DNA of 64,000 nucleotides, taken from NCBI RefSeq assembly GCF_030127125.1, contig NZ_CP126156.1, positions 992,001 to 1,056,000 on the forward strand. Reading direction: 5' to 3'. The translations under genes and the position numbers were made by a program. Origin of the DNA: Halobaculum litoreum (GTDB lineage: Archaea > Halobacteriota > Halobacteria > Halobacteriales > Haloferacaceae). Under the pieces are notes generated by a model. The model did not search any database and was not told the DNA's origin. It saw only the letters and a program-made list of their open reading frames with translations. Positions 1 through 64,000 of the stretch are shown piece by piece (position 1 is the first letter of the stretch; the number at the start of each line of letters is the position of its first letter).

Positions 1-49
1 TGCTGTCCAGTCACGTCACGACGATGGACTGTCGGGGGGATATAGCACC

Positions 50-89
50 GACTCCGCTCCCGCGGAGTCGCTCCCGACCTCGGGAGCGA
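50..89. repeat. two adjoining perfect inverted repeats upstream of the DUF6069 gene
   Basis: The first palindrome has 8-bp arms (50-57 and 62-69) around a 4-nt loop. The second has 10-bp arms (68-77 and 80-89) around a 2-nt loop and shares two bases with the first. Both lie immediately upstream of the TATA-like box at 92-98. They could be a paired operator for the downstream gene or a terminator for a gene ending before the window. Confidence 0.7.
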
Positions 90-91
90 CC

Positions 92-98
92 GGTTATC
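92..98 (+). promoter_or_regulatory. TATA-like box for DUF6069 gene
   Basis: GGTTATC is centred about 27 nt before the GTG start at 122, the spacing expected for a leaderless haloarchaeal transcript. Confidence 0.45.
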
Positions 99-121
99 TC
101 CTCGCCGCGCGTATCCTCCTC

Positions 122-604
122 GTGTCTACACGCTCCACGACCGACGCCGCGAGCCGGCCCGAGGCCGATCCGATCGCCCGACCCACCGCCGAACCCGCCG
201 CCGACACCGTCGCGGTCGTCGGGTCGCCGCTGCGGCGCCGCGTCGTCGTCGCGCTGGCGCTGGCCCTCCTCGCGGCCGTCGCCACTCGCGCGCTCGCCGC
301 CGTCGCGCTCGGCCCGGCGGCCGCGTCGTTCGACCCGCTCGGGATCGTGCCGCTGGCGGCGACCGCGACCGTCGCCGCGCTCGGTGCCGCGGCCGTCTAC
401 GCGGCGATCGGCCGGGTCAGCGACGCCCCCGAACGCACGTTCCTCGCCGTCTCGGCGGTCGTGTTGGCCGTCTCGTTCGTCCCGGTGGTCGCGGTGGGGC
501 CGTCGATCCCGGGGGCGACGACCGTCGCGCTCGTCGTCCTCGGCCTCGCCCACGTCCTCGTGGCCGCGGGCGTCGTCGGCGGACTGACCGGGCGCGTCGC
601 CTGA
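122..604 (+). CDS. DUF6069-type four-helix membrane protein
   Basis: The 160-residue product starts at a GTG. A polar, Pro/Ala-rich N-terminus of about 40 residues precedes four hydrophobic segments (roughly residues 42-62, 72-95, 104-124 and 130-155) joined by very short loops. This size and layout match the DUF6069 family of small membrane proteins, whose function is unknown. The start is supported by a TATA-like box 27 nt upstream, and two hairpins sit just before that box. It is transcribed alone, convergent with the MaoC gene. The family call is from recalled pattern and is moderate. Confidence 0.7.
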   Translation: MSTRSTTDAASRPEADPIARPTAEPAADTVAVVGSPLRRRVVVALALALLAAVATRALAAVALGPAAASFDPLGIVPLAATATVAALGAAAVYAAIGRVSDAPERTFLAVSAVVLAVSFVPVVAVGPSIPGATTVALVVLGLAHVLVAAGVVGGLTGRVA

Positions 605-680
605 TCGACGGGTCGCGCCGCCCGTTCGCTCGGCGGCGCCCCGGCGCGCTTCTCCTCCGACTCGTTCCAACCGCTCCGAC

Positions 681-1079
681 TCACTCCAGCACCACGCCCT
701 CGAACCCGCCCGTCATCACGAGCTCTTCCCCGTCGGCGTCGCCGCGGTAGCAGACGATGTCGGCCGTCATCTCCGCGCGGTCGTCGCGCCGGGTCACGTC
801 CGTGACGGTCACCTCGCAGACGATGCGCTGGCCCGTGTACACCGGCCGGAGGAACTCGTAGGTCATCTCCCGCGCGAGCACGTCGAGGTCGCCGCCGATC
901 TTCGTCGGCAGCGTCGCCGTGAGCAGGCCGTGGACGAGCAGCCGCCCCTCGTCGTCGGGCACCTCGTGGTGGTCGCCGCGGTCGCCGGAGACGTCGGCGA
1001 ACGCACGCACGTCGTCGGTGGTGAAGGTCCGTTCGTGGCGGAGGACGCTGCCGGGGTCGGGGAGGTCGTCGGGGTGCAC
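681..1079 (-). CDS. MaoC-like hot-dog fold dehydratase
   Basis: The 132-residue product resembles MaoC/(R)-specific enoyl-CoA hydratase domain proteins, which usually hydrate or dehydrate acyl-CoA thioesters in the cytoplasm. Visible features are an N-terminal FTTDDVRAFADVSGD segment, the active-site region with D followed by H (GDHHEVPDDEGR), and the HGLLTATL helix typical of the hot-dog fold. Length is normal for a single-domain MaoC protein. It lies 82 nt downstream of the amidohydrolase gene on the same strand and may be the last gene of that operon. The natural substrate cannot be inferred. Confidence 0.85.
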   Translation of the reverse strand: MHPDDLPDPGSVLRHERTFTTDDVRAFADVSGDRGDHHEVPDDEGRLLVHGLLTATLPTKIGGDLDVLAREMTYEFLRPVYTGQRIVCEVTVTDVTRRDDRAEMTADIVCYRGDADGEELVMTGGFEGVVLE

Positions 1080-1161
1080 ACGCGACGTGTCACCGCGACG
1101 GCGCTTGGACCTGTCGCCGACCGGGGGTGGCGATCGCCCCCGCCGGACCGGCTCGCCCCGG

Positions 1162-2222
1162 CTACGGGACGACCGCCTTCACGTCGCCCTGTCCGGCGCG
1201 GCGGACGACCGCCCGGACCGGGTCGCGGACGCCGGCGAGGTTGTCGCTGTCCCCGTCGAGCACGAGCAGACGGGCGTCGCGTCCCGGCTCGATCGCGCCG
1301 CAGTTCAGGCCGGCCACGGCGGCGCCGGCGGCGGTCGCCATCCGGAGCACCTCGACGGCGGTCGCGTCGGTGAGCTTCGCGGCGAACTCCATCTCGCGGA
1401 ACATCGACGGGCTGTCGAGCATCACGTTGTCCGTGCCGAGCGCGACGGTCGTCCGGTCGAGCAGGTCGCGCAGCGGCGGGACGCCGACGCCCGTCACGAG
1501 GTTCGAGCGCGGGCAGACGACGACCGGCCACCCCTCGGCGGCGAGGCGGTCGAGGTGGCGCTCCTCCGGGTGGACCACGTGGACGAGGTGGTCGGGGTCG
1601 AGATCCATCGCCGCGTCGAGGTCGTGGGGGTCGCGCTCGCCGGCGTGGATGCCGAACAGTTTGCCGGCCGCGCGCGTGGCCGCCCGCTCGGCGTCGAAGT
1701 CTGCGTCGCGGGCGCCGCTGGCGCCGAAGCCCGCCGCGAACGGGTGTTCCATGGCGGCGACCGTCTCGCGCCCGAGCACGACCGACTCGACCGGGAGCCC
1801 GTCGACGGCCGCCGCGATGGCGTCGACGCCGGCGACGCCCCCTCGCGGAACTCCACGTGGGCGGTCGTCCCCGTGGCGTGCATGTACCGCAGCGAGCGCC
1901 GCATCGCGGCGACCAACTCCTCGTCGGGCGTCTCCCGGAGGATCCGGTGTTTCAGGCCGTCCGGCGGCGCGACGAGCGCGTCGAGGTCGAGTCTCCGGCC
2001 GGCCTCCTTCGCGACGGAGTCGCCGATGTGGGTGTGGGCGTTGACGAAGGCGGGACAGACGATGTCGTCGCTCGCGACCGACGCCTCCTCGATTGCGGCG
2101 ATCGCGCCGTCCTCGACGACCACGCGCCCCTCGACGGCCTCGAAGTCCTCGCCCACGAGCACCGTCCCCTCGTACGTCTCCGTGTCGCCCGACCCCGGCT
2201 CGTCCGCGGCGGGGTCGGTCAC
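1162..2222 (-). pseudogene. amidohydrolase (cytosine deaminase/chlorohydrolase-like), frameshifted
   Basis: Two frames together give a complete metal-dependent amidohydrolase of about 353 residues. The N-terminal frame (from GTG 2222) carries the metal motif NAHTHIGDS. The C-terminal frame carries the remaining ligands (FGIHAGE, HVVHPEE, LGTDN) and ends at 1162. The frames join at a C5 run (1838-1842): adding one base gives HVEFREGGVAGVDAIAAAV with no loss. The start overlaps the upstream HD gene stop as GTGA, so the two are probably cotranscribed. The enzyme likely deaminates or hydrolyses a cyclic nitrogen compound. Either the gene is truly broken or the assembly dropped a base; I favour the latter. 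Confidence 0.8.
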
Positions 2223-3457
2223 CGGCCCGCCCCCGCCTCGAACTCGTCGAGGCTCGCGTTGACGCGGCGCCGCACGTCCGAGACGAGCGTGCCGTCCACG
2301 TCGAGGCCGAGCACGTCGACGGCGGCCTTCCCGACCCGTTCGGTCGCGTCGGCGACGGTGTACACGCCCATCCGCCACTGCTGTTTCTGGGCGGTCCGCA
2401 ACCCCTCGACGAGCGGCGAGTGGTCGCCCAGCCGGCGGATCTCGCCGTTGACGAGCACCTCCGAGGTGGACTCCGTCATCGACGGCTCGCCGGGCACGTC
2501 GAGGACGACCTCGTCGGCGGGGACGGACGCCCGTTCGGCGATCTCCGCCTCCAACTCCCGCACCGCCTCGTGGTCGGCCTCGCGCAGGGCTTCGGGCGTG
2601 TCGTCGTACTCGGCCCACACGGCCCGCTTGAACAGGTCGCGCCGGTCGTAGCGTGCGGCGAACTCGGCGGTGGCCGGCTCCGTGCGCAGCGCCGAGACGA
2701 GGTCGTAGTCGTCCATCCGGCGCACCTGCCCGGCGTCGATGTCGGGCGTCGCCAGCAGGCGCTCGACGGCGCGCCGGAGCATCGCCTTCGAGATGCGGGC
2801 GACCGGGTGGGCGTACACCGTCGGCGTCATCAGCGCCCGCGCCATCAGCAGCGACTCGGCGGTCTGGACGTTCCCCTCGTCGAGCACGAGGTCGCCGTCG
2901 GCGAACGTCAACTCGCGGACGAGGCGTTCGTGGTCGATGGTGCCGTAGGGGACGCCGGTGTGGTGGGCGTCGCGCACGAGGTAGTCCATGCGGTCGACGT
3001 CGAGTTCGCCCGAGACGAGCTGGCCGTACTGCCCCTCGCCGGCGATGAGGCCGGCGATCCGCTCGGGGTCGAGGTCGTGCGCCTCCAGCACGTCGCCGAC
3101 CTCCGTCTCGACGAGGAGGTCCGACACGTCGTCGTGGTAGAGGCCGGTGTGACGGTGGACCAGCTCCTCGACGTTGTGCGAGAACGGCGCGTGGCCGATG
3201 TCGTGGAGGAGGGCTGCGGCACGGACGCGCTCGGCCTCGACGCCCCCGATACCGATCGAGTCGAGCGCGCGGTCGGCGAGGTGGTACACGCCCAGCGAGT
3301 GCTCGAACCGGGTGTGGTTCGCGGAGGGGTACACCAGTTTCACGGTGCCCAGTTGGGCGATCCGTCGCAGCCGCTGGACCGGCCCCGTGTCGAGGAGGTC
3401 CGCCGCGACGCCGTCCACGGAGATGTGGTCGTGGACGGAGTCTTTGATCGTCGTCAT
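2219..3457 (-). CDS. HD-domain phosphohydrolase, copy 1 (SAMHD1/dGTPase-like)
   Basis: The 412-residue protein belongs to the COG1078 type of HD hydrolases, which resemble dNTP triphosphohydrolases. The metal site is visible as RFEHS (H53), HD at 85-86 with H89 and H94 (LLHDIGHAPFSH), and the later VDRMDYLVRDA segment with its Asp. A TATA-like box lies 28 nt before the start. A close paralogue of the same architecture begins at 5506; 38 consecutive residues and 114 bp are identical between them (2913-3026 here). It heads a probable operon with the amidohydrolase and MaoC genes. The substrate, possibly dNTPs, is inferred from the family only. Confidence 0.88.
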   Translation of the reverse strand: MTTIKDSVHDHISVDGVAADLLDTGPVQRLRRIAQLGTVKLVYPSANHTRFEHSLGVYHLADRALDSIGIGGVEAERVRAAALLHDIGHAPFSHNVEELVHRHTGLYHDDVSDLLVETEVGDVLEAHDLDPERIAGLIAGEGQYGQLVSGELDVDRMDYLVRDAHHTGVPYGTIDHERLVRELTFADGDLVLDEGNVQTAESLLMARALMTPTVYAHPVARISKAMLRRAVERLLATPDIDAGQVRRMDDYDLVSALRTEPATAEFAARYDRRDLFKRAVWAEYDDTPEALREADHEAVRELEAEIAERASVPADEVVLDVPGEPSMTESTSEVLVNGEIRRLGDHSPLVEGLRTAQKQQWRMGVYTVADATERVGKAAVDVLGLDVDGTLVSDVRRRVNASLDEFEAGAGR

Positions 3458-3480
3458 CGACCCGGGGTTCGCCGTCGCCC

Positions 3481-3490
3481 GCTATAAACT
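3481..3490 (-). promoter_or_regulatory. TATA box of the HD/amidohydrolase/MaoC operon
   Basis: On the minus strand this reads AGTTTATAGC, centred 28 nt before ATG 3457. It is one of the best TATA matches in the window. Confidence 0.6.
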
Positions 3491-3548
3491 GTCGGCGAGG
3501 GCCCGGGTGGGGCGGCGTCGTGTTTGCTCCGTGACGGACGGCCCGAAA

Positions 3549-3556
3549 CCATATTC
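3549..3556 (+). promoter_or_regulatory. TATA-like box of the lipoprotein gene
   Basis: CCATATTC is centred 28 nt before ATG 3580, facing away from the HD copy 1 promoter about 60 bp away. Confidence 0.5.
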
Positions 3557-3579
3557 GCGCCCCGACCGTCCGCGGTCGT

Positions 3580-4320
3580 ATGAGAGCAGGCACACGACGG
3601 TCCCTCTGGATAGCTGCCGGACTCGCCCTCCTCGTCGCGCTCGCGGGCTGTACCGGCGGCGGCGCACCGTACGAGAGCGCGCCGTCCGCCGAGGAGGTCG
3701 AGGCGGGCCACGAGGAGGCCCTGCGCGAGGCGGGGAGCTTCACGTACAACCAATCGGTCTCCGTCAACGGGAGCCTGTTCGACGTCACGAGCGACACGAC
3801 CGCCGCGGTCGACCTCGACGGCGACGCGTACCTCGTCGAGACGCGGACCGGCGACTCCGGCGTCGCGGTGTACGCGCCGGGCGGGGAGCGGCCGTACGTC
3901 CGCACGCAGTCCGGCAACACGATCCGGTACGAGCGCGGGGAGAACGGGTCGGTGCCGAACGCGAGCCGCTTCGTCGCGCCGCCGCTGTCGGAGCTGTCCG
4001 ACTCCTTCGAGTTCGCCGCCAACGGCACCGCACAGGTCGACGGGACACGGACGTACGTGTACGAGGCGAACCTCTCGACGCTGAACGAGTCGGCCGTCGG
4101 GCCGGTCGGCGAGGCGCTCGCCGAGGCCGAGGCGACCGACGCGACCGTCCGCGTGTACCTCCGGAGCGACGGGCTGGTGAAGCGCGTCCGCTACGCGTTC
4201 GTGGTCGACGGCTTCGGCGAGCCGACGCGGCTCTCCCTGACGCTCACCTACGAGGACGTCGGCTCCACGACGGTCGACGAGCCGTCGTGGCTGTCGGAGG
4301 CGGAGTCGGCGACGAGTTGA
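3580..4320 (+). CDS. haloarchaeal lipoprotein (DUF7537-like)
   Basis: The 246-residue product has a signal peptide with basic start, hydrophobic core and a lipobox ending LVALAGC (Cys about residue 23), so it is probably lipid-anchored outside the membrane. The mature part is acidic and beta-rich, with several N-x-S/T sequons (NQS, NGS, NAS, NGT), consistent with a glycosylated surface protein. A central region of the form GTRTYVYEANLS...LRSDGLVKRVRYAFVVDG resembles LolA/LppX-like haloarchaeal lipoproteins of the DUF7537 kind. It sits between the two HD paralogues. Function is unknown. Confidence 0.75.
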   Translation: MRAGTRRSLWIAAGLALLVALAGCTGGGAPYESAPSAEEVEAGHEEALREAGSFTYNQSVSVNGSLFDVTSDTTAAVDLDGDAYLVETRTGDSGVAVYAPGGERPYVRTQSGNTIRYERGENGSVPNASRFVAPPLSELSDSFEFAANGTAQVDGTRTYVYEANLSTLNESAVGPVGEALAEAEATDATVRVYLRSDGLVKRVRYAFVVDGFGEPTRLSLTLTYEDVGSTTVDEPSWLSEAESATS

Positions 4321-4330
4321 GTTCCGCGGC

Positions 4331-5506
4331 TCAGTCCCGGATCGGTCCCGCCCGCACGCCGAGGACCTCCTCGGCGGCGGCGGCGACGGCGTCCGTCTCC
4401 GCGGCGGGCGCGTACACGCCCATCCGCCAGCCGGCGCGCTGGGCGGCGCGCAGGCCCGCGACCAGCTCCGAGGCGTCCTCCAGTCGCTGGGGGACGCCGT
4501 CGACGACGACCCGGCTTCCGGCCTCGGTGAACGTCGGACGGCCGGGGGCGTCGACGACGACGTCGCGGGCGTCGACATCGGCGAGGGCCGCGATCTCGCG
4601 TTCCGCGGCGCGTTCGTCCCCGTGGTCCATCTCGACCACGTCCGCGGGCGTCGCCGACAGGTCCGTCCACACCGCCCGCTTGAACAGGTCGCGGTACTCG
4701 ATGCGCTCGCCGAGGTGCGGGACGTGCTCGCGCAGGGCCACGAGGAGGTCGTGGTCGGCCATCCGCCGGAACCGCTCCACGTCGATGCCCGCGTCCGACT
4801 CCAGCAGTCGCTCGGAGGCGCGCTCCAGCATCGCGCCCGCCACCCGCGAGACGTGGTGCCGGTAGACGGTCGCGTCCATCAGCGCCCGCGCGAGCAGCAG
4901 CGACTCGGCGGTCTGGACGTTCCCCTCCGCGAGCACGAGCGCCCCGTCCCGGTACTGCAGTTCGCGGACGAGGCGTTCGTGGTCGATGGTGCCGTAGGGG
5001 ACGCCGGTGTGGTGGGCGTCGCGCACGAGGTAGTCCATGCGGTCGACGTCGAGTTCGCCCGAGACGAGCTGGCCGAGTTCGCCCTCGCCGCGGACGATCG
5101 CGGCGACGCGGTCGACGGAGAGGCCGTGCGCGCGGAGGACGTCGCCCGCGTCCGTCCCGCCGAGGAGGTCGCCGAGTTCGTCGTGGTCGACGCCGGTGCG
5201 CCGCCGGATCACCTCCTCGGTCTGGTGGCCGTACGGCCCGTGGCCGACGTCGTGGAGGAGGGCGGCCGCGCGGAGGTGGCGGGCGCGGTCGCCGTCGACG
5301 CCGAGGTACTCCAGCGCGCGGTCGGCGAGGTGGTACACGCCCAGCGAGTGCTCGAACCGGGTGTGGGAGGCGGAGGGGTAGACGAGACGGACCGTCGAGA
5401 GCTGCTTGATGTGGCGCAGTCGCTGGAGGGTGCGCGTGTCGAGGAGGTCCGCGGCGACAGGGTCGAGGGTGATGTAGTCGTGGACGCTGTCCTTGATCGC
5501 CTTCAT
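4331..5506 (-). CDS. HD-domain phosphohydrolase, copy 2 (SAMHD1/dGTPase-like)
   Basis: The 391-residue paralogue of the gene ending at 2219 aligns without gaps over its first 100 residues: RFEHS with H53, HD at 85-86, then GHGPYGH. The identical 38-residue segment ending GTIDHERLVREL is encoded by 114 identical bases (4962-5075), and a further stretch of about 52 bp near 5310-5365 is also identical. The C-terminal half diverges. It is convergent with the lipoprotein gene. Start ATG is chosen from the family's conserved KDSVHD beginning. Confidence 0.88.
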   Translation of the reverse strand: MKAIKDSVHDYITLDPVAADLLDTRTLQRLRHIKQLSTVRLVYPSASHTRFEHSLGVYHLADRALEYLGVDGDRARHLRAAALLHDVGHGPYGHQTEEVIRRRTGVDHDELGDLLGGTDAGDVLRAHGLSVDRVAAIVRGEGELGQLVSGELDVDRMDYLVRDAHHTGVPYGTIDHERLVRELQYRDGALVLAEGNVQTAESLLLARALMDATVYRHHVSRVAGAMLERASERLLESDAGIDVERFRRMADHDLLVALREHVPHLGERIEYRDLFKRAVWTDLSATPADVVEMDHGDERAAEREIAALADVDARDVVVDAPGRPTFTEAGSRVVVDGVPQRLEDASELVAGLRAAQRAGWRMGVYAPAAETDAVAAAAEEVLGVRAGPIRD

Positions 5507-5567
5507 ATGACTGTCTCGTATCGCGTGGGTCGGTGGTGTATGGTTACCGGTGTCCCCTCGGCCGCGC

Positions 5568-6017
5568 TCAGATCGGGACGCCGGACTCCTCGTAGTCGGT
5601 CCCGAGGATGACCATCGTCTGGGAGCGGTCGAACCCGTCCATCGTCGCGATCTGTCCGAACATCAGCTCGCGGAGGTCGTCGGTCGACTCCGCGTACACC
5701 CGCAACATCACGTCGTACTCGCCGGTCGTGAGGTGGACCTCTCGCACCCCCTCGACCTCGCGGAGCGTCTCCAGCGCCTCCTCCTCGTGGCCCTGCCGCA
5801 CGCGCAGGCCGACGAACGCCGACACGCCGTAGCCCAGCGCCTTCGGGTCGACCTCCGCGCGGTAGCCCCGCAACACCCCCGCCTCCTCCAGCCGGGAGAC
5901 GCGCTCGTGGACCGTCGCGCTCGACATGTCGATCCGGCGCGCCACCTCGCTGAACGGCGTCCGCGCGTCCTCCTGGAGGATCCGGAGGATGGCGCGATCG
6001 GTGTCGTCGAGTTCCAT
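5568..6017 (-). CDS. Lrp/AsnC-family transcriptional regulator
   Basis: The 149-residue protein has the usual two halves. An N-terminal winged helix-turn-helix (LDDTDRAILRILQEDAR...VHERVSRLEEAGVLRGY, residues 2-58) is followed by an alpha/beta RAM ligand-binding domain (about 65-145) with the RQGHEEEALETL and GEYDVMLRVYAES elements. Such proteins form octamers and control amino-acid and central metabolism genes. It is monocistronic in appearance. The start ATG 6017 gives the canonical MELDDTDR beginning. The target genes are not evident from context. Confidence 0.93.
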   Translation of the reverse strand: MELDDTDRAILRILQEDARTPFSEVARRIDMSSATVHERVSRLEEAGVLRGYRAEVDPKALGYGVSAFVGLRVRQGHEEEALETLREVEGVREVHLTTGEYDVMLRVYAESTDDLRELMFGQIATMDGFDRSQTMVILGTDYEESGVPI

Positions 6018-6082
6018 GGCCGTTCTCCCCGCCTCACGACCTTTGCAGTTCGGGTTCCCGCGACCGGGCGCTGGCCGGGGGG

Positions 6083-6904
6083 TTACGCTCGCTCGACGTC
6101 GCGGACCGCCCGCGCCGCCGCCAGCGCCTCGTCGTGGAGCGGGCCGTTCGAGGCGACCAGCCCCGTCGAGTCGTGACGCCACGGGTCGCCGTCGAGGTCC
6201 GTCACGGTCCCGCCGGCGGTGCGCACCATGTGGACGCCGGCGACGGTGTCCCACGGGTTGCACCGCACGTTCGTGAACGTCGCGTCGAGCGCGCCCTCGG
6301 CGACCATCGCGAGCGTCACCTGCGCGGAGCCGAACCGCCGCAGGTCGTTGAACCGCTCGACGACCTCCGTGCACGCGGCGGCGTACTCGTCGCGGGCGTC
6401 GAAGTCCCACCAGACGGTCGGCGTCGCCGCCGCGGTCTCGGGGTCGTCACGGTCGCTGACGGCGACCGGGTCGCCGTTGCGCGTCACGGCGTCGCCGTCG
6501 GCGACGTACACGTCGTCCATGGCGGGCAGCGCGACGGCCGAGGCGACCGGCTCGCCGTCGACGACGGCCGCGACCGCGGTGGCGAACGCGCGGATGTCGC
6601 GCACGTAGTTGTTCGTCCCGTCGATCGGGTCGATCACCCACGTCGCGCCCGCGTCGGGCACGGCCTTCAGTTCGTCCTCCTCCTCGCCGACGACCGCGTC
6701 GTCCGGGAACGCCTCCCGGATACGCTCGATCACGCGGCGCTGGCTCTCGCGGTCGGCCTCCGTCACCACGTTCGTCTTGCCGCCCTTGCGCTCCACGTCG
6801 ATGTCGCGCCGGAAGTGCTCGCCGGCGACGGCCGCGCCCGCTCGCGCGGCGGCCGCCGCGACGGTCGCCCGGTCGCCCCCGCCGTCGTGTTCGCCTGTCG
6901 TCAT
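6083..6904 (-). CDS. inositol monophosphatase / fructose-1,6-bisphosphatase superfamily phosphatase
   Basis: The 273-residue protein shows the lithium-sensitive phosphatase signatures: KGGKTNVVTEADRESQ, the metal-binding GEEED and DPIDGTNNYVR, and the C-terminal CNPWDTVAGVHMVRTAGG. It should dephosphorylate a sugar or inositol phosphate using Mg2+. ATG 6904 is preferred over an in-frame GTG eight codons upstream because the family N-terminus aligns there and a TATA-like CTATTC lies about 28 nt before it. Exact substrate (inositol phosphate versus fructose bisphosphate) cannot be decided by eye. Confidence 0.9.
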   Translation of the reverse strand: MTTGEHDGGGDRATVAAAAARAGAAVAGEHFRRDIDVERKGGKTNVVTEADRESQRRVIERIREAFPDDAVVGEEEDELKAVPDAGATWVIDPIDGTNNYVRDIRAFATAVAAVVDGEPVASAVALPAMDDVYVADGDAVTRNGDPVAVSDRDDPETAAATPTVWWDFDARDEYAAACTEVVERFNDLRRFGSAQVTLAMVAEGALDATFTNVRCNPWDTVAGVHMVRTAGGTVTDLDGDPWRHDSTGLVASNGPLHDEALAAARAVRDVERA

Positions 6905-6986
6905 GCACCGGTGTCCGTGAACCGGCACGGAATAGGCGTCGGTTCCGTCCCGTGGAGTTTAGCCCGTCGCCCGTGTGCGGGTGGGT

Positions 6987-7316
6987 ATGGACGACGAGCC
7001 GGACGACCGCGACGGATCCGACGCGCCGGGCCTCCCGGAGCCCGCGGCGCCCGACGACGCGGACCTCCCGGCGGACGTGGAGGCGGCGCTCACCCAACTC
7101 GTCGAGGCCGCCCGCGACGCGGTCCGGGACGGCCGCACGGACGACGCGCTGGCGGCCGTCGACACCGCCCGGACGGTCGCCTCGAACAAGCTCCCGGCCG
7201 GGGACCGCAGGGACCGACTCGTCCACGGCTGCGACCGCGTCGCCGACCTCGCCGCGGACGACCCCGCCGTCGCGACCGAGTATCTCGCCGCGCTGCGGCG
7301 CCGGCTCCCGCCGTAG
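6987..7316 (+). CDS. small acidic haloarchaeal protein, unknown function
   Basis: The 109-residue product has a disordered Asp/Pro-rich N-terminus (about 30 residues), then a helical domain with AALTQLVEAARDAVRDG and TEYLAALRRRL. It carries no signal peptide, membrane span or metal motif. The start is ATG 6987, four codons inside the longest open frame, because the upstream codons lie at the promoter. It diverges from the phosphatase gene. I do not recognise a characterised family. Confidence 0.65.
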   Translation: MDDEPDDRDGSDAPGLPEPAAPDDADLPADVEAALTQLVEAARDAVRDGRTDDALAAVDTARTVASNKLPAGDRRDRLVHGCDRVADLAADDPAVATEYLAALRRRLPP

Positions 7317-7322
7317 GTACAC

Positions 7323-7340
7323 CTACTCGAAACTGAGTAG
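7323..7340. promoter_or_regulatory. palindromic operator-like site with partial direct copy at 7393-7405
   Basis: CTACTC (7323-7328) and GAGTAG (7335-7340) form a perfect inverted repeat around GAAACT and are followed directly by an AT-rich TAAATATC. The sequence TACTCGAAACYGA recurs at 7393-7405, about 69 bp downstream and just before the TATA-like box at 7417. The pair lies in the 131-bp gap before the 83-residue gene and looks like a regulator-binding pair. Confidence 0.45.
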
Positions 7341-7416
7341 TAAATATCGGAAGATCCGCCGTTTTCCGGACTCACAGACCTCGAGGGCCGTTTACTCGAA
7401 ACCGACTCAGACCGGA

Positions 7417-7422
7417 GTTAAG
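7417..7422 (+). promoter_or_regulatory. TATA-like box for the 83-residue gene
   Basis: GTTAAG is centred about 28 nt before ATG 7448. Confidence 0.4.
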
Positions 7423-7447
7423 TGGGATCGGTGCCATTCGTCACTCA

Positions 7448-7699
7448 ATGCGCCCGAGTGAGGCGGTCAGACAGATCGAATACGTGATCGACGCGACGAC
7501 GACCGACGGCGGCCGACGCTGTGCGGCCGGCTACCGCCCGGCGTTCGAACGCGTCCACGCCGCCGGCGGCGGCGCCGACGTGGCCGATCTGGCGGCCACG
7601 CTCGGCGCGGAGGTGCGCGACGGCAGCCGTCCGGACCCCGCGGAGGCCGGCCGCGTCGCCGACGAACTGCTCGGCGTCGCGACCGACGGCGGCGAGTAG
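7448..7699 (+). CDS. small orphan protein, unknown function
   Basis: The 83-residue product is soluble and predicted helical (SEAVRQIEYVIDA; AATLGAEVRDG; AGRVADELLGVA) with no recognisable motif. Its promoter region is unusually elaborate for the window, with a palindrome and repeated half-site. The TATA-like box 28 nt upstream supports the start. It ends 163 bp before the 3' end of the opposing tRNA-Leu gene. Confidence 0.6.
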   Translation: MRPSEAVRQIEYVIDATTTDGGRRCAAGYRPAFERVHAAGGGADVADLAATLGAEVRDGSRPDPAEAGRVADELLGVATDGGE

Positions 7700-7809
7700 C
7701 CGTCCCCTTCTCCTCTCGGCGTCGCCCTCGCGAGCGACCGCTCCGACCCGGCTCCGTCGGCGCCGTGGCGGCCGCTCTCGGGGCTTGGGTCGGCAGTGAG
7801 TTGTGCGAG

Positions 7810-7837
7810 GGAAGAGCGCTCCGTGAGAGCGTCTTCC
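7810..7837. repeat. hairpin and tRNA 3'-end duplicate beside tRNA-Leu
   Basis: An 11-bp stem with one bulged G (7810-7821 pairing 7827-7837) and a 5-nt loop lies just past the 3' end of tRNA-Leu. Beside it the 11-nt string TGCGAGGGAAG (7804-7814) exactly repeats the tRNA 3' terminus at 7863-7873. It could be a terminator or processing structure, or a relic of integration. Confidence 0.45.
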
Positions 7838-7862
7838 GCATCTCGGGGGTGGACCCCGGCGA

Positions 7863-7946
7863 TGCGAGGGAAGGGATTTGAACCCTTGGACCTCTACAGG
7901 AGCGGATCTTGAGTCCGCCGCCGTTTCCGAGCTTGGCTACCCTCGC
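7863..7946 (-). tRNA. tRNA-Leu (anticodon CAA)
   Basis: A type II tRNA of 84 nt including the discriminator A. Acceptor arm GCGAGGG/CCCTCGC is fully paired, the anticodon stem GCGGA/TCCGC encloses loop CTCAAGA with anticodon CAA, the long variable arm is typical of tRNA-Leu, and the T arm is AAGGG-TTCAAAT-CCCTT. CCA is not encoded and no intron is seen. Confidence 0.95.
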
Positions 7947-8099
7947 ACGCACTCGCAGGGAGGCCGTGCCCGGGCCTTAATGCTCCGGTTTCCGACGACC
8001 GCAGCCCCCCCGACGGGGCTCGGCCCCGTGGCGCTCGGTCGGGGCCGGGGTCGGGGTCGGGTGCCGCGGAAGGGACCGAGGCGGCCGGCCGACCGGACG

Positions 8100-8381
8100 C
8101 TACCGGCCGCGACGCGGGGCCGTCCCGGCCTGCCGCAGCGACATGTAGAGGACGACGCCGAACGACCCCATCAGCAGCCCGAACTCGACGCCGTCGGGCG
8201 TGCCGGAGTTGCCGACGAGGAACAGCACGAAGCTCGCCGCCGCCGCCAGCAGCGCCAGGAGGTACAGCACGGCCGGCCGGGCGCCGGGGTCGGTGAGGAT
8301 ACGGACCGCCGCCGCGGCGTCGCGCCGGACGCCCTCGACCGCACCCCGCACTCGCCGTCGCAGCCAACGCAGTAGAGACAT
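8100..8381 (-). CDS. small two-helix membrane protein
   Basis: The 93-residue product has a basic, amphipathic N-terminus (SLLRWLRRRVRGAVEGVRRD), then two hydrophobic segments near residues 40-57 and 66-82 and a basic tail (APRRGR). A TTTAATG box lies 28 nt before ATG 8381. It diverges from the DUF309 gene. I recognise no family; the basic ends suggest both termini face the cytoplasm. Confidence 0.65.
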   Translation of the reverse strand: MSLLRWLRRRVRGAVEGVRRDAAAAVRILTDPGARPAVLYLLALLAAAASFVLFLVGNSGTPDGVEFGLLMGSFGVVLYMSLRQAGTAPRRGR

Positions 8382-8489
8382 CGACGTGTCGGAGGACGCG
8401 ACGGCGCGCATTAAACCCAACTTCCGCGGCACCGGTCGGGCGCGCCGCCGGGCGACGGAGTGATGGGGCTCGCCCGCCCACCGGCAGGC

Positions 8490-8975
8490 ATGGACGACCA
8501 CACGCGCGACCCGAGCGTCGCGCCGCCGCTCGGGAACCCGACGGGGTGGCGCCGCGAGGAGCGCGTCTGGGAACACGCCACCCTCCGCCGGGCGACCGAA
8601 CACGGGGTGCGGCTGTTCAACGCCGGCGACTACCACGAGAGCCACGACTGCTTCGAGGACGAGTGGTACAACTACGGCGGCGGCTCCACCGAGAGCGCCT
8701 TCCTCCACGGGATGGTGCAGGTCGCCGCCGGCGCGTACAAACACTTCGACTTCGAGGACGACGGCGGGATGCGCAGCCTGTTCGAGACCGCGCTCCAGTA
8801 CCTCCACGGCGTCCCCGGCGACTTCTACGGCGTCGACGTCGACGACGTGCGCGACACGCTCCGGCACGCCCTCGAGGACCCCGCGGTGCTCGGCGGCTGG
8901 CGGATCGAGCTCGACGGCCAGCGCGCCGAGGCGTACGAGGCCGACTACGAGTACGCCGCGTCGCTGGGACACTGA
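8490..8975 (+). CDS. DUF309 family protein
   Basis: The 161-residue protein carries the DUF309 helical signature: [19 protein letters not shown] (His, Glu and Trp of the HxxxE..W type) and [18 protein letters not shown]309 proteins are small helical proteins of unknown function. ATG 8490 is chosen over the upstream ATG at 8460 because the conserved part starts well inside and the extra residues look non-coding. Single gene, convergent with nothing nearby. Confidence 0.85.
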
Positions 8976-9010
8976 GCCGGTCGCCCGACTCGATCCCCGC
9001 CACCCGCGCG

Positions 9011-9015
9011 CTTTT
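9011..9015 (+). promoter_or_regulatory. T-rich promoter box for M42 peptidase gene
   Basis: CTTTT is centred about 27 nt before ATG 9040, the recurring leaderless-promoter spacing in this window. Confidence 0.4.
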
Positions 9016-9039
9016 CGTCGGCGGGCCGGACGCACGGGT

Positions 9040-10071
9040 ATGCACGGCTTCGACCTGCTGCGCGAACTCACCGAGGCACACGGCCCCGTCGGCCACGAGC
9101 GCGAGCCCCGCGAGACCGTCGTCCGGGAGTTCGAGACGAGCGTCGACCGCGTCCGCGTCGACGCCATGGGGAACGCCGTCGGCACCGTCGAGGGCGACCC
9201 GGACGCCCCGGAACTGCTGATCGCGGCACATATGGACGAGATCGGGTTCGTCGTCCGGCACGTCGACGACGAGGGGTTCGTCCGCGTCCGCTCGCTGGGC
9301 GGGTGGAACGCCGAGGTGCTGCGGTCGATGCGGGTGCGCGTCCACGCCGACGACGGCGACGACCCCGTCGACGGCGTGATCGGCGCGGTGCCGGCGCACG
9401 TCCGCGACACCGACGGCGAGCAGGCCGTGACCGGCGTCGCCATCGATCTGGGCCTCGACGCCGCGGCGGCGCGCGAGCGCGTCGCCGTCGGCGACGCGGT
9501 GACGGCTCGTGCGCCGACCGAGCGGATCGGCGACTGCGTCGCGGGCAAGGCGCTCGACGACCGCGCCGGCGTCTGGGCGGTGCTCCGGGCGGCCGAGCGC
9601 GCCGCCCCCGCGGGGACGGTCCACTTCGTCGCGACGACCCAGGAGGAGGTCGGCCTGCGCGGCGCCGAGGGGCTCGCCGTCGACGCCGAGCCGGACCTCG
9701 CGCTCGCGGTCGACGGCACCCTCGAACGCTCGACGCCCGGCGTCGCGCCCGCGGACCGCGTGACGACGCTCGGCGACGGCGTCGGGATCAAACACCTCGA
9801 CGCGACGGTCGTCCCCACGCCGGCGGTCGTCCGGCGGCTGGAGGCGCTCGCGGACGAACGGGGGATCCCGTACCAGCGCGAGGTCGCCGAGAACATCGGC
9901 ACGGACACGGGCGCGCTCCAGACCGCGGCGGGGTCGACGCCCGTCGGCGCGGTGTCGGTCCCCGTTCGGTACCACCACTCGACCGTCGAGACGGCCCACG
10001 TCGACGACCTCGCGGCGACGGTCGACCTGCTCGTCGCCGCCGCGGAGGCGGGCGCGGACGGCCTGCGCTGA
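9040..10071 (+). CDS. M42-family metallo-aminopeptidase, copy 1
   Basis: The 343-residue protein matches M42 glutamyl aminopeptidase/endoglucanase-like enzymes, two-zinc peptidases that form tetrahedral dodecamers and trim peptides in the cytoplasm. The co-catalytic motifs are present in order: AHMDEIGF (His, Asp), KALDDRAG (bridging Asp), QEEVGLRGA (catalytic and ligand Glu), AVDGT (Asp) and the C-terminal YHHSTVETAH (His). Length is normal. A second, divergent M42 gene lies at 17440. Transcribed alone from a T-rich box. Confidence 0.92.
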   Translation: MHGFDLLRELTEAHGPVGHEREPRETVVREFETSVDRVRVDAMGNAVGTVEGDPDAPELLIAAHMDEIGFVVRHVDDEGFVRVRSLGGWNAEVLRSMRVRVHADDGDDPVDGVIGAVPAHVRDTDGEQAVTGVAIDLGLDAAAARERVAVGDAVTARAPTERIGDCVAGKALDDRAGVWAVLRAAERAAPAGTVHFVATTQEEVGLRGAEGLAVDAEPDLALAVDGTLERSTPGVAPADRVTTLGDGVGIKHLDATVVPTPAVVRRLEALADERGIPYQREVAENIGTDTGALQTAAGSTPVGAVSVPVRYHHSTVETAHVDDLAATVDLLVAAAEAGADGLR

Positions 10072-10173
10072 GCAGGCCCGGGCCGGGGTCGCCTCCGCCG
10101 GCGGCGGACGGGGAACGGTCGCGTGGGAATCCGCGACACGGTGAACCGTCGGCGGCGCGAACGTCGACCGCTC

Positions 10174-10564
10174 ATGCCGAGCGACCCCGACCGGCTGTTG
10201 CGCGCGGGACTCGTCGTCGTCGCCGCGCTCGGGCTCGCCTCAATCGGCGTACTGGGGTACGTCGCCGCGACCGCCGGGGACGCCGACGACGCCGCGCCGA
10301 TGCGCGCCGTGGAGTGGGGCTCGACCGCGTGAACGACACCCACGTCGGGGTCGTGCACGCGGGGGTCCCGCGGTGCCGACGGCCGACCTCCGCGTCACCG
10401 TCGACGGCATCGAACGACGGCCGGCGTGGGGCGCCGCGCGGATCGCCGAGGGCGACGCCGGCACCGTGCGCGCGGACCCGGGGTCGCGTGTGTCGCTGTT
10501 GTGGGACCGCTCGCGCGTGGACACGGTCGTGCTGGCCCGCTGGACGCTCCCGGCGACCGGGTGA
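10174..10564 (+). pseudogene. type IV pilin-like protein (DUF1628-like), doubly frameshifted
   Basis: Three frames join into one pilin-like protein of about 130 residues. The first (10174-10330) gives a short basic start and one hydrophobic helix (LLRAGLVVVAALGLASIGVL). Adding one base in the GGGG at 10316-10319 and one in the G5 run at 10361-10365 gives VNDTHVGVVHAGGPAVPTAD, which mirrors [17 protein letters not shown] in the intact pilin at 35129, and an end LLWDRSRVDTVVLARWTL. No classical prepilin cleavage site was recognised. It may be a decayed gene or two base-calling errors. Confidence 0.6.
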
Positions 10565-10589
10565 GGGCGACACCGGCTTTCCAGTGCTA

Positions 10590-10602
10590 GGCAATATCTG
10601 CC
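10590..10602. promoter_or_regulatory. inverted repeat overlapping the promoter of the cox-locus plus-strand genes
   Basis: GGCA-ATATC-TGCC lies 35-47 nt before ATG 10637, just upstream of the TATA-like CGTTATGC (10606-10613). GGCAATA recurs at 15478-15484 in the coxB promoter. It is a candidate operator. Confidence 0.4.
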
Positions 10603-10605
10603 AAA

Positions 10606-10613
10606 CGTTATGC
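10606..10613 (+). promoter_or_regulatory. TATA-like box for the 145-residue membrane protein gene
   Basis: CGTTATGC is centred about 28 nt before ATG 10637. This box contains the alternative ATG at 10610, which argues against that start. Confidence 0.45.
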
Positions 10614-10636
10614 TCGGCGCTCCCGAACCCTCCCCC

Positions 10637-11074
10637 ATGACAACGACGGCCTCCCTCGTCACCACCGTCGTCACCGGCGCGGTGCTCGTCGCCGTCGCTG
10701 CCTACGCCGTCCGGGCGTTCCCGTGGCAGCGGCTCCCCACCCGGGCGGCCGCGGCCCCGGGCAGCGGCGCGGGCGCGACGGCCGCGCTCCCCGGCGACAC
10801 CGCACGGCCCTCGTGGGCGCCGGTCGCGCTCGGCGGGGTCGCCGTCGTCGCGCTCGGCGCCGGAGTGGGCGCGGCGCTCGTGCCCACGACGCCCGTGCTC
10901 GGGGCGCTCCTCGGGCTGTTCGCGGGGCTGATCGCGCTGTACGTCACGTGGGGGTCGTACCACATCTGTCGCGCCCGCGGCATGACGTACGCACAGGCGG
11001 TCGGCGTCGGGGTGTGGATCCTCGCGATGGTGTTCCTCGTGGGCGTGGTCGCCCGACTCGTCCTCGGCGGGTGA
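10637..11074 (+). CDS. multi-helix membrane protein of the cytochrome oxidase locus
   Basis: The 145-residue product has hydrophobic segments at about 8-28, 58-78, 82-104 and 120-143, with a conserved-looking loop TWGSYHICRARGMTYAQAVGVG between the last two. It contains a single Cys and His in that loop. It is followed after 6 nt by another membrane-protein gene, so the two form an operon convergent with the cox genes. The context suggests a role in oxidase assembly or regulation, but no characterised family was recognised. Confidence 0.65.
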   Translation: MTTTASLVTTVVTGAVLVAVAAYAVRAFPWQRLPTRAAAAPGSGAGATAALPGDTARPSWAPVALGGVAVVALGAGVGAALVPTTPVLGALLGLFAGLIALYVTWGSYHICRARGMTYAQAVGVGVWILAMVFLVGVVARLVLGG

Positions 11075-11080
11075 TCCCGC

Positions 11081-11809
11081 GTGTCGGGTGACCCGGCGAC
11101 GCGCGAGGGCGGCGCCGCGGAGCGGCGCTGGCCCGCCGGCGGCGTCCCCCTGCCGTCGGTCGGTCGACTCGGGGTCGCGCTGTGGGCCGCGGTGCTCGGC
11201 GTCGAGGCGGCGCTGCTCGTCGCGTACTTCTCGCTCGCCGACGCGACGGTGCTCCGCCTCGGCTACGTGCTCGCCCCGTTCGTCTGGATCGACGCCGGGA
11301 TCTGGGCGGTCGCGCGGACCGACCCGCCGCCCGCGCCGCGGCGGCGCCGGCTCGCGGCGGGCACGCTGGCGACCGGCTACTTCCTCCTGTTGCTCGCGGT
11401 CACCGGCTTGCTCGGTCCCGGGTCGGGCGGCTCCGTCGTCTGGCTCGAACTCGGGGGCGGCTCGCCGGGGTGGGGGCCGGTGATCCGGTACGGCGGCGCG
11501 CTGGTGTCGGTCACGTTCGTCCCGTTCCGCGTCGTCGGCTACCTCGCGCTGGCGTACCTCGTGTACGTTGCGACGCTGGAGGCGAGCGCGGCCGCGCTGT
11601 CGGGCGCGCTCGGCCTCGCCGCGTGTGTGAGCTGTGGCTTCTCGGTGGTGCTCTCGCTGGTCGCCGGGCTCACGGGCGGGTCGGCCGCGGCGCTCGGCGC
11701 CGTGTACGCCGCCTCCGTCGAGGTGTCGACGGGCGTGTTCCTGCTCGCGGTGCTGCTGTTGACGCTCGGGCCGGACGCCGGGCGACGACTGGCGAAGCGA
11801 CTCCGGTGA
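11081..11809 (+). CDS. polytopic membrane protein with CVSCG motif (DUF7546-like)
   Basis: The 242-residue product starts at GTG 11081, six bases after the previous stop. It has about seven hydrophobic segments. The helix ACVSCGFSVVLSLVAG carries a Cys-x-x-Cys pair inside or at the edge of the membrane, a layout that could bind copper or undergo thiol exchange, and it lies opposite a complete cytochrome oxidase operon. Copper handling or oxidase biogenesis is inference from position and motif only. The DUF7546 label is tentative. Confidence 0.6.
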   Translation: MSGDPATREGGAAERRWPAGGVPLPSVGRLGVALWAAVLGVEAALLVAYFSLADATVLRLGYVLAPFVWIDAGIWAVARTDPPPAPRRRRLAAGTLATGYFLLLLAVTGLLGPGSGGSVVWLELGGGSPGWGPVIRYGGALVSVTFVPFRVVGYLALAYLVYVATLEASAAALSGALGLAACVSCGFSVVLSLVAGLTGGSAAALGAVYAASVEVSTGVFLLAVLLLTLGPDAGRRLAKRLR

Positions 11810-11845
11810 CCCGGTCGAGCACCCCGCGGGGGCGGCGACGGCCCC

Positions 11846-12115
11846 TCAGAGGATCGAGTACGCCGCCGCGGCCGTGAGCGCGAGCGCGCCGAGCAGGCCG
11901 GCGGAGACGACGAGCGCCACGCCGCGAGGCTCGAACTTGAGGTGCTGGTAGTAGCCGACGACGAACAGCGCCTTCACCGCCGACAGCACCATGATCGCCG
12001 CGAACGCCGCCCAGTACGTCTCCTCGAGGAAGCCCGCCCGCTCGATGAGCACCTGTACCGTCGCGAGGACGAACAGGACCACGTAGATCGCCGTGTACAC
12101 TTTGGTGGATGTCAT
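11846..12115 (-). CDS. coxD: cytochrome c oxidase subunit IV-like protein
   Basis: The 89-residue protein has three hydrophobic segments (about 6-24, 35-55 and 66-86) and the YYQHLKFEPRG loop seen in prokaryotic cytochrome oxidase subunit IV (COX4/CtaF type). It lies 10 bp after coxC on the same strand and so is the last gene of the oxidase operon. It should be a small accessory subunit of the haem-copper oxidase in the cytoplasmic membrane. Confidence 0.85.
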   Translation of the reverse strand: MTSTKVYTAIYVVLFVLATVQVLIERAGFLEETYWAAFAAIMVLSAVKALFVVGYYQHLKFEPRGVALVVSAGLLGALALTAAAAYSIL

Positions 12116-12125
12116 TGTGGGTGCC

Positions 12126-12971
12126 TCACAGGATGTAGAACAGCGGGAACAGGAACAGCCAGACGACGTCGACGAAGTGCCAGTACAGGCCGAAGTGCTC
12201 GATGGGCTCGTCGTCGCCCATGTACGCCCCGCGGGACGCGCGGCCGATCATGTACAGCGTGACGAGGAGGCCGACCGCGACGTGGGCGCCGTGGAGCCCC
12301 GTCGTCAGGTAGAACGTCGACGACGCGATGTTCGTCGAGAGGTCCCAGCCGTTCGGGAACGCCGCCCCGTGGACGTGGAACAGGTGCTGCCACTCCAGCG
12401 CCTTGTTGATCAGGAACGCCACGCCCAGCCCGAACGTCGCCACGAGGCTCCCGACGAGCACGCGCGGCCGCTCCTCGCGCGCGGCCACCATCGCGATGAC
12501 GACGCTGAAACTGCTCGTCAGCAGGAGGTAGGTGTTGATCAGTCCGGGCAGCGGGACGTGGGCCGCGGGGATCAGGTCGTGCCACGCCTGCCAGCCGTGG
12601 GCGACGCGGACGAACGCGTACGCGCCGATGAACGCCCCGAACAACACCACGTCGCTCGCGAGGAACACCCACATGCCGAGTTTGGTGTTCTCCACCTCCG
12701 CGAACGGCCACTGGGCGGCCCACTCGACGACGGGCCCGCCGAACGGCTCCATCGTCATCGCGACGAGCGCGCCGAGCGTGACGACCGCGCCCGACACCAG
12801 CAGTCCGAGGTAGACGCCGCCGGCCGTCCCGTCGACGAACGACCCCTGCCGGATGCCCGAGGCGCCCAACAGGGTGAGGAACGCCCCCGCGGCGACGATC
12901 ACGGGCCAGACGCTCGCGTGGCTCTCGTGGCGGTCGTGGCCCGTCTCGACGGCCGTCGCGGGCGGCGTCAC
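12126..12971 (-). CDS. coxC: cytochrome c oxidase subunit III
   Basis: The 281-residue protein has seven hydrophobic helices and the subunit III hallmarks NTKLGMWVFLASDVVLFG, the HGLHxxHV-type motif (TTGLHGAHVAVGLL), and a C-terminus HFVDVVWLFLFPLFYIL. It begins at a GTG that overlaps the coxA stop as GTGA, evidence of translational coupling. Subunit III supports proton pumping and stability of the terminal oxidase. Confidence 0.95.
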   Translation of the reverse strand: MTPPATAVETGHDRHESHASVWPVIVAAGAFLTLLGASGIRQGSFVDGTAGGVYLGLLVSGAVVTLGALVAMTMEPFGGPVVEWAAQWPFAEVENTKLGMWVFLASDVVLFGAFIGAYAFVRVAHGWQAWHDLIPAAHVPLPGLINTYLLLTSSFSVVIAMVAAREERPRVLVGSLVATFGLGVAFLINKALEWQHLFHVHGAAFPNGWDLSTNIASSTFYLTTGLHGAHVAVGLLVTLYMIGRASRGAYMGDDEPIEHFGLYWHFVDVVWLFLFPLFYIL

Positions 12972-14662
12972 CCCTCGCGGCGGAGGAGCGTCCCGCCGTC
13001 GGCCGCGGCGGCGGCCGCCCCGCCGGCGCCCGTCGACTCGGCGCGCACCGTCGCCTCGTCGAGGTAGCGCAGTTCCCCCTCGGTGTAGTCGGGGTAGCCG
13101 TCGTAGTTCTCCAGCGGCGGCGGCGACGACACGGTCCACTCGGCGGTGCTGGCGTACTCCCAGGGGCTCGCGGACGCCTCCTCGCCGGCCCACGCGCTCC
13201 GGTAGAGGTTGTAGAACATGACGAGGAACGACGACCCCAGCAGGAAGCCGCCGACCGTCGCCAGTTGGTGCCACGGCTCCAGCGACGACTGGTAGGCGAA
13301 CACGCGCCGCGGCGTCTCCCAGGCGACGAACATCGGGAAGTACAGCAGATTGAAGCCGACGAAGTACATCGCGAAGTGGACCTTCCCGAGGAACTCGTCG
13401 TACATCCGCCCCGTGAACTTGGGGAACCAGTAGTAGATGCCGCCGATCAGCGCCGTGACGCCGCCGACCATCACGTAGTGGAAGTGGGCGACGACCCAGT
13501 AGGTGCCCCGGAACTCGTAGTCGAGGACGACCGCGCCGAGGAACACCCCCGTGATCCCCCCGAGGATGAAGAGGACGAGCGCGCCGAAGTTGAAGAGGAA
13601 CGGCGTCGAGAAGCGGATGTCCCCCTTCTTCAGCGTGTAGATGAGCGCGAACACCATCAGGTCGAACGGCAACGAGATGCCGATGGTGGTCGCCATGAAC
13701 AGCGTCTTGACGTTCAGCGAGATGCTCGTCAGGAACATGTGGTGCATCCAGACGAAGAAGCTCTGCACCGCCACCAGGACCATCGCCGCGATGAACCACT
13801 TGCGGCCGACGATGCGGCGCCCGGTGAACGTCTGGAACACCTCCGCCATCACCCCGAGCGCGGGGAAGAACACGATGTACACCTCCGGGTGACCGAAGAA
13901 CCAGAACAGGTGGGTCCACAGCAGCGCGCCGCCGGGACTGCTCTGAGCGAAGTACATCGTCCCGAGGAGCCGGTCCGACGAGAGGACGAGCAGCGCCGCC
14001 AACAGCGCGGCGAACGCGAACAGCATCATCCAGACGGTGAGGAGGATCGTCCACGTGAACAGCGGCATCCGCCACAGCGACAGCCCCTTCGCCCGCATCC
14101 GGTGGATCGTGGTGATGAAGTTCACCCCGCCGACCGTCACCGAGGCCGTGAACAGGATCAGCGCGAACACCGTCGTCGTCGCGCCCAGACTCGGCATGAA
14201 CGTCGGGACGTTCAGCGGCGCGTACATCGTCCACCCGCCCGAGAACGACGTGCCCTGGAAGAACGACACCCCGAACAGCAGCCCGGAGAACAGGTACAGC
14301 CAGTAGCTCAGGGCGTTCAGTCGCGGGAACGCGAGGTCCTTGGCGCCGATCTGCAGCGGCACGACGTAGTTCGCCAGCCCGATGGCCAGCGGCGAGAGGA
14401 ACCAGAACACCATCAGCAGGCCGTGGGCCGAGACCGCCTGGTTGTACGCGACGGGGCCGAGCAGCCCCTCGCCGGGCGCGCGCGACACCCACAGCTGACT
14501 CCGGACCAACAGCGCCAGCACGCCCCCGAACACGAGGAAGAACAGCGAGGTGCCGACGTACAGCAACCCCACGTCCTTGTGGTTCGTCGTGACGAACCAC
14601 CGCTTCAGCGTCGTCGCGTCCGGCAGCTCCGGGGTCGCGAGCCGGCTCGCGCCGTCGCTCAC
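12968..14662 (-). CDS. coxA: cytochrome c oxidase subunit I
   Basis: The 564-residue, twelve-helix catalytic subunit holds haem a, haem a3 and CuB. Visible residues are the low-spin haem ligand region SAHGLLMVFWF, the CuB/D-channel motif FFGHPEVYIV, the CuB histidine pair WMHHMF, and VVAHFHYVMVGG with the haem a3/a ligands. The E and Y of HPEVY indicate an A-type oxidase. The GTG start overlaps the coxB stop as GTGA. The N-terminus DATTLKRWFVTTNHKDVG aligns with the family. Confidence 0.97.
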   Translation of the reverse strand: MSDGASRLATPELPDATTLKRWFVTTNHKDVGLLYVGTSLFFLVFGGVLALLVRSQLWVSRAPGEGLLGPVAYNQAVSAHGLLMVFWFLSPLAIGLANYVVPLQIGAKDLAFPRLNALSYWLYLFSGLLFGVSFFQGTSFSGGWTMYAPLNVPTFMPSLGATTTVFALILFTASVTVGGVNFITTIHRMRAKGLSLWRMPLFTWTILLTVWMMLFAFAALLAALLVLSSDRLLGTMYFAQSSPGGALLWTHLFWFFGHPEVYIVFFPALGVMAEVFQTFTGRRIVGRKWFIAAMVLVAVQSFFVWMHHMFLTSISLNVKTLFMATTIGISLPFDLMVFALIYTLKKGDIRFSTPFLFNFGALVLFILGGITGVFLGAVVLDYEFRGTYWVVAHFHYVMVGGVTALIGGIYYWFPKFTGRMYDEFLGKVHFAMYFVGFNLLYFPMFVAWETPRRVFAYQSSLEPWHQLATVGGFLLGSSFLVMFYNLYRSAWAGEEASASPWEYASTAEWTVSSPPPLENYDGYPDYTEGELRYLDEATVRAESTGAGGAAAAAADGGTLLRREG

Positions 14663-15462
14663 GCGCCCACCCCCTTGGCGGTCGTCGGGAGACGCGTCGG
14701 CCCGTCGGAGACCGTCGCGTTCGGGGCGCTCGCGTTCGCCGGGCCGGCGCTCGCGGACGTGTTCGCGTACCACGCCTCGTAGTCGGCCGGCTCCATGATC
14801 ACCACCTCCGTGTCCATGAACGAGTGGCCCGACCCGCACAGCTCGTAGCAGTGGGCGGCGTACGTGCCCGGCTCGTCGGCCACGAACCAGGTGCTCGTCG
14901 TCTGGCCGGGGATGGCGTCCGTCTTCACCCGCAAGCCGGGGACCCCGAAGTTGTGGAACACGTCCCGCGAGGTGACCGTGAGGTGGACGTCGGTGTCCGC
15001 GGGCGCGCGCAGGACGGTGCTCCGGTGGCCGTTGGGGTACACGAACGTCCACGAGAACTGACCGCCGATCACCTCGACCTCCAGCGCCTCCGGGTCGGCC
15101 GCGCTCCGCCCGGGGTCCTCCACGTACAACAGCGTGAGGTACGTCCACGAGATGAGCGAGACGACGACGACCGCGCTCAGCCCGAAGGAGACGAACAGCT
15201 TCCCCCCGCCCTCGCTCCCCCGCGGGAGCTCCCCCAACACCGGCCGCGACACGTCCCCGTCGTCGTGTTCGGCGCCCCGGCGGTACTGGAACGCCTTCAG
15301 TCCCATGTAGCCGAGGACGACCGCGCCCACCAGCGTCCCGAGCACGAGGAACACCTCGAAGATGCTGTCGAACACCTGTACCCGGGTGCCTCTGGGCACG
15401 AGCCCGCCCCCGCCCGTGTGGAGCGGGAGCGCGAGACCACGCACCGTGTCACACGGTACCAT
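14659..15462 (-). CDS. coxB: cytochrome c oxidase subunit II (CuA)
   Basis: The 267-residue protein has two membrane helices (about 32-56 and 88-113) and an external cupredoxin domain. All CuA ligands are present: H170, C205, E207 (backbone), C209, H213 and M216 within HCYELCGSGHSFM. It accepts electrons from a cupredoxin such as halocyanin and passes them to subunit I. It is the first gene of the oxidase operon; its 24-residue N-terminus before the first helix is Gly-rich and could be shorter if a later start is used. Confidence 0.95.
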   Translation of the reverse strand: MVPCDTVRGLALPLHTGGGGLVPRGTRVQVFDSIFEVFLVLGTLVGAVVLGYMGLKAFQYRRGAEHDDGDVSRPVLGELPRGSEGGGKLFVSFGLSAVVVVSLISWTYLTLLYVEDPGRSAADPEALEVEVIGGQFSWTFVYPNGHRSTVLRAPADTDVHLTVTSRDVFHNFGVPGLRVKTDAIPGQTTSTWFVADEPGTYAAHCYELCGSGHSFMDTEVVIMEPADYEAWYANTSASAGPANASAPNATVSDGPTRLPTTAKGVGA

Positions 15463-15477
15463 TGTTCAGAGTTTGCG

Positions 15478-15484
15478 GCAATAC
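15478..15484. promoter_or_regulatory. GGCAATA element in the coxB promoter region
   Basis: GGCAATACTTG (from 15478) matches GGCAATATCTG at 10590, the promoter of the opposing plus-strand genes of the same locus. It falls 16-26 nt upstream of ATG 15462, across the expected core promoter, so a bound regulator could block or assist TBP/TFB. Confidence 0.35.
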
Positions 15485-15548
15485 TTGTTAGCGCTATCGA
15501 CCATCTCACGACCGTGGGAGCGCCGACGGGTCCGGCGCGGCCGTCGGC

Positions 15549-16067
15549 TCAGACCCGGTGTTGCGGGATCCCGACCGTTCGGTCGAGGACGCCCGCGAGC
15601 ACGGCGCCGTACACCCAGTGGGCGACGAGCGAGACGACGAGGAACGCGCCGACGGTCGCCGCGCCGCCCTCCGGCCAGAAGGCGGGCACGAACCCGGTCC
15701 AGAAGATCGTCGCGAACGTCGCCCCCCTGACCGCGCGCGGCCGCTCCGGCGGGAGGTACGCCCCCACGACGAGGAACACCGTCGGAAGCAACACGGTGCC
15801 GCCGGCGACGAACAGCGCGAGCCCGAGCGCGAGCGTCGGCTCGATGCCGAGCAGTCCCGTGAGCGGGACGAACTCGACGACGGGGTCCGCGCTGAACAGC
15901 CCGAGCGCCGCCGGGAGCCCGACCAACAGCGGAAGCATCACGAGCATCCCGAGCAGGCCGCCCAGCATCGCGAAGCCGAGCACCTTCACCGTGATCGGGA
16001 TCGCCAGCTCCTCCCTCGTCTCCGCGACTGTCGTCTCCCCCGCCGCGAGCTCGGTCGGTTCGCTCAT
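15549..16067 (-). CDS. DUF6789-type membrane protein next to cox operon
   Basis: The 172-residue protein has four hydrophobic segments at about 25-50, 74-98, 109-128 and 140-165 and a conserved-looking loop TIFWTGFVPAFWPEGG. Haloarchaeal DUF6789 proteins of this form lie beside terminal oxidase genes. It has its own TATA-like GTTAAAC (16096-16102) 30 nt before ATG 16067, and precedes coxB by 86 bp on the same strand, so transcripts may continue into the cox genes. Role unknown. Confidence 0.65.
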   Translation of the reverse strand: MSEPTELAAGETTVAETREELAIPITVKVLGFAMLGGLLGMLVMLPLLVGLPAALGLFSADPVVEFVPLTGLLGIEPTLALGLALFVAGGTVLLPTVFLVVGAYLPPERPRAVRGATFATIFWTGFVPAFWPEGGAATVGAFLVVSLVAHWVYGAVLAGVLDRTVGIPQHRV

Positions 16068-16095
16068 GGTCGGGGAGCGGTTCGTCGCGTCGGCT

Positions 16096-16102
16096 GTTAA
16101 AC
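16096..16102 (-). promoter_or_regulatory. TATA-like box of DUF6789 gene
   Basis: On the minus strand GTTTAAC is centred about 30 nt before ATG 16067. Confidence 0.45.
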
Positions 16103-16192
16103 GCTAGCACACCGCATATTCATCTGACAGCGGATCGACCACGAACCGGCCGGAACCACGTCGCTCAAATGCATCCACCGCGGACACGGTGT

Positions 16193-17017
16193 ATGCGTAT
16201 CCACCAGCTCGGAGACGGGGTCCCCGAGGTGGCCGTCGTGGCCGGGATCCACGGCGACGAGCCGTGCGGTCCCCGCGCGGTCGAGCGGCTCCTCGCGGAG
16301 GGACCGGCCGTCGACCGGCCGGTGAAGCTCGTCGTCGCCAACGAGGCCGCGCTCGACGCCGGCGTCCGCTACGTCGAGGAGGACCTCAACCGCGTGTTCC
16401 CCGGCGACCCGAACGGCGACACGCTGGAGTCGCGCCTCGCCCACCGCCTGATGGCCGAACTGGAGGGGTGTACGGTGCTCGCGCTCCACTCGACGCAGTC
16501 GACGGCCGAGCCGTTCGCCGTCGCCGAGCGGGTCGACGAGATCGCCCGCGCCGTCGTCCCGCATCTGGGCGTCTCGAAGCTCCTCGAGACCGAGGGGCTC
16601 GCCGAGGGGCGGCTGATCCAACACCCCCACACCGTCGAGGTGGAGTGCGGGCTCCAGGGGAGCGAGGCGGCCGCCGAGAACGCCTACCGGCTCGTCCGCG
16701 GGTTCCTCGACGCGACGAACGCGCTGACGCGCGACGCGGACGCCCCACGGGCGGCCGACGGCGGCACCGAGGCGGGCTCCGGCGTCGACGTGTTCGAGCT
16801 GGTCGACCCCGTGCCGAAACCGCCCGCCGAGACGTACGAGGTGTTCGCCGAGAACTTCGTGGAGGTGTCCGCCGGCGAGCGGTTCGCCGCCGCCGACGGA
16901 GAGGTGTTCACCGCCGACCGGTCGTTCCACCCGGTGTTGATGTCGCCGTACGGCTACGAGGACCTGTTCGGCTACGCCGCCGACCGCGCGGGCCGCCTCG
17001 GCGACGGCACCGCGTAG
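16193..17017 (+). CDS. aspartoacylase/succinylglutamate desuccinylase-like M14 hydrolase
   Basis: The 274-residue protein has the zinc-binding start VVAGIHGDEPCGPRAVERLL (H20, E23) and the third ligand in LALHSTQS (H99), plus the RYVEEDLNRVFPG segment with Asn-Arg for substrate carboxylate. These features define the AstE/AspA subfamily of M14 carboxypeptidases, which hydrolyse N-acyl amino acids. ATG 16193 is preferred to the ATG at 16169, which sits in the promoter. The gene stands alone, divergent from the DUF6789 gene. Confidence 0.88.
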   Translation: MRIHQLGDGVPEVAVVAGIHGDEPCGPRAVERLLAEGPAVDRPVKLVVANEAALDAGVRYVEEDLNRVFPGDPNGDTLESRLAHRLMAELEGCTVLALHSTQSTAEPFAVAERVDEIARAVVPHLGVSKLLETEGLAEGRLIQHPHTVEVECGLQGSEAAAENAYRLVRGFLDATNALTRDADAPRAADGGTEAGSGVDVFELVDPVPKPPAETYEVFAENFVEVSAGERFAAADGEVFTADRSFHPVLMSPYGYEDLFGYAADRAGRLGDGTA

Positions 17018-17024
17018 GTCGTCG

Positions 17025-17309
17025 TCAGGCTTCGACGGCCTCGTCCAGTTCCTCCAACTCCTCGATCGGTTCGAGGTCGTCGCGCAGCAGTTTGCGGACC
17101 CCGACGCCGACCAGCACGAGCACCACCAGCCCGACCACCGCGCCGACCGCCTTGCCGGCGCCCGACCCCGACGACTCCTCGTCGCCGCCGATCTCGACGT
17201 CGGGCTCCTCCTCGTCCACCTCGTCGTCCGCGCCGCCGCCGATCACCGACGAGGGGCTGAAGTCGAGGCCGTCGTGTACGTGCAGTTCGAACAGCGTGAT
17301 GTCTGCCAT
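17025..17309 (-). CDS. small acidic single-span protein, unknown function
   Basis: The 94-residue product begins MADITLFELHVHDGLDFSPS, has a very acidic middle (EVDEEEPDVEIGGDEESS), one hydrophobic segment at about 52-71 (GAVVGLVVLVLVGVGV) and an acidic tail (EPIEELEELDE). It is probably a single-pass membrane protein. The TATA-like GAATAAC (17334-17340) sits 28 nt before the start. It is convergent with the aspartoacylase-like gene. No family was recognised with confidence. Confidence 0.65.
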   Translation of the reverse strand: MADITLFELHVHDGLDFSPSSVIGGGADDEVDEEEPDVEIGGDEESSGSGAGKAVGAVVGLVVLVLVGVGVRKLLRDDLEPIEELEELDEAVEA

Positions 17310-17333
17310 GCGTATCGGAACGCCCGCTGAACT

Positions 17334-17340
17334 GTTATTC
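17334..17340 (-). promoter_or_regulatory. TATA-like box for the 94-residue gene
   Basis: GAATAAC on the minus strand, centred 28 nt before ATG 17309. Confidence 0.45.
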
Positions 17341-17439
17341 GTTTGGGTGGTTCCTGCGAACACGTGACAGCGGCGCGAACCCGCCCCGGGGACGGGGCCG
17401 ACCGTCGGCTTCAAGCGACCCCCGTCCCCCCGTCCGTCC

Positions 17440-18504
17440 ATGGACACGGAACGACGCGCGTTCCTCGACGAGCTGTTGACGACCCCCTCGCCGTCGGGCT
17501 TCGAGACCGACGGCCAGCGCGTGTGGGTCGAGTACGTCCGCGCGTTCGCCGACGAGGTGACGACCGACGCGTACGGCAACGCCGTGGCCGTCCACGAGGG
17601 CGGCGGCGACGGCCCCGAGATCGCGTTCGCCGGCCACGCCGACGAGATCGGCTTCATGGTGCGACGGATCACCGACGAGGGGTTCCTCAGACTCACCCGG
17701 GTCGGCGGCGCCGACCGAACCGTCTCGAAGGGCCAACACGTCACCGTCCACGCCGCCGACGGGCCGGTCCAAGGCGTGATCGGCCAGACCGCGATCCACC
17801 TGCGCGACCCGAGCGACGACGAGGTGGAGGACGTCGCCGAGCAGTTCGTCGACGTGGGCGCGAGCGACGAGGGCGAGGCGCGCGAGCTGGTGGAGGTGGG
17901 CGACCCCGTCACGTTCTCCTCGACGGTCCACGACCTCCACGGAACGCGGCTCACCGCGCGGGGCATGGACAACCGCGTCGGGACGTGGGCCGCCGCGGAG
18001 GGGCTGCGCCGCGCGGTCGCGGCCGACGTCGACGCGACGGTGTACGCGGTCTCGACGGTCCAAGAGGAGGTCGGCCTCAACGGCGCGGAGATGGTCGGCT
18101 TCGACCTCGACCCCGACGTCGCGGTCGCCGTCGACGTCACCCACGCCACGGACAACCCCGACGTGAACGCGGAGTCCCGCGGGCCCGTCGAACTCGGGGG
18201 CGGTCCCGTCGTCGCCCGCGGGTCGGCGAACCACCCGACGGTCGTCGACCTCGCGCGCGCCGCCGCCGACGGGGCGGGGATCGACTACCAACTGCAGGCG
18301 GCGGGCATCCGCACCGGCACCGACGCCGACGCGTTCTTCACCAGCCGCGGCGGCACGCCCGCGCTCAACGTCGGCATCCCGAACCGTTACATGCACACGC
18401 CCGTCGAGGTCGTCGACACCGCCGACCTCGTCGCGGTCGCGGACCTGTTCGGCGCGATGGCCGAGCGCGCGCCGGCGTTCGCGCCGTTCGCGGTCGACGT
18501 CTGA
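17440..18504 (+). CDS. M42-family metallo-aminopeptidase, copy 2
   Basis: The 354-residue enzyme has the M42 metal motifs GHADEIGF, RGMDNRVGTWAA, QEEVGLNGAE, VDVTHATD and the C-terminal MHTPVEVVDTAD. The N-terminus FLDELLTTPSPSGFE is typical of the family. It differs from copy 1 at 9040 at the first motif (GHAD instead of AHMD) and the bridging Asp context, so the two probably differ in substrate range. A TTCAAG box lies about 27 nt upstream. Cytoplasmic peptide degradation is the likely role. Confidence 0.92.
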   Translation: MDTERRAFLDELLTTPSPSGFETDGQRVWVEYVRAFADEVTTDAYGNAVAVHEGGGDGPEIAFAGHADEIGFMVRRITDEGFLRLTRVGGADRTVSKGQHVTVHAADGPVQGVIGQTAIHLRDPSDDEVEDVAEQFVDVGASDEGEARELVEVGDPVTFSSTVHDLHGTRLTARGMDNRVGTWAAAEGLRRAVAADVDATVYAVSTVQEEVGLNGAEMVGFDLDPDVAVAVDVTHATDNPDVNAESRGPVELGGGPVVARGSANHPTVVDLARAAADGAGIDYQLQAAGIRTGTDADAFFTSRGGTPALNVGIPNRYMHTPVEVVDTADLVAVADLFGAMAERAPAFAPFAVDV

Positions 18505-18556
18505 GGGGGCCGTCCGCCCGCGGCCGGCGGCGCGACGCGGCGTCGACGCGGGCCGG

Positions 18557-18721
18557 TCAGACGCGGTCCCACTCGTAGAACCACCACGCCGCCCCGAGCA
18601 ACAGCAGCCCCGCGCCCAGCGCGGAGGTGGCCGGCTCCGGGAACACGAACAGGAGGAAGCCGACGACGAGCACGGTCGACGGGGCGATGTCGTCCGACAG
18701 CGACGACCACGAGAGATCCAT
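18557..18721 (-). CDS. 54-residue membrane protein
   Basis: The product has a short polar N-terminus ([15 protein letters not shown]) and two hydrophobic segments ([34 protein letters not shown]) separated by a Pro turn, a helical hairpin. It lies 90 bp downstream of the TrmB-type gene on the same strand. The start ATG 18721 is the only plausible one. Small hairpin proteins of this type are common and uncharacterised in haloarchaea. Confidence 0.6.
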
Positions 18722-18810
18722 GTTCGTCCCCGACGTCGCGGGGGGGACTTGGGAGTTGTCGCCGCGGATCGGGGGACGGACCCGACCGGGAGGGGAGCGA
18801 CCCGACGACC

Positions 18811-19849
18811 CTACCGTCGGTCGAGTTCGATCTCCTGCCCCTCGATGTCCTCGAAGGCGGCGACGAGGCCGCCGACGCTGACGTTGCCGCCCTCGGGGTC
18901 GGCGACCGTGAACGAGGCGACCTGCTCGGAGGCGTCGTACTCGTACTCGACGACCGGGCCCTCCACCCCGGATCTCGTTGCCCGTCTCGACGTCCCGGCC
19001 GGTGATGACGGCGCTGAACTCGCCGCCGACCTCGTGGATGTCCTTCACGGCGCGGCGGATGGAGGCGTACGTGCGCGGGAACGGCCGGTTCTCGCCGTCG
19101 ACCGCGATGGTCTCGGCCGTCGACCACAGGACGGTGCCGAAGAAGCCCGAGACCAGGAAGCCGAGCGCCGAGCGGTTGAAGATGACGCCGTAGCGGTCGC
19201 GGTCGTCGCGCAGGGCGTCCTGCGTCGCGTACACGGAGTACTCGCCGTCGGCGACCGCGAGGACGGGCGTCGTGATCCCGCGCCGCCCGCGGGCCTCGGT
19301 CGCGACCGCGTCGTAGTCGAACTCGTCGGGCGAGGGCGCGCGTGCGGCCGGCGTGACGAGCAGTTCGACGGCGACGCCCTCCTCGATGCGTCGCTCCAGC
19401 GGCTCGCGGAACCGCCGCAGGAGGTCCGGCGTCAGCGACACCGCCAGTTCGTACTCGGCGGACTCGATCACCTCCTCGAGGTACCGGAGGATCGTCGAGC
19501 GCGACTTCACGAGCGACACCGCCTCCGTGTCCCGCGTCGGCGCGGTGTAGCGCGCCTCCAACTCGTCGACCATCTCCGACAGCGACGAGCGGATGTCGCC
19601 GAACGCCTCGTCGGGGTCGACCGCGACGATCTTCATCGGGCGCGACTCCCGCAGCTCCACCAGCCCGCGGTCCGAGAGGCTCCGCACCGTGTCGTACACG
19701 CGGGGCTGGGGGATGTCGGTCTCGCTGGCGATCTCGGAGGCCGTCAGCTCGCCGTGCTCCAGCACCGCGAGGTACGCGTCGATCTCGTACTCCCCGAGGT
19801 TGAAGCGCTCGCCGACGCGCTCCATCGTCGTCCGCAGGTCGTCGGTCAT
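18811..19849 (-). pseudogene. TrmB-family transcriptional regulator, frameshifted near its end
   Basis: The protein starts with a winged helix ([41 protein letters not shown] split here only for length) followed by the coiled linker and a TrmB sugar-sensor-like effector domain. The first frame runs to GNEIR; removing one base from the CCCC at 18966-18969 gives [19 protein letters not shown] and a normal end QEIELDRR at 18811, 345 residues in all. A TATA-like CTTAGTG lies 28 nt before ATG 19849. Such regulators control sugar uptake and gluconeogenesis genes. An extra base in the assembly is likelier than true loss. Confidence 0.8.
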
Positions 19850-19987
19850 ATCTCCGGATTCGGCGCCAGCACTAAGGGTTTTACTGAAAACCGAGTTGTA
19901 CCGCGTTCCGGAACGCCGTATTTTCGCTGCGGGCGGGTCGGTCCCCCGGCGCGGGGCCGTCGCGGCCCCGTGGGGGCGCGCCCGGCG

Positions 19988-20803
19988 TCACATGTACATG
20001 CGGTCCGGCGGCTGCTCCTCCTCGGCGTGGTCGGCCAGCCGTTCCGCCAGCGTCCGGTAGTACTCGCCCACCTGCGTGGCGAACGACTCCAGCGGCGCGG
20101 TGTCGACGCCGAGTTCGTACACGTGTTCGACCGCCTCGACGAGCCTGACGGCGGCCTCCACGTCGGGGACCTGCGCGTGGACCGGCGTGACGAACACCGC
20201 GACCTCCAGATCCGACTCCATCGCGCGCGCCATCAGCGCCGCGTTCGTCCCGTCGAGGAAGCCGTTCGCCATCGGGGGGACCGGCCAGTCGTCCTCGGCC
20301 GCGGCCGCCGTGTCGGCCGACTCCCCGTCGGAGGGGGACGCCTCCGGCGGCTCCGTCGGCACTTCCGGGAAGTGGCGCGCGCGGTAGTCGTCGCTCGCGA
20401 CGAAGAACGCCCGGTGTTCCTCGGGGCCGTGGGCGAAGGGGACGCCCGAGAGGACGGCGACCTCCTCGACGCCCGCCGACTCGGTCCACCCCAGTACGGC
20501 CTTCGAGAACGGCTCGGCGAGCGTCCCGGGGACGAACAGCTCGCCGACCAGCACCGTCACGTCGAGGTCCGGTCGCGAGAACAGCCGGGTCGGGTAGCGC
20601 GGCCGACCGTGTTCGAACGGCGTGATGGTGGGGACGCCGTCGGCGCGGATGTGGCCGGTGCGCTCCAACTCGAGGTGGTCGACGAGGTAGTCGGCCGCGG
20701 TCAGTCCCGCGAGCCCGAACTGCGAGAACCCGGCGATGACCGTCTCGGAGGGGTCGGCGTCGGTCGCCACGTGGAAGCTCGCGTCGCCCGCTTGGTAGTC
20801 CAT
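19988..20803 (-). CDS. PAC2-family protein (proteasome assembly chaperone-like)
   Basis: The 271-residue protein has the PAC2 fold signatures TVIAGFSQFGLAGLTAADYL, DVTVLVGE and EVAVLSGVPF, followed by the late PMANGFLDGTNAALMARA element. A very acidic insert (about residues 150-172) is a halophilic surface loop. Archaeal PAC2 proteins are related to proteasome assembly chaperones but their clients are unproven. The start is set by the conserved MDYQAGDASFHV beginning. It diverges from the MscS gene, sharing a 110-bp promoter region. Confidence 0.88.
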   Translation of the reverse strand: MDYQAGDASFHVATDADPSETVIAGFSQFGLAGLTAADYLVDHLELERTGHIRADGVPTITPFEHGRPRYPTRLFSRPDLDVTVLVGELFVPGTLAEPFSKAVLGWTESAGVEEVAVLSGVPFAHGPEEHRAFFVASDDYRARHFPEVPTEPPEASPSDGESADTAAAAEDDWPVPPMANGFLDGTNAALMARAMESDLEVAVFVTPVHAQVPDVEAAVRLVEAVEHVYELGVDTAPLESFATQVGEYYRTLAERLADHAEEEQPPDRMYM

Positions 20804-20883
20804 GGCCGTCGCTTCGACCGTGCCCGTGTTAGCCCTACCGGGGCTCCCCGCGGCGCCGGCGCCGCGACCGCCCGAGGGGAACG

Positions 20884-20889
20884 CTTTTT
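20884..20889 (+). promoter_or_regulatory. T-rich promoter box for MscS gene
   Basis: CTTTTT is centred 28 nt before ATG 20914. Confidence 0.45.
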
Positions 20890-20913
20890 CGAGCCGCCGC
20901 CGACGGCCGGGGT

Positions 20914-21936
20914 ATGCAGACGGGGCCACCCGCGACGGCCGACACGCTCGCCGGCGTGCTGGCACAGGCAGCCGCCGACGGCGGGCTGGTGTCCACGCTG
21001 GCGAACGCCTACGAGCGGGCGCTCGGGTTCCCCGGCGTCAGCGTCGCCGTGATCCTGCTGTTCCTGGTCGTCGGCGTCGTCGCGGCGACGTACGTGGTCC
21101 GCCTGCTCGGCCGGCCGGTCGCGAAGCGGTTCGCCCGGGAGTCGGTCGCGCAGGTCGTGTTGCGCGGGGTCCGTGCCGCCGTCGTCCTGTTGTTCGGCTT
21201 CGCCGGGCTCAACGCCGCCGGCTTCGAATTGGGGAACATCGTCCTCTCCGTCGGGGTGTTCTCGGCGGTGGTGGGTATCATCCTCGCGCCGATCGTCGGC
21301 TCGGTGATCAGCGGCCTGTTCGTCCTCGCGGACCAGCCGTTCGAGATCGGCGATATGGTCGAACTCCCCGACGGGACCCGCGGGTTCGTCGAGGACATCA
21401 CGCTGCGCTACACCAAGATCTTCACCGTCGACAACACCTTCGAGGTGATCCCCAACTCCTACGTGCGCGACCACCGCGTCACGAACCTCTCGGCCGAGGA
21501 CGAGCGCACCCGCCTCACCCTCCCGATCCTCGTCACGTACGAGTCCGACATCGCGCGCGCCCGCTCGCTCATCGAGCGGGCGGCCGCCTCCTGCGAGGCG
21601 GTGATCGAGGGCGGGCCCGACGTCCGCATCGGCGTCGCGCGCTACCCCGCCAAGCCGACCTGCTACATCGACAGCTTCGGCGACCACGGCGTCGAGATCA
21701 CGCTCCGCTACTGGGCACGCAACCCGTACAAGCCGTTGACCGTCCGCTCGCAGGTCCAGACGGCCGTGTGGAACATCCTCGAGGACGACCCCGACATCGA
21801 CGTCGAGTTCGCCTACCCGCACAGCCACCTCGTGTTCGACGACACCAGCGGCGTCGCGCAGGTGGCGATGCGGGACCACGCGACCGTCGACCACGACCGC
21901 GGGACCCACGCCCACGACGACTCGACCGAGAACTGA
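20914..21936 (+). CDS. MscS-type mechanosensitive channel
   Basis: The 340-residue protein has an N-terminal helix region, three hydrophobic segments (about 44-65, 85-104 and 108-135), the pore-lining [20 protein letters not shown] helix, and the beta domain with [28 protein letters not shown] split by the usual sensor loop, then an alpha/beta C-terminal domain. Such channels open under membrane tension and release osmolytes during hypo-osmotic shock. Length is normal. A shorter homologue lies at 24801. Confidence 0.9.
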
Positions 21937-21991
21937 ACCGCGCGCCGTCGCAGGCGCCGGCCCGTCCCCCCGGGCCGGTCGCGCGGACGCG

Positions 21992-22193
21992 TTACTCCTG
22001 CAGCTTCGAACGCGACCTCGACCTCGGCCTGGTACTCGCGCCCCTCGACGGACGCGACCTCCACGCCGAACTCCTCGACCTCCACCCAGTGGACGTTGTC
22101 GAGCGTCGCCTCCGCCCGGTCGATGGCGTCGTCCGTCGCCGCGTCGAAGCTCTCGGTACTCCGGCCGATCAGCGTGATCTTCTTGAAGACCAT
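21992..22193 (-). pseudogene. dodecin flavoprotein, frameshifted at the last codons
   Basis: The reading [17 protein letters not shown]...[17 protein letters not shown] clearly matches archaeal dodecin, a 12-subunit flavin-storage protein whose Trp stacks on the isoalloxazine ring. After VEVAF the open frame runs on into nonsense. Removing one of the two T bases at 22005-22006 gives FELQE and a stop at 21992, a normal 66-residue dodecin. A run of A bases (22219-22223) gives a T-rich box 28 nt upstream. The extra base is probably a sequence error. Confidence 0.85.
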
Positions 22194-22218
22194 GTGACAG
22201 GCATCGCCGGCGGACGGC

Positions 22219-22223
22219 AAAAA
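22219..22223 (-). promoter_or_regulatory. T-rich promoter box for dodecin
   Basis: CTTTTT on the minus strand, centred 28 nt before ATG 22193. Confidence 0.45.
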
Positions 22224-22308
22224 GGTACGCGCGAGAGGACACCGTCGGGAGCCGTGGGCCGGGGGTGCGGGTCCCGGTGTGGGTCCCGCCCCGCGCCCCC
22301 CGTCCCGC

Positions 22309-22983
22309 TCACCGCGTCCCGGAGCGGCCGTCCAGCCGCTCGGTGAGCGCGCCGACGACGTCGGTGAGGTGGGCGGTCCCCCACGTGGCGACGATCACCG
22401 CGCCGACGAGGTCGAAGATCAGGTCGAAGATGGTGTCCTCGAGACCGTACTGCGTGAGCACGCGTCCGGCGCCGACCGTCGCCGCGGCCTGCCCGATGGC
22501 GAACTCGATCACCTCCCAGAACACGCCGAAGGCGGCGACGAACACGAGGATGAACACGAACATGAACCGCGGCGGGAGGTACACCGCCTCGGTGTGTTCG
22601 TCGACCGCGCGGGCGACGGTGTAGCCGACGGCGGCGACCACCGACGACGATAGCGCGTGCGTCACGTGGTCGTAGAACGGGATGGGACTCGTCTCGTTGT
22701 AGAAGCTCTCGACGAGCCCCGGCACCCCGACGACGCCGAACGCGTGGAGGAACACGGCCGTGGTGATCCACAGCGTCAGTCCGGCGTCCATCGGGAGGTC
22801 GTACTCGCGCTCCAGTGCGGCCGGCAGGAACGTGACGCCGAGCGCGACGAGCCCGTTGACGACGACGCCGGTCGACCCGCGCTCCAGCCCGATGCCGATG
22901 AACATGAACAACAGCGCCTGCATCGCGCGGACCGCCTGTCGCTGCCGGCGCGCGGAGACGCCGAGGAGGTCGCGAACTCTCAC
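22309..22983 (-). CDS. DUF2238 (YjdF-like) membrane protein
   Basis: The 224-residue product has six or seven hydrophobic helices and the DUF2238 features [30 protein letters not shown] and [17 protein letters not shown]. The acidic and His residues inside these helices are characteristic of the family, whose function is unknown. The GTG start at 22983 overlaps the preceding gene's stop as GTGA, which fixes the start and implies cotranscription with the 22980-23618 gene. Confidence 0.82.
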
Positions 22984-23618
22984 GCCTCCGCCACCTCCAC
23001 GTCGACCCGCGCGGCGCCGTCCGCGCGCCGACGGAAGTAGTACTCGAACAGCAGCCCCGCGAGCACGCCCGCGAGCGTCGCGGCGACGAAGTCCCACATC
23101 AGCGCCGTCTCGATCACCTCCTCCGGACGCCCGTCCAGCAGGTAACCCGTCCCGAGGACCGTGTCGGCGAGGTAGCGCGCGACGGCCCACACGCCCGCGG
23201 CGGCCATCGTGGTCAACGTCACGAAGAAGACGGCGAACGAGTGGCTCATCCGGACCGGAGTGAACACGTCGAACTCGACGGCGACGATGAGCGCCACCGT
23301 CGCCACCGCGAGGTAGGTCGTCACGCGGCCGGTGAACGTCATCCCGCCCACGGTCTCGCCGGCGACGAGCACGCGCCCGACCGCCGGCAGCGACGCCAGC
23401 CCGAGCACCTCCCACGGGAGCATCGCGGTCGCGTCGCGGTACGCCGCCGGCGGGACAACTGCGACGGCGACCACGCAGAGCACGAACGCGCCCCACATCT
23501 GCTCGCCGACCAGCAGCTCGCGCCCCGCCACCGCAGTCAGAAACGCCAAGATCGCCCAGCCCACCACCGCGTTCGTCCGGCGGTCCTCGACGACGGCTCG
23601 AAGCCCCGTCTGCGTCAT
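22980..23618 (-). CDS. polytopic membrane protein, partner of DUF2238 protein
   Basis: The 212-residue product has about six hydrophobic segments and a charged C-terminal tail. Its last helices (EVIETALMWDFVAATLAGVL) resemble, in spacing, the DUF2238 protein that follows, so the pair may be distant paralogues acting as a heterodimer. The genes overlap by 4 bp. The TATA-like CTTTTTATCC (23641-23650) sits 28 nt before ATG 23618. Function unknown. Confidence 0.7.
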   Translation of the reverse strand: MTQTGLRAVVEDRRTNAVVGWAILAFLTAVAGRELLVGEQMWGAFVLCVVAVAVVPPAAYRDATAMLPWEVLGLASLPAVGRVLVAGETVGGMTFTGRVTTYLAVATVALIVAVEFDVFTPVRMSHSFAVFFVTLTTMAAAGVWAVARYLADTVLGTGYLLDGRPEEVIETALMWDFVAATLAGVLAGLLFEYYFRRRADGAARVDVEVAEA

Positions 23619-23640
23619 CGTGCGCTCCGAGGGACGGCGG

Positions 23641-23650
23641 GGATAAAAAG
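23641..23650 (-). promoter_or_regulatory. TATA-like box for the DUF2238 operon
   Basis: CTTTTTATCC on the minus strand, centred 28 nt before ATG 23618. Confidence 0.5.
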
Positions 23651-23692
23651 TGGACGTACGTGGCCGCGCGACGCGGCGCCCGCGGTCCGCGC

Positions 23693-24688
23693 TCAGGCGA
23701 CGCCCGCGAGGTACGCGAGCGCGTACGCGCTCGCCGCCAGCGTGACGGCGGTCAGCCCGGTGAACAGCGCCCGCTCGACCCCGGGGTTCGCGAACTCCGG
23801 GGCGAGCGCCGCGCGTCCCCGTCGGCGCACGCGGACCGGCACCGCGCCGACGACCCCCACGGCGAGCACCGAGAACACGAACGGGTACGACAGATCCAGC
23901 GTCGGCGCCGGGATGACGAACGCGCTCGCCGCGTACCCCGCGCCGGCGACCGCCCGCGGGTCGACCCGACGGGGGAGGTCGAACGGGCCGACCACCCGCC
24001 CGTCGCGCTCGGCGCGCAGGCGCGTCCAGACGATCACGGCGGCCCACACGGTCGCCAGCTCGATCGCGAACGCCCCGAGGAGGTGGAACACCGGGTCCGC
24101 CGACAGCGCGACGCGCGCGGTCAACACCTCGGTGGCGAACGGGTACAGAAGCGCCGGCGGCTCGCCGGTGAACACGTCGCCGAACGGGTGCGAGACGAGG
24201 CCGGCCAACGCGAGCCAGAACGTCGTCCGCGCCGCGATGTCGGTCCGGCGACGGATCCCCTCGCCCAGCGCCAGCGCGGTGACGACGAACGCCACCGTGA
24301 CGAGCGCGGCCAGTCCGCCGCCGACGACGGCGGTGACGGCGACCAGCCCGGTCGCGAGCGCCAGCGCCGCCGCGCGCGCGCCGGTTCGGCCGTCCACCCA
24401 CGCGGCCGCCGCGAGCGCGACCGCGGGGGCGACGACCAGCGAGTGGGTCACCGCACGGTGGACGACGTTGCCGGTCGCCCAGAACGACTCCGCGAGGCCG
24501 AGCGCGCCGGCACCCGTGCCGAGCGTTGAGACCACGCCCACGAGGGCGTAGCCGATGTCGACGTCGGGCGCGGCCGCGAACAGCCCCGCCACGCAGCCGA
24601 ACGCGAGGGCTCGCGACGGGGGCTGTCCGCGACGGCGTGCGACGACGGCGACGAGCGCGAACGCCGCCAGCGCGTGACCCACGAACAT
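23693..24688 (-). CDS. DUF457/YdjM-like membrane metal-dependent hydrolase
   Basis: The 331-residue protein has the family's His-rich pattern: N-terminal MFVGHALAAFAL, FAAAPDVD (Asp pair), GNVVHRAVTHS and LVSHPFGDVFTG, spread over eight or so hydrophobic segments. Members are membrane-embedded predicted metal-dependent hydrolases. The start ATG 24688 is preferred to the ATG three codons upstream because the TATA-like GTTTAAAT (24713-24720) then lies at the usual 28 nt. It stands alone. Confidence 0.82.
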   Translation of the reverse strand: MFVGHALAAFALVAVVARRRGQPPSRALAFGCVAGLFAAAPDVDIGYALVGVVSTLGTGAGALGLAESFWATGNVVHRAVTHSLVVAPAVALAAAAWVDGRTGARAAALALATGLVAVTAVVGGGLAALVTVAFVVTALALGEGIRRRTDIAARTTFWLALAGLVSHPFGDVFTGEPPALLYPFATEVLTARVALSADPVFHLLGAFAIELATVWAAVIVWTRLRAERDGRVVGPFDLPRRVDPRAVAGAGYAASAFVIPAPTLDLSYPFVFSVLAVGVVGAVPVRVRRRGRAALAPEFANPGVERALFTGLTAVTLAASAYALAYLAGVA

Positions 24689-24712
24689 GGAGTACATCTA
24701 CCCCGTCATCGG

Positions 24713-24720
24713 ATTTAAAC
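24713..24720 (-). promoter_or_regulatory. TATA box of the DUF457 gene
   Basis: GTTTAAAT on the minus strand, 28 nt before ATG 24688; it is the evidence for choosing that start. Confidence 0.55.
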
Positions 24721-24800
24721 TCGCGGACGACTCCGTCACACGGTGACACACGACGGGCCGAACCGGTTCGGTTCGCACGCCGAGCCGGGTCGCCCCGGGG

Positions 24801-25394
24801 TCAGCGGCCGCCGTCCGTCGCCGCCACGGCGACCCGTTCCGGGTCGACGTCGTCGAGCTTCGTCCACTTCTTCTCGATCTCGGCGTTCCCCCTGACGACG
24901 GTGTCGTCGTCCACCGTGAGCCGGGTCTTACGCAGTTCGATCGACTTGACCTCGCCGACGGTGCCGCCGATGTCGACGACGTCGCCGGGGTTGAAGTCCT
25001 CGTCGCGCAGGAGGTAGACGCCGGCGACGGCGTCGGCGATCATGTTCGACGTCGCGTACGAGACGCCGAGCGCGAGGAAGCCCGCGGCCGTCCCGAGCGA
25101 CGTCGCGATGCCGTCGAGGCCGACGATCGAGAGGAACGACAGGCCGACCCCGAACCAGAGGAACACGGCGACGATGGTCGCGATGAACTGCCGGTAGACG
25201 GGCGACTCCCCGGAGACGGTCCGCTTGAGGAACACCTTGAGCCCCGTCATCACGAGTTTGATCCCGATCCCCGCGATCACGAGGAAGACGACGCCCGCGA
25301 GGATGTCCGGCAGGGCGGTCGTGATGTCGGTCAGGAACCGTCCGAGCGCGTCGCGGACGAGGGCCGTCCCCGACTGGAGCGGTAGCGGTGTCAT
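24801..25394 (-). CDS. short MscS-like mechanosensitive channel protein
   Basis: The 197-residue protein has two membrane helices (about 28-50 and 70-95), the pore helix GLDGIATSLGTAAGFLALG, and the beta-domain start EDFNPGDVVDIGGTVGEVKSIELR. It lacks the C-terminal alpha/beta domain found in the channel at 20914, so it belongs to the short MscS class. ATG 25394 is chosen because upstream residues look non-coding and a CCTAAG box lies near 25420. It probably forms a small tension- or ion-gated channel. Confidence 0.82.
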   Translation of the reverse strand: MTPLPLQSGTALVRDALGRFLTDITTALPDILAGVVFLVIAGIGIKLVMTGLKVFLKRTVSGESPVYRQFIATIVAVFLWFGVGLSFLSIVGLDGIATSLGTAAGFLALGVSYATSNMIADAVAGVYLLRDEDFNPGDVVDIGGTVGEVKSIELRKTRLTVDDDTVVRGNAEIEKKWTKLDDVDPERVAVAATDGGR

Positions 25395-25487
25395 GGACCG
25401 CTGTCCGAACGGATGCGACTTAGGTCCGGTGCCCGACGCCCGCTCGACGCCCCCGTGCACCCCGCCGCTGTCGCCGCGAGTGGCTCG

Positions 25488-25730
25488 TCACTCGTGGGCG
25501 GCGTCCCACTCGTCGGGCTTGCGGATGTTCCCGCACTCGTTGCACTCGATGCGCCCCATCGAGTCCATCGCGTTGTTCACCGTCTCGCAGTTGCCGCAGA
25601 AGTAGCCCCAGCGCACCTCGCCGGCCTCGTCGGCGTACGTGTGGAAGAACGGCGCCTTCGCCCCGCGCTCGCCGTCCGCGCGGTCGACGTAGAGGTCCCC
25701 GGCGGCCGTCTCGACGATCTCGAGGTTCAT
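25488..25730 (-). CDS. DUF5816 zinc-ribbon-like protein
   Basis: The 80-residue protein has the paired metal site GYFCGNCETVNN and GRIECNECGNIRKPDEW, a four-Cys zinc ribbon, after an N-terminal strand region. It matches haloarchaeal DUF5816 proteins, which are uncharacterised. It lies 74 bp downstream of the IscA-type gene on the same strand. The zinc site is seen; a nucleic-acid or protein-binding role is inference. Confidence 0.8.
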   Translation of the reverse strand: MNLEIVETAAGDLYVDRADGERGAKAPFFHTYADEAGEVRWGYFCGNCETVNNAMDSMGRIECNECGNIRKPDEWDAAHE

Positions 25731-25804
25731 ACCGTCCGGAGGGAGCCGACGCTGTTGAACATTCTGGGTCGCGAACGCGGACGGGTGTCGGGACGCGGGG
25801 TCGC

Positions 25805-26173
25805 TTACGTCCGGAACGACTCGCCGCAGCCGCACTCCGCCTCGACGTTCGGGTTCTCGACGTGGAAGCCGGCCGCCTGCAGGCCCGACTCGTAGTCCAG
25901 CGTCGAGCCGCCGATGTAGTTCATCGAGGCCGGGTCGACGAACACGCGCAGGCCGTGGTGTTCGGTGACGGTGTCCTCCTCCTCGGGTTCGGTGTCGAAC
26001 CGCATCCCGTAGGAGAGCCCCGCACAGCCGCCCTGCTGGACGAACAGGCGCAGACCGCTCACGTCGGTGTCCATCCCCTCGCGCTCCATGAGGGAGACGG
26101 CTTCCTCGGCGGCCGCCGGCGTCACCGTGACGGCGGTGTCGAGGTCGCCGCCCCCGGACGCGTCGGTACTCAT
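25805..26173 (-). CDS. IscA/ErpA-type iron-sulfur cluster carrier
   Basis: The 122-residue protein is an A-type carrier: LRLFVQQGGCAGLSYGMRFD carries the first Cys and the C-terminal CGCGESF the other two. It accepts and delivers Fe-S clusters to apoproteins in the cytoplasm. A TATA-like GTATAAC region lies 28 nt before ATG 26173. The N-terminal 17 residues are a polar, acidic extension common in haloarchaea. It may be cotranscribed with the DUF5816 gene. Confidence 0.92.
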   Translation of the reverse strand: MSTDASGGGDLDTAVTVTPAAAEEAVSLMEREGMDTDVSGLRLFVQQGGCAGLSYGMRFDTEPEEEDTVTEHHGLRVFVDPASMNYIGGSTLDYESGLQAAGFHVENPNVEAECGCGESFRT

Positions 26174-26197
26174 ACAGGGTGAATTCGGGCACGTCCG

Positions 26198-26204
26198 TAT
26201 AACC
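26198..26204 (-). promoter_or_regulatory. TATA box for the IscA-type gene
   Basis: GTTATAC on the minus strand, centred 28 nt before ATG 26173. Confidence 0.5.
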
Positions 26205-26238
26205 CTGACGCCGAGTCACACGGCTCGCCGGGAGCCGC

Positions 26239-27021
26239 TCACACGCGCGCCGTCGCCAGCAGCGCGCCGTCCTCGACGACGCCGGCGTCGACGTCGACCG
26301 CGCGAAAGCCCGCCCGTCGCAGCGCCGCGGTCAACGCCGCCGCGTCGAACGTCCGGATCGGCTCGCGCTCGCGGGCGACCGCCCCCTCCCCGGTCCGGTT
26401 GTCCGTGACGCGGTAGTCGGCGATCCGGACGAGGTCGCCGGTGCCGTCGCCGGCGTCGACGACGTCGACCGCGCGCTCGGCGGTGTAGCGCTCGTCGCGG
26501 AACACCGACGGGGAGTCCTCCGCGAGCGCGCGGCGGTCGGCGACGGCGTCGACGACGAGCGTCCCGCCGTCGTGGAGGTGGCGACGCAGCGTCGCGAGGC
26601 CGCGCGCGAGGTCGTCGCCGTGGAGGTGGGCGGTGAGGTACTCGAGCGACACCGCCGCGTCGAAGCGCCGATCCAGTTCCAACCCCGGCGTCGCGAGGTC
26701 CGCCTCGACCAGCGAGACGCCCTCGCTGGCGGCGACGTGATCGCCGGCGATCGACAGGAGTTCCGCGGAGTCGTCGACCCCGACGACCGCGCCGTGGCGC
26801 TCGGCCAGCGCGGGGAGGAGCCGCCCCACCCCACAGCCGGCGTCGAGGACGACCCGCGCGCTCGTCGGCACGCGCTCGGTGACCGCGAGCACCTGCGCGT
26901 CGTACCTCGCCTCCGCAGTCACCAGCAGCCGCTCGTAGATGGGCGCCAGCGTCGTGTACAGCGAGTGGTCCCCTCCCGGGTCGGCGAGGACGGCGTCACA
27001 GGCGTCCGCGAAAGTCGGCAT
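26239..27021 (-). CDS. class I SAM-dependent methyltransferase
   Basis: The 260-residue protein has motif I VVLDAGCGVGRLLPAL, an acidic motif II region (VVGVDDSAELL) and motif IV FDAAVSLEYLTAHL typical of Rossmann-fold methyltransferases. The C-terminal part has the anti-parallel strands of this class. Substrate is not deducible; the form resembles small-molecule methyltransferases rather than rRNA enzymes. A GCTATACG box lies 26-28 nt before the ATG. It is transcribed in the same direction as, and after, hisD with 78 bp between them. Confidence 0.87.
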   Translation of the reverse strand: MPTFADACDAVLADPGGDHSLYTTLAPIYERLLVTAEARYDAQVLAVTERVPTSARVVLDAGCGVGRLLPALAERHGAVVGVDDSAELLSIAGDHVAASEGVSLVEADLATPGLELDRRFDAAVSLEYLTAHLHGDDLARGLATLRRHLHDGGTLVVDAVADRRALAEDSPSVFRDERYTAERAVDVVDAGDGTGDLVRIADYRVTDNRTGEGAVAREREPIRTFDAAALTAALRRAGFRAVDVDAGVVEDGALLATARV

Positions 27022-27099
27022 TCGTCCGGCAATGGAGGGCCCGCCGTATAGCCGTGATGGGCACCGGAACCGTGGTCCGTCGCCCGGTCGAGTCGTCGC

Positions 27100-28380
27100 C
27101 TACTCCCCGTCCTCGAAGCGCGCCCGCACGCTCTCGGCGTGCGCCTCCAGCCCCTCCGCCTCCGCGAGCGTCGTCACGGTGTCCGCGAGGTCGCGCAGGC
27201 CGTCCGCCGACAGCCGCTGGACGGTCGACGACCGGAGGAACGTCTCCGTGGAGAGGCCGCCGAACGCCTTGGCGCCGCCGTTCGTCGGCAGCACGTGGTT
27301 CGTCCCCGACGCGTAGTCGCCGGCGGCCACCGGGGTGAACCGCCCGAGGAACGCCGAGCCGACGTTCGTGATCCGGTCGAGGAGCGCCTCGTCGTCGCGG
27401 GCCTGGATCGACAGGTGCTCGGCCGCGTACTCCTCGGCGAACAGCACCGCCTCCGGCATCGACCGCGCGAGGAGCACCCCCGAGGCGTCGTTGGCGAGCG
27501 CCGCCTCGATCGTCTCGGTGCGCTCTCGTTCGGGCGCCCGGGCGTCCAGTTCCGCACACACCGCCTCGGCGAGGTCGGCCGAGTCGGTCACGGCGACGAC
27601 CGAGGCGTTCGGGTCGTGCTCGGCCTGCGCGAGCAGGTCGGCGGCGACCGCCGTCGGGTCGGCGCTGTCGTCGGCGAGCACGAGCACCTCCGAGGGGCCG
27701 GCGAGGAAGTCGATCTCCACGTCGCCGCGCACCTCGGCCTTCGCGGCCGTGACCCACTTGTTGCCCGGGCCGACGACCTTGCGGACCCGCGTGACCGTCT
27801 CGGTGCCGTACGCCAGCGCGGCGACGGCCTGCGCGCCGCCGACCGAGTAGACGGCGTCGGCGCCCGCCTCGTGGATCGCCGCGAGCGTCGCGGGGTTCAC
27901 CTCGTCGGCCGGCGGCGTGACGACGGCGACGTGCTCGACGCCGGCCACCGTCGCGGGGACGACGCCCATCACCGCCGAGGAGGGGTAGGCGGCGGTGCCG
28001 CCGGGGACGTACACGCCGACGCGGTCGAGCGGGCGGAAGCGCTTGCCCAGCTCCCGTCCGTCGGCGAACTCGCGGGTCCAGTCCTCCGGGAGCTGGGCCT
28101 CGTGGAACGCGCGGACGTTCGCGATCGACTCGCGGATCGCCGCGAGCACGTCGTCGTCGACGGTCTCGACGGCGCGCTCGGCCTCGTCGGTGATGTCGAC
28201 GTTCGCCACCTCGACGCCGTCGAACTCCCGTGAGAACGCCCGGAGGGCGGCGTCGCCCTCGTCGCGGACGCGCTCGACGATGTCGCGCACGTCGCCCCGC
28301 ACCGCGTCGACGCCGGCGTCGCGCTCGAAGAACGCCCGCCGCTCGTCCGGCGAGAGGTCGGCGACCTGTCTCGGCTCCAT
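27100..28380 (-). CDS. hisD: histidinol dehydrogenase
   Basis: The 426-residue protein catalyses the last two steps of histidine synthesis, oxidising L-histidinol to histidine with two NAD+. Conserved parts are VPGGTAAYPSSAVMG, VGGAQAVAALAYG, KVVGPGNKWV, DFLAGPSEVLVLAD, AEHLSIQ (the active-site His) and the C-terminal GLxxH-like segment LEAHAESV. A GTTTACC box lies about 28 nt upstream. It is separate from hisF (59528), as his genes are commonly dispersed in haloarchaea. Confidence 0.97.
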   Translation of the reverse strand: MEPRQVADLSPDERRAFFERDAGVDAVRGDVRDIVERVRDEGDAALRAFSREFDGVEVANVDITDEAERAVETVDDDVLAAIRESIANVRAFHEAQLPEDWTREFADGRELGKRFRPLDRVGVYVPGGTAAYPSSAVMGVVPATVAGVEHVAVVTPPADEVNPATLAAIHEAGADAVYSVGGAQAVAALAYGTETVTRVRKVVGPGNKWVTAAKAEVRGDVEIDFLAGPSEVLVLADDSADPTAVAADLLAQAEHDPNASVVAVTDSADLAEAVCAELDARAPERERTETIEAALANDASGVLLARSMPEAVLFAEEYAAEHLSIQARDDEALLDRITNVGSAFLGRFTPVAAGDYASGTNHVLPTNGGAKAFGGLSTETFLRSSTVQRLSADGLRDLADTVTTLAEAEGLEAHAESVRARFEDGE

Positions 28381-28488
28381 GTCACGCCCGTGGTGGCCCG
28401 GCGGTAAACCGTTCCCGGAACGCGCGTGGGGGCGCGCCGTGCGTCACCCGTCGTGACCCGGACCGCCCGAGCCGCCGGCGGCCGCGGC

Positions 28489-29247
28489 TCAGGCGCCCAA
28501 CTCGCGGTCGTCGGCGCCGGCCGGCGGGTCGGCCGGGTCCTCGCCGTCGCCGTCGCCGTCGACGGTCCGCCAGTAGAAGCGCGGGCCGAGCACGAGGTAG
28601 CCGAGCGCGAGGAACAGCAGCGCGAACGCGAACGACTCGCCGGCCATCCCGGTGAGGAGGATGGCGAACGCCTGGACGACGCCCATCACGAGCGCGTCCT
28701 GCGGGTGGAGGTCCGGGTAGCGCACCGGCGTCACCATCAGCGGCGCCGACACCGCCGCGAGCGCCAACACGACCGCGGGCGTGGCGAGTCCCGCCAGCAC
28801 CGACGCCGCGATGACCGTCGCCGCCAGCGTCGTCTGCACCCCGTGGGTCGTCTTCGCGCCCTCGTCCTCGACGTTGTAGACGGCCAGCCGGATCACCGCG
28901 AACGCGACGTACGCCGCGGGGACGAACAGCCCGGCGGCGTACACCAGCGGCGCCGTGTCGAACGGGTACGCGCCGGTGACGGTGGCGGCGACGAGGAGGG
29001 CGGGCGCGACGCCGAACGACGCCACGTCCGCCAGCGAGTCGAGGTGGGGACCGACCGCGGTGCCGCCGTAGCGGCGCGCGAGCACGCCGTCCAGCCCGTC
29101 GGCGACCGCCCCCAGCAGGACGAGGCGGGCCGCCAGCCCGGGGTCGACGGCGACGAGCGCGGCGGCGAGCGTCCCCAGCGCGGCGTTGCCCGCGGTCACC
29201 GCGTCCGCGAGGCCGAGCCGGGAGAGGAACCGCGGCCGGTCGGTCAT
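28489..29247 (-). CDS. pssA: CDP-alcohol phosphatidyltransferase (archaetidylserine synthase-like)
   Basis: The 252-residue membrane enzyme carries the CDP-alcohol motif D-G-x2-A-R-x8-G-x3-D-x3-D (DGVLARRYGGTAVGPHLDSLAD) with eight or so hydrophobic segments. Haloarchaeal PssA makes archaetidylserine, and in this group is tied to archaeosortase-dependent lipid anchoring of surface proteins. ATG 29247 is chosen over the one at 29286, because the latter overlaps the TATA-like CCATACG at 28 nt. The C-terminal tail is acidic and disordered. Confidence 0.88.
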   Translation of the reverse strand: MTDRPRFLSRLGLADAVTAGNAALGTLAAALVAVDPGLAARLVLLGAVADGLDGVLARRYGGTAVGPHLDSLADVASFGVAPALLVAATVTGAYPFDTAPLVYAAGLFVPAAYVAFAVIRLAVYNVEDEGAKTTHGVQTTLAATVIAASVLAGLATPAVVLALAAVSAPLMVTPVRYPDLHPQDALVMGVVQAFAILLTGMAGESFAFALLFLALGYLVLGPRFYWRTVDGDGDGEDPADPPAGADDRELGA

Positions 29248-29334
29248 ACCCGGGGCCACGGCACCGCTCGTCGTATGGTTTTCCATCCGGAACCGCCCCG
29301 TCGCCGCGGCGGACGTGTCCGCGGATCGCGCCGC

Positions 29335-29340
29335 CTAAAC
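29335..29340 (+). promoter_or_regulatory. TATA-like box of the halocyanin gene
   Basis: CTAAAC is centred about 27 nt before ATG 29364. Confidence 0.45.
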
Positions 29341-29363
29341 GCCTCGGGGACCACGTTCGAGGC

Positions 29364-29783
29364 ATGAACCGACGCCGCTACCTCGCGGCCGCGGGCAGCG
29401 CGGTCGCCGCGTCGCTGGCGGGCTGTTCGGCCGTCCTCCCCGGCGCCGCCGCGGACGACTACGACGTCGGCATGACCGCCGAGGCGTTCACGCCGTACGA
29501 GATCACCGTCTCCGTCGGCGACACCGTCGTCTGGGAGAACACCTCCACCCGGGCCCACTCGGTGACCGCCTACGGGGAGCAGATCCCCGCCGACGCCGCC
29601 TACTTCGCGACCGGCGACTACGACTCCGAGGCCGCCGCCCGCGACGCGTGGGACGGGAACCGGGGGGCGATCACGTCCGGCGAACGCTACGAACACACCT
29701 TCGAGGTGCCCGGCGACTACACCTACTTCTGTATCCCCCACGAGCAGGCCGGCATGGTGGGCGTCGTCCGCGTCGAGGAGTGA
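29364..29783 (+). CDS. halocyanin-type blue copper lipoprotein
   Basis: The 139-residue protein begins with twin arginines and a lipobox (MNRRRYLAAAG...SLAGC, Cys21), so it is probably Tat-exported, lipidated and anchored outside. A single plastocyanin-like domain follows with the type 1 copper ligands H65 (RAHSVTA), C123, H126 and M131 (YFCIPHEQAGM). It should shuttle electrons, plausibly to the CuA subunit encoded at 14659. Length is that of a one-domain halocyanin. Confidence 0.92.
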   Translation: MNRRRYLAAAGSAVAASLAGCSAVLPGAAADDYDVGMTAEAFTPYEITVSVGDTVVWENTSTRAHSVTAYGEQIPADAAYFATGDYDSEAAARDAWDGNRGAITSGERYEHTFEVPGDYTYFCIPHEQAGMVGVVRVEE

Positions 29784-29858
29784 GCGCCCATCGCCCGACC
29801 CGTCCGCCGCCCGCCCGCCTCGCCGTCCGACCGGCACGGCACAAGACGTTTGTACGCC

Positions 29859-29880
29859 GAGTCGTGTGATCGACTCACAC
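29859..29880. repeat. two overlapping inverted repeats before the zinc-ribbon gene
   Basis: GAGTCG (29859-29864) pairs with CGACTC (29871-29876), and GTGTGA (29864-29869) pairs with TCACAC (29875-29880). They end four bases before ATG 29884, so they could be an operator or a start-site hairpin, but not both folded at once. Confidence 0.5.
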
Positions 29881-29883
29881 ACC

Positions 29884-30057
29884 ATGGGGATCGCGAACCG
29901 CGTCGCCGACCTGCTCGTGCCCGGCCGTTCGGACCTGTACCGCTGTCGCGACTGCGGCGAACGGGCGACCGTGCCGGTGGCCGAGCCGTTGCGCCGGTGT
30001 CCGGCCTGCGGCTCGGCCGACGTGGCGCTGATCACGCGGCGGGCGAAGGTGTCCTGA
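29884..30057 (+). CDS. small zinc-ribbon protein
   Basis: The 57-residue product has two Cys pairs, YRCRDCGERA and RRCPACGSADV, that form a zinc ribbon, flanked by an amphipathic N-terminus and a basic end (ITRRAKVS). ATG 29884 is preferred to GTG 29866, which would be too close to the GTTTG box at 29848. Very small zinc-ribbon proteins of this kind are abundant in haloarchaea and mostly uncharacterised. Confidence 0.75.
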   Translation: MGIANRVADLLVPGRSDLYRCRDCGERATVPVAEPLRRCPACGSADVALITRRAKVS

Positions 30058-30123
30058 CGGGAGCCGCGGAGCCGCGGCTCGCCGGGCGTCGGTCGCGCGA
30101 AAAACGTCGGGTGCGGGGTCGCG

Positions 30124-30765
30124 TTACTCGTCGACGGCGACGTCCTCGTCCTCGACGTCGACCGCGGCCTCCTCCTCGGCGGCGATCTCTTCGGGACGCG
30201 CCTCGAGCTGGAGCTTCTGGATCTCGACGCGGCGCAGCGGGTACACCGTCTTCGCTTCGCCGTAGATCGCCGACGAGAGGCGCCCCTCGACGACGGAGTC
30301 GACCAGTTCCGCGAACGAGCGGTCCTCGGCGGCCTGCTCGACCAGGTCGATCATGATCTGGCGGATGGCCTGCTCCTGGGACCGGTCGGCCTTCTTCGTC
30401 GTGAACGCCACCGGGCTGACGCGGACGCGGTAGTCGTCGGTCGTGCGCACGGTGATGTGCAGGTCGACCTTAGAGGCGCCGCGGCGCACCATCGAACGGA
30501 GGTAGTCGCGTGTCAGTTCGTGCTTGACGAACTCCGTGTAGGCGGCGTCGGAGCCGACGTCCGTGATCTTGAACGTCAGCTTGGTGTTGTCCTGACCCTG
30601 GTCGCCCGTGATCTCGCCGAGCGTGGTGTCGACGTTGCGGCCGACCACCTGCTCGGGCTCCTCGGCCATCGTCTCGCCGAGCTCCGCGCGGTCGAACTGC
30701 TCGGGCGCGAGGACGGTGTACCAGCGCTTCCCCTGTCGTTGTCGTGAAACCGATCGTTCGCTCAT
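30124..30765 (-). CDS. rps3ae: 30S ribosomal protein S3Ae (eS1)
   Basis: The 213-residue protein shows the archaeal/eukaryal eS1 sequence: RQGKRWYTVLAPEQFDRAELG, VGRNVDTTLGEITGD, and MIDLVEQAAEDRSFAELVD. It is part of the small ribosomal subunit platform near the mRNA exit. The ATG overlaps the Pcc1 stop (ATGA). The C-terminal 30 residues are an acidic extension. It is the last gene of the rps15-recJ-pcc1-rps3ae cluster. Confidence 0.97.
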   Translation of the reverse strand: MSERSVSRQRQGKRWYTVLAPEQFDRAELGETMAEEPEQVVGRNVDTTLGEITGDQGQDNTKLTFKITDVGSDAAYTEFVKHELTRDYLRSMVRRGASKVDLHITVRTTDDYRVRVSPVAFTTKKADRSQEQAIRQIMIDLVEQAAEDRSFAELVDSVVEGRLSSAIYGEAKTVYPLRRVEIQKLQLEARPEEIAAEEEAAVDVEDEDVAVDE

Positions 30766-31117
30766 GTGTCGTGTGTGTCGTGTGTGTCGTCAGCGGTGTC
30801 GCGGATGCCGTCCGCGTCGTTCGTGTCGGCCGCGTCCGCCGCGGCCGCCGTCCCCTGCGTCTCCCGCCCCGCCGCGGCCACGTCGTCGGCCACGCCGAGG
30901 TTCACGAGGTAGTCGTCCACCGAGGCGAGGAGGCCGCCGGTCGTCCCCCGCGTGACGCGGGTCCGCACCGTCGCCCCCTCGCTCGTCGTCGCGATGTCGT
31001 CCGTGTTGTCCGGCGCCAGCGCCGCGGCGACCCGGCGGGCCGTCTCGGCGTCGGCGTGGGCGGTCTCCACGACGGCCGTCCGTGCGGGCGCCTCGGCGGC
31101 GCGGTCGCCCCCGTCAT
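30762..31117 (-). CDS. pcc1: KEOPS complex subunit Pcc1 (single-base frameshift near the start)
   Basis: Pcc1 is the small dimerising subunit of KEOPS, which makes t6A37 in tRNA. The core VETAHADAETARRVAAALAP continues to ATVRTRVTRGTTGGLLASVDD and a long acidic repeat tail (DDTHDTHDT). As sequenced, translation could only begin at an internal GTG (31070), removing the first beta strand. Adding one base in the C5 run at 31108-31112 opens a start at ATG 31117 that overlaps the recJ-like stop as ATGA and yields RTAVVETAH. The gene is conserved and important, so a missing base in the assembly is likely. Confidence 0.82.
30766..30790. repeat. short tandem repeat at the Pcc1/S3Ae junction
   Basis: The 9-nt unit GTGTCGTGT occurs twice, with a third partial copy (GTGTCGT). 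It encodes the repetitive DTHDTHDT end of Pcc1 and lies right before the S3Ae ATG, so copy-number change would lengthen the Pcc1 tail. Confidence 0.65.
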
Positions 31118-32268
31118 CCGAGGGCCTCCCTGAAGCCGCCGATGAACGCCTGCACGTCGCCGCCGGTGAAGCGGGCGTCGCCGCCCCGCGCGTCGCCGAC
31201 CACGTCGGCGTCGGAGTCGGTCGCCGCCACGCCCGCGCGCAACGCCGCCGTCGCGTCCGCGCCGCCGTCGCCGGCGGCCGCGGCGGCGTCGTCGGAGACG
31301 ACCAGCGCCAGCGGCTCGGGCGAGGCGAAGTCGCGGACCACGCGTGCGGCGGCCGGCAGCGTCGACGCGTCGGCGGGGTCGGTCTCCACGCGGGCGACGA
31401 ACACGCCGTCGTACCGCCCCGTCGTCGGGTCGGCGAGCACGCGGTGGACCGCCGCGCCGTGGTCGCGCCACGCGTCGAGCGCGGCGTCGGCGACGCCGGC
31501 GCCCAGCGCGAGCGACACCCCGAGTCCGGGGCCGGTCCGCGCGAGCACGTCGAACACGTCCGCCTGCCCGCCGAGCGTGGCGAACGGGCCAGTCGGCGTC
31601 GCGTGCGGCCGCAGCGCGCGCTCGACGGCGGCGACCGCCCGTTCGGGCGCGCCGTCGGTCGCGTCGAGCGCGACCGCCGAGGCGACCCGTCGGTGGGCGT
31701 CGTCGTCGGGGCCGTCGCCGACCCCGAGGTCGTCGAGCAGCGCGCGCGTCCCGGCGACGCCGCCGGAGTACGGCGCGCGGAACAGCGTCGAGTGGGCGAG
31801 TCCGTCCGCGAGGTCGGCCGTCGGGACGGCCACGCCGGGGCGTCGCTCCACGACGCCGCGGCGTTCCGCCTCCTCCAGCAGACTCCCGCTGCCGGCGTCG
31901 CCCGGGGCGGCGCCCGCGGCGACGACGCCGGCCAGCCCGACGAGCGGGTCCGGCTCGGCGCCGAGCGCGTCGACGGCGGCGGCCGCGACGGCCGACACGG
32001 GGCGGTCCCCGCTCGGGATCGCGGTCGCGTTCGGCGCCGTCCACCCGAGCGCGAGCGGCGTCCCGTCGCCGTCGGGGACGCCCGCGTCGCGCGTCGTGCG
32101 GACCTGGAACGCCGTGTTCCGTGCGGCGAGCGCGCGGGCGACGAGCCCGGCGGCCGCGAGCGCGTCGCCCGTCGGGCGGGCGTACACGCGGACGAACCCC
32201 GCCCCCGACAGCGCCGCGGCTACCCGTTCGGGGTCGGCCTCGGCCGGCGTGTCGGCGGCGGTTGACAT
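31114..32268 (-). CDS. RecJ/DHH-family protein with degenerate catalytic site
   Basis: The 384-residue protein lies where haloarchaea carry a RecJ-like gene between rps15 and pcc1. It keeps the general DHH/DHHA1 layout, but the first motif is degenerate (ARPTGDALAAAGLVARAL in place of a DxDG core), no DHH triplet is apparent, and the DHHA1 glycine motif reads GGDARFTGGDVQAF rather than GGHxxAAGG. An active exonuclease is therefore doubtful; a structural partner of replication or translation factors is an alternative. It overlaps pcc1 (after repair) by ATGA. Confidence 0.75.
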   Translation of the reverse strand: MSTAADTPAEADPERVAAALSGAGFVRVYARPTGDALAAAGLVARALAARNTAFQVRTTRDAGVPDGDGTPLALGWTAPNATAIPSGDRPVSAVAAAAVDALGAEPDPLVGLAGVVAAGAAPGDAGSGSLLEEAERRGVVERRPGVAVPTADLADGLAHSTLFRAPYSGGVAGTRALLDDLGVGDGPDDDAHRRVASAVALDATDGAPERAVAAVERALRPHATPTGPFATLGGQADVFDVLARTGPGLGVSLALGAGVADAALDAWRDHGAAVHRVLADPTTGRYDGVFVARVETDPADASTLPAAARVVRDFASPEPLALVVSDDAAAAAGDGGADATAALRAGVAATDSDADVVGDARGGDARFTGGDVQAFIGGFREALG

Positions 32269-32299
32269 CGTGTGGGGCCTCGTGTTGTGGGTGTGGAGC

Positions 32300-32773
32300 T
32301 TACGCGTCGTCCTCGAGGAGGTCGACCGCGGTCTCGTACGTGTACCGGAAGTCCTCGTCGAGCTTGTCGCCGCGGTAGTAGTTGACCAGGCGGCGGATCT
32401 TCGACTCGGTGTTCTGGAGCGCGCGCTTGTTCTGCGCGTCCTGCTGGTTCTCCGCCATGTGCTCGCGCAGGCGGACGGCCTGCTCCATCAGGTTGCGGAG
32501 GTCCTCGGGCAGCGACGACGCGGCGTCGTGCTCCTCGAGGATCTCGGTGACCTTCTTGCCGGTCGCGCGCTTGACGTTCGGGACGGGCGTGCCCTTCACG
32601 CCCTCGTCGCGCAGCTTCAGGCCGATGACGCTCGGGTCGTGGCCCTGCTCGGCGAGTTCGACGACGCGCGCTTCGACGTCGGCGGCGTCGACGTCGCTCC
32701 ACTCCGGGGGTTCGTCTGCGACGGGGTTGTCCGAACCGGACGACCCACGTCGGCGGGTGTGCATTCGTGCCAT
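32300..32773 (-). CDS. rps15: 30S ribosomal protein S15
   Basis: The 157-residue archaeal S15 (uS15) has the N-terminal extension MARMHTRRRGSSGSDNP followed by LAEQGHDPSVIGLKLRDEG and the rRNA-binding core NKRALQNTESKIRRLVNYY. It binds the central domain of 16S rRNA. It leads the cluster with the RecJ-like gene 31 bp downstream. No clear TATA box is seen in the 289-bp gap upstream. Confidence 0.97.
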   Translation of the reverse strand: MARMHTRRRGSSGSDNPVADEPPEWSDVDAADVEARVVELAEQGHDPSVIGLKLRDEGVKGTPVPNVKRATGKKVTEILEEHDAASSLPEDLRNLMEQAVRLREHMAENQQDAQNKRALQNTESKIRRLVNYYRGDKLDEDFRYTYETAVDLLEDDA

Positions 32774-33062
32774 TGTCTGAGTTGGAACGTCGGCCGCAGA
32801 AGCGAGCCACCGCCGGCTGTCGCTCCCGGTCGCGCCACACGGCGCGCTCGGGCAGTCGGCGGGGGCACATCCGCAATCCCAAGCCCACGAGGGGCGAGTC
32901 GGAGTTGCGGCCGTGCTGTTCCCGTTCGACAGGTCTGGGTCGCGCGCCTAATGGCTTTCCATCCGTCGCGCTCCGGACGTCGCGCCCGCGTGGGTGGGCG
33001 TGCCGTGGCCGACTCCAGTCGTAGCCCTTATGTACGGACCCGCGGTACTCGGTAGTGTAGGC
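32774..33062. other. 289-bp intergenic region between rps15 and tRNA-Ala
   Basis: This gap holds the rps15 promoter on one side and, near 33027-33031, a CTTATG box about 33 nt before tRNA-Ala. I see no convincing small gene or repeat in it. Confidence 0.4.
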
Positions 33063-33134
33063 GGGCTCGTAGATCAGTGGTAGATCGTTCCCTTGGCAGG
33101 GGAAAGGCCGTGGGTTCAAATCCCACCGAGTCCA
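33063..33134 (+). tRNA. tRNA-Ala (anticodon GGC)
   Basis: A 72-nt tRNA with discriminator A. Acceptor GGGCTCG pairs with CGAGTCC including the G3:U70 wobble that identifies alanine tRNAs. The anticodon stem TTCCC/GGGAA holds loop TTGGCAG with anticodon GGC. T arm is GTGGG-TTCAAAT-CCCAC. CCA is not encoded; no intron is seen. Confidence 0.96.
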
Positions 33135-33178
33135 CTCGGTTTCTCACGCGACCTCTGGCCGGCAGAGTCCCGCGTCCG

Positions 33179-34888
33179 TCACCCCCAACTGCCGGGGAGC
33201 GTCCGCTCGTTCGCCAGGAGGAGTTCGATCGTCGCTTCGACCGTCGCGAACTCCCGGCCGCGCCGCACGGTCCCCGCGTCGGGGTCCCACTCGACGTAGC
33301 CGGCGTACGCGAGTTTCGGGAGGTGGACGTGTCGGAGCGCGAGCCGGTCGCGGTCGGTCGCGGTCGCCGCGACGTCGGCCGCCCGCACCTCCCCGTCGCC
33401 GCGCACCAGCCGTTCGAGCACGCGCCGCCGGACCGGGTGTGCGAGTTGCGTGAACAGTTCGTCCTGCCGATGGGTGTCGGTCGAACCGTTCTCGCCCGAC
33501 GACTGTGTGCCACCGATTCCCATACACGGTGGTACGCGGACGGACGTGATACGTGTTGACGCTATGCTTCTTAGCTCCTCGAAGAACCACCGCAGCAGCT
33601 TCGCCTCCGCCCGGCGGAGGTGTCGCAGCCACGTCGACGACGCGATCCCCATCGCCGTCGCCACGTCCTCGGCACTGCTCGCCCGCGGCCACTCGAAGTA
33701 GCCCCCGAGGTAGGCGGCGCGGAGCGTCTCCCGTTGCCGGTCGGTCAAGGCTCCCGTGAGCGAGTCGCGGTACTGTCGGGTGGTCCGGATCGGTCGATCG
33801 AGCGTCCGCTTCGCGACGATCGTCGCGTCCGGGTACGCCGCCCGGATCCGGTCGGTCAGCTCCTGCAGGTCGGCGTCGGCCCCGATCTCGGAGACGACGG
33901 TCGTCGTCGTCCCCGACGTCGTCATCGACCGAACGCTCGCGCCGGCCAGCGTCAACGTCCGCGCCGGGGAGCGGTCGGTGTCGAGCTCGACGAGCGCGGC
34001 CTCGTCGTCCGTCGTCACGACTCTGACCGCGGCAAGGTCCGGGAGATCGGCGGCGGCCGCGGCGACCGCGTCGCCGTCGGCGCCGACCACGGTCACGTAG
34101 TGGAGCAGCCGGTCGTCGGACGTCGGGACGACTCCCTCGAACTCGCACCGGTCGCCCACGGCCGCCGCGAGGTCGGACAGCACGGTCGCCTCGGGGATCC
34201 GGAACGTCACCTCGATGACCGCGTCGGCGGCCAACGACCGTTGATAGCGTTCGGCACGTCGCCGCTCGCGGCCCGCCTCCACCCGCGCCTCGTGGCGCTC
34301 CGTCACGTCCCGGAGGATCGCGAGGTGGCGCCCGGGGAGGACGTCCGGCGTCGCCGCGAACTCGACGGTTCGCCGCTCCCCGTCCGGACGCTGGAGCGGG
34401 AACAACCCCCGGTCGAGCCCGTCCGAACGGAAGTCGCCCCACGCGCTCTCCACGTCGTAGCCCGGGGCGGCGAAGTCGGTGATGCGCTCGCCCAGCACCG
34501 CCTCGTACGGGAGCCCCAACAGTTCACAGGCCGCCGGGTTGGCGTCGACGTAGCGGGCGTCGTCGTCGGCGATCAGGATCGCGTCGAACGCCGCCTCGAA
34601 GACGGCGCGGTACTGCCTCGCCTTGTCGAGGTCCGTGTCGTCGCCCTCCGACGGCCGATCGGTCCCGGCGCCCGCCGCCGGGAGCCACCACACTCGCCCT
34701 CGAGCACCGACCTTCTTGGTCCGGAGGTCGCCGTCGGCGGCCAACCGTCGGAGCCGCTTGTACGCCGTGGTCCGGGCGCACCCGACCGCCTCGGCGACCT
34801 CCGTCGACGTGAACGGCTCGCCCGGCGCACCCTCGAACACGCTCACCAGCCCGCCGCCGCGATACCGCCCGCTCCCCCCCTCCTTCAT
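33179..34888 (-). CDS. Bat-type PAS/HTH regulator, in-frame with a C-terminal DUF7344 winged helix
   Basis: The 569-residue reading has an N-terminal winged helix (FTSTEVAEAVGCARTTAYKRL, about 22-75), a PAS domain (about 96-215), a bacterioopsin-activator GAF/HTH module (about 230-440) with DRQRETLRAAYLGGYFEWPR and the HTH_10 end, and after WFFEELRSIAS a second winged helix of the DUF7344 type. The last 114 residues could be an independent gene (ATG 33523) with its own TATA-like box at 33547-33556. The junction is AT-richer and a stop (TAA) lies one frame away. It diverges from pilA and may control it. ATG 34888 is followed by a G7 run. Confidence 0.75.
   Translation of the reverse strand: MKEGGSGRYRGGGLVSVFEGAPGEPFTSTEVAEAVGCARTTAYKRLRRLAADGDLRTKKVGARGRVWWLPAAGAGTDRPSEGDDTDLDKARQYRAVFEAAFDAILIADDDARYVDANPAACELLGLPYEAVLGERITDFAAPGYDVESAWGDFRSDGLDRGLFPLQRPDGERRTVEFAATPDVLPGRHLAILRDVTERHEARVEAGRERRRAERYQRSLAADAVIEVTFRIPEATVLSDLAAAVGDRCEFEGVVPTSDDRLLHYVTVVGADGDAVAAAAADLPDLAAVRVVTTDDEAALVELDTDRSPARTLTLAGASVRSMTTSGTTTTVVSEIGADADLQELTDRIRAAYPDATIVAKRTLDRPIRTTRQYRDSLTGALTDRQRETLRAAYLGGYFEWPRASSAEDVATAMGIASSTWLRHLRRAEAKLLRWFFEELRSIASTRITSVRVPPCMGIGGTQSSGENGSTDTHRQDELFTQLAHPVRRRVLERLVRGDGEVRAADVAATATDRDRLALRHVHLPKLAYAGYVEWDPDAGTVRRGREFATVEATIELLLANERTLPGSWG
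33547..33556 (-). promoter_or_regulatory. possible internal promoter for a separate DUF7344 gene
   Basis: ACGTATCACG on the minus strand is centred 28 nt before ATG 33523, inside the longer regulator reading. It supports the idea that the DUF7344 part was a separate gene. Confidence 0.35.
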
Positions 34889-35006
34889 ACCGTGTCGGAC
34901 GCGAGCCGATTCGATATCGTTGACGGTACTCCGGACCCGGGGGCGTCCCGACCCGCACGATCGACGCTCGCTCCGGCGCGACCGACCCACAACACGACGG
35001 CTCGCT

Positions 35007-35020
35007 GATAATTATTTATC
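35007..35020 (+). promoter_or_regulatory. strong TATA box of the pilin gene
   Basis: GATAATTATTTATC is the most AT-rich core promoter in the window. It predicts a transcript start near 35037-35042, giving a leader of about 90 nt before the pilin ATG, unlike the leaderless pattern elsewhere. Confidence 0.65.
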
Positions 35021-35044
35021 GGATGTGATTCTATGGACAAAAGG

Positions 35045-35105
35045 GTTATTAGGGATAACGGTCGTAGCGTGGCCTACAGGACTACCGGGGGATGGAGCCC
35101 TCCGG
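35045..35105 (+). promoter_or_regulatory. structured 5' leader of the pilin mRNA
   Basis: Two hairpins can form in the predicted leader. GTTAT (35045-35049) pairs with ATAAC (35055-35059). CCGG-GGG (35085-35091) pairs with CCC-CCGG (35098-35105, one bulged T) around a hexaloop ATGGAG that contains a ribosome-binding-like GGAG. A G7 tract follows at 35104-35110. Confidence 0.4.
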
Positions 35106-35128
35106 GGGGGACTGTGGAAACCGAACCA

Positions 35129-35530
35129 ATGGACTTCAACGCACTCTTCGACGACGACCGCGCCGTCAGCCCGGTGATCGGTGTGATCCTCATGGTCGCG
35201 ATCACAGTGATCCTCGCGGCGGTGATCGGCTCGTTCGTCCTCGGCCTCGGCAACAGCGTACAGCAGACGGCACCGAACGCGAACTTCCAGTTCGACTTTG
35301 ACAGTGGCACCGACACGGCTGTGGCAACGCACACTGGTGGTGACTCCATCCCGGCGAACCAACTGGAAGTAGTCGCAGGTAACACGACCACGACTTGGGG
35401 AAGTGACCCCGTAACTGCCGGTGTATCCTCCGGCGACGTCGACACGAGCGGTGCAGACACCGTCCGCGTGATCTGGTCGTCCGAGAACAACGAGACGTCT
35501 CAGACGCTCGCCGAGGAGAGCACCCCGTAA
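35129..35530 (+). CDS. pilA: type IV pilin (DUF1628 family)
   Basis: The 133-residue prepilin has a short N-terminal leader ([14 protein letters not shown]) followed by [20 protein letters not shown], the class III signal cut by prepilin peptidase PibD, and a beta-rich head of about 95 residues that starts [18 protein letters not shown]. Asn/Thr content is high, with sites for N-glycosylation (NTT, NET). It should be the major subunit of an adhesion pilus served by one of the nearby PilB/PilC sets. Start 35129 is chosen over 35033 because that ATG precedes the predicted transcript start. GC is lower than in neighbours. Confidence 0.93.
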
Positions 35531-35614
35531 CGCCGCGGACCGTTTCGCGCTTTTCGCAGACGCACTAGACCGATAGCCCTGCCTACACTTCACGACTGAT
35601 ACTCTGAAACGAAC

Positions 35615-35623
35615 GTTTATACC
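35615..35623 (+). promoter_or_regulatory. TATA box for the large pilin-like gene
   Basis: GTTTATACC is centred 28 nt before ATG 35646, giving the large pilin-like gene its own promoter separate from pilA. Confidence 0.6.
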
Positions 35624-35645
35624 GTGGCTTCCCGTTGTCCGCACG

Positions 35646-37070
35646 ATGCCTTCAGGGGGGCCTCGCGGGCGTCGGGCGCAGGGCGACGTGATCGGGATCG
35701 TGTTGTTGCTGGCGATCACCGTCATCGGCGCCGGCACCGTCGTCGCGTTCGGCGGCGACGCCATCGACGGGATCCGCGAGTCGGCGACGACCGGCGCGGC
35801 CGAGCAGTCGATGACGCAGTTCGACTCCAAGGCCAGCCTCGTCGCCCACGGCGAGAGCGACACCCAGCGCGTTCGCCTCGCCGGGGCGGCCGACGGGGAA
35901 CGGGTCGTCGACGCCGACGCCGGGTGGATGAACCTCACGGTCAGGAACGCCACCACCGGCGCGGTCGAGGAGGAACTCGGCAACGTCACCCTCGGCGCGG
36001 TCGTCTACCGCGACGGCGACGCCAGCGTCGCCTACCAAGGTGGCGGGGTGTGGCGGCAGTCGGCCGACGGCAGCTCGATGGTGTCGCCGCCGGAGTTCCA
36101 CTACCGCGGGACGACGCTGACGCTCCCGCTCGTCCGGGTCGCCGGCGACCGCCGCCTCGACGAGGAGGTCGTCGTCCGACGGGCGAACGCGTCGACGGCG
36201 GTGTACCCCGACGCGAGCGCGGGGTACGCCAACCCCCTCGACGACGGGAAGGTCGTGATCACGGTCGGGAGCACGTACTACGAGGCGTGGGGTCGGTTCT
36301 TCGAGCAACGGACGAGCGGCGACGTCGTGGTCGACCACGGCAACGAGACCGCCACCGTCGAGCTGATCGTGCCGTTCGACACCGACTTCGACAACGCCGT
36401 CGCGTCGACCGCGCCCGGCGGCATCGACGCGAACCCCGGACCGCCGCCCAACCCCTACAACGTCGGCGTGTTCCAGCCGTCGGCCGACGACCTGATCGAG
36501 TCGCGCGTCGACGAGTGCGTGAACGACGCCGGCGCCTGCAACGAGTCGGCGCCGCCGGGGACGCTCGTGGGCGCCGAGTCGTACTTCGTGAACGGGAGCT
36601 ACGCCGGCGACCTCACGGTCGACACCGCCGGCGGGAACGTGAGCCTCGTCGTGGCCGAGGACTTCGAGCCCGACTCCGTCACCGTCTCCGGGGGCGGTGT
36701 GTTGACCGTGTACGTCCGGGGGGACGTCGCCGTCGACGGCGGCGACACCGTCAACAACGGCGGCGACGCCCAGGACGTCCGCGTCGTCGTTCACTCCGAC
36801 GGCTCCGTGAACTTCAACGGCAAGTACCGCTTCATCGGGTTTCTCTACGCGCCGGGCTCCGACGTCGACCTGAACGGGGGCGGCGGGAAGAACCACAAGA
36901 ACGTCGAGGGCGGCATCGTCGGCGAGACGATCGACATCAACGGGAAGCCCAACAAGTTCGAGTACGACCCCACGGTCGCGAGCATCGACCTCGACGTGAC
37001 CGCCAGCACGGCGCCGCGGATCACGTTCCTCCACGTGTCTGTCACCGAGGTCCGCGTCGAGGAGGACTGA
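35646..37070 (+). CDS. large pilin-like surface protein (DUF7289 start, DUF7305-like polymer-forming end)
   Basis: The 474-residue protein begins with a class III-type signal (GRRAQGDVIGIVLLLAITVIG), so its N-terminal helix could join a pilus. Residues 40-260 form a beta-rich region related to the DUF7289 protein at 37119 (AYYxAWGRFFE segment). After a Pro linker near 265, residues 315-440 are a repetitive beta region (VSGGGVLTVYVRGDVAVDGG; NFNGKYRFIGFLYAPGSDVD; GGIVGETIDING) like DUF7305 or other polymer-forming/beta-helix domains. A tip adhesin or minor pilin is inferred. Confidence 0.75.
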   Translation: MPSGGPRGRRAQGDVIGIVLLLAITVIGAGTVVAFGGDAIDGIRESATTGAAEQSMTQFDSKASLVAHGESDTQRVRLAGAADGERVVDADAGWMNLTVRNATTGAVEEELGNVTLGAVVYRDGDASVAYQGGGVWRQSADGSSMVSPPEFHYRGTTLTLPLVRVAGDRRLDEEVVVRRANASTAVYPDASAGYANPLDDGKVVITVGSTYYEAWGRFFEQRTSGDVVVDHGNETATVELIVPFDTDFDNAVASTAPGGIDANPGPPPNPYNVGVFQPSADDLIESRVDECVNDAGACNESAPPGTLVGAESYFVNGSYAGDLTVDTAGGNVSLVVAEDFEPDSVTVSGGGVLTVYVRGDVAVDGGDTVNNGGDAQDVRVVVHSDGSVNFNGKYRFIGFLYAPGSDVDLNGGGGKNHKNVEGGIVGETIDINGKPNKFEYDPTVASIDLDVTASTAPRITFLHVSVTEVRVEED

Positions 37071-37118
37071 GCGCGGCCGGGGCGGGTCGGACGCGGGTCT
37101 CCGGGCGCTCGCGCCGCC

Positions 37119-37868
37119 TCACCGCTCCAGTTCGACGCCGACGGCGGTCTGTTGGACGACGACGCTCTCGACGTCCTCGATCCGGTAGGTGACGGTGCCG
37201 TCGGCGGGGTCGGCGTCGACCGGCTGCATGCCCTGTTCCTCGAAGTAGCGTCCCCAGGCGTCGGCCCACGGCGAGGTGACGGTCACGGTCACGTCGATGT
37301 CCGGGCCGTCCGCCGAGACCAACTCCGCGGCCACGCCGCGCCCGACGACGTCCGTCCGGAGGAGCACGGTGGAGCTCCCGCCGAGCGCGCTCCGGTCGGC
37401 CGTCCGGCCGGCGATCACGAGCGGGATCAGCGTGTGATCGTCGACCACCCAGCCCGGGCCGTCGCGCATCACCGCCCCGCCGGGGTCGTCCCTGACGACC
37501 GCGCCGTACGTCGAGGCGACGGTGGTCCCCTCGTGCGAGTAGGTGATCGGCGTGCTGGTCGCGTTCAGCGTCACGTTCGCCCCCGACCCGGCGTCGACCG
37601 CCTCGACGGTGATCGCGGTGGACCCGTTGACCGCGAGCACTCCCCCGTTCAGTTTGATCTCGGTCGCCCGGCTCGGCGCGCCCTCCCGGGCCATGTCGTC
37701 GACGTTGTCGTCGAGGACCTCGAACGCCCGCTCCATGTTCTCCAGCTGTTCGTCCGACCGGAGGTCCTGCAGGGCGGGGTAGCCCGCCGCGTACACCGTG
37801 CCGACCGTCAGGACGATGAGCGAGAACACGAGCACGAAGCCGATCGCGTCGCTCTGTGCGCGGGTCAC
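37119..37868 (-). CDS. DUF7289 family pilin-like protein
   Basis: The 249-residue protein starts TRAQSDAIGFVLVFSLIVLTVG, a pilin-like signal with a hydrophobic helix at about 9-28, then a coiled segment (LENMERAFEVLDDNVDDMAREG) and a beta-rich head with WADAWGRYFEEQG. The GTG start overlaps the previous stop as GTGA. It is the last gene of the pilus operon that starts at 45630. It probably acts as a minor pilin of that system. Confidence 0.8.
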   Translation of the reverse strand: MTRAQSDAIGFVLVFSLIVLTVGTVYAAGYPALQDLRSDEQLENMERAFEVLDDNVDDMAREGAPSRATEIKLNGGVLAVNGSTAITVEAVDAGSGANVTLNATSTPITYSHEGTTVASTYGAVVRDDPGGAVMRDGPGWVVDDHTLIPLVIAGRTADRSALGGSSTVLLRTDVVGRGVAAELVSADGPDIDVTVTVTSPWADAWGRYFEEQGMQPVDADPADGTVTYRIEDVESVVVQQTAVGVELER

Positions 37869-38347
37869 GCCGACCGCACCTCCAGATCCGCCCCGGTGTA
37901 CACGATCTCGAGGTCGCCGCCCGAGACGGACGCTGCGGCCACCGGCGTGGCGGTCGCCGCCGACACCGACACGCGCACGTCCACCGACGTGGTCGACAGC
38001 GCGATGGTGGCGGGGTCGCCCGGCACCACCTCGACGGTGTACGTCGTCCCCGCGATGGTGTCGGGGTACGACCCGCGGACGACGACCTCGTCCGCGCCGG
38101 CGGCGACGAGCCGGTCGGCCGCGACGAGCCGGCCCGCCAACTGCTGCCCGACGACCTCCAGGCCCTCGCGGGTCGTCGCCTCGCGCTGGCTGTCGACGGT
38201 CCCGCCGGCGGCGACGAGCAGCCCGCTGATCAACAGCGCGGTGATCCCGAGCGTCAGCACGTACGACAGCGCGGTCGACGTCGCCCGGTCGCGCGAGTGG
38301 GGAGCTGACCCGCCGGGCGCGCCGTCGCGCCGCTTGTGGTCAGTCAT
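37865..38347 (-). CDS. DUF7266-like pilin-related protein
   Basis: The 160-residue protein has a basic, disordered N-terminus, the pilin-like segment RATSTALSYVLTLGITALLISG and a beta head. Start ATG 38347 overlaps the upstream gene's stop by a few bases (ATGACTGA), so translation is coupled. The position in the operon (between DUF7289 and DUF7261 proteins) agrees with the haloarchaeal Tad-like pilus gene sets. Family number is from memory and tentative. Confidence 0.72.
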   Translation of the reverse strand: MTDHKRRDGAPGGSAPHSRDRATSTALSYVLTLGITALLISGLLVAAGGTVDSQREATTREGLEVVGQQLAGRLVAADRLVAAGADEVVVRGSYPDTIAGTTYTVEVVPGDPATIALSTTSVDVRVSVSAATATPVAAASVSGGDLEIVYTGADLEVRSA

Positions 38348-39339
38348 CGTGCTCACCCGGGGCGACCCGGACCGTGTCCGCGTACTCCAGTTCGGCCGTC
38401 TGGTAGCTGATCGGCACCTCCACCGCGTAGACGGCGGGGACGTAGTACGGCGACCCGTCGCCGGGGTCGCCGTTGAGGTTCACGAGCCCGAGCAGCCCGG
38501 TGCCGCCCTCGGCGGTGAGTTCGTACGTCCCGACGGCGTTCGTCCCGTTCCGGTACCGCAGGTCGTAGTCGCCGGCGGTCCCCGCCGCCCAGTCGAGCCC
38601 GGGACACGGGTCGCCCGCGAGCGTGCCGGCGGTGAGGTCGACCGTCGCCGTCGCGGCGTCGACCGCGCAGACCTCGACGGCGGCGCCCCGGGCTCCCGCA
38701 CGGCGACCGCGACCTCGTCGTTGTCCGCGGCCCGTCGGTAGACGTACGCGCGCCACTCGTCGGCGCCATCGTCGACGACGACGGTGAACGCGTCGCCGAG
38801 CGACCCCGGCGACGCGGGTTCCAGCGACGACCGGTCGACGGTCGCGGTGAACGCGCGCACCGACTCCGTGTCGCCAACGACCGTCCAGTCGTCCACGCCG
38901 TCGTCGGAGCGGAACGCCCGGCTCCCGTCGGTGTGGCGGACGAGCGTCCCCTCGACGTACGTCGCCGACCCCGTCTCGACCCGGGCGCCGGCGGCCAACC
39001 GGGCGGCCGACCCGCGCAGCAGGGCGTCGGCTCGACGACGCCGGCCGAGACGTTCGCCTCCAGCGCCGTCCACGAGCCGTACTCGGCGGCGTTCTCCCGT
39101 TCGACGACCCCGCCGACCCCGTCGACGACCGACGCGCGGTAGCCCAGCGCGTCGTGCTCGCCGACGCCGTCCTCGCGGGTCGCGAGGTTCTCGGTGAAGA
39201 TGGCCGTGTTCGCCAACAGCACCAGCGCGACCAACACGACCGCGAGGGCGAGTCCGGTCACGAGGACGAGTTGGCCGCGCTCGTCGCCGTCGCTCCCGCC
39301 CGGCCCGGCGTCGTCCCGGCGTCGCCTCAGATCCGCCAT
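38340..39339 (-). pseudogene. DUF7261-like pilin-related protein, doubly frameshifted
   Basis: Three frames give one protein of about 333 residues. It starts with an acidic N-terminus and the helix GQLVLVTGLALAVVLVALVL, continues to AGVVEP; adding one base near 39028-39030 gives EPDALLRGSAARLAAGARVE; adding one in the CCCC at 38686-38689 gives REPGGAAVEVCAVDAATATV and the end TVRVAPGEHDD. The repaired protein is one continuous pilin-like chain with a large beta head. It overlaps its neighbours by 13 and 8 bp, so the operon is otherwise intact, and sequence error is likely. Confidence 0.75.
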
Positions 39340-39923
39340 ACGACGATTCGCACCTCCATGACGCCGTACAGCGGGCCGTCGGGGTCGGCGTCCCCGACGT
39401 AGAACTCCCGGTCGGGCGCGGCCGCCACGTCGGCGAGCGTGCCCGCGCCGTCGCCGACGGGGTCGTCGTCGAACAGGACCACCGTCCGGCTCGCGGCGAC
39501 GGCGTTGTCGCTGGGCGAGCCCATGTACACGATCCGGGTGCGACCCTGCCCGCCGGCGGTCGTCCGGTAGCGCACCTCGACGTTGAACGCGACGCGTTCG
39601 TCCCCGAACGTCCGGTTCAACGTCGCTCCCAACCCGGTGTCGGTGAACGGCGACCGGGCGTTCTCGTACACGCCCCCCTCGCCGCTGTCGACGAACCGCT
39701 GTCCCGACGTGTTCCAGTACAGCAGCGCCGGCGCGAGCGTCCCGTTGGCCTCCGCGGCCGCGAGGGTCCCCTCCGCCACCGCCGCCTGCTGGTTCTCGAT
39801 GTGCTGGTTGGAGGTACTCGCCGTGAGCGGCGTCACCGCCGTCGCCTGCAGCGCGAACAGGACGCCGCTCAACAGGATGATCGCCGCCGCGAACCCCTCC
39901 AGCGTGTGTGCTTGTGCGCGCAT
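39327..39923 (-). CDS. DUF7288-like pilin-related protein
   Basis: The 198-residue protein begins MRAQAHTLEGFAAAIILLSG, the pattern of this small-pilin family with the hydrophobic helix at about 9-30, followed by a helical stretch (IENQQAAVAEGTLAAAEANG) and a beta head ending MEVRIVVWRI. Start and the previous stop share one base (TGATG). It is a probable minor pilin of the operon at 37.1-45.6 kb. Confidence 0.75.
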   Translation of the reverse strand: MRAQAHTLEGFAAAIILLSGVLFALQATAVTPLTASTSNQHIENQQAAVAEGTLAAAEANGTLAPALLYWNTSGQRFVDSGEGGVYENARSPFTDTGLGATLNRTFGDERVAFNVEVRYRTTAGGQGRTRIVYMGSPSDNAVAASRTVVLFDDDPVGDGAGTLADVAAAPDREFYVGDADPDGPLYGVMEVRIVVWRI

Positions 39924-40477
39924 CACCACACCCTCACGATCAGCGTCGCGTCGCGGCCGTCGAGCAGTACCGCCCGCCGCGACACCGACACGTCGGCGCC
40001 GCGGGGCGGCGCCTCCCCGGCCGCGAGCGTCGTCCCGTCGACGGTCGCGACGGCGTCGCCCGGGGTTTCGACGACCGTGACGTTCAGCGACCGGACGGTC
40101 GTGTCGACGCCCAGCGCGGCCGACAGGTCGCTCGCGTCGTCGTCGAAACGGCAGTCGGCGTCGGGCCCGACGGTGTCGAAGAAGTCCGCGGTACACGTGG
40201 CGTTCAACACCGACGGCCGCGTCGGAGCCGCGACGAGCAGGCCGTTCGCCAGCCGGTCGGCCGAGCGGTCCGCGACGACGGTCGCCTCGGTCGCGTCGTC
40301 GGTGAACGGCGCCGTCAGCGACGGGGCGAACGCGAACACGAACGCCACCACCAGCAGGAACACGCTGATGCCGACGGCGTAGTCGATGGTCGTCTGTCCG
40401 CGATCACGGCCCGCGTGCCCGCCCGCTCGCGCGGTCGGGACGCGCCCCCGTCGTTCGACCGGTCCCCCCGAGGGCAT
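39923..40477 (-). CDS. DUF7287-like pilin-related protein
   Basis: The 184-residue protein has a basic N-terminus of about 27 residues ending in DRGQTTIDYAVGISVFLLVVAFVFAF, a TadE/pilin-like signal with Thr-Ile-Asp before the helix, and a soluble region that contains two Cys (NATCTADFF; DADCRFDDD) likely to form a disulfide outside the cell. It shares one base with the PilC stop (TGATG). It is a probable pseudopilin. Confidence 0.75.
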   Translation of the reverse strand: MPSGGPVERRGRVPTARAGGHAGRDRGQTTIDYAVGISVFLLVVAFVFAFAPSLTAPFTDDATEATVVADRSADRLANGLLVAAPTRPSVLNATCTADFFDTVGPDADCRFDDDASDLSAALGVDTTVRSLNVTVVETPGDAVATVDGTTLAAGEAPPRGADVSVSRRAVLLDGRDATLIVRVW

Positions 40478-42519
40478 CAGGCGACCACCACCCAGACGCC
40501 GAGCGCGACCGACAACAGGATCACGACGAACTTCATCCCGCTCACGAGGTCGGCGCTGCGGATGTAGCCCGCGATGACCCCCGACAGCACCGCCTGGATC
40601 GTGACGGCGTGGAAGAACAGCACCGAGAGGCGGTCGACGTTGACGCCGCCGGCGAAGCCGCCGGAGCCGAGCCCGCCCCCGCCGCCCCCGCCGGTGCTCC
40701 CGGCCTGTGCCGTGAGGCCGGCGAGCACGTCGAGGAACCGGAGCTTCAGGATCGCCATCACCGCCAGCAGGGTGAGGTACGTCATCAGGATGATCGCGAC
40801 CTGCATCCGCGAGCGGGACTTGCGCTCGCGGTCGATGTCGTCCTGGTTCTCCGACGCCTGCGCCGCGGTGGTCAGGACGTCGGTGATCTGGCTGGACGCC
40901 TGCTGGGCCTCCGAGATGAGCTTCACCGTCCGCGCGAGCCGCGGGATGTGGTACTTGTTGTTGAACTCGACGAGCGCCTCGCGCAGGCTCATCCCGTAGT
41001 TCACCTTCGCGTACATCACGTCGAACTCCTCGGCGAGTTTCCCGCTGGAGGTGTCCGCGGTCGTCCGGATCGACTCCAGCAGGGTCTGCCCGGTGTCGTT
41101 GGCCGAGGAGAGCTTGCGGAGGTTGTCCGAGAGCTTGTTCGTGATCCCCGAGCGGCGGATCTGGTGCCACTCGTAGAAGAACACCAGCGGCACGAGCGTC
41201 ACGTACGCCGGCATGTACACCCACACGAACGTCGACCACACGGGGTTGTCGACGAACCCCTGGAACGACAGCGGCGCGTCGCCCGCGGCGACCGCGAACC
41301 CGAGCAACACCAGCGACGCCGGCACCGTCAACACCAGCGTGAACATGGGGTTGTCCCGGAAGAACACGTGGGGCGCCTTCAGTAGCTCCCGGGTGCGGAA
41401 GTTCCCCTCGCGCGAACGGATGCGGTCGAACACCGAGAGGTCGCCCGTGAACACCTCGACGAGACCGAGGTGGCGCAGCCCGCCGCGCTGCGCCTCGGCG
41501 AAGTGGTCGTCGACGCCGCCGGGGTCGAGGTAGCCGTCGCCCGGCTCGTCGCGCTTCACCGTCGAGACGAGCACGAGGAACCCCACGCCGATGAGCGGCG
41601 TGAGCAGGTACACCGTCGCCGTCAACAGGAAGTCCTGCCCCTGCCCGAGCATCGACATGATGACGAGGATGATGATGAGCAGCAGCGGGAACAGCGACAG
41701 CGTCATGTACATCTCGCCGAACAGCTCCAGCGTCTCCAGCGTCAGCTCCTGCTGCTGTTTGGCGGTCCGGAGGTGCTTCTCCTTCTTGTCGTAGAGGAAC
41801 CGCTCCATGTCCCCGCCGGAGTTGATGATCGACAGCATGTCCGTGAGGAACTGCGCGAGGTCCTCGCTGGGCGTCTCGATCGCCTGCTGGCGGACGGCGT
41901 TCCGGTAGTCCGTCCCGAAGTAGCTCGTCTCCTGGACGATGCTCTGGAACTCCTTGGCGACCTCGCCGTACGTGTCGTCGGCCTTCGCCATCGCCTCGAG
42001 GATCTCCAGTTGGTTGAGGCCGCCCACCGAGAGGGCGTACATGAACGAGACGGCGTCCGCGAGGAGCATGTTGATCTCCCGTTTCCGGGCGTCGGCACGC
42101 TGGTACGGGATCGCCAGCAGCGTCCCGAAGCCCAGCCCGAAGCCGATGCTGCCGAACACCACGCCGCCGGAGACGACCGCCGCGGGGACGGTCAGCGACT
42201 CCAACAGCGCGGCGGTCTCGGCGGAGTCGACCGGGATGCCCAGCCCCACCGACTCGGCGGTCACCAGCCCGAGCGCGAACACGCCCCACCCGAGGAGCAT
42301 CCCGACGACCCACAGCACCACGCCGACGAGGACGCCCACGCCCATCGCCCGCGAGACGTAGAGCTCGACGGGCTGGTTCATCCGCGCGGCGGTCAGCTTC
42401 TCGTCGACGCCGCCCACGAAGTCGCCGTCCTCGTCGAAGACGCGCTGGAACAGGGGGTAGAAGGCGTCGGCGAACCCCTGTGTGCTCCCGAACCCGCCCG
42501 CGTCGGTGTCGAGGCTCAT
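40477..42519 (-). CDS. pilC: type IV pilus platform membrane protein (PilC/TadC-like)
   Basis: The 680-residue integral membrane protein contains two T2SF/TadC halves, each with membrane helices around cytoplasmic loops: helix pairs lie near residues 58-80, 110-135, 258-300, 400-420 and 440-460, and near 590-680. The first cytoplasmic loop has SVGGLNQLEILEAMAKADD and the second TADTSSGKLAEEFDVMYAKV. It anchors the assembly ATPase and pulls prepilins from the membrane. It starts 1 bp after the ATPase stop. A second homologue lies at 51620. Confidence 0.9.
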   Translation of the reverse strand: MSLDTDAGGFGSTQGFADAFYPLFQRVFDEDGDFVGGVDEKLTAARMNQPVELYVSRAMGVGVLVGVVLWVVGMLLGWGVFALGLVTAESVGLGIPVDSAETAALLESLTVPAAVVSGGVVFGSIGFGLGFGTLLAIPYQRADARKREINMLLADAVSFMYALSVGGLNQLEILEAMAKADDTYGEVAKEFQSIVQETSYFGTDYRNAVRQQAIETPSEDLAQFLTDMLSIINSGGDMERFLYDKKEKHLRTAKQQQELTLETLELFGEMYMTLSLFPLLLIIILVIMSMLGQGQDFLLTATVYLLTPLIGVGFLVLVSTVKRDEPGDGYLDPGGVDDHFAEAQRGGLRHLGLVEVFTGDLSVFDRIRSREGNFRTRELLKAPHVFFRDNPMFTLVLTVPASLVLLGFAVAAGDAPLSFQGFVDNPVWSTFVWVYMPAYVTLVPLVFFYEWHQIRRSGITNKLSDNLRKLSSANDTGQTLLESIRTTADTSSGKLAEEFDVMYAKVNYGMSLREALVEFNNKYHIPRLARTVKLISEAQQASSQITDVLTTAAQASENQDDIDRERKSRSRMQVAIILMTYLTLLAVMAILKLRFLDVLAGLTAQAGSTGGGGGGGLGSGGFAGGVNVDRLSVLFFHAVTIQAVLSGVIAGYIRSADLVSGMKFVVILLSVALGVWVVVA

Positions 42520-45500
42520 CTACTCCTCCTCCGTGTCCTCCGGGGACTCCACCTCGCCGAACCCCCAGTCGTCGATGCCCTCGGCCTCGCCGTCGCCCTC
42601 GGCGGCGTCCGCGGCCGGCCTGTCCCCCTCCTCCTCGTCCGGCTCGGGGTCGTCGTCGTCCCCGAGGCCGCCCAAGTCGACGGGCGGCTCGTCGTCCGGT
42701 CCGTCGGGGGGGTCGCCCCCGGTCGGGGCCGCGTCCTCGTCGAACTGGTCGACCGCGTCGAACGCCGCCGTCGAGTCGGGGTCGGTGTCGCCGTCGGGTT
42801 CGTACTCCCCGGCGGTCAGTCCGCCGGCCGTGTCCCCGTCCGCCCGGTCGGGGTCGCCCAACCCGCCGACGTCGTCGAGGTCGTCGATGTCGAGCGGCTC
42901 CGGGCCGACGCCGTCGAACGGTTCGGCTTCGGGGTCGTCGTCCCCGGCCCGGTCGTCGGGGGCATCGGTGTCGGCCTCGTCGTCGGCGTCCGCGGCGAGT
43001 TCCTCGCCGGCGCCCGGTTCGGCGGCGACGTCGGCCGCGGGTTCGAGCGCGCCCAGCGCCGCGGCCACGCTGTCGGGGCGGTCGCCGCGGTACTGTTCGA
43101 GGATCGACTCCGCCTCCGCGAGGATCCGCGTCGCCTCCGCGGCCTGCGCGTCGGAGGGGTCCGGCCGCGGGACCATCTCCTCTTTGTCAGGGTCGACGTC
43201 GATGAGGACCGACTCCATCTCGCGGAGGTCGTCGAGGCTGGCCTCCAGCCGTTCGTTGGCCATCAGCGCGAGGATCGTCTCGGGGTCGTTGATGAACGCC
43301 TGCAGCGTCGCCGCCACCTGCGTGTACGTGTTGAGCCCGCGGTCGATGAGGTACGCGATGACCGCGCGGCGCTTCAACAGCTCCTCGTTGAGCGTCTCGA
43401 CCCCCCACCCGCGGTCGAACATGATCTCCTGGAGCGTGTTCGAGTCGCCCATGTGGAGGAACTCGTCCGTCTCCGCCTGCCACTGGTACACGTCCTGAAC
43501 GTTGATCTCGTCGTTCTCGGCGTCGTAGTGGTTGATCTCGGTGAGCGACTTGTTGCGGCGGACCTTGCTCCCCTGCACCCGCGTCTGGGTCTGGATGGAG
43601 ACGAGGTCGAGCGCCGTGAACATCGTCTTCGAGACGTTGATCGGCTCGGTCGTGAACCGCTTGAGCACCTCCCCGACGTTGTCCGCGTGGAACGTCGTGT
43701 ACGTGGTGTGGCCCGTAGACATGACCTGGAAGAGGGTGCGACCCTCCTCGCCGCGGATCTCGCCCATCACGATGTAGTCGGGGCGCTGCCGGAGCGCGGC
43801 CTCCAGCAGGTCGAACTCGTCGACGTCGCCGCCGTCGTCCTCGGCGAACGACGGGCGCGTCACGGAGGCGATCCAGTTGCGCTGCGGCAACTCGACCTCG
43901 CGGGTGTCCTCGATGGAGACGATCTTCGAGTTCGACGGGATGAACAGCGACACCGCGTTCAGGCTGGTCGTCTTCCCGGACGCCGTGCCGCCCGCGAAGA
44001 TCAGCGACTTGTGGTTCTCGATGCACAGCCACAGGAACGCCATCTCGTCGAGCGAGAACGTCTTCCAGTTGATGAGGTCGATCGGCGTGAACGGGACGTC
44101 CTTGAACTGGCGGATCGTGTAGTTCGTCCCGTGGTCGGACACCTCCTTGCCGAGGGTGAGCTGGGCACGCGAGCCGTCCGGGAGGGTGGCGTCCACCTGC
44201 GGCCGGCGCTTGGAGATGCCCTTCCCGGAGCGCTGGGCGAGCTTCACGACGAAGTCGTCCAGCTCCTGCTCGCCGTGGTAGACGTTGGAGATGATCTGCT
44301 CGTAGTCGGAGTGGTAGACGAACACCGGCGAGTTGTAGCCGTCGACGGAGATGTCCTCCACGTTGATGTCGTGTTTCACGCCGTCGATGCGCTCGTAGCC
44401 GACGAAGTCGCGTTCGAGGTAGTACAGCGCCTTCATCACCGTGTACTCGGTGAGTGTGTCGGGGTCCTCCGCGATCACCGCCGGCTCGGGGCGCGCCGCG
44501 ATCCCCTCGATCTCGCCGTCGGTGTCGCGCGGCGTCACGCCGAGCGCGCGGATCAGACGGCCGGCGGCGCCCTCGTCGTCGACCTCGACGCCGAACAGGT
44601 CCGCGAGCCGGTCGCCGAGGCCGGGCCCCTCCTCGCGCTCGTACAGGTCGTAGCGGTCGAGGAGGTCGTACGTCTCCTCGCGGATCGTCCGCCGGCGGTG
44701 GTCGTCGTCCGCGGCGACCTCCCCCTCGTCGGCGTACTTGATCGCCGAGCGGAGCTTCCCCTCGAGGAACTCCACCAGGTCCGTCTCGATCCGGTTCTGG
44801 TACGGTTCGACGACGTAGTACTTCTTCTCGTTCTCCTTCGTCGAGTGGAACACGATGACGAACGAGTACGGCTCGTTCACCCAGTAGCGCTCCACCTCGC
44901 GGAAGTGGCGCTTCTTCGGCATCGGCACCGCCTTCTCGAGGTCGTAGCGGTTCGCGACGGTCGTCACGCCGGTCGCGTCGCTGAAGAACGCGTCCTCGTC
45001 GACGTCGTCGGCGACGTCGACGGTGCGCTCGTCGACCACCTCGTCGAGTTCGGGCGCCCGCTTCGCGAGGTGGCCGAGCGTCTCCTCGACGCGATTGCAG
45101 TCGAAGCCGAGCGCCTCGCTTTTGTCCTCGTCGGTGAACTCGAGCGGCTCGCCCTCCTCGTCGACCGGCGGGTTCCCCTCCTCGTCGAGGAAGTACTCCT
45201 CGCGGTAGTCGTCCCAGGTGTAGATGTCCTTCCAGACGGGGGTCTCGTCGTACGCGAGGAGCGGGTGGCGGTCGGCGATGTCCTCGCCGAGCGCGCCGGC
45301 CCAGCCGAACGTCGCCGGCACCGCCACCGGCGCCATGTCGAGCGCGTCGGCGGCGACGTCCGTGACGCCGAGCGACTCCAAGTCCTCGGCGGTCGCGGCG
45401 CGCACCTCGACACGGACGACCTCTTCGCCGTCTTCGTCCTCCTCGACGACCTCCGTCCGGAGGAGTTCGGCGAGTTCGTCGGCCGCCTCCTCGTGTCCGT

Positions 45501-45630
45501 GCTCGCGCAGGAAGTCGGGCCACGTGTACTCCCCGACGACGACCGCATCCCCCGCCTCCGCGTCCGCCTCCCGCCCGGGCGCCTCCTCGTACCCGGCGGT
45601 GGACGGCACGTCAGCGTCGTCGGTAGCCAT
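42520..45630 (-). CDS. pilB: type IV pilus assembly ATPase (PilB/TadA-like) with long acidic tail
   Basis: The 1036-residue ATPase powers pilus assembly. A long N-terminal domain (about 1-400) is specific to haloarchaeal PilB. The core holds FAGGTASGKTTSLNAV (Walker A, near residue 545), the Asp-box RGEEGRTLFQVMSTGHTT with Walker B IVMGEIR, and the His box TFHADN. The last 210 or so residues are strikingly acidic and low in complexity (DDEADTDAPDDRAGDDDPEA). The ATG is preceded by a TTTAA box at 29 nt, so the operon is likely leaderless and begins here. Confidence 0.93.
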   Translation of the reverse strand: MATDDADVPSTAGYEEAPGREADAEAGDAVVVGEYTWPDFLREHGHEEAADELAELLRTEVVEEDEDGEEVVRVEVRAATAEDLESLGVTDVAADALDMAPVAVPATFGWAGALGEDIADRHPLLAYDETPVWKDIYTWDDYREEYFLDEEGNPPVDEEGEPLEFTDEDKSEALGFDCNRVEETLGHLAKRAPELDEVVDERTVDVADDVDEDAFFSDATGVTTVANRYDLEKAVPMPKKRHFREVERYWVNEPYSFVIVFHSTKENEKKYYVVEPYQNRIETDLVEFLEGKLRSAIKYADEGEVAADDDHRRRTIREETYDLLDRYDLYEREEGPGLGDRLADLFGVEVDDEGAAGRLIRALGVTPRDTDGEIEGIAARPEPAVIAEDPDTLTEYTVMKALYYLERDFVGYERIDGVKHDINVEDISVDGYNSPVFVYHSDYEQIISNVYHGEQELDDFVVKLAQRSGKGISKRRPQVDATLPDGSRAQLTLGKEVSDHGTNYTIRQFKDVPFTPIDLINWKTFSLDEMAFLWLCIENHKSLIFAGGTASGKTTSLNAVSLFIPSNSKIVSIEDTREVELPQRNWIASVTRPSFAEDDGGDVDEFDLLEAALRQRPDYIVMGEIRGEEGRTLFQVMSTGHTTYTTFHADNVGEVLKRFTTEPINVSKTMFTALDLVSIQTQTRVQGSKVRRNKSLTEINHYDAENDEINVQDVYQWQAETDEFLHMGDSNTLQEIMFDRGWGVETLNEELLKRRAVIAYLIDRGLNTYTQVAATLQAFINDPETILALMANERLEASLDDLREMESVLIDVDPDKEEMVPRPDPSDAQAAEATRILAEAESILEQYRGDRPDSVAAALGALEPAADVAAEPGAGEELAADADDEADTDAPDDRAGDDDPEAEPFDGVGPEPLDIDDLDDVGGLGDPDRADGDTAGGLTAGEYEPDGDTDPDSTAAFDAVDQFDEDAAPTGGDPPDGPDDEPPVDLGGLGDDDDPEPDEEEGDRPAADAAEGDGEAEGIDDWGFGEVESPEDTEEE

Positions 45631-45655
45631 TGACTACTCTCAATCGGGCACCCAC

Positions 45656-45663
45656 GTTAAATG
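45656..45663 (-). promoter_or_regulatory. TATA box of the pilB-pilC operon
   Basis: CATTTAAC on the minus strand, centred 29 nt before ATG 45630; the only clear promoter for the seven-gene operon. Confidence 0.6.
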
Positions 45664-45797
45664 CTTGCCCTCCATATCACCTGTGAGAAAGTCCACCTGA
45701 CGGGCGCTTAAGGTGTCCGTACCACCGGATCCGCGACCGTCGTGTCGGAGTTTTGACCGGCTTCGGGAGTGTCGGAATCAACGCCGCGGAACGGGGA

Positions 45798-45870
45798 CGG
45801 GCGTGACGGGATTCGAACCCGCGATCTAGCGGTTAGGAACCGCTCGCCGTGTCCGCTTGGCCACACGCCC
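45798..45870 (-). tRNA. tRNA-Arg (anticodon CCT)
   Basis: A 73-nt tRNA with discriminator G. Acceptor GGGCGTG pairs with CACGCCC, anticodon stem AGCGG/CCGCT holds loop TTCCTAA with anticodon CCT, and the T arm is GCGGG-TTCGAAT-CCCGT. No intron and no encoded CCA are seen. Confidence 0.95.
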
Positions 45871-45936
45871 CTACCGGTCGGGGGGTCGGCGCGCACAAAA
45901 GGGGTCCGGGACGGCGGTGTGGGCGGCGGGCGTCGT

Positions 45937-46227
45937 TCAGTTCTTCTCGGCGTCGGCCTCGACCGTCTCCTCGGTGGTGTCGGTCGTGTCTGCGGCGTCG
46001 GTCGTGTCGGCGGCGAACTCGTCGTCCTCCTCCTCGCCGTCCTGCATCGCCTGCAGTTCGTCCTCGACCTCCTCGCGACCCTTCTTGAACTCGCCCATCG
46101 CCTGGCCCGTCGAACGGGCGAGCTTGGGGATCTTGTTCGCGCCGAACAGCAGCACGAGCACGAGCAGGATGATGAGCATCTCGGGACCGCCCGGGATGGC
46201 ACCGAACAGGGGTAGGGTGGTGAACAT
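45937..46227 (-). CDS. tatA: twin-arginine translocase subunit TatA
   Basis: The 96-residue protein has a single helix (EMLIILLVLVLLFGANKIPKL) followed by the amphipathic ARSTGQAMGEFKKGREEVEDEL typical of TatA/TatE. It oligomerises to form the channel for folded, Tat-targeted proteins, the main export route in haloarchaea. A repetitive acidic tail (TTDAADTTDTTEE) ends the protein. ATG 46227 is preferred because TTATA-like CTATAATT sits 30 nt before it. Confidence 0.93.
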   Translation of the reverse strand: MFTTLPLFGAIPGGPEMLIILLVLVLLFGANKIPKLARSTGQAMGEFKKGREEVEDELQAMQDGEEEDDEFAADTTDAADTTDTTEETVEADAEKN

Positions 46228-46252
46228 CTCTACTCCCGGCTTACCCGGTGGC

Positions 46253-46260
46253 AATTATAG
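46253..46260 (-). promoter_or_regulatory. TATA box of tatA
   Basis: CTATAATT on the minus strand, centred about 30 nt before ATG 46227. Confidence 0.55.
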
Positions 46261-46465
46261 GCTTTTTGGACTGAGCGGGATCGGGGATACAGCGCCTCAA
46301 CACACCGATTCCCGCGAGAGCAGCGCTCCGATGGTAGTCGTTTCGCCACGGTTCCGATCGAACGGGCCCCCGATACGGCCGTTCTCCGGCGGATTGGCTC
46401 CGTGCTGCGCCGGCGACGACGGCCGGGGGGCGGCGTGTCGCGCGTGGCGACCGGGGAGCCGAGCG

Positions 46466-46470
46466 TTTTT
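46466..46470 (+). promoter_or_regulatory. T-rich promoter box for the HD-domain gene
   Basis: TTTTT centred 28 nt before GTG 46496; supports this GTG over earlier in-frame codons. The rest of the 268-bp gap from tatA holds nothing I can recognise. Confidence 0.45.
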
Positions 46471-46495
46471 GCGACCGGCCGTCGTCGTCGGTGTC

Positions 46496-47356
46496 GTGAG
46501 CGAACAGGCCGACACCCACGAGCCGTCGACGGCGGAGGACACCACGGTCAGGCGGTACGACCCCGACGCGGACCACGCGTTCCCCGACGAGCGGGTGAAC
46601 GAGGTGCTCGACGCGATCGAGGCGGACACGGAGATCCGGACGTACCTCCGCGCACAGAACGTGAACGCCGTCACGCGCAAGGGGTACAACGACCACGGCG
46701 CCAAGCACATCGAGATCGTCCGCAACCGCGCGCTCCGGCTGTACGACCTCCTCAAGCGCGGCGGCGTCGAGTTCAACGGCGCGCGCGAGCAGGGGCTGTC
46801 GGAGGCCGACGAGCCGGTCGTCGTCGCGCTCGCCGCGACGCTCCACGACATCGGCCACGTCGTCCACCGCGACGAGCACGCGTACTACTCGATCCCGCTG
46901 GCAGCGGACGTGCTCGACCGCTTCCTCCGGCAGTTCGACTACTACGGCATCGAGGAGCGCGTCCGCGTGAAGGCGGAGGTCCTCCACGCGATCCTCTGTC
47001 ACCACACCGAGGAGACGCCCCTCACGCGCGAAGCCGGCGTCATCCGGGTCGCCGACGCGCTCGACATGGAGCGGGGCCGTTCGCGGATCCCGTACGAGAA
47101 GGGCGGACGGGGGATCAACACCCTCTCCTCGCGGGCGATCACCAACGTCGAGTTGAAGCCGGGCGGCGACGGCGGCGGCGACGGCGACGCGACGCCGGTG
47201 CTCGTCGAGATCGAGATGGTCAACGCTGCCGGCGTCTACCAGGTCGACAACCTCCTGAAGGCGAAACTGCGCGACTCGCTCATCGAGGACCTCGTCCGGA
47301 TCGTCGCGATCAACACCAAGGGCGACGACCAGCTCGTCGAGCGGATCGAGCTCTGA
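46496..47356 (+). CDS. HD-domain phosphohydrolase (third HD family member)
   Basis: The 286-residue protein has an HD core distinct from the two at 2219 and 4331: DHGAKHIEIVRNRALRLYDLL, LAATLHDIGHVVHRDEH and LHAILCHHTEETP, with the metal ligands H, HD and D (VADALDMERG). It is a COG-type HD hydrolase of unknown substrate, possibly cyclic dinucleotides or nucleotides. The N-terminal 30 residues are acidic and disordered. It starts with GTG 28 nt after a T-run. Confidence 0.88.
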   Translation: MSEQADTHEPSTAEDTTVRRYDPDADHAFPDERVNEVLDAIEADTEIRTYLRAQNVNAVTRKGYNDHGAKHIEIVRNRALRLYDLLKRGGVEFNGAREQGLSEADEPVVVALAATLHDIGHVVHRDEHAYYSIPLAADVLDRFLRQFDYYGIEERVRVKAEVLHAILCHHTEETPLTREAGVIRVADALDMERGRSRIPYEKGGRGINTLSSRAITNVELKPGGDGGGDGDATPVLVEIEMVNAAGVYQVDNLLKAKLRDSLIEDLVRIVAINTKGDDQLVERIEL

Positions 47357-47439
47357 GTCGGCACCGCCCCCCGCCCGCCTCGCGCCCGGCCACCCGCCGG
47401 GGCGTGTCAGTACACCCCGAAGCCGACCGGGATGACGGA

Positions 47440-47446
47440 TTTTAAG
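47440..47446 (+). promoter_or_regulatory. TATA-like box for MFS transporter
   Basis: TTTTAAG lies about 35 nt before GTG 47478, implying a short leader. Confidence 0.4.
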
Positions 47447-47477
47447 CGACGGTCCCCCGTTTCGATTCGTAACAGTA

Positions 47478-48782
47478 GTGCAACTCGGCAACTCCGTCGG
47501 ACTCCTGCGCGACAGGGAGTTCGCGGCGCTCGCGGGCACGGCGTTCGCGCGCAGTCAGGCGTACTCGACGCTGCTGATCGCGCTGGCGCTGTACGCCGAC
47601 CTGTTCGGCACGACCGGCACGGTCGAGGGGCTGTTCGGGACCGCCTTCGCCGTCGTCCAGTTGCTCATCGTCCTCCCGCTCGGTCGGCGGGTCGACACGG
47701 GCAACGCCAAACGCTGGCTGCTCGCGGGCCTCGCGGTCAACGTCGTCGTGTTCCTCGCGTTCATGCAGGTCGAGAGCGCGACCCACGTCGTCCTCGTCCG
47801 CGTGCTGCAGGGCGTCGGCGCCTCCATCCTCTGGATCACGGGGTCGACGGTCGTCGGCACGCTCGCGCCGGACGGCGAGAACGGCCGCTGGCTCGGCTCG
47901 TACAACCAGGTGGCCGCGTTCTCCAGCCTCGCGGGCGACCTCGTCGGCGGCTACCTCCTGTTCGCCGAGGGGTTCACCTTCACGTACCTCGTGCTCACGG
48001 CGGTCACCATCGGCGCGTTCGTCCTCGTCTTCCTCCACCTCCGGGACGACCCCGGCGGCGGCGCCGAGCGCGACGCCGGCGGCGGCGTGGCGACGCTGAA
48101 GGCGCTGCTCGAACTCCCGATGATCCGCGCGCTCGTCGTCTTCCGCCTCGCCTTCTCCGTCGGCAAGATGGCGGTGATCATCTTCCTGCCCATCCTCGCG
48201 GGCACGGAGTTCGGGCTGAACGCCTTCGCCATCGGGTGGATCCTCGCGGGCGGGAAGCTCACCAAGTCGCTCACGCAGGGGTACGTCGGCGACCTCTCCG
48301 ACCGCGTCGGCAACAAGGAGTACTTCGTCGTCGTCGGGGCGATGCTGTACGGGCTCGGCACCGCACTCATCCCGCTGAGCTACTACTTCGAGGGGACCGT
48401 CGCGCCGGTCACGTTCCGGGCGTTCGGCGGGCCGCAGGCGCTCGGCGGCGCGTTCTTCAGCCTGTTCGTCGCGTACATGGTGCTCGGCGTCGCCGACTCG
48501 ATCCGCCTGCCGGCGTCGATGTCGCTGTTCGTCGAGGAGGGGGAGCGCTACGACTCGGTCGCCTCCGCGATGAGCCTGCGCTCCATCTCGTGGAAGGTCG
48601 GGCAGGTGGCGGGACCGGTCGGCATCGGCGCCATCAAGGAGTACGTCTCGACGAGCGTCGCGTTCTACACGGCGGCCGGCTTCATCGTCGTCGCCTCGGG
48701 CGTCTTCTGGGTCGTGTTCCGCCGCGCGTCGGCGCGGGAAGCCGAACTCGCGGAGGTAGAACCGGACGTGGCCGACGACTGA
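47478..48782 (+). CDS. major facilitator superfamily transporter
   Basis: The 434-residue protein has about twelve hydrophobic helices in two halves with the MFS loop between helices 2 and 3 (LPLGRRVDTGNAKRW) and its echo later (GDLSDRVGNKEYF). Both C-terminal and central loops are acidic. It may export drugs or small metabolites; the substrate is not evident. It starts with GTG and follows the HD gene on the same strand at 121 bp, so it may have its own promoter. Confidence 0.88.
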   Translation: MQLGNSVGLLRDREFAALAGTAFARSQAYSTLLIALALYADLFGTTGTVEGLFGTAFAVVQLLIVLPLGRRVDTGNAKRWLLAGLAVNVVVFLAFMQVESATHVVLVRVLQGVGASILWITGSTVVGTLAPDGENGRWLGSYNQVAAFSSLAGDLVGGYLLFAEGFTFTYLVLTAVTIGAFVLVFLHLRDDPGGGAERDAGGGVATLKALLELPMIRALVVFRLAFSVGKMAVIIFLPILAGTEFGLNAFAIGWILAGGKLTKSLTQGYVGDLSDRVGNKEYFVVVGAMLYGLGTALIPLSYYFEGTVAPVTFRAFGGPQALGGAFFSLFVAYMVLGVADSIRLPASMSLFVEEGERYDSVASAMSLRSISWKVGQVAGPVGIGAIKEYVSTSVAFYTAAGFIVVASGVFWVVFRRASAREAELAEVEPDVADD

Positions 48783-48792
48783 TACCGGCCCG

Positions 48793-49335
48793 TCACGCAG
48801 AGCCGAACGAGGGCTCGTATCCCGCCTCTCGTGCCGCGACGATCAGACACTCGGCGATGTCGTCTTTCGCGTCGTTGTACGCCGACGGATCGTTCGGATG
48901 TGCGGCCGCCGCGTGCCGCTTGGCCGACTCGTACGCCCGCCGCGCGTGGTCGTGGTCCCGCAGGTAGTCGCGAAACGTCAGGACTCGTCTCAGCCGCTCG
49001 GACCCCGTCGGGTGGAAGTGGAGGTTGTACTGCTGTGGAAGGTCGGGGTCGTAGCGCTCGAACGCGAGCCAGTCTTCCCGACGAGCGTTGAATTCGTAGC
49101 CCAGCGACTCGAGCGCCGACCGCTGGCGCTCGGCCGTCTCCATGTCGGGGACTACCGGACAGATGTCCACGATGGGCTTGGCCGCGAGGCCTGGAACGCT
49201 CGTGCTCCCGATGTGCTCCACGGCGACGACGCCGTCGTCGAACGCGTCGACGAGTCGGTCCCGTTCGGCATCGAAGCGGTCCGCCCACGCGTCGCGATAC
49301 CCCCAGACCTCGATCGGCGTATGGTAGTCTGCCAC
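48793..49335 (-). CDS. GrpB/UPF0157 nucleotidyltransferase-fold protein
   Basis: The 180-residue protein matches GrpB: IEVWGYRDAWADRFDAER, VAVEHIGSTSVPGLAAKPIVDI (the nucleotidyltransferase-like core) and the NLHFHPTGSERLRR segment, followed by FRDYLRDHDHARRAYESAK. Members are linked to coenzyme A kinase-like fusions, but no activity is established. GTG 49335 is preferred over 49416 because the family begins at IEV. GC is visibly lower than neighbouring genes and it abuts a tRNA gene, hinting at transfer. Confidence 0.85.
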   Translation of the reverse strand: MADYHTPIEVWGYRDAWADRFDAERDRLVDAFDDGVVAVEHIGSTSVPGLAAKPIVDICPVVPDMETAERQRSALESLGYEFNARREDWLAFERYDPDLPQQYNLHFHPTGSERLRRVLTFRDYLRDHDHARRAYESAKRHAAAAHPNDPSAYNDAKDDIAECLIVAAREAGYEPSFGSA

Positions 49336-49529
49336 GGTCGGGAATGTCAAGGATACGATATGTGAGTTGTGATCGACGCTGGTGGGATACGCGGTGCACC
49401 GGAGTTCGCTCACCACCCCGTACGTGCCTACACTGAGCGCTGACGGACGCCGTTGGTTCGGGATGTTGACACCCGTTACTCACACCACCGAACGGTCCTA
49501 TCGATCGTCACGTACTGCGTCGAGAGAAG

Positions 49530-49601
49530 TGCGCCGGCCGGGATTTGAACCCGGGTCGATGGCTTGGAAGGCCATTGTCATACCAACTAGACCACCAGCG
49601 C
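49530..49601 (-). tRNA. tRNA-Gly (anticodon TCC)
   Basis: A 72-nt tRNA with discriminator A. Acceptor GCGCTGG pairs with CCGGCGC (one G-T), the anticodon stem ATGGC/GCCAT holds loop CTTCCAA with anticodon TCC, and the T arm is CCGGG-TTCAAAT-CCCGG. No intron or encoded CCA. Confidence 0.95.
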
Positions 49602-49702
49602 GCGGTATCGACATGTTCCGCTTCCGCGTGGAGGAATAAGGGGTTTACCGTTTCGGGCGGCGAGTCGTCGAGCCGGGACGCTCGCTCCGCTCGCGGCTCG
49701 CC

Positions 49703-50782
49703 TCAGTCGTCCGCGGGCGCCTCGCCCTCGACGTCCTCGGCGGCCGCGCGGGGACCGGCGGCGTGGCCCTCGTGGGCGACCGCGGTCGCCATCAGGTCCG
49801 GCGAGATGGCGGGCACGTCCGACGCCGAGACGGGACCCAGCTCGGCGATGTCGTCGGTCGAACGGGGGAACGCGCGCAGGTCCATGTGGATCGCGATGCC
49901 GCACTTGGCGCCCTCGCCCATCGCGACGGGGATCTGGTTGTGGCCGGGCGTCAGGTCGCCGACGGCGTACACGCCCTCGACGGAGGTGCGGCCGTGGTCG
50001 TCGACGGCGACCTCGCCGGAGTCCTCCCGGTCGAGGCCGAGCGCGTCCGCCAGATCCGCCTGGTAGTTCGAGCCGTACATCGGGAACCCGCCCTTGTACT
50101 CGCGGACGGTGCCGTCCTCGAACTCGAAGCTCTCCAGCCAGCCGTCGTCGTCCTTGCTCATCCCGGTGATGTCCTCGTGGATCACGTCGACCGGGTGGTT
50201 CTCGACCATCTCCGCGGTGTCGTCGCTCCACGTCGGCTCCTCGCCGCGGGTGAGGATGTCCACCTCGTCGGTGAAGTTGAGCATGATCATCGCGACGTAG
50301 GCGGCGGAGTCGCCCGTCCCCATCACGTACACCGACTCGTCGACGAACATGTACGCGTCGCAGTGGAGGCAGTAGTGGAGCCCCATCCCCGTCCGCGGGA
50401 GCGGCGGCTCGGGGCGCTCGTCGGAGAACCCCGTCGCGAGGACGAGCCGCCGGGTGGTGTACTCGTCGTCGCCGGTGTCGACGCGGAAGCCGTCCGCGGG
50501 GTCGTCGCCGAGGGGCGCGGCGTCCTCGACGAAGCCGCGGACGTAGTCGGCGCCGTAGCTCTCGACCTGCTCCCGTGCCATCTGGAGGAACTCGTTGCCC
50601 GAGGTCTCCTCGCCCACGCCGATGACGTTGTGCGTGTCGCGCATCATCGCCGCGCGGCCGCCGCCGCGGTTCACGACGAGCGTGTCCAGTCCCAATCGGG
50701 TCGTGTACAGCGCGCTCGTCAGGCCCGCGGGACCGCCCCCGACCACCGTCACGTCGAAGTCGAACTCGTCGTCGGTGTGCAT
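49703..50782 (-). CDS. trxB: thioredoxin-reductase-like NAD(P)/FAD oxidoreductase
   Basis: The 359-residue flavoprotein has the FAD site VTVVGGGPAGLTSALYTTR, the redox-active CLHC (HYCLHCDAYM), the NAD(P) site VYVMGTGDSAAYVAM and the late FAD motif GVYAVGDLTPGHNQIPVAMG. It resembles thioredoxin reductase, with a longer acidic C-terminus (about 55 residues). It would reduce thioredoxin or a related disulfide carrier. GATAAAAAC lies 30 nt before ATG 50782. Confidence 0.9.
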   Translation of the reverse strand: MHTDDEFDFDVTVVGGGPAGLTSALYTTRLGLDTLVVNRGGGRAAMMRDTHNVIGVGEETSGNEFLQMAREQVESYGADYVRGFVEDAAPLGDDPADGFRVDTGDDEYTTRRLVLATGFSDERPEPPLPRTGMGLHYCLHCDAYMFVDESVYVMGTGDSAAYVAMIMLNFTDEVDILTRGEEPTWSDDTAEMVENHPVDVIHEDITGMSKDDDGWLESFEFEDGTVREYKGGFPMYGSNYQADLADALGLDREDSGEVAVDDHGRTSVEGVYAVGDLTPGHNQIPVAMGEGAKCGIAIHMDLRAFPRSTDDIAELGPVSASDVPAISPDLMATAVAHEGHAAGPRAAAEDVEGEAPADD

Positions 50783-50808
50783 CTACACCGACGTTAGTGC
50801 CTCCCGCA

Positions 50809-50817
50809 GATAAAAAC
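50809..50817 (-). promoter_or_regulatory. TATA-like box of the thioredoxin-reductase-like gene
   Basis: GTTTTTATC on the minus strand, centred about 30 nt before ATG 50782. Confidence 0.5.
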
Positions 50818-50900
50818 GCGTCCGGCTGTGCGACCCGAGCATCCACCCGGCACGCACTCACACACCGTCGGCGGCGTCGCGGCCCGCCGACGCCGCAGAC

Positions 50901-51623
50901 TCACTCGGGCGCGACGACGGCGTAACAGTTGCCGCTGGAGACGGTCGACTCCACGACCCGGAGGTCGCTGGCGGCCAAATCGGCGTCGAACTCCGCGGGG
51001 GCGTAGATGTGGTAGAAGCGCGGGACCGTCTCCCCGCCGGGGAGCGTCCAGTCGACCTCGGCGTCGAAGCCCGCCTCGGCGTCCGCGGCCGCCTCGAAGC
51101 GGTCGTGGGCGGTGCTCCACGCGCTCACCAGCGCGCGACCGCCGGGCGCGAGGACGCGCGCCACCTCCGACAGCGACGCGACGCGCCGCTCCCGCGGTCG
51201 CAGGTGGTGGAGCGCCGCGACGTACACCGCCACGTCCGCCCGCCCGTCGCCGACCGGGAGTGCCCCGGCGTCGCCGCGGACGAACGAGACGGTCCCGTCG
51301 TACCCGCGCTCGCTCGCCCGCGTCCGCGCCTCCCGGAGTAAGCCGGCGCTCACGTCGACGCCGACCGCCTCGTCGACGCGTTCGCGCAGGGGCTCGCAGT
51401 GGCGACCGTTGCCGCAGCCGACGTCGAGGCCGACCGCGCCCTCGCGCCCGTCGAGGAACGACGTCACCTCGGGCCACGCGTACTCGCGCGTCTGCGAGAA
51501 GTGCGCCGCGATGCGGTCGTACGTAGCCGCCGTCGCGCCCACCCCGTCGCCGCCGACGCGGTCGGCGCCGCCGTCGGACCGCGAGCGCTCCCCCCCGCCG
51601 CCGGCGTGTTCGCCGGGGCTCAT
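50901..51623 (-). CDS. class I SAM-dependent methyltransferase coupled to a pilus operon
   Basis: The 240-residue protein has motif I VGLDVGCGNGRHCEPL, motif II EAVGVDVSAGLLREA and motif IV ADVAVYVAALHHLRPRERR, an order typical of Trm9/UbiE-like methyltransferases. The ATG overlaps the PilC-like stop at 51620 by 4 bp (ATGA), so it is translated with the pilus platform gene. This suggests methylation of a pilin, lipid or tRNA linked to pili; the Trm9-like form favours tRNA wobble modification. Only the fold is certain. Confidence 0.83.
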   Translation of the reverse strand: MSPGEHAGGGGERSRSDGGADRVGGDGVGATAATYDRIAAHFSQTREYAWPEVTSFLDGREGAVGLDVGCGNGRHCEPLRERVDEAVGVDVSAGLLREARTRASERGYDGTVSFVRGDAGALPVGDGRADVAVYVAALHHLRPRERRVASLSEVARVLAPGGRALVSAWSTAHDRFEAAADAEAGFDAEVDWTLPGGETVPRFYHIYAPAEFDADLAASDLRVVESTVSSGNCYAVVAPE

Positions 51624-53719
51624 CCGATCACCAGGAAGGTGGCGTACGCGAGCAGGAGCATGACGGCGGCGTGTTTCACGCCGTCGCTCACCTTCCCTTC
51701 GCCGAGCTGTCCGGCGACGAGTCCCGAGGCGACCCCTTGGATCGCGGCGGCGTGGTAGAACAGCACGACGTACGTGTCGACGTTCACGCTCCCGAGGCCG
51801 TCGAGCGCGCCCGCGGAGACGCCGTTGGGGACGCCGGGGGCGCCGCCCGGACCGGCGAGCTGTGCGCCCTCGACGGCGGGGATGAACGCGACGGTCAGCG
51901 CGGCGATGATCCCCAGAAACACGAAAAACGAGATGTAGATGACGAGCAAGTACGTCACCATGACCTGTCGCCGCTCGCGGCGCAGCCGACGGGTCGCGCG
52001 CGCCTCGTCGGCCGCGATCTCCAGGACCGGCGCGACCTCGCCGCTGGCGTCGATGGCGTTCGTCACCAGCGCTACCGCGCGCGCGACCATCGGCGACCGG
52101 ACGCGGTCGCGCATCCGGCCCAGCGCGGTCGACACGTCCGCCCCCCACTGGATGTCCCGCCACGTGCGGTCGATCTCCGGCGACAGGCGGTCGAGGTCCG
52201 AGCGGGTCAGCCGGCGGACGCTCTCGACGACCGTGAGGCCGGCGTCGTTGATGCTCGCCATCCGGTCGAGGAAGTCCGGCACCGCCCGCTCGACGGCGCG
52301 GGTCCGCCGTTTGTCGATCTCGTAGGCGGCGCCGTAGGCGACCAGCACGACCAGCGTCGCCTCGATCACCGCCGAGTCCGCCGCCCGGGCGACGGCGATG
52401 GGGGTCAGCGCCGCCGGTTCGGTTCGGACCGCGACCCACACCAGCCCCAGCGGCACCGTGACCAGCGCCGTGAGCGCGGGGCGTTCGAGCAACACCTCGC
52501 CGGGCCGCCGCAGCGAGTCGAGCAGGTCGCCGACCCGGTCGTAGGCGGCGAGCCGTTCCCGGTCGGCGCCCCAGCGGTCGCCGAACGTGCCGCCGTCCGA
52601 GCGCACCGCCGCGCCGCCCCCGCCCGGCACCCCGAGGACGCGGGGGTCCGTCGTCGCCTCGTCGGCCCGCGTCGGGTCGCCCGCCGAGCGGGTGATCGAG
52701 TCGATGTAGACGACGAAACCGAACGTCGCCAGCGGGACGCCGAGGTAGACGACGACGCGCAGGAGCGGCAGCGTGTCGCTGAGGACGATGCCGATGACGA
52801 CGAGGATGGTGATGAAGAACAGCGGCCCCGCGACCAGCACCGTGACGTACGCCTCCGCGAACGTCGACACGAGTTCGAGGTACTGCTCCTGTTGGGACTC
52901 CGCCTCCTCCTGATAGCGCTCGTACTGGTCGTGGAGGAACCCCGAGAGGCTGCGCCCGCTGGCGAGGACCGACGCGAGGTTCTCCGCGAACTCGCCCATC
53001 GTCTCGGAGGGCGTCCGCGCGGACGTCCGCTCGAGGGCGGTCAGCACGTCGGTGCCGAACGTGTTCATGTCGCGGACGGCCACACCCAGTTCCCGGGCCG
53101 CCTCGCCGTACACCTCCTCGTTGCGCGCGAGCGTGTTCAACACGATGGGGAACGACATCCCCGACCGCGACAGCGCGTACACGAACGCCACGGTCCGCGG
53201 CAGCGTCGCCTCGATCCGGCCCGCCCGGGCGGTGGCGCGCTGGTCGAGCACCTGCCACCGCAGGGCGTACACGGCCAGCGCCGACCCCGGCCCGACGGTC
53301 GTCGCCGACACCAACAACAGCGGGAACAGCTCCACGACGCCGAGGTCGCCGACCCGGGTGAGGTCCGCGAGGAAGCCGAGCGTCGGCGGCACCGCCGCAC
53401 GGACGGCGTCGCCGCCGATCCGCAACAGCGCCAACACCGCCGCCGCGACGTACACCCCGATCACGCTCCCCGCGACCCCGGCGACGCCGGCGTACAACAG
53501 GGTCGTCGCGGCGTACGCGCGGTGGGTGGTGTCGACGTGGGCCGCCCGCAGGCGGTCGCGTTGGCCGCCCCGCCGCGGGCTGCGGTCCGCGACGTAGGTC
53601 CCGAACAGGTGGACCGCGACCCGGGTCGTCGCCAGCGACGCCCGCGTGCTCACCGGGGCCGCCGCGACGGGGGCCACGAGCGCGAGCGCGAACACGAGCG
53701 GGACGTACGACAGCACCAT
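51620..53719 (-). CDS. pilC: second type IV pilus platform protein (PilC/TadC-like)
   Basis: The 699-residue protein has the two-half TadC layout: N-terminal helices (about 1-30, 88-115 and 140-170), VAFVYALSRSGMSFPIVLNTL and a second half with ASINDAGLTVVESVRRLTRSD, and ends in a group of helices. It shows the same architecture as the protein at 40477 but is clearly diverged. It follows the ATPase at 53723 by 3 bp and overlaps the methyltransferase. No pilin gene follows in this set. Confidence 0.88.
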   Translation of the reverse strand: MVLSYVPLVFALALVAPVAAAPVSTRASLATTRVAVHLFGTYVADRSPRRGGQRDRLRAAHVDTTHRAYAATTLLYAGVAGVAGSVIGVYVAAAVLALLRIGGDAVRAAVPPTLGFLADLTRVGDLGVVELFPLLLVSATTVGPGSALAVYALRWQVLDQRATARAGRIEATLPRTVAFVYALSRSGMSFPIVLNTLARNEEVYGEAARELGVAVRDMNTFGTDVLTALERTSARTPSETMGEFAENLASVLASGRSLSGFLHDQYERYQEEAESQQEQYLELVSTFAEAYVTVLVAGPLFFITILVVIGIVLSDTLPLLRVVVYLGVPLATFGFVVYIDSITRSAGDPTRADEATTDPRVLGVPGGGGAAVRSDGGTFGDRWGADRERLAAYDRVGDLLDSLRRPGEVLLERPALTALVTVPLGLVWVAVRTEPAALTPIAVARAADSAVIEATLVVLVAYGAAYEIDKRRTRAVERAVPDFLDRMASINDAGLTVVESVRRLTRSDLDRLSPEIDRTWRDIQWGADVSTALGRMRDRVRSPMVARAVALVTNAIDASGEVAPVLEIAADEARATRRLRRERRQVMVTYLLVIYISFFVFLGIIAALTVAFIPAVEGAQLAGPGGAPGVPNGVSAGALDGLGSVNVDTYVVLFYHAAAIQGVASGLVAGQLGEGKVSDGVKHAAVMLLLAYATFLVIG

Positions 53720-53722
53720 CGC

Positions 53723-55381
53723 TCAGCCACCGTCCGCGGTGGGGTCGGTCGCGACGCGCCGGTCCTCGTCGCCGGCGTCCCGCAGCCGCGTCATCGTTCG
53801 CTCGGGGTCGGCGTAGTACTGGTTCACCAGCGCCGTGAACCGGCGGTAGTCGGTGACCCCCTGCTCGCGCAGCTGTTCGAGGAACGACCGACGGCGGCGC
53901 ATCTCCGAGAGCAGCTCGGCGCGGCTCCACCCGCGCTCCTCCTGGATCTCCTCGAGCAGCGAGGAGTCGTTGCGTCGGAAGGTGTCCGTGTCGGCCTGCC
54001 ACGAGAACACCGACGAGTAGTCGAGTTCGCCGGTGCGCTGGTCGACCCCGCCGATCTCGCCGACGGTCTTGGCGCGGCGGACGCGTTCGCCCTCGAAGCG
54101 GGTGAGCGTCTGGATCGACAGCATGTCGAGCGAGCGCACCATCGCCCGCGGGACGTTGATCGGCTCGTTCTCGAGGCGGTTGATCACCGTCTCGATGGAG
54201 TCGGCGTGCATCGTGGAGAAGGTGGTGTGGCCGGTGTTCATCGCCTGGAACAGCGTGAGCGCCTCCTCGCCGCGCACCTCGCCGACGACGATGTACTCCG
54301 GGCGGTGGCGCAGCGCCGAGCGCAGCAGGTCGTACATGTCGATGTCCTCCCCCTCGCCCATCCGCTCGCGGGTGACCGACGACAGCCAGTTGTCGTGGTA
54401 CAGCGACAGCTCGCGGGTGTCCTCGATGGTGAGCACCTTCGAGCGCGGCGGCACGAACATCGACACCGCGTTCATCGAGGTGGTCTTCCCGGAGGCGGTG
54501 CCGCCGGCGAAGATGAGGCTCTTGTTGTGCTCGATGCAGATCCAGAAGTACGCCATCTGTTCGATCGAGAAGGTGCCGTACTCGATCAGGTCGATCGGCG
54601 TGAGCGGCTCCTCGGCGTACTGTCGGATCGTGAACGCCGAGCCCCGGGGCGTCACCTCCTCGCCGAGCGCCAACTCGGCGCGCGACCCGTCCGGCAGCGT
54701 CGTCTCGACGATGGGGTCGCCGACGGAGATGTGGCGGCCGGACTGCTGGGCCAGCCGGATCACGTAGTTGTCGAGCTCCTCCGCCTGGAAGACGACGTTC
54801 GTCTCGACGTCGGTGTACTCGTCGTGGTAGACGAACAGCGGCAGGTCGTAGCCGTCACAGGAGATGTCCTCGATGTGGCGGTCCGAGAGCAGCGCGTCGA
54901 CCTTGCCGAACCCGCGAAAGTCGCGCCGGAGGTAGTACAACAGCGTGTGGAACGTCCGCATCCCGGCGTCGACGCCGTACTGTTCGAGGAGCTGGCGGAG
55001 CTCCCGTCTGAGCGTGTCCTCGTCCGCGCGCTCCACCTCGCCGCGGAACAACAGCGGGTCGCGGATGTCGTCGACCACCCGGCGCAACAGCGACGCCTCG
55101 AACTCGTCCAACTCCGGCTCGACGACGTGGTACAGGTGGTTGTCGTCGACGGTGTCGTAGGTGACGACGACGTACGCGTACGGCGCGTTCACCCAGTAGC
55201 GGTCGACCTCGTCGTGGTGCTCCGGCGGGTCGAACGACGCCAGCGGGCCGTCCTCGCCCGGCCGGAACGGGCGGACGGCGAGGTCGCTGCCGCGGAGGAC
55301 CTCGAGCGTGCGCGAGAGCCGTCGCCGGAGCGCCGACAGTCGGTCCTCGTCGCCGCCCGCTCCCGCGGTGTCCCCCGACAT
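53723..55381 (-). CDS. pilB: second type IV pilus assembly ATPase (PilB/TadA-like)
   Basis: The 552-residue ATPase lacks the long N-terminal and acidic C-terminal regions of the homologue at 42520. Walker A is GGTASGKTTSMNAV (near residue 293), Walker B IVVGEVRGEEALTLFQAMN, then GHTTFSTMHADS. The N-terminal RYWVNAPYAYVVVTYDT domain shared with the first copy is present. A TATA-like GTAAGTACC (about 55408-55416) lies about 30 nt before the ATG. It leads a three-gene operon with PilC and the methyltransferase. Confidence 0.92.
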   Translation of the reverse strand: MSGDTAGAGGDEDRLSALRRRLSRTLEVLRGSDLAVRPFRPGEDGPLASFDPPEHHDEVDRYWVNAPYAYVVVTYDTVDDNHLYHVVEPELDEFEASLLRRVVDDIRDPLLFRGEVERADEDTLRRELRQLLEQYGVDAGMRTFHTLLYYLRRDFRGFGKVDALLSDRHIEDISCDGYDLPLFVYHDEYTDVETNVVFQAEELDNYVIRLAQQSGRHISVGDPIVETTLPDGSRAELALGEEVTPRGSAFTIRQYAEEPLTPIDLIEYGTFSIEQMAYFWICIEHNKSLIFAGGTASGKTTSMNAVSMFVPPRSKVLTIEDTRELSLYHDNWLSSVTRERMGEGEDIDMYDLLRSALRHRPEYIVVGEVRGEEALTLFQAMNTGHTTFSTMHADSIETVINRLENEPINVPRAMVRSLDMLSIQTLTRFEGERVRRAKTVGEIGGVDQRTGELDYSSVFSWQADTDTFRRNDSSLLEEIQEERGWSRAELLSEMRRRRSFLEQLREQGVTDYRRFTALVNQYYADPERTMTRLRDAGDEDRRVATDPTADGG

Positions 55382-55511
55382 CGATATCTACGGGCCGTAG
55401 GGAAGTCCGGTACTTACCTTCTTCCCCGCGACTGCGGCGCCTGATAACCGGCGGCCGGAACCGGGACACGAGCTGGAGGTCCCGCGAGTGGGCGACCACG
55501 CGGCGGACCGG

Positions 55512-56045
55512 TCACGCCACGCGCTCGGCGCGCAGCAGGACCGCGCCGAGGAGCAACTGCACGAGCGCGCCCACGGGGAGCGACACCCCCGGGAGCCCCC
55601 CGCCGACGCCGACGGCGACCCCGAAGAAGCGCTCGGGGAACAGCACCGACGCGCCGACGAACAGGAGGGCGGCGACGACGAGCAGGGCGCCGAGCAGGCG
55701 TACCGGGTCGACGGGCCACGCCTCTACGCGCGCCTCCTCGCGGTAGTAGTACACCGCGATCGCGAACGCCGCGAGGTAGACGGCCGCCCCGGCGAGCCAC
55801 AGGCCGTACGCCGGCCGGACGGACGTACCGCTCTGCAGGAGGTACGCCGACACGGGCGTCGAGACGCTCGTCGCCCGGAGGAACGGGAGCCCGAACGCGT
55901 AGCGCACCTGGAGGAACGGGAACCGCACGAACAGCACCGTCCCGCCGGCGACGGCGCCGTAGAACACGTTCCACGGGAGCAACGCGGCCGCCCACGTCGA
56001 CAACACGGCGAGTTCCCCGGCGTACTCCGACCTCACCCAGACCAT
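55512..56045 (-). CDS. DUF7549-like multi-helix membrane protein
   Basis: The 177-residue protein has about five hydrophobic segments and the VSTPVSAYLLQSGTSVRPAYG external loop typical of a haloarchaeal membrane family. It starts at MVWVRSEYAGE, 26-30 nt after a TTTATG box near 56070. It precedes the second PilB gene by 130 bp with a separate promoter between them, so a pilus link is uncertain. Function unknown. Confidence 0.65.
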   Translation of the reverse strand: MVWVRSEYAGELAVLSTWAAALLPWNVFYGAVAGGTVLFVRFPFLQVRYAFGLPFLRATSVSTPVSAYLLQSGTSVRPAYGLWLAGAAVYLAAFAIAVYYYREEARVEAWPVDPVRLLGALLVVAALLFVGASVLFPERFFGVAVGVGGGLPGVSLPVGALVQLLLGAVLLRAERVA

Positions 56046-56170
56046 GGTGTGGCGACGGCCCCCCCGTGGCATAAAGCCGCGGGAACGCGGCGGGGGCTCC
56101 CGCGAGCGACCCCGCGATCCGGGCGGGGCGTTACGTACTTACACGCCCGTTCCCTACTCCGTAGTACGGA

Positions 56171-56644
56171 ATGAGGCGCGATCACTTCGAGTTGGCTGTC
56201 GACGACGTCGACTGGGTAGACACGGACGGCGACCCCGAGAAGCCGCACGTGTACATCGACTTCCACGGGCCGGCCGACCTCCTCCGCGAGCGCCTCTCGG
56301 GCACCGACGGCGACCTGCTCGCGGCCGAGGAGACGGACGTCGCCTTCCGGCTCCAGGGCGACCACGAGCGCGACCCGGAGACGACGGGCGTCGTCGGGGT
56401 GACGAACCGCCTCACCGGCGACTTCGTCCTCGAACTCAACGAGGACGCCGAGGACGTGTTGCGGTTCATCCGGGCGGCCCGCGAGTACGGCCGCGCCGAC
56501 GACGGCGACGGCCGCTACCGCGTCGAGATCGACGTCGACGGCGAGGAACTCGTCGCCTACGAGAAGGAGACGTTCCTCGTGTACGACGTGGACGGCAACC
56601 TCCTGCGCCACGAGAGCCTGATCCCCTCGGGCGTCGAGCTGTGA
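56171..56644 (+). CDS. DUF5793 family protein
   Basis: The 157-residue protein is soluble, acidic and beta-rich, with FELAVDDVDWVDTDG at the N-terminus and EDVLRFIRAAREYGRADDG inside. This matches haloarchaeal DUF5793, a small conserved family of unknown function. A ACTTACACG box lies about 30 nt before the ATG. Monocistronic in appearance. Confidence 0.82.
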   Translation: MRRDHFELAVDDVDWVDTDGDPEKPHVYIDFHGPADLLRERLSGTDGDLLAAEETDVAFRLQGDHERDPETTGVVGVTNRLTGDFVLELNEDAEDVLRFIRAAREYGRADDGDGRYRVEIDVDGEELVAYEKETFLVYDVDGNLLRHESLIPSGVEL

Positions 56645-56714
56645 GGGCGCCGCCGGGTCGTCGACCGTCGAGCGACCGAAACGCGTTTCTCCCGCCGCTG
56701 GCCTACTCCGTCGC

Positions 56715-57383
56715 GTGAAGAACGTCACCGACCGCGTCTCGAACCCCTTCGGGATGGAGCCCGACTGCGACCGGTTCGTCCCGGGGTACGGCGACGCCAA
56801 CGCCGACTTCCACGTGATCGGCGACCACCCCGGGGTCCACGGCGGGGTCGCCGCCGGCGTCCCGTTCGTCGGTCACGAGGCGGGCGACCGCCTGCTCGAC
56901 GCGCTGGTCGAGGCGGGGCTGCTGGCCTCTGCGGGCGACCGCCCCGAGGTCGCGTCCACGTACCTCTCGTACCTCCACATGTGCGTCCCCGAGGGGCACC
57001 GCCTCGACGGCGACGGCTCGCCGTCGGCGGCCTCCTACGACGACATGGAGCGGTTCTTCGACGCCGAACTGCGCGCCATCGCCGCTCACGTGCTCCTCCC
57101 GGTCGGCGACCGGGCGACGCGCCACGTCCTGGAACAGTACACCGCACAGGCCCACAAGACCGAGGTCGACATGGAGACGCTCCACGGCCGCGAGATCCGG
57201 GGGTCGGGCTGGCTGGTGCTCCCGATCGCCGACCCCGCCGAGTGGACCGACGGCGAGGCGGGGCGACCCGGCCACGCCGCCCGCCTCGTCGACGCGCTGG
57301 CGACGCTCCGGTCGACCGACTACCGCCGCGAGTCCGACCTCGGGCGGTTCATCGCCGGGTCGGACCCGTACATGGTCCGGTAG
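56715..57383 (+). CDS. uracil-DNA glycosylase family protein
   Basis: The 222-residue protein has the UDG-type N-terminal loop FHVIGDHPGVHGGVAAGVPFVG and further core segments (TYLSYLHMCVPEGHR; AHVLLPVGDRATRHVL). It resembles family 4/5 glycosylases, which remove uracil from DNA. However only two Cys (near residues 18 and 93) are visible, so the usual four-Cys Fe-S site seems absent. The GTG start is 28 nt after a GTTTC box. Confidence 0.78.
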   Translation: MKNVTDRVSNPFGMEPDCDRFVPGYGDANADFHVIGDHPGVHGGVAAGVPFVGHEAGDRLLDALVEAGLLASAGDRPEVASTYLSYLHMCVPEGHRLDGDGSPSAASYDDMERFFDAELRAIAAHVLLPVGDRATRHVLEQYTAQAHKTEVDMETLHGREIRGSGWLVLPIADPAEWTDGEAGRPGHAARLVDALATLRSTDYRRESDLGRFIAGSDPYMVR

Positions 57384-57431
57384 TCGGCGAGCCGCCCGGT
57401 CGCGTCGGCCGCCGTCGCCCCGAGTCGGAAG

Positions 57432-57436
57432 CTTTT
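57432..57436 (+). promoter_or_regulatory. T-rich promoter box of the MBL-fold gene
   Basis: CTTTT centred 28 nt before ATG 57462. It coincides with the upstream in-frame codons and so argues for the later start. Confidence 0.45.
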
Positions 57437-57461
57437 GCCGCCCCCCGACCCATCGCCGAAC

Positions 57462-58463
57462 ATGCACCGGATCCGTCTCGACAACACCGTCTTCGAGGGG
57501 CTCAACAACGTGTACGTCCTCGACGACGGGCCGGAGTTGGTCCTGATCGACGCCGGCGTCGCCCTCCCGGAGGTCCACGAGCAGTTGACCGAGGAGTTGG
57601 CGGCGCTGGGCCACGACGTCGCGGACGTCGACCGGGTGCTGCTCACCCACTGGCACTCCGACCACGCGGGGCTGGCCGGCGCCATCCAGTCGGCCTCGGG
57701 GGCGACGATCCACGTCCACGAGGCCGACGCTCCTCTCGTGGCGGGCGACGAGGCGAGCCTCCTCGAGGAGCGCGACCTGCAGGCCGAGAAGTTCCGCGAG
57801 TGGGGGATGCCCGACGACCGACGCGAAGAACTGTCCGAGTTCCTCGGGGACCACATGGACCTCGGCGGCGAGCCGTGCGAGGCGACGCCGTTCGTCGACG
57901 GCGACCGCTTCGAGGTGAACGGGCGCACCCTCGAGGCCGTCCACCTCCCGGGCCACGCCGCCGGTCTCACGGCGTTCCACGACGCCGGCGCCGACGAGGC
58001 GTTCGTCGGCGACGCCATCCTCCCGAAGTACACCCCGAACGTCGGCGGCGCGGACGTGCGCGTCGACGACCCGCTCGGGAGCTACGTCGCGAGCCTGCTG
58101 GCCCTCATCGACCTCGACCCCGACGTCGCGTGGCCGGGCCACCGCGACCGCATCGACGACCCGGCGGGGCGCGCCGCCACCATCCTGCGTCACCACGTCG
58201 AGCGCACGCGGAACGTCGTCGACGTGCTCCGGCGCGAGGGACCGTCGACGCCGTGGGCGGTGAGCGCCGCGCTGTTCGGCGACCTCCACGGCATCCACGT
58301 CCTCCACGGCCCGGGCGAGGCGTACGCCCACCTCGACCACCTCGCGGACCACGGCGTCGCCGAGCGCGACGGCACGCGCTACGCGCTGGTCGACGACGAC
58401 CCCGACGTGGCGTCGCTGTTCCCCGACCCCGGGATCGATCGGGTCGTCGAGTGGGAGGGGTAG
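57462..58463 (+). CDS. metallo-beta-lactamase-fold hydrolase
   Basis: The 333-residue protein has the two-zinc motif LLTHWHSDHAG, followed by LPGHAAG (His) and AFVGDAIL (Asp), then WPGHRDRI (His). A C-terminal winged-helix-like region (GPSTPWAVSAALFG; HLADHGVAERDG) is added, an arrangement found in LACTB2-like and related MBL proteins with a DNA- or substrate-binding tail. It could be a hydroxyacylglutathione hydrolase-like or nuclease-related enzyme; which is unresolved. Confidence 0.85.
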   Translation: MHRIRLDNTVFEGLNNVYVLDDGPELVLIDAGVALPEVHEQLTEELAALGHDVADVDRVLLTHWHSDHAGLAGAIQSASGATIHVHEADAPLVAGDEASLLEERDLQAEKFREWGMPDDRREELSEFLGDHMDLGGEPCEATPFVDGDRFEVNGRTLEAVHLPGHAAGLTAFHDAGADEAFVGDAILPKYTPNVGGADVRVDDPLGSYVASLLALIDLDPDVAWPGHRDRIDDPAGRAATILRHHVERTRNVVDVLRREGPSTPWAVSAALFGDLHGIHVLHGPGEAYAHLDHLADHGVAERDGTRYALVDDDPDVASLFPDPGIDRVVEWEG

Positions 58464-58554
58464 CCGGACACCGTCACGCGGCCCGGCCGCCGCGGCGACC
58501 GCGCGCATCCGGCGAACACAAGGTTGAAACCCGGCTCGGGCGAATCCTCCGCCA

Positions 58555-58863
58555 ATGGAACTTCGCGTCATCGACAAGACGGACGAGGAACTCCGCATCG
58601 AGATCGCGGGCGAGGACCACACGTTCATGAACGTCCTCAAGGGACAGCTGCTGGAGACCGACGGCGTCGCCGCCGCGACCTACGACATGAACCCCGAGCA
58701 GTCCGGGGGCCAGACGGAGCCGATCCTCTCGATCAAGACCGAGGACGGGCTCGACCCGCTCGACGCGCTCGGGCAGGCCGCGACGGGCGTCTCGGAGAAC
58801 CTCCGGACGCTGTACGACGACATCGAGGCCGCGTTCGCCGACGCCGACGCCGCCGAGGCCTGA
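58555..58863 (+). CDS. rpoL: DNA-directed RNA polymerase subunit L (Rpo11)
   Basis: The 102-residue protein has the Rpo11 features [24 protein letters not shown] (split by dimer surface) and the Rpo3-binding helix [21 protein letters not shown]. It forms the platform heterodimer with Rpo3. The ending ADADAAEA is a halophilic tail. A TTGAAA box lies about 32 nt upstream. Length is normal. Confidence 0.95.
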
Positions 58864-58896
58864 GCCGCGCGCGACCGCCCGCTTCTCCCCGCCCGC

Positions 58897-59454
58897 TCAC
58901 AGCTCCGGGAGCCGTTCGCCCGCCCGGATCGCCACGTCGAGCCAGTTGTCCACCGGCACCAGCGGGCACTCGTACGCCTCGCTGTACGCGCAGTAGGGGT
59001 TGTAGGCGTCGTTGAAGTCGAGCACCCAGTCGCCGTCGGCCGTCCGGTCGTCGGGCTCTTCCAAGTCGAGGTAGCGGCCGGCCGGGTACGTCGCCTCGCC
59101 GCTCGTCGCGTCGCGGAACGGCACCCACAGGCGGTGGTCGTCGCCCGGCGACCGGAACGCCTGTACGGTCACGTCCGCGCCGGCGACCCGGAACCGGAAC
59201 TCGCCGACGGTGTCGTACTCGCGGGCGCCGTCCTGCGTCGTCTCGACGGTGATCCGCTCGGGGTCGTCGTGCTCGTGGAGCGTCGCCTCGACCCGGTACT
59301 CCGGGTCCGGGTCGAAGTAGCGGAGGCCGTCGAAGTCGTCGCGGGCGGCCCGGGGGACGGGCGAGCGCGGGTGCTCGCGGAAGAACTCGTCTTTCTTCCG
59401 GCGCGCCTCGCGGACGCGCTCGGCGTAGGCCGCGGGGTCGATGTCGGTGCTCAC
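58897..59454 (-). CDS. DUF1684 family protein
   Basis: The 185-residue protein has the DUF1684 features RKKDEFFREHPRSPVP, GLRYFDPDPEYRVEA and the C-terminal LDFNDAYNPYCAYSEAYECP core with two Cys. The family is conserved and uncharacterised. GTG 59454 is chosen because it gives the STDIDPAAYAERVREAR start, just after a GAAGGTTC segment. It ends 33 bp past rpoL, on the opposite strand. Confidence 0.83.
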   Translation of the reverse strand: MSTDIDPAAYAERVREARRKKDEFFREHPRSPVPRAARDDFDGLRYFDPDPEYRVEATLHEHDDPERITVETTQDGAREYDTVGEFRFRVAGADVTVQAFRSPGDDHRLWVPFRDATSGEATYPAGRYLDLEEPDDRTADGDWVLDFNDAYNPYCAYSEAYECPLVPVDNWLDVAIRAGERLPEL

Positions 59455-59527
59455 ACGTCGGGATCCGCGGTCGCGAGCCAAGAACCTTCAGCGGCTGTGT
59501 CCGCCCCGCGCCGCGGCGCGCCGGCGC

Positions 59528-60346
59528 TCAGATCCGGACCGGGACGCCGTGGTCAGCGAGGTACCGCTTCACCTCGTCGATGCCGTACTCGTCGAAGTGG
59601 AAGATGGAGGCGGCGAGGCCGGCGTCGGCGTTCGCCTCGACGAACACCTCCTCCATGTGCTCGGGGCCGCCACAGCCGGAGGAGGCGATGACGGGCGTCG
59701 AGACGGCGTCACACACGGCCTTCGTCAGCGGGATGTCGTAGCCGTCCTTCGTCCCGTCGGCGTCGATGGAGTTGACGAACAGTTCGCCGGCGCCGCGTTC
59801 CTCGGCCTCCCTCGCCCACGTGACGACGTCGATGCCGGTGCCCTCGCGTCCGCCCTTCACGGTGCACTCGAACCAGCACTCGCGGCCGTCCTCCAGCGTG
59901 ACGTAGTGGTCGCCCTCGTCGTCGAAGCGGCGGCGCGCATCGACGGAGATGACGATGCACTGGCTGCCGAAGGCGTCGGCGCCCTCGGTGATGAGGTCGG
60001 GGTTCGCGATGGCGCCGGAGTTGACGGACACCTTGTCCGCGCCGGCACGGAGCGTCTCCTTGATGTCGGCCTTCGTCCGGATCCCGCCGCCGACGGTGAG
60101 CGGGATGAAGCACTCGTCGGCCACCGCCGACACGGTCTCGAGCATCGTCTCGCGCCCCTCGGCACTGGCGGTGATGTCGAGGAAGACGAACTCGTCGGCG
60201 CCGGCCTCGTTGTACTTCTTGGCCATCTCCACCGGGTCGCCCGAGTACTCGAGGTTCTCGAAGTTCACCCCGGTGTAGACGGCGGCGTTCTCGTCGTCGT
60301 CGAGGTCGACGTCGATACACGGGATGATCCGCTTCGTGAGAGTCAT
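59528..60346 (-). CDS. hisF: imidazole glycerol phosphate synthase subunit HisF
   Basis: The 272-residue (beta/alpha)8 cyclase subunit makes imidazole glycerol phosphate and AICAR from PRFAR, using ammonia from HisH. Catalytic D12 is in IIPCIDVD, and the second acid is in [11 protein letters not shown]. The phosphate-binding [22 protein letters not shown] and [10 protein letters not shown] loops are all present. An acidic insert DDDEN near residue 16-19 is a salt adaptation. Not linked to hisD at 27100. Confidence 0.97.
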
Positions 60347-60431
60347 ACCGGCGATAGCCGCGACCGGGGTTTCACCGTTTCGCCTGTCGGCGACCCGGTC
60401 GTCGTGCCCGGAGAGGCCGTCGCCGCCTACC

Positions 60432-60758
60432 TCACTGCTTCCAGCCGGCGACGCTGCCGCCGCCGTAGATCGCCGCCCGGATCCGGCCGACGACGGAGTG
60501 CAACACGACGAACAGCACGAACACGTACGCCAGTCCGGCTACCGCCTCCGCCACGGGGTCGACGCGGCCGGCGAGCGCGGGGTAGACGTACCGCAGGTAC
60601 ACGTACACGCCGCCGACGACGCCGCCCAAGCCGATGGCGGCGACGGCGGCGGCGTAACAGACGAACACGGTCCACCAGATGCCCTCGGCGACGTACTCGT
60701 TGCGGCGGGCGGCGCGCTGGACGGTCGTCAGGAGGGACTCGCGTTCGGGGAGGCGCAC
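60432..60758 (-). CDS. small two-helix membrane protein
   Basis: The 108-residue product has an N-terminal basic, amphipathic segment (LTTVQRAARRNEYVAEG), hydrophobic spans at about 27-53 and 70-88, and a C-terminus GGGSVAGWKQ. GAATAAGTG lies about 28 nt before ATG 60758. It is followed by no gene on its strand for some distance. No family recognised. Confidence 0.65.
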   Translation of the reverse strand: MRLPERESLLTTVQRAARRNEYVAEGIWWTVFVCYAAAVAAIGLGGVVGGVYVYLRYVYPALAGRVDPVAEAVAGLAYVFVLFVVLHSVVGRIRAAIYGGGSVAGWKQ

Positions 60759-60817
60759 GCCGAACAGGTCAGCGGTCGGTCACTTATTCGTGTCGTCCGT
60801 GTCGGTCGGCGCCCCGG

Positions 60818-62579
60818 TCACTCGACCAGGTACACGCGCGCCTCCCACGGCCGTGCCTCGTACGGCGCCACCGCCCCCGGCGACGGCGCCTCGGGGTAGT
60901 TGCACAGCGCGAGCGTCGCGTCGGCGCCGGCGACCGCCGCGGGCGGGTCGACGCGCGCCGGCTCCCCGCTCCAGTTGAGCGCGACGAACGCCCGGTCGCG
61001 GTCGACGTCGCGGGCGTCGCCTCCCGACAGCGTCCGGCTGTACGCCCACACCCGTTCGTCGTCGGGCGTGTGGTTCTCGTAGGCGCCGTACACGAGCACG
61101 TCGTGGGCCTCGCGGAGGTCGATCAGCCGCCGGTAGTAGTGCCACACCGAGTCGGGGGCCGTGCGCTGGGCTTCGACGTTCACCTCGCGGTGGTCCTCGT
61201 GGAGGCGGATCCACGGCTCGGCGTCGGGGTCGGTGAAGCCGGCGTTCGGGCCGCCCGTCCACTGCATCGGCGTCCGGCTGGTGTCGCGCGAGTGGGCGTT
61301 CAGCCCCCTCCCGCACCGCCTCGAACGAGTCGATGTCGCCGTCCTCGATCGCCTCCCGGACGGTCCGGACCGTCTCCACGTCGCGGAACTCCGCGAGCGA
61401 CTCGAACGTCGGGTTCGTCATCCCCAGCTCCTCGCCCTGGTACACGTACGGCGTCCCGCGCAGCGTGTGTAACAGCGTCGCGATGCAGGCGGCGGACTCG
61501 CGGCGGTACTCGCCGTCGTCGCCGAAGCGGGACACCACCCGCGGCTGGTCGTGGTTGTTGAAGTAGAGGCTGTTCCACCCGCGCCCCTCGAGGCCGGTCT
61601 GCCACCGGTCGAACACCGCCTTGAGGTCGGTCAACGCCCACTCCTCGCGCTCCCACAGCGCCTCGCCGCGACCGATGCCGACGTGGTCGAAGTGGAACAC
61701 CATCGACAGCCCGTCGCCGTCGGCGCCGACGTACCGCGCGGCGTCGTCGACGTCGGTGTCGCCGATGCACTCGCCGACCGTGAGCAGGTCCCGGTCGGCG
61801 AACACCGCGTCGTGCATCTCGGCGACGTACTCGTGGATCCGCGGGCCGTTCGGCACCGCCCGGAGCGTCCCGTTGAACGGCTCGTCGGGGTCGCCGCTCG
61901 GGTAGCCGTCGGGCTTCGAGAGGAGGTTCACCACGTCGAGGCGGAAGCCGTCGATGCCCTCGTCGAGCCAGTAGCGCAGTTCGTCGTACATCGCCTCCCG
62001 GACGGCCGGCACGGACCAGTCGAGGTCCGGCTGTTTGGGGTCGAACAGGTGGAGGTACCACTGCTCGCGTTCGTCGTCGTACGCCCACGCCGGGCCGCCG
62101 AAGAACGACCGCCAGTTGTTCGGCGGCGCCTCGCCCGCGGGCCCCTCGTCGGTGGCGTCGTACGCGACGGCGTCGGCGTCGACGCCGTCGGCCCAGTGGT
62201 ACCAGTCGGCGGTCGCGCCGCGGCGGCGCGACGTGCGGAACCACTCGTGTTCGTCGGAGGTGTGGTTCGGCACGAAGTCCATCACCAGCCGGATGTCGCG
62301 CTCGTGGAGCGCGTCGCGGACGGCGCGCCAGTCGGCCATCGTCCCGAACGTGTCGTCGATGGCCCGGTAGTCCGCGACGTCGTAGCCGTTGTCGGCCATC
62401 GGCGACTCGTACACGGGGTTGAGCCACACCGCGTCGACGCCGAGGTCGGCGAGGTAGTCCGCGCGGGCGGCCAGGCCGGCGAGGTCGCCGACGCCGTCGC
62501 CGTCGCTGTCGGCGAAGCTCCGGGGGTACACCTGATAGACGGTCGCTTCCTTCCACCAGGCGCGGTCGGCCTCGTCCAT
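60818..62579 (-). pseudogene. alpha-amylase family (GH13) glucosidase-like enzyme, frameshifted
   Basis: The intact reading is a 586-residue GH13 enzyme like oligo-1,6-glucosidase or alpha-glucosidase: DAVWLNPVYESPMADNGYD, MDFVPNHTS, GFRLDVVNLL (nucleophile Asp), LTVGECIG (acid/base Glu) and NNHDQPRVVSRFG. The main frame fails at AVREG; removing one base from the C5 run at 61304-61308 gives EGLNAHSRDTSRTPMQWTGG and an end at 60818. It probably hydrolyses alpha-glucosides in the cytoplasm. A base-calling insertion is more likely than a broken gene, as nothing else is damaged. Confidence 0.82.
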
Positions 62580-62610
62580 GTTGCGGCCCACTCGGTCCGT
62601 CCGGATAGGT

Positions 62611-62617
62611 GTTTTTT
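62611..62617. promoter_or_regulatory. T7 tract in a shared divergent promoter
   Basis: The tract lies about 28 nt before ATG 62644 on plus and about 35 nt before the amylase ATG 62579 on minus, so the two starts share an unusually compact 64-bp divergent control region. Confidence 0.5.
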
Positions 62618-62643
62618 TGCCGCATCGACACCCACCCGATGAC

Positions 62644-62799
62644 ATGGCCGACCACCACGACTTCGACCACTACACGGAGTTCGACTACGAGCGCGTCACC
62701 TCCCCGATGCAGCCCGTGACCGCCCGCAAGGCCGCCGTCGGCGCCCTCGTCGCGCTCGTCGGCATCGTCGTCGCGTTCGGGCTCCCGCTCCTCCTGTAA
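62644..62799 (+). CDS. 51-residue single-helix protein (DUF7550-like)
   Basis: The product has an acidic/His-rich N-terminus (MADHHDFDHYTEFDYERVTS), then a hydrophobic C-terminal helix (AAVGALVALVGIVVAFGLPLLL split here only by length). It is probably a tail-anchored membrane protein. The TATA-like T-run is 28 nt upstream. Short proteins of this form recur in haloarchaea; the DUF7550 name is tentative. Confidence 0.65.
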   Translation: MADHHDFDHYTEFDYERVTSPMQPVTARKAAVGALVALVGIVVAFGLPLLL

Positions 62800-62839
62800 C
62801 CGTCGCCGGCCGTCGCCGGCCGTCGACGGCCGGGTCGGG

Positions 62840-64000
62840 TCACCCGGCGGCGCCTACCGTCACCCTGCCGTCTGTCCCGGCCGCCGACGCCGACGCGACG
62901 AACGACTCGTTCCCGACGAACACCGCAACCGTCCGGTCCGCCGGCCGCACCGCCCGGACCGCGCCCGCGCCGTCCGGACGGGCGTCGCGCCACGCGCCGA
63001 ACGCGCGCTCGAACTCCGTCGCGTTCGCCGCGTCGTCGAACCGGATCACCCACGCGTAGCCGGTGGCGACGGCGCCCCGCTCGGTCTCGTGTTCGAACGC
63101 GAGTCGGACGTCGTTGCCCCAGCCGTCGGCCCCGGCCGCCGCACGCGAGTCGGGCAGTTCGCCGGCCAGGACGACGCGGAGGAACAGCTCTCCGTGGGTG
63201 TCGCGCTCCCCGAACGCGGCGTCCCACTCGTCCGTCGGGTCGTCCTCGACGACCAACGGCGCGACGGGCTCGCTCCCCGGCGGCCGGTCGTGGAGCAGTT
63301 CCTCGGTCGTGCGCGGCGGCGACTCGTACACGGACGCGAGCGTCGCCCAGTCGTCGACGCGACGCTCGACGTACCGCGCGCCGACGACGTACGGCGCGAG
63401 GCCGAGCCGCTCGGCCGTCGACCCGTTCGCGGCCCGGGCGCCGAGCGCCGCCACCGGGTCGGGGGCGTCGACCCCGTAGCGCTCGACGTACGCGCGCTGG
63501 ACGGCGGTCGCGCTCCCCTCGACGACGGCCGTCCGGAGGAGCCGGGCCTCGGTCGTCCCCGGCGCGACGGCGCCGCGGTCGCGCAGCCGGGCGAACGCCC
63601 CGTCGCGGAACTGGATCACGTGGACCGACTCGTGGGCGAGCACCGACTCCGTGTCGCCGGCGTCGGCGAGCACCGCCGCGTTCACCGTCACCGTGCCCGC
63701 CGACCCGACGAACGCGGCCGCCGTCCCGTTCCCGTCGCCGGCGGCGACGCCGACGAGCCGGTAGAACTCGGGGTAGCGGTCGCGCCCGACCCGCATCCGG
63801 TCGGGCGAGCGGATCGCCACCCGGTCGGGCGGCGTGACGGTCGGGCGGCCGGTGAGAACCGCGACGCGGGCGAACACCGGCGCGTACGCCGTCGGAAGCT
63901 CGCCCCCTTCGACGGCGATGGCGTAGCCGTCGGCGAGCGCCGCCGGCGACCCCGGTTCGGCGGACGGCGTCGACGACGCCTCGGGCGTCCCGCCGCCGTG
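62840..64000 (-). CDS. surface protein with HExxH-like motif, 5'-truncated by the window edge
   Basis: At least 386 residues are visible, with the N-terminus beyond 64000. A HESVHVIQ motif near the middle resembles an HExxH metalloprotease site. The start of the visible part has low-complexity Pro/Gly/Ala/Ser and a YAIAVEGGELPTAYAP segment, and there are several N-glycosylation sequons. Similar haloarchaeal proteins (Hvo_1808 type) are surface proteins of unknown function. Whether it is a true peptidase is unclear, since a third metal ligand is not obvious. Confidence 0.6.
   Translation of the reverse strand, partial: HGGGTPEASSTPSAEPGSPAALADGYAIAVEGGELPTAYAPVFARVAVLTGRPTVTPPDRVAIRSPDRMRVGRDRYPEFYRLVGVAAGDGNGTAAAFVGSAGTVTVNAAVLADAGDTESVLAHESVHVIQFRDGAFARLRDRGAVAPGTTEARLLRTAVVEGSATAVQRAYVERYGVDAPDPVAALGARAANGSTAERLGLAPYVVGARYVERRVDDWATLASVYESPPRTTEELLHDRPPGSEPVAPLVVEDDPTDEWDAAFGERDTHGELFLRVVLAGELPDSRAAAGADGWGNDVRLAFEHETERGAVATGYAWVIRFDDAANATEFERAFGAWRDARPDGAGAVRAVRPADRTVAVFVGNESFVASASAAGTDGRVTVGAAG

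Follow-up and report, generated by a model that had tools for sequence, protein, structure and literature searches.

A predicted 5'-terminal clamp in the mRNA leader of a haloarchaeal adhesion pilin

Where does the mRNA of a haloarchaeal adhesion pilin begin, and what might the RNA that precedes its start codon be doing? For Haloferax volcanii, leaderless transcripts are reported to make up 72% of those that code for proteins (PMC4983044). The question is raised by a pilin gene located within a 64,000-nucleotide stretch of Halobaculum litoreum DNA (hereafter, the window), for which an initial annotation had proposed a structured mRNA leader of about 90 nt with two hairpins. The haloarchaeal genome carrying the window is 3.04 Mb in size, and it was compared with those of 10 other members of the same genus, for a total of 11 genomes.

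The pilin gene and its promoter

The gene encodes a type IV adhesion pilin of 133 amino acids, and the ATG at 35129 that was originally taken as its start codon proved correct, since the Pilin_N domain (PF07790) lies at the N terminus of the translated product. The match to this family (E = 2.8e-26; 92.6 bits versus a cut-off of 25.2) places the protein within it, and three other matches to the pilin were found elsewhere in the genome at E ≤ 1e-8. Downstream of the pilin are genes for DUF7289/DUF7305 and DUF7266 proteins and a T2SSF protein. Upstream and divergently oriented is a Bat-type regulator (33179–34888, − strand) possessing PAS, BAT, HTH_10, HTH_20 and DUF7344 domains, and it is possible that it serves as a local regulator of the pilin. 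The elements preceding the gene, and the gene itself, are as follows.

35012–35020, + strand: distal AT-rich element TTATTTATC, from the sequence; similar TTAT(T/C) stretches occur at about the same distance in several promoters of the genus (by eye)
35026–35038, + strand: upstream element TGATTCTATGGAC, of the type (T)GAT(A/T)...TGnAC, from pilin promoters of the genus (weak, by eye)
35046–35053, + strand: core TATA box TTATTAGG, from the spacing of 8-mers to ACAG in 21 promoters of the genus
35076–35128, + strand: predicted mRNA leader of about 53 nt (start ±3), from TATA spacing
35129–35530, + strand: type IV adhesion pilin (Pilin_N, PF07790), 133 aa, from the reading frame and Pfam match

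The promoter was located by comparison within the genus, where 42 distinct pilin-type starts were collected and the 21 with an ACAG motif were used as anchors. The remainder consisted of 8 second genes in operons, 8 members of other pilin families, and 5 pilins lacking the motif. Among the 21 promoters, AT content peaks 29–30 nt before ACAG (90% and 95% AT by column), and a TATA-like 8-mer starts 28–36 nt before it (mean 31.8, sd 2.4). This spacing is close to that separating TATA from AUG in the leaderless-looking genes of the window (25–33 nt), and ACAG therefore sits at the expected first transcribed base. From a TATA box at 35046–35053 and ACAG at 35076–35079, we infer a start for the pilin mRNA at approximately 35076, which would give a leader of about 53 nt.

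A leadered rather than leaderless mRNA, as originally suggested, is borne out by these positions, because the promoter lies too far upstream for a leaderless transcript; the predicted length of 53 nt exceeds the 6-nt minimum for a leadered haloarchaeal mRNA. The proposed leader of about 90 nt did not hold up, since the core TATA box identified in relatives places the start nearer the gene. The AT-rich stretch at 35012–35020, which lies upstream of the core TATA box, is evidently what had been read as the TATA box, and it is probably a piece of an upstream element and at most a weak second promoter. It had also been stated that nearly all other genes of the window have their promoter about 28 nt before the start codon. 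This was true for seven genes (TATA at −25 to −33), but only 12 of 56 candidates reached a TATA score of at least 4, and the other five of the 12 had theirs at a greater distance.

Further upstream, a GAT(A/T) element begins 15–27 nt before the TATA box in 16 of the 21 pilin promoters of the genus, a weak pattern seen by eye, and elements of the TGATTCTATGGAC type are a candidate for a common activator site of pilin promoters. The order that recurs upstream of pilin genes in the genus is a GAT(A/T) element, the TATA box, ACAG...CUGU and, finally, the AUG.

Fold of the leader and its conservation in the genus

When folded from 35076, the window leader reached −21.2 kcal/mol with an outer stem, a 2-bp stem and a 7-bp inner helix. 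The structural features are listed below, together with a second hairpin described previously.

35045–35059, + strand: second hairpin of the initial annotation, GTTATTAGGGATAAC, with arms GTTAT/ATAAC; −0.9 kcal/mol and not kept in the nearest relative
35076–35079, + strand: 5' arm of the outer stem, ACAG, where the mRNA is predicted to begin (comparison and folding)
35082–35083, + strand: 5' arm of the middle 2-bp stem, partner 35108–35109 (comparison and folding)
35085–35091, + strand: 5' arm of the inner helix, CCGGGGG (comparison and folding)
35092–35098, + strand: loop of the inner helix, AUGGAGC, unconserved
35099–35105, + strand: 3' arm of the inner helix, CCUCCGG (comparison and folding)
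35112–35115, + strand: 3' arm of the outer stem, CUGU (comparison and folding)
35117–35128, + strand: mostly unpaired linker preceding the start codon (folding of leaders of the genus)

In this predicted structure, the first four bases of the leader would pair with CUGU some 33–36 nt downstream, clamping the 5' end in one imperfect hairpin, and a mostly single-stranded linker of 12–13 nt would then lead to the AUG. The hairpin at 35085–35105 folds just as it was first drawn, with GGAG (35094–35097) in its loop. The second hairpin fared less well, as it holds the TATA box and would fall outside an mRNA that begins at 35076. Masking of the GGAG as a Shine-Dalgarno-like motif, which the initial annotation had implied, also lost its footing, since the motif is peculiar to the window and the loops of the other orthologues are unrelated. 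What survives is the broader notion of a structured pilin leader, which is backed by conservation in the genus, order-wide statistics and a published Haloferax 5'-UTR, while its original boundary, length, second hairpin and implied masking do not.

Compared to shuffled sequences, the window leader had a z of only −0.88, and 40 of 200 shuffles folded equally well. A fold beyond chance would thus not be claimed from this one sequence, and it is the comparison with relatives that carries the case. Closing of the 5' end onto the region before the AUG gave 10.9 pairs in the window leader (L060) versus 4.5 expected, a rank of 0.01 in favor of a predicted clamp. Among the 21 leaders of the genus, a closing rank of ≤ 0.05 was obtained for 12 (mean z −1.56), although the ACAG anchor had been picked after its pairing was seen and the test is therefore flattered. 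The last 12 nt before the AUG were paired at a mean of 0.12 in these leaders versus 0.49 in shuffles.

A plain MAFFT alignment of the 21 leaders misaligned the 3' arm, and a covariance model (R1) was therefore built from nine orthologues. Their shared fold has 93.9% of cells paired, versus 46–65% for slid versions. No pair among the nine, the outer stem included, was changed on both sides, and the covariation score was not above that of shuffles; one pair (columns 16 and 30) occurs as G-U, G-C or A-U. R1 matched 10 of the 11 genomes of the genus exactly once, always immediately upstream of this pilin, with the model's own sequences among the ten genomes matched. It had no matches in 29 genomes of other genera and did not reach distant paralogues. 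The pattern TCACAG...CTGTGTG occurred in pilin leaders and in unrelated places, about as frequently as a reversed control. In four of the orthologues (L061, L062, L063 and L067), a competing CUCCC-UUCG-GGGAG hairpin is possible that would exclude the inner helix, and it is not conserved in all.

Several other candidates were considered for the leader and rejected. An upstream ORF starting at the loop AUG (35092) is missing in the nearest orthologue, a simple consensus scan of the + strand from 34900 to 35700 yielded no terminator-like site for a transcription attenuator, and no Rfam family matched over the pilin leader at its gathering score.

Pilin leaders across the order

Outside the genus, pilin starts were set by the TATA rule alone. 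A total of 116 loci gave 96 distinct starts, 77 of them with a TATA score of at least 4, and from these 67 leaders (≥ 35 nt) or 71 leaders (≥ 20 nt) were folded. As a control, 154 other genes, called by a simple GC3 rule, yielded 57 with a TATA score of at least 4 and 42 folded leaders. A leaderless mRNA (< 10 nt) was predicted for 5 of the 77 pilin starts and for 14 of the 57 control genes. Relative to dinucleotide shuffles, the 71 pilin leaders had a mean z of −1.69 (se 0.17) and the 42 control leaders a mean z of −0.50 (se 0.23), with standard errors that are optimistic because related species are not independent.

The 5' end of the 71 pilin leaders formed 6.03 pairs with the region before the AUG versus 3.07 expected, and a closing rank of ≤ 0.05 was found for 27 of 71 pilin leaders versus 6 of 42 leaders of other genes. 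Pairing of the last 12 nt before the AUG was 0.28 in the pilin leaders versus 0.50 in their shuffles, and 0.41 versus 0.46 in the controls. The other 44 of the 71 pilin leaders fail the closing test, and some of these are second operon genes or have a wrong TATA assignment. Archaellin leaders (L210–L239, n = 28) were short and structured (mean z −1.66), and closing of their 5' end was absent, with 3.59 pairs versus 3.60 expected.

Two other genera provided changes on both sides of a pair. In genus g27, four leaders have a common multi-branched fold closed by GCACG/CGTGC, and at three pairs at least one sequence has both bases changed with pairing kept. For the genus that includes Haloferax mucosum (15 genomes), 40 distinct pilin starts supplied a test set of 10 leaders of the first operon gene. 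A closing rank of ≤ 0.04 was seen for all 10, and two pairs are changed on both sides with pairing kept. All 9 leaders compared for spacing have a closing stem (e.g., GACAC/GTGTC) that starts 30–31 nt after TTTAAG. The leader predicted for the two-pilin operon of Haloferax is 99–114 nt, in agreement with the pilA4-pilA3 transcript of H. volcanii, which was shown to be bicistronic by Northern blot and to have a 5'-UTR of > 100 nt by dRNA-seq and RNA-seq, described as "rare for haloarchaeal transcripts" (PMC6490895). Because of its bicistronic layout, the operon examined here is taken to be pilA4-pilA3. That mRNA resembles the one proposed for the window in belonging to an adhesion pilin operon with a long 5'-UTR, one seen experimentally, and its probable Haloferax counterparts fold into a 5'-end clamp; it differs in its length of ~100–114 nt and in its sequence.

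The inner architecture of the leaders varies by lineage, with a single hairpin in Halobaculum and a multi-branched junction elsewhere. Comparison supports the promoter position, the hairpin, the clamp, the open linker and the recurrence of this arrangement across the order. We consider it an evenly balanced question whether haloarchaeal adhesion pilin mRNAs form a class in which a 5'-terminal clamp helix pairs the initial bases of the transcript with the segment that precedes an open linker and the AUG, while sequence and inner architecture drift. A search that covered open-access papers, and not subscription papers or preprints, found no account of a structured leader common to archaeal pilin mRNAs. 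A pilB1 stem-loop and the long pilA4-pilA3 UTR are already known; the pattern of pilin leaders across the order, which is a prediction, is the more interesting result.

Possible roles of the clamp

What might such a clamp accomplish? We tentatively propose, at a little short of an even chance, that a 5'-terminal clamp shields the pilin mRNA and makes ribosomes enter internally. The protective effect, the mode of ribosome entry and any regulation are what we infer from the predicted fold. The clamp would shield the 5' end from 5'-end-dependent decay and would also block the 5'-end ribosome loading typical of leaderless mRNAs, such that ribosomes would have to enter at the open linker. The outcome would be a durable mRNA whose translation is adjustable. 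In bacteria, the mRNA of an abundant surface protein carries a stabilizing 5'-terminal hairpin of the E. coli ompA type, which the pilin clamp may resemble. Post-transcriptional control of the pilin through its leader, as suggested at the outset, is plausible. If pilin mRNAs of the order do share such a clamp as a class, it would be a cis element for the mRNAs of surface appendages, cap-like and independent of sequence, in organisms that otherwise prefer leaderless transcripts. Moreover, one class of genes with a common leader architecture throughout the order would be a case in which control of archaeal adhesion pilus abundance by RNA structure can be tested, and H. volcanii is a tractable model for it.

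The main rival, less probable but still a serious possibility, is a translational brake, in which the stem-loop would lower initiation to a level that depends on growth phase, perhaps in concert with the 3'-UTR, as in another haloarchaeal transcript. In a haloarchaeal 5'-UTR stem-loop, stabilization abolished translation and destabilization made it constitutive (PMC2636863), and removal of gvp 5'-UTRs raised reporter output (PMC6550001). That published haloarchaeal stem-loops lower translation (PMC2636863, PMC6550001) counts against a protective clamp. In addition, pilin transcripts of H. volcanii are reported to be lowest in stationary phase (PMC6490895), and a stem-loop in the pilB1 5'-UTR of Halobacterium salinarum has been proposed to mask its start (PMC4292770). 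However, simple masking is a poor fit to the pilins, whose stem stops short of the start codon and whose last 12 nt are less paired than those of shuffles. The precedents also differ from the pilin. The "hp" transcript has a 5'-UTR hairpin that affects translation, but it is a different gene, and the effect was measured for hp, whereas the pilin has a predicted structure (PMC2636863). Similarly, pilB1 is a type IV pilus gene for which a 5'-UTR stem-loop has been predicted, but it belongs to the pilB1 operon and is not a pilin, and its stem is said to mask the SD and GUG whereas the pilin start is open (PMC4292770).

It is unlikely that the conserved sequence is instead bound by a specific protein or small RNA, in which case the identity of ACAG/CUGU would be decisive. 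ACAG is invariant in the 21 aligned leaders of the genus, which were chosen for having it, CUGU is nearly so, and the lack of covariation within the orthologues would suit such a site. Outside the genus, however, the closing stems GCACG/CGTGC and GACAC/GTGTC keep the pairing without the sequence. Because the clamp is conserved independently of sequence and is followed by an open linker, a structural task at the 5' end is a better fit than recognition by a ligand or protein, and masking of the start does not fit.

Slightly less likely again is the original reading that transcription is driven chiefly from the distal AT-rich element, with a start near 35040 and a leader of about 90 nt. The element is TATA-like and related ones are present in relatives, but it is the proximal TATA box that stands at a near-fixed distance from the stem in 21 promoters, and the same TATA-to-stem rule predicts the known > 100-nt leader of Haloferax. 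Finally, that the conserved stretch is coding and the pilin begins upstream (e.g., at ATG 35033) is scarcely credible, for although the frame is open from 35033 to 35530, that ATG lies upstream of the TATA box, and the pilin frame is not kept among orthologues because their CUGU-to-ATG distance of 15–18 nt does not vary in steps of three.

The proposed pilin clamp is not the only leader structure in the window. An S15-Halobacteria leader (RF03143; 69.1 bits) was found at 32865–32925 on the − strand, upstream of an S15-like ORF (32300–32773). It is a curated structured mRNA leader from the same order, and unlike the leader of the pilin it belongs to a ribosomal protein gene.
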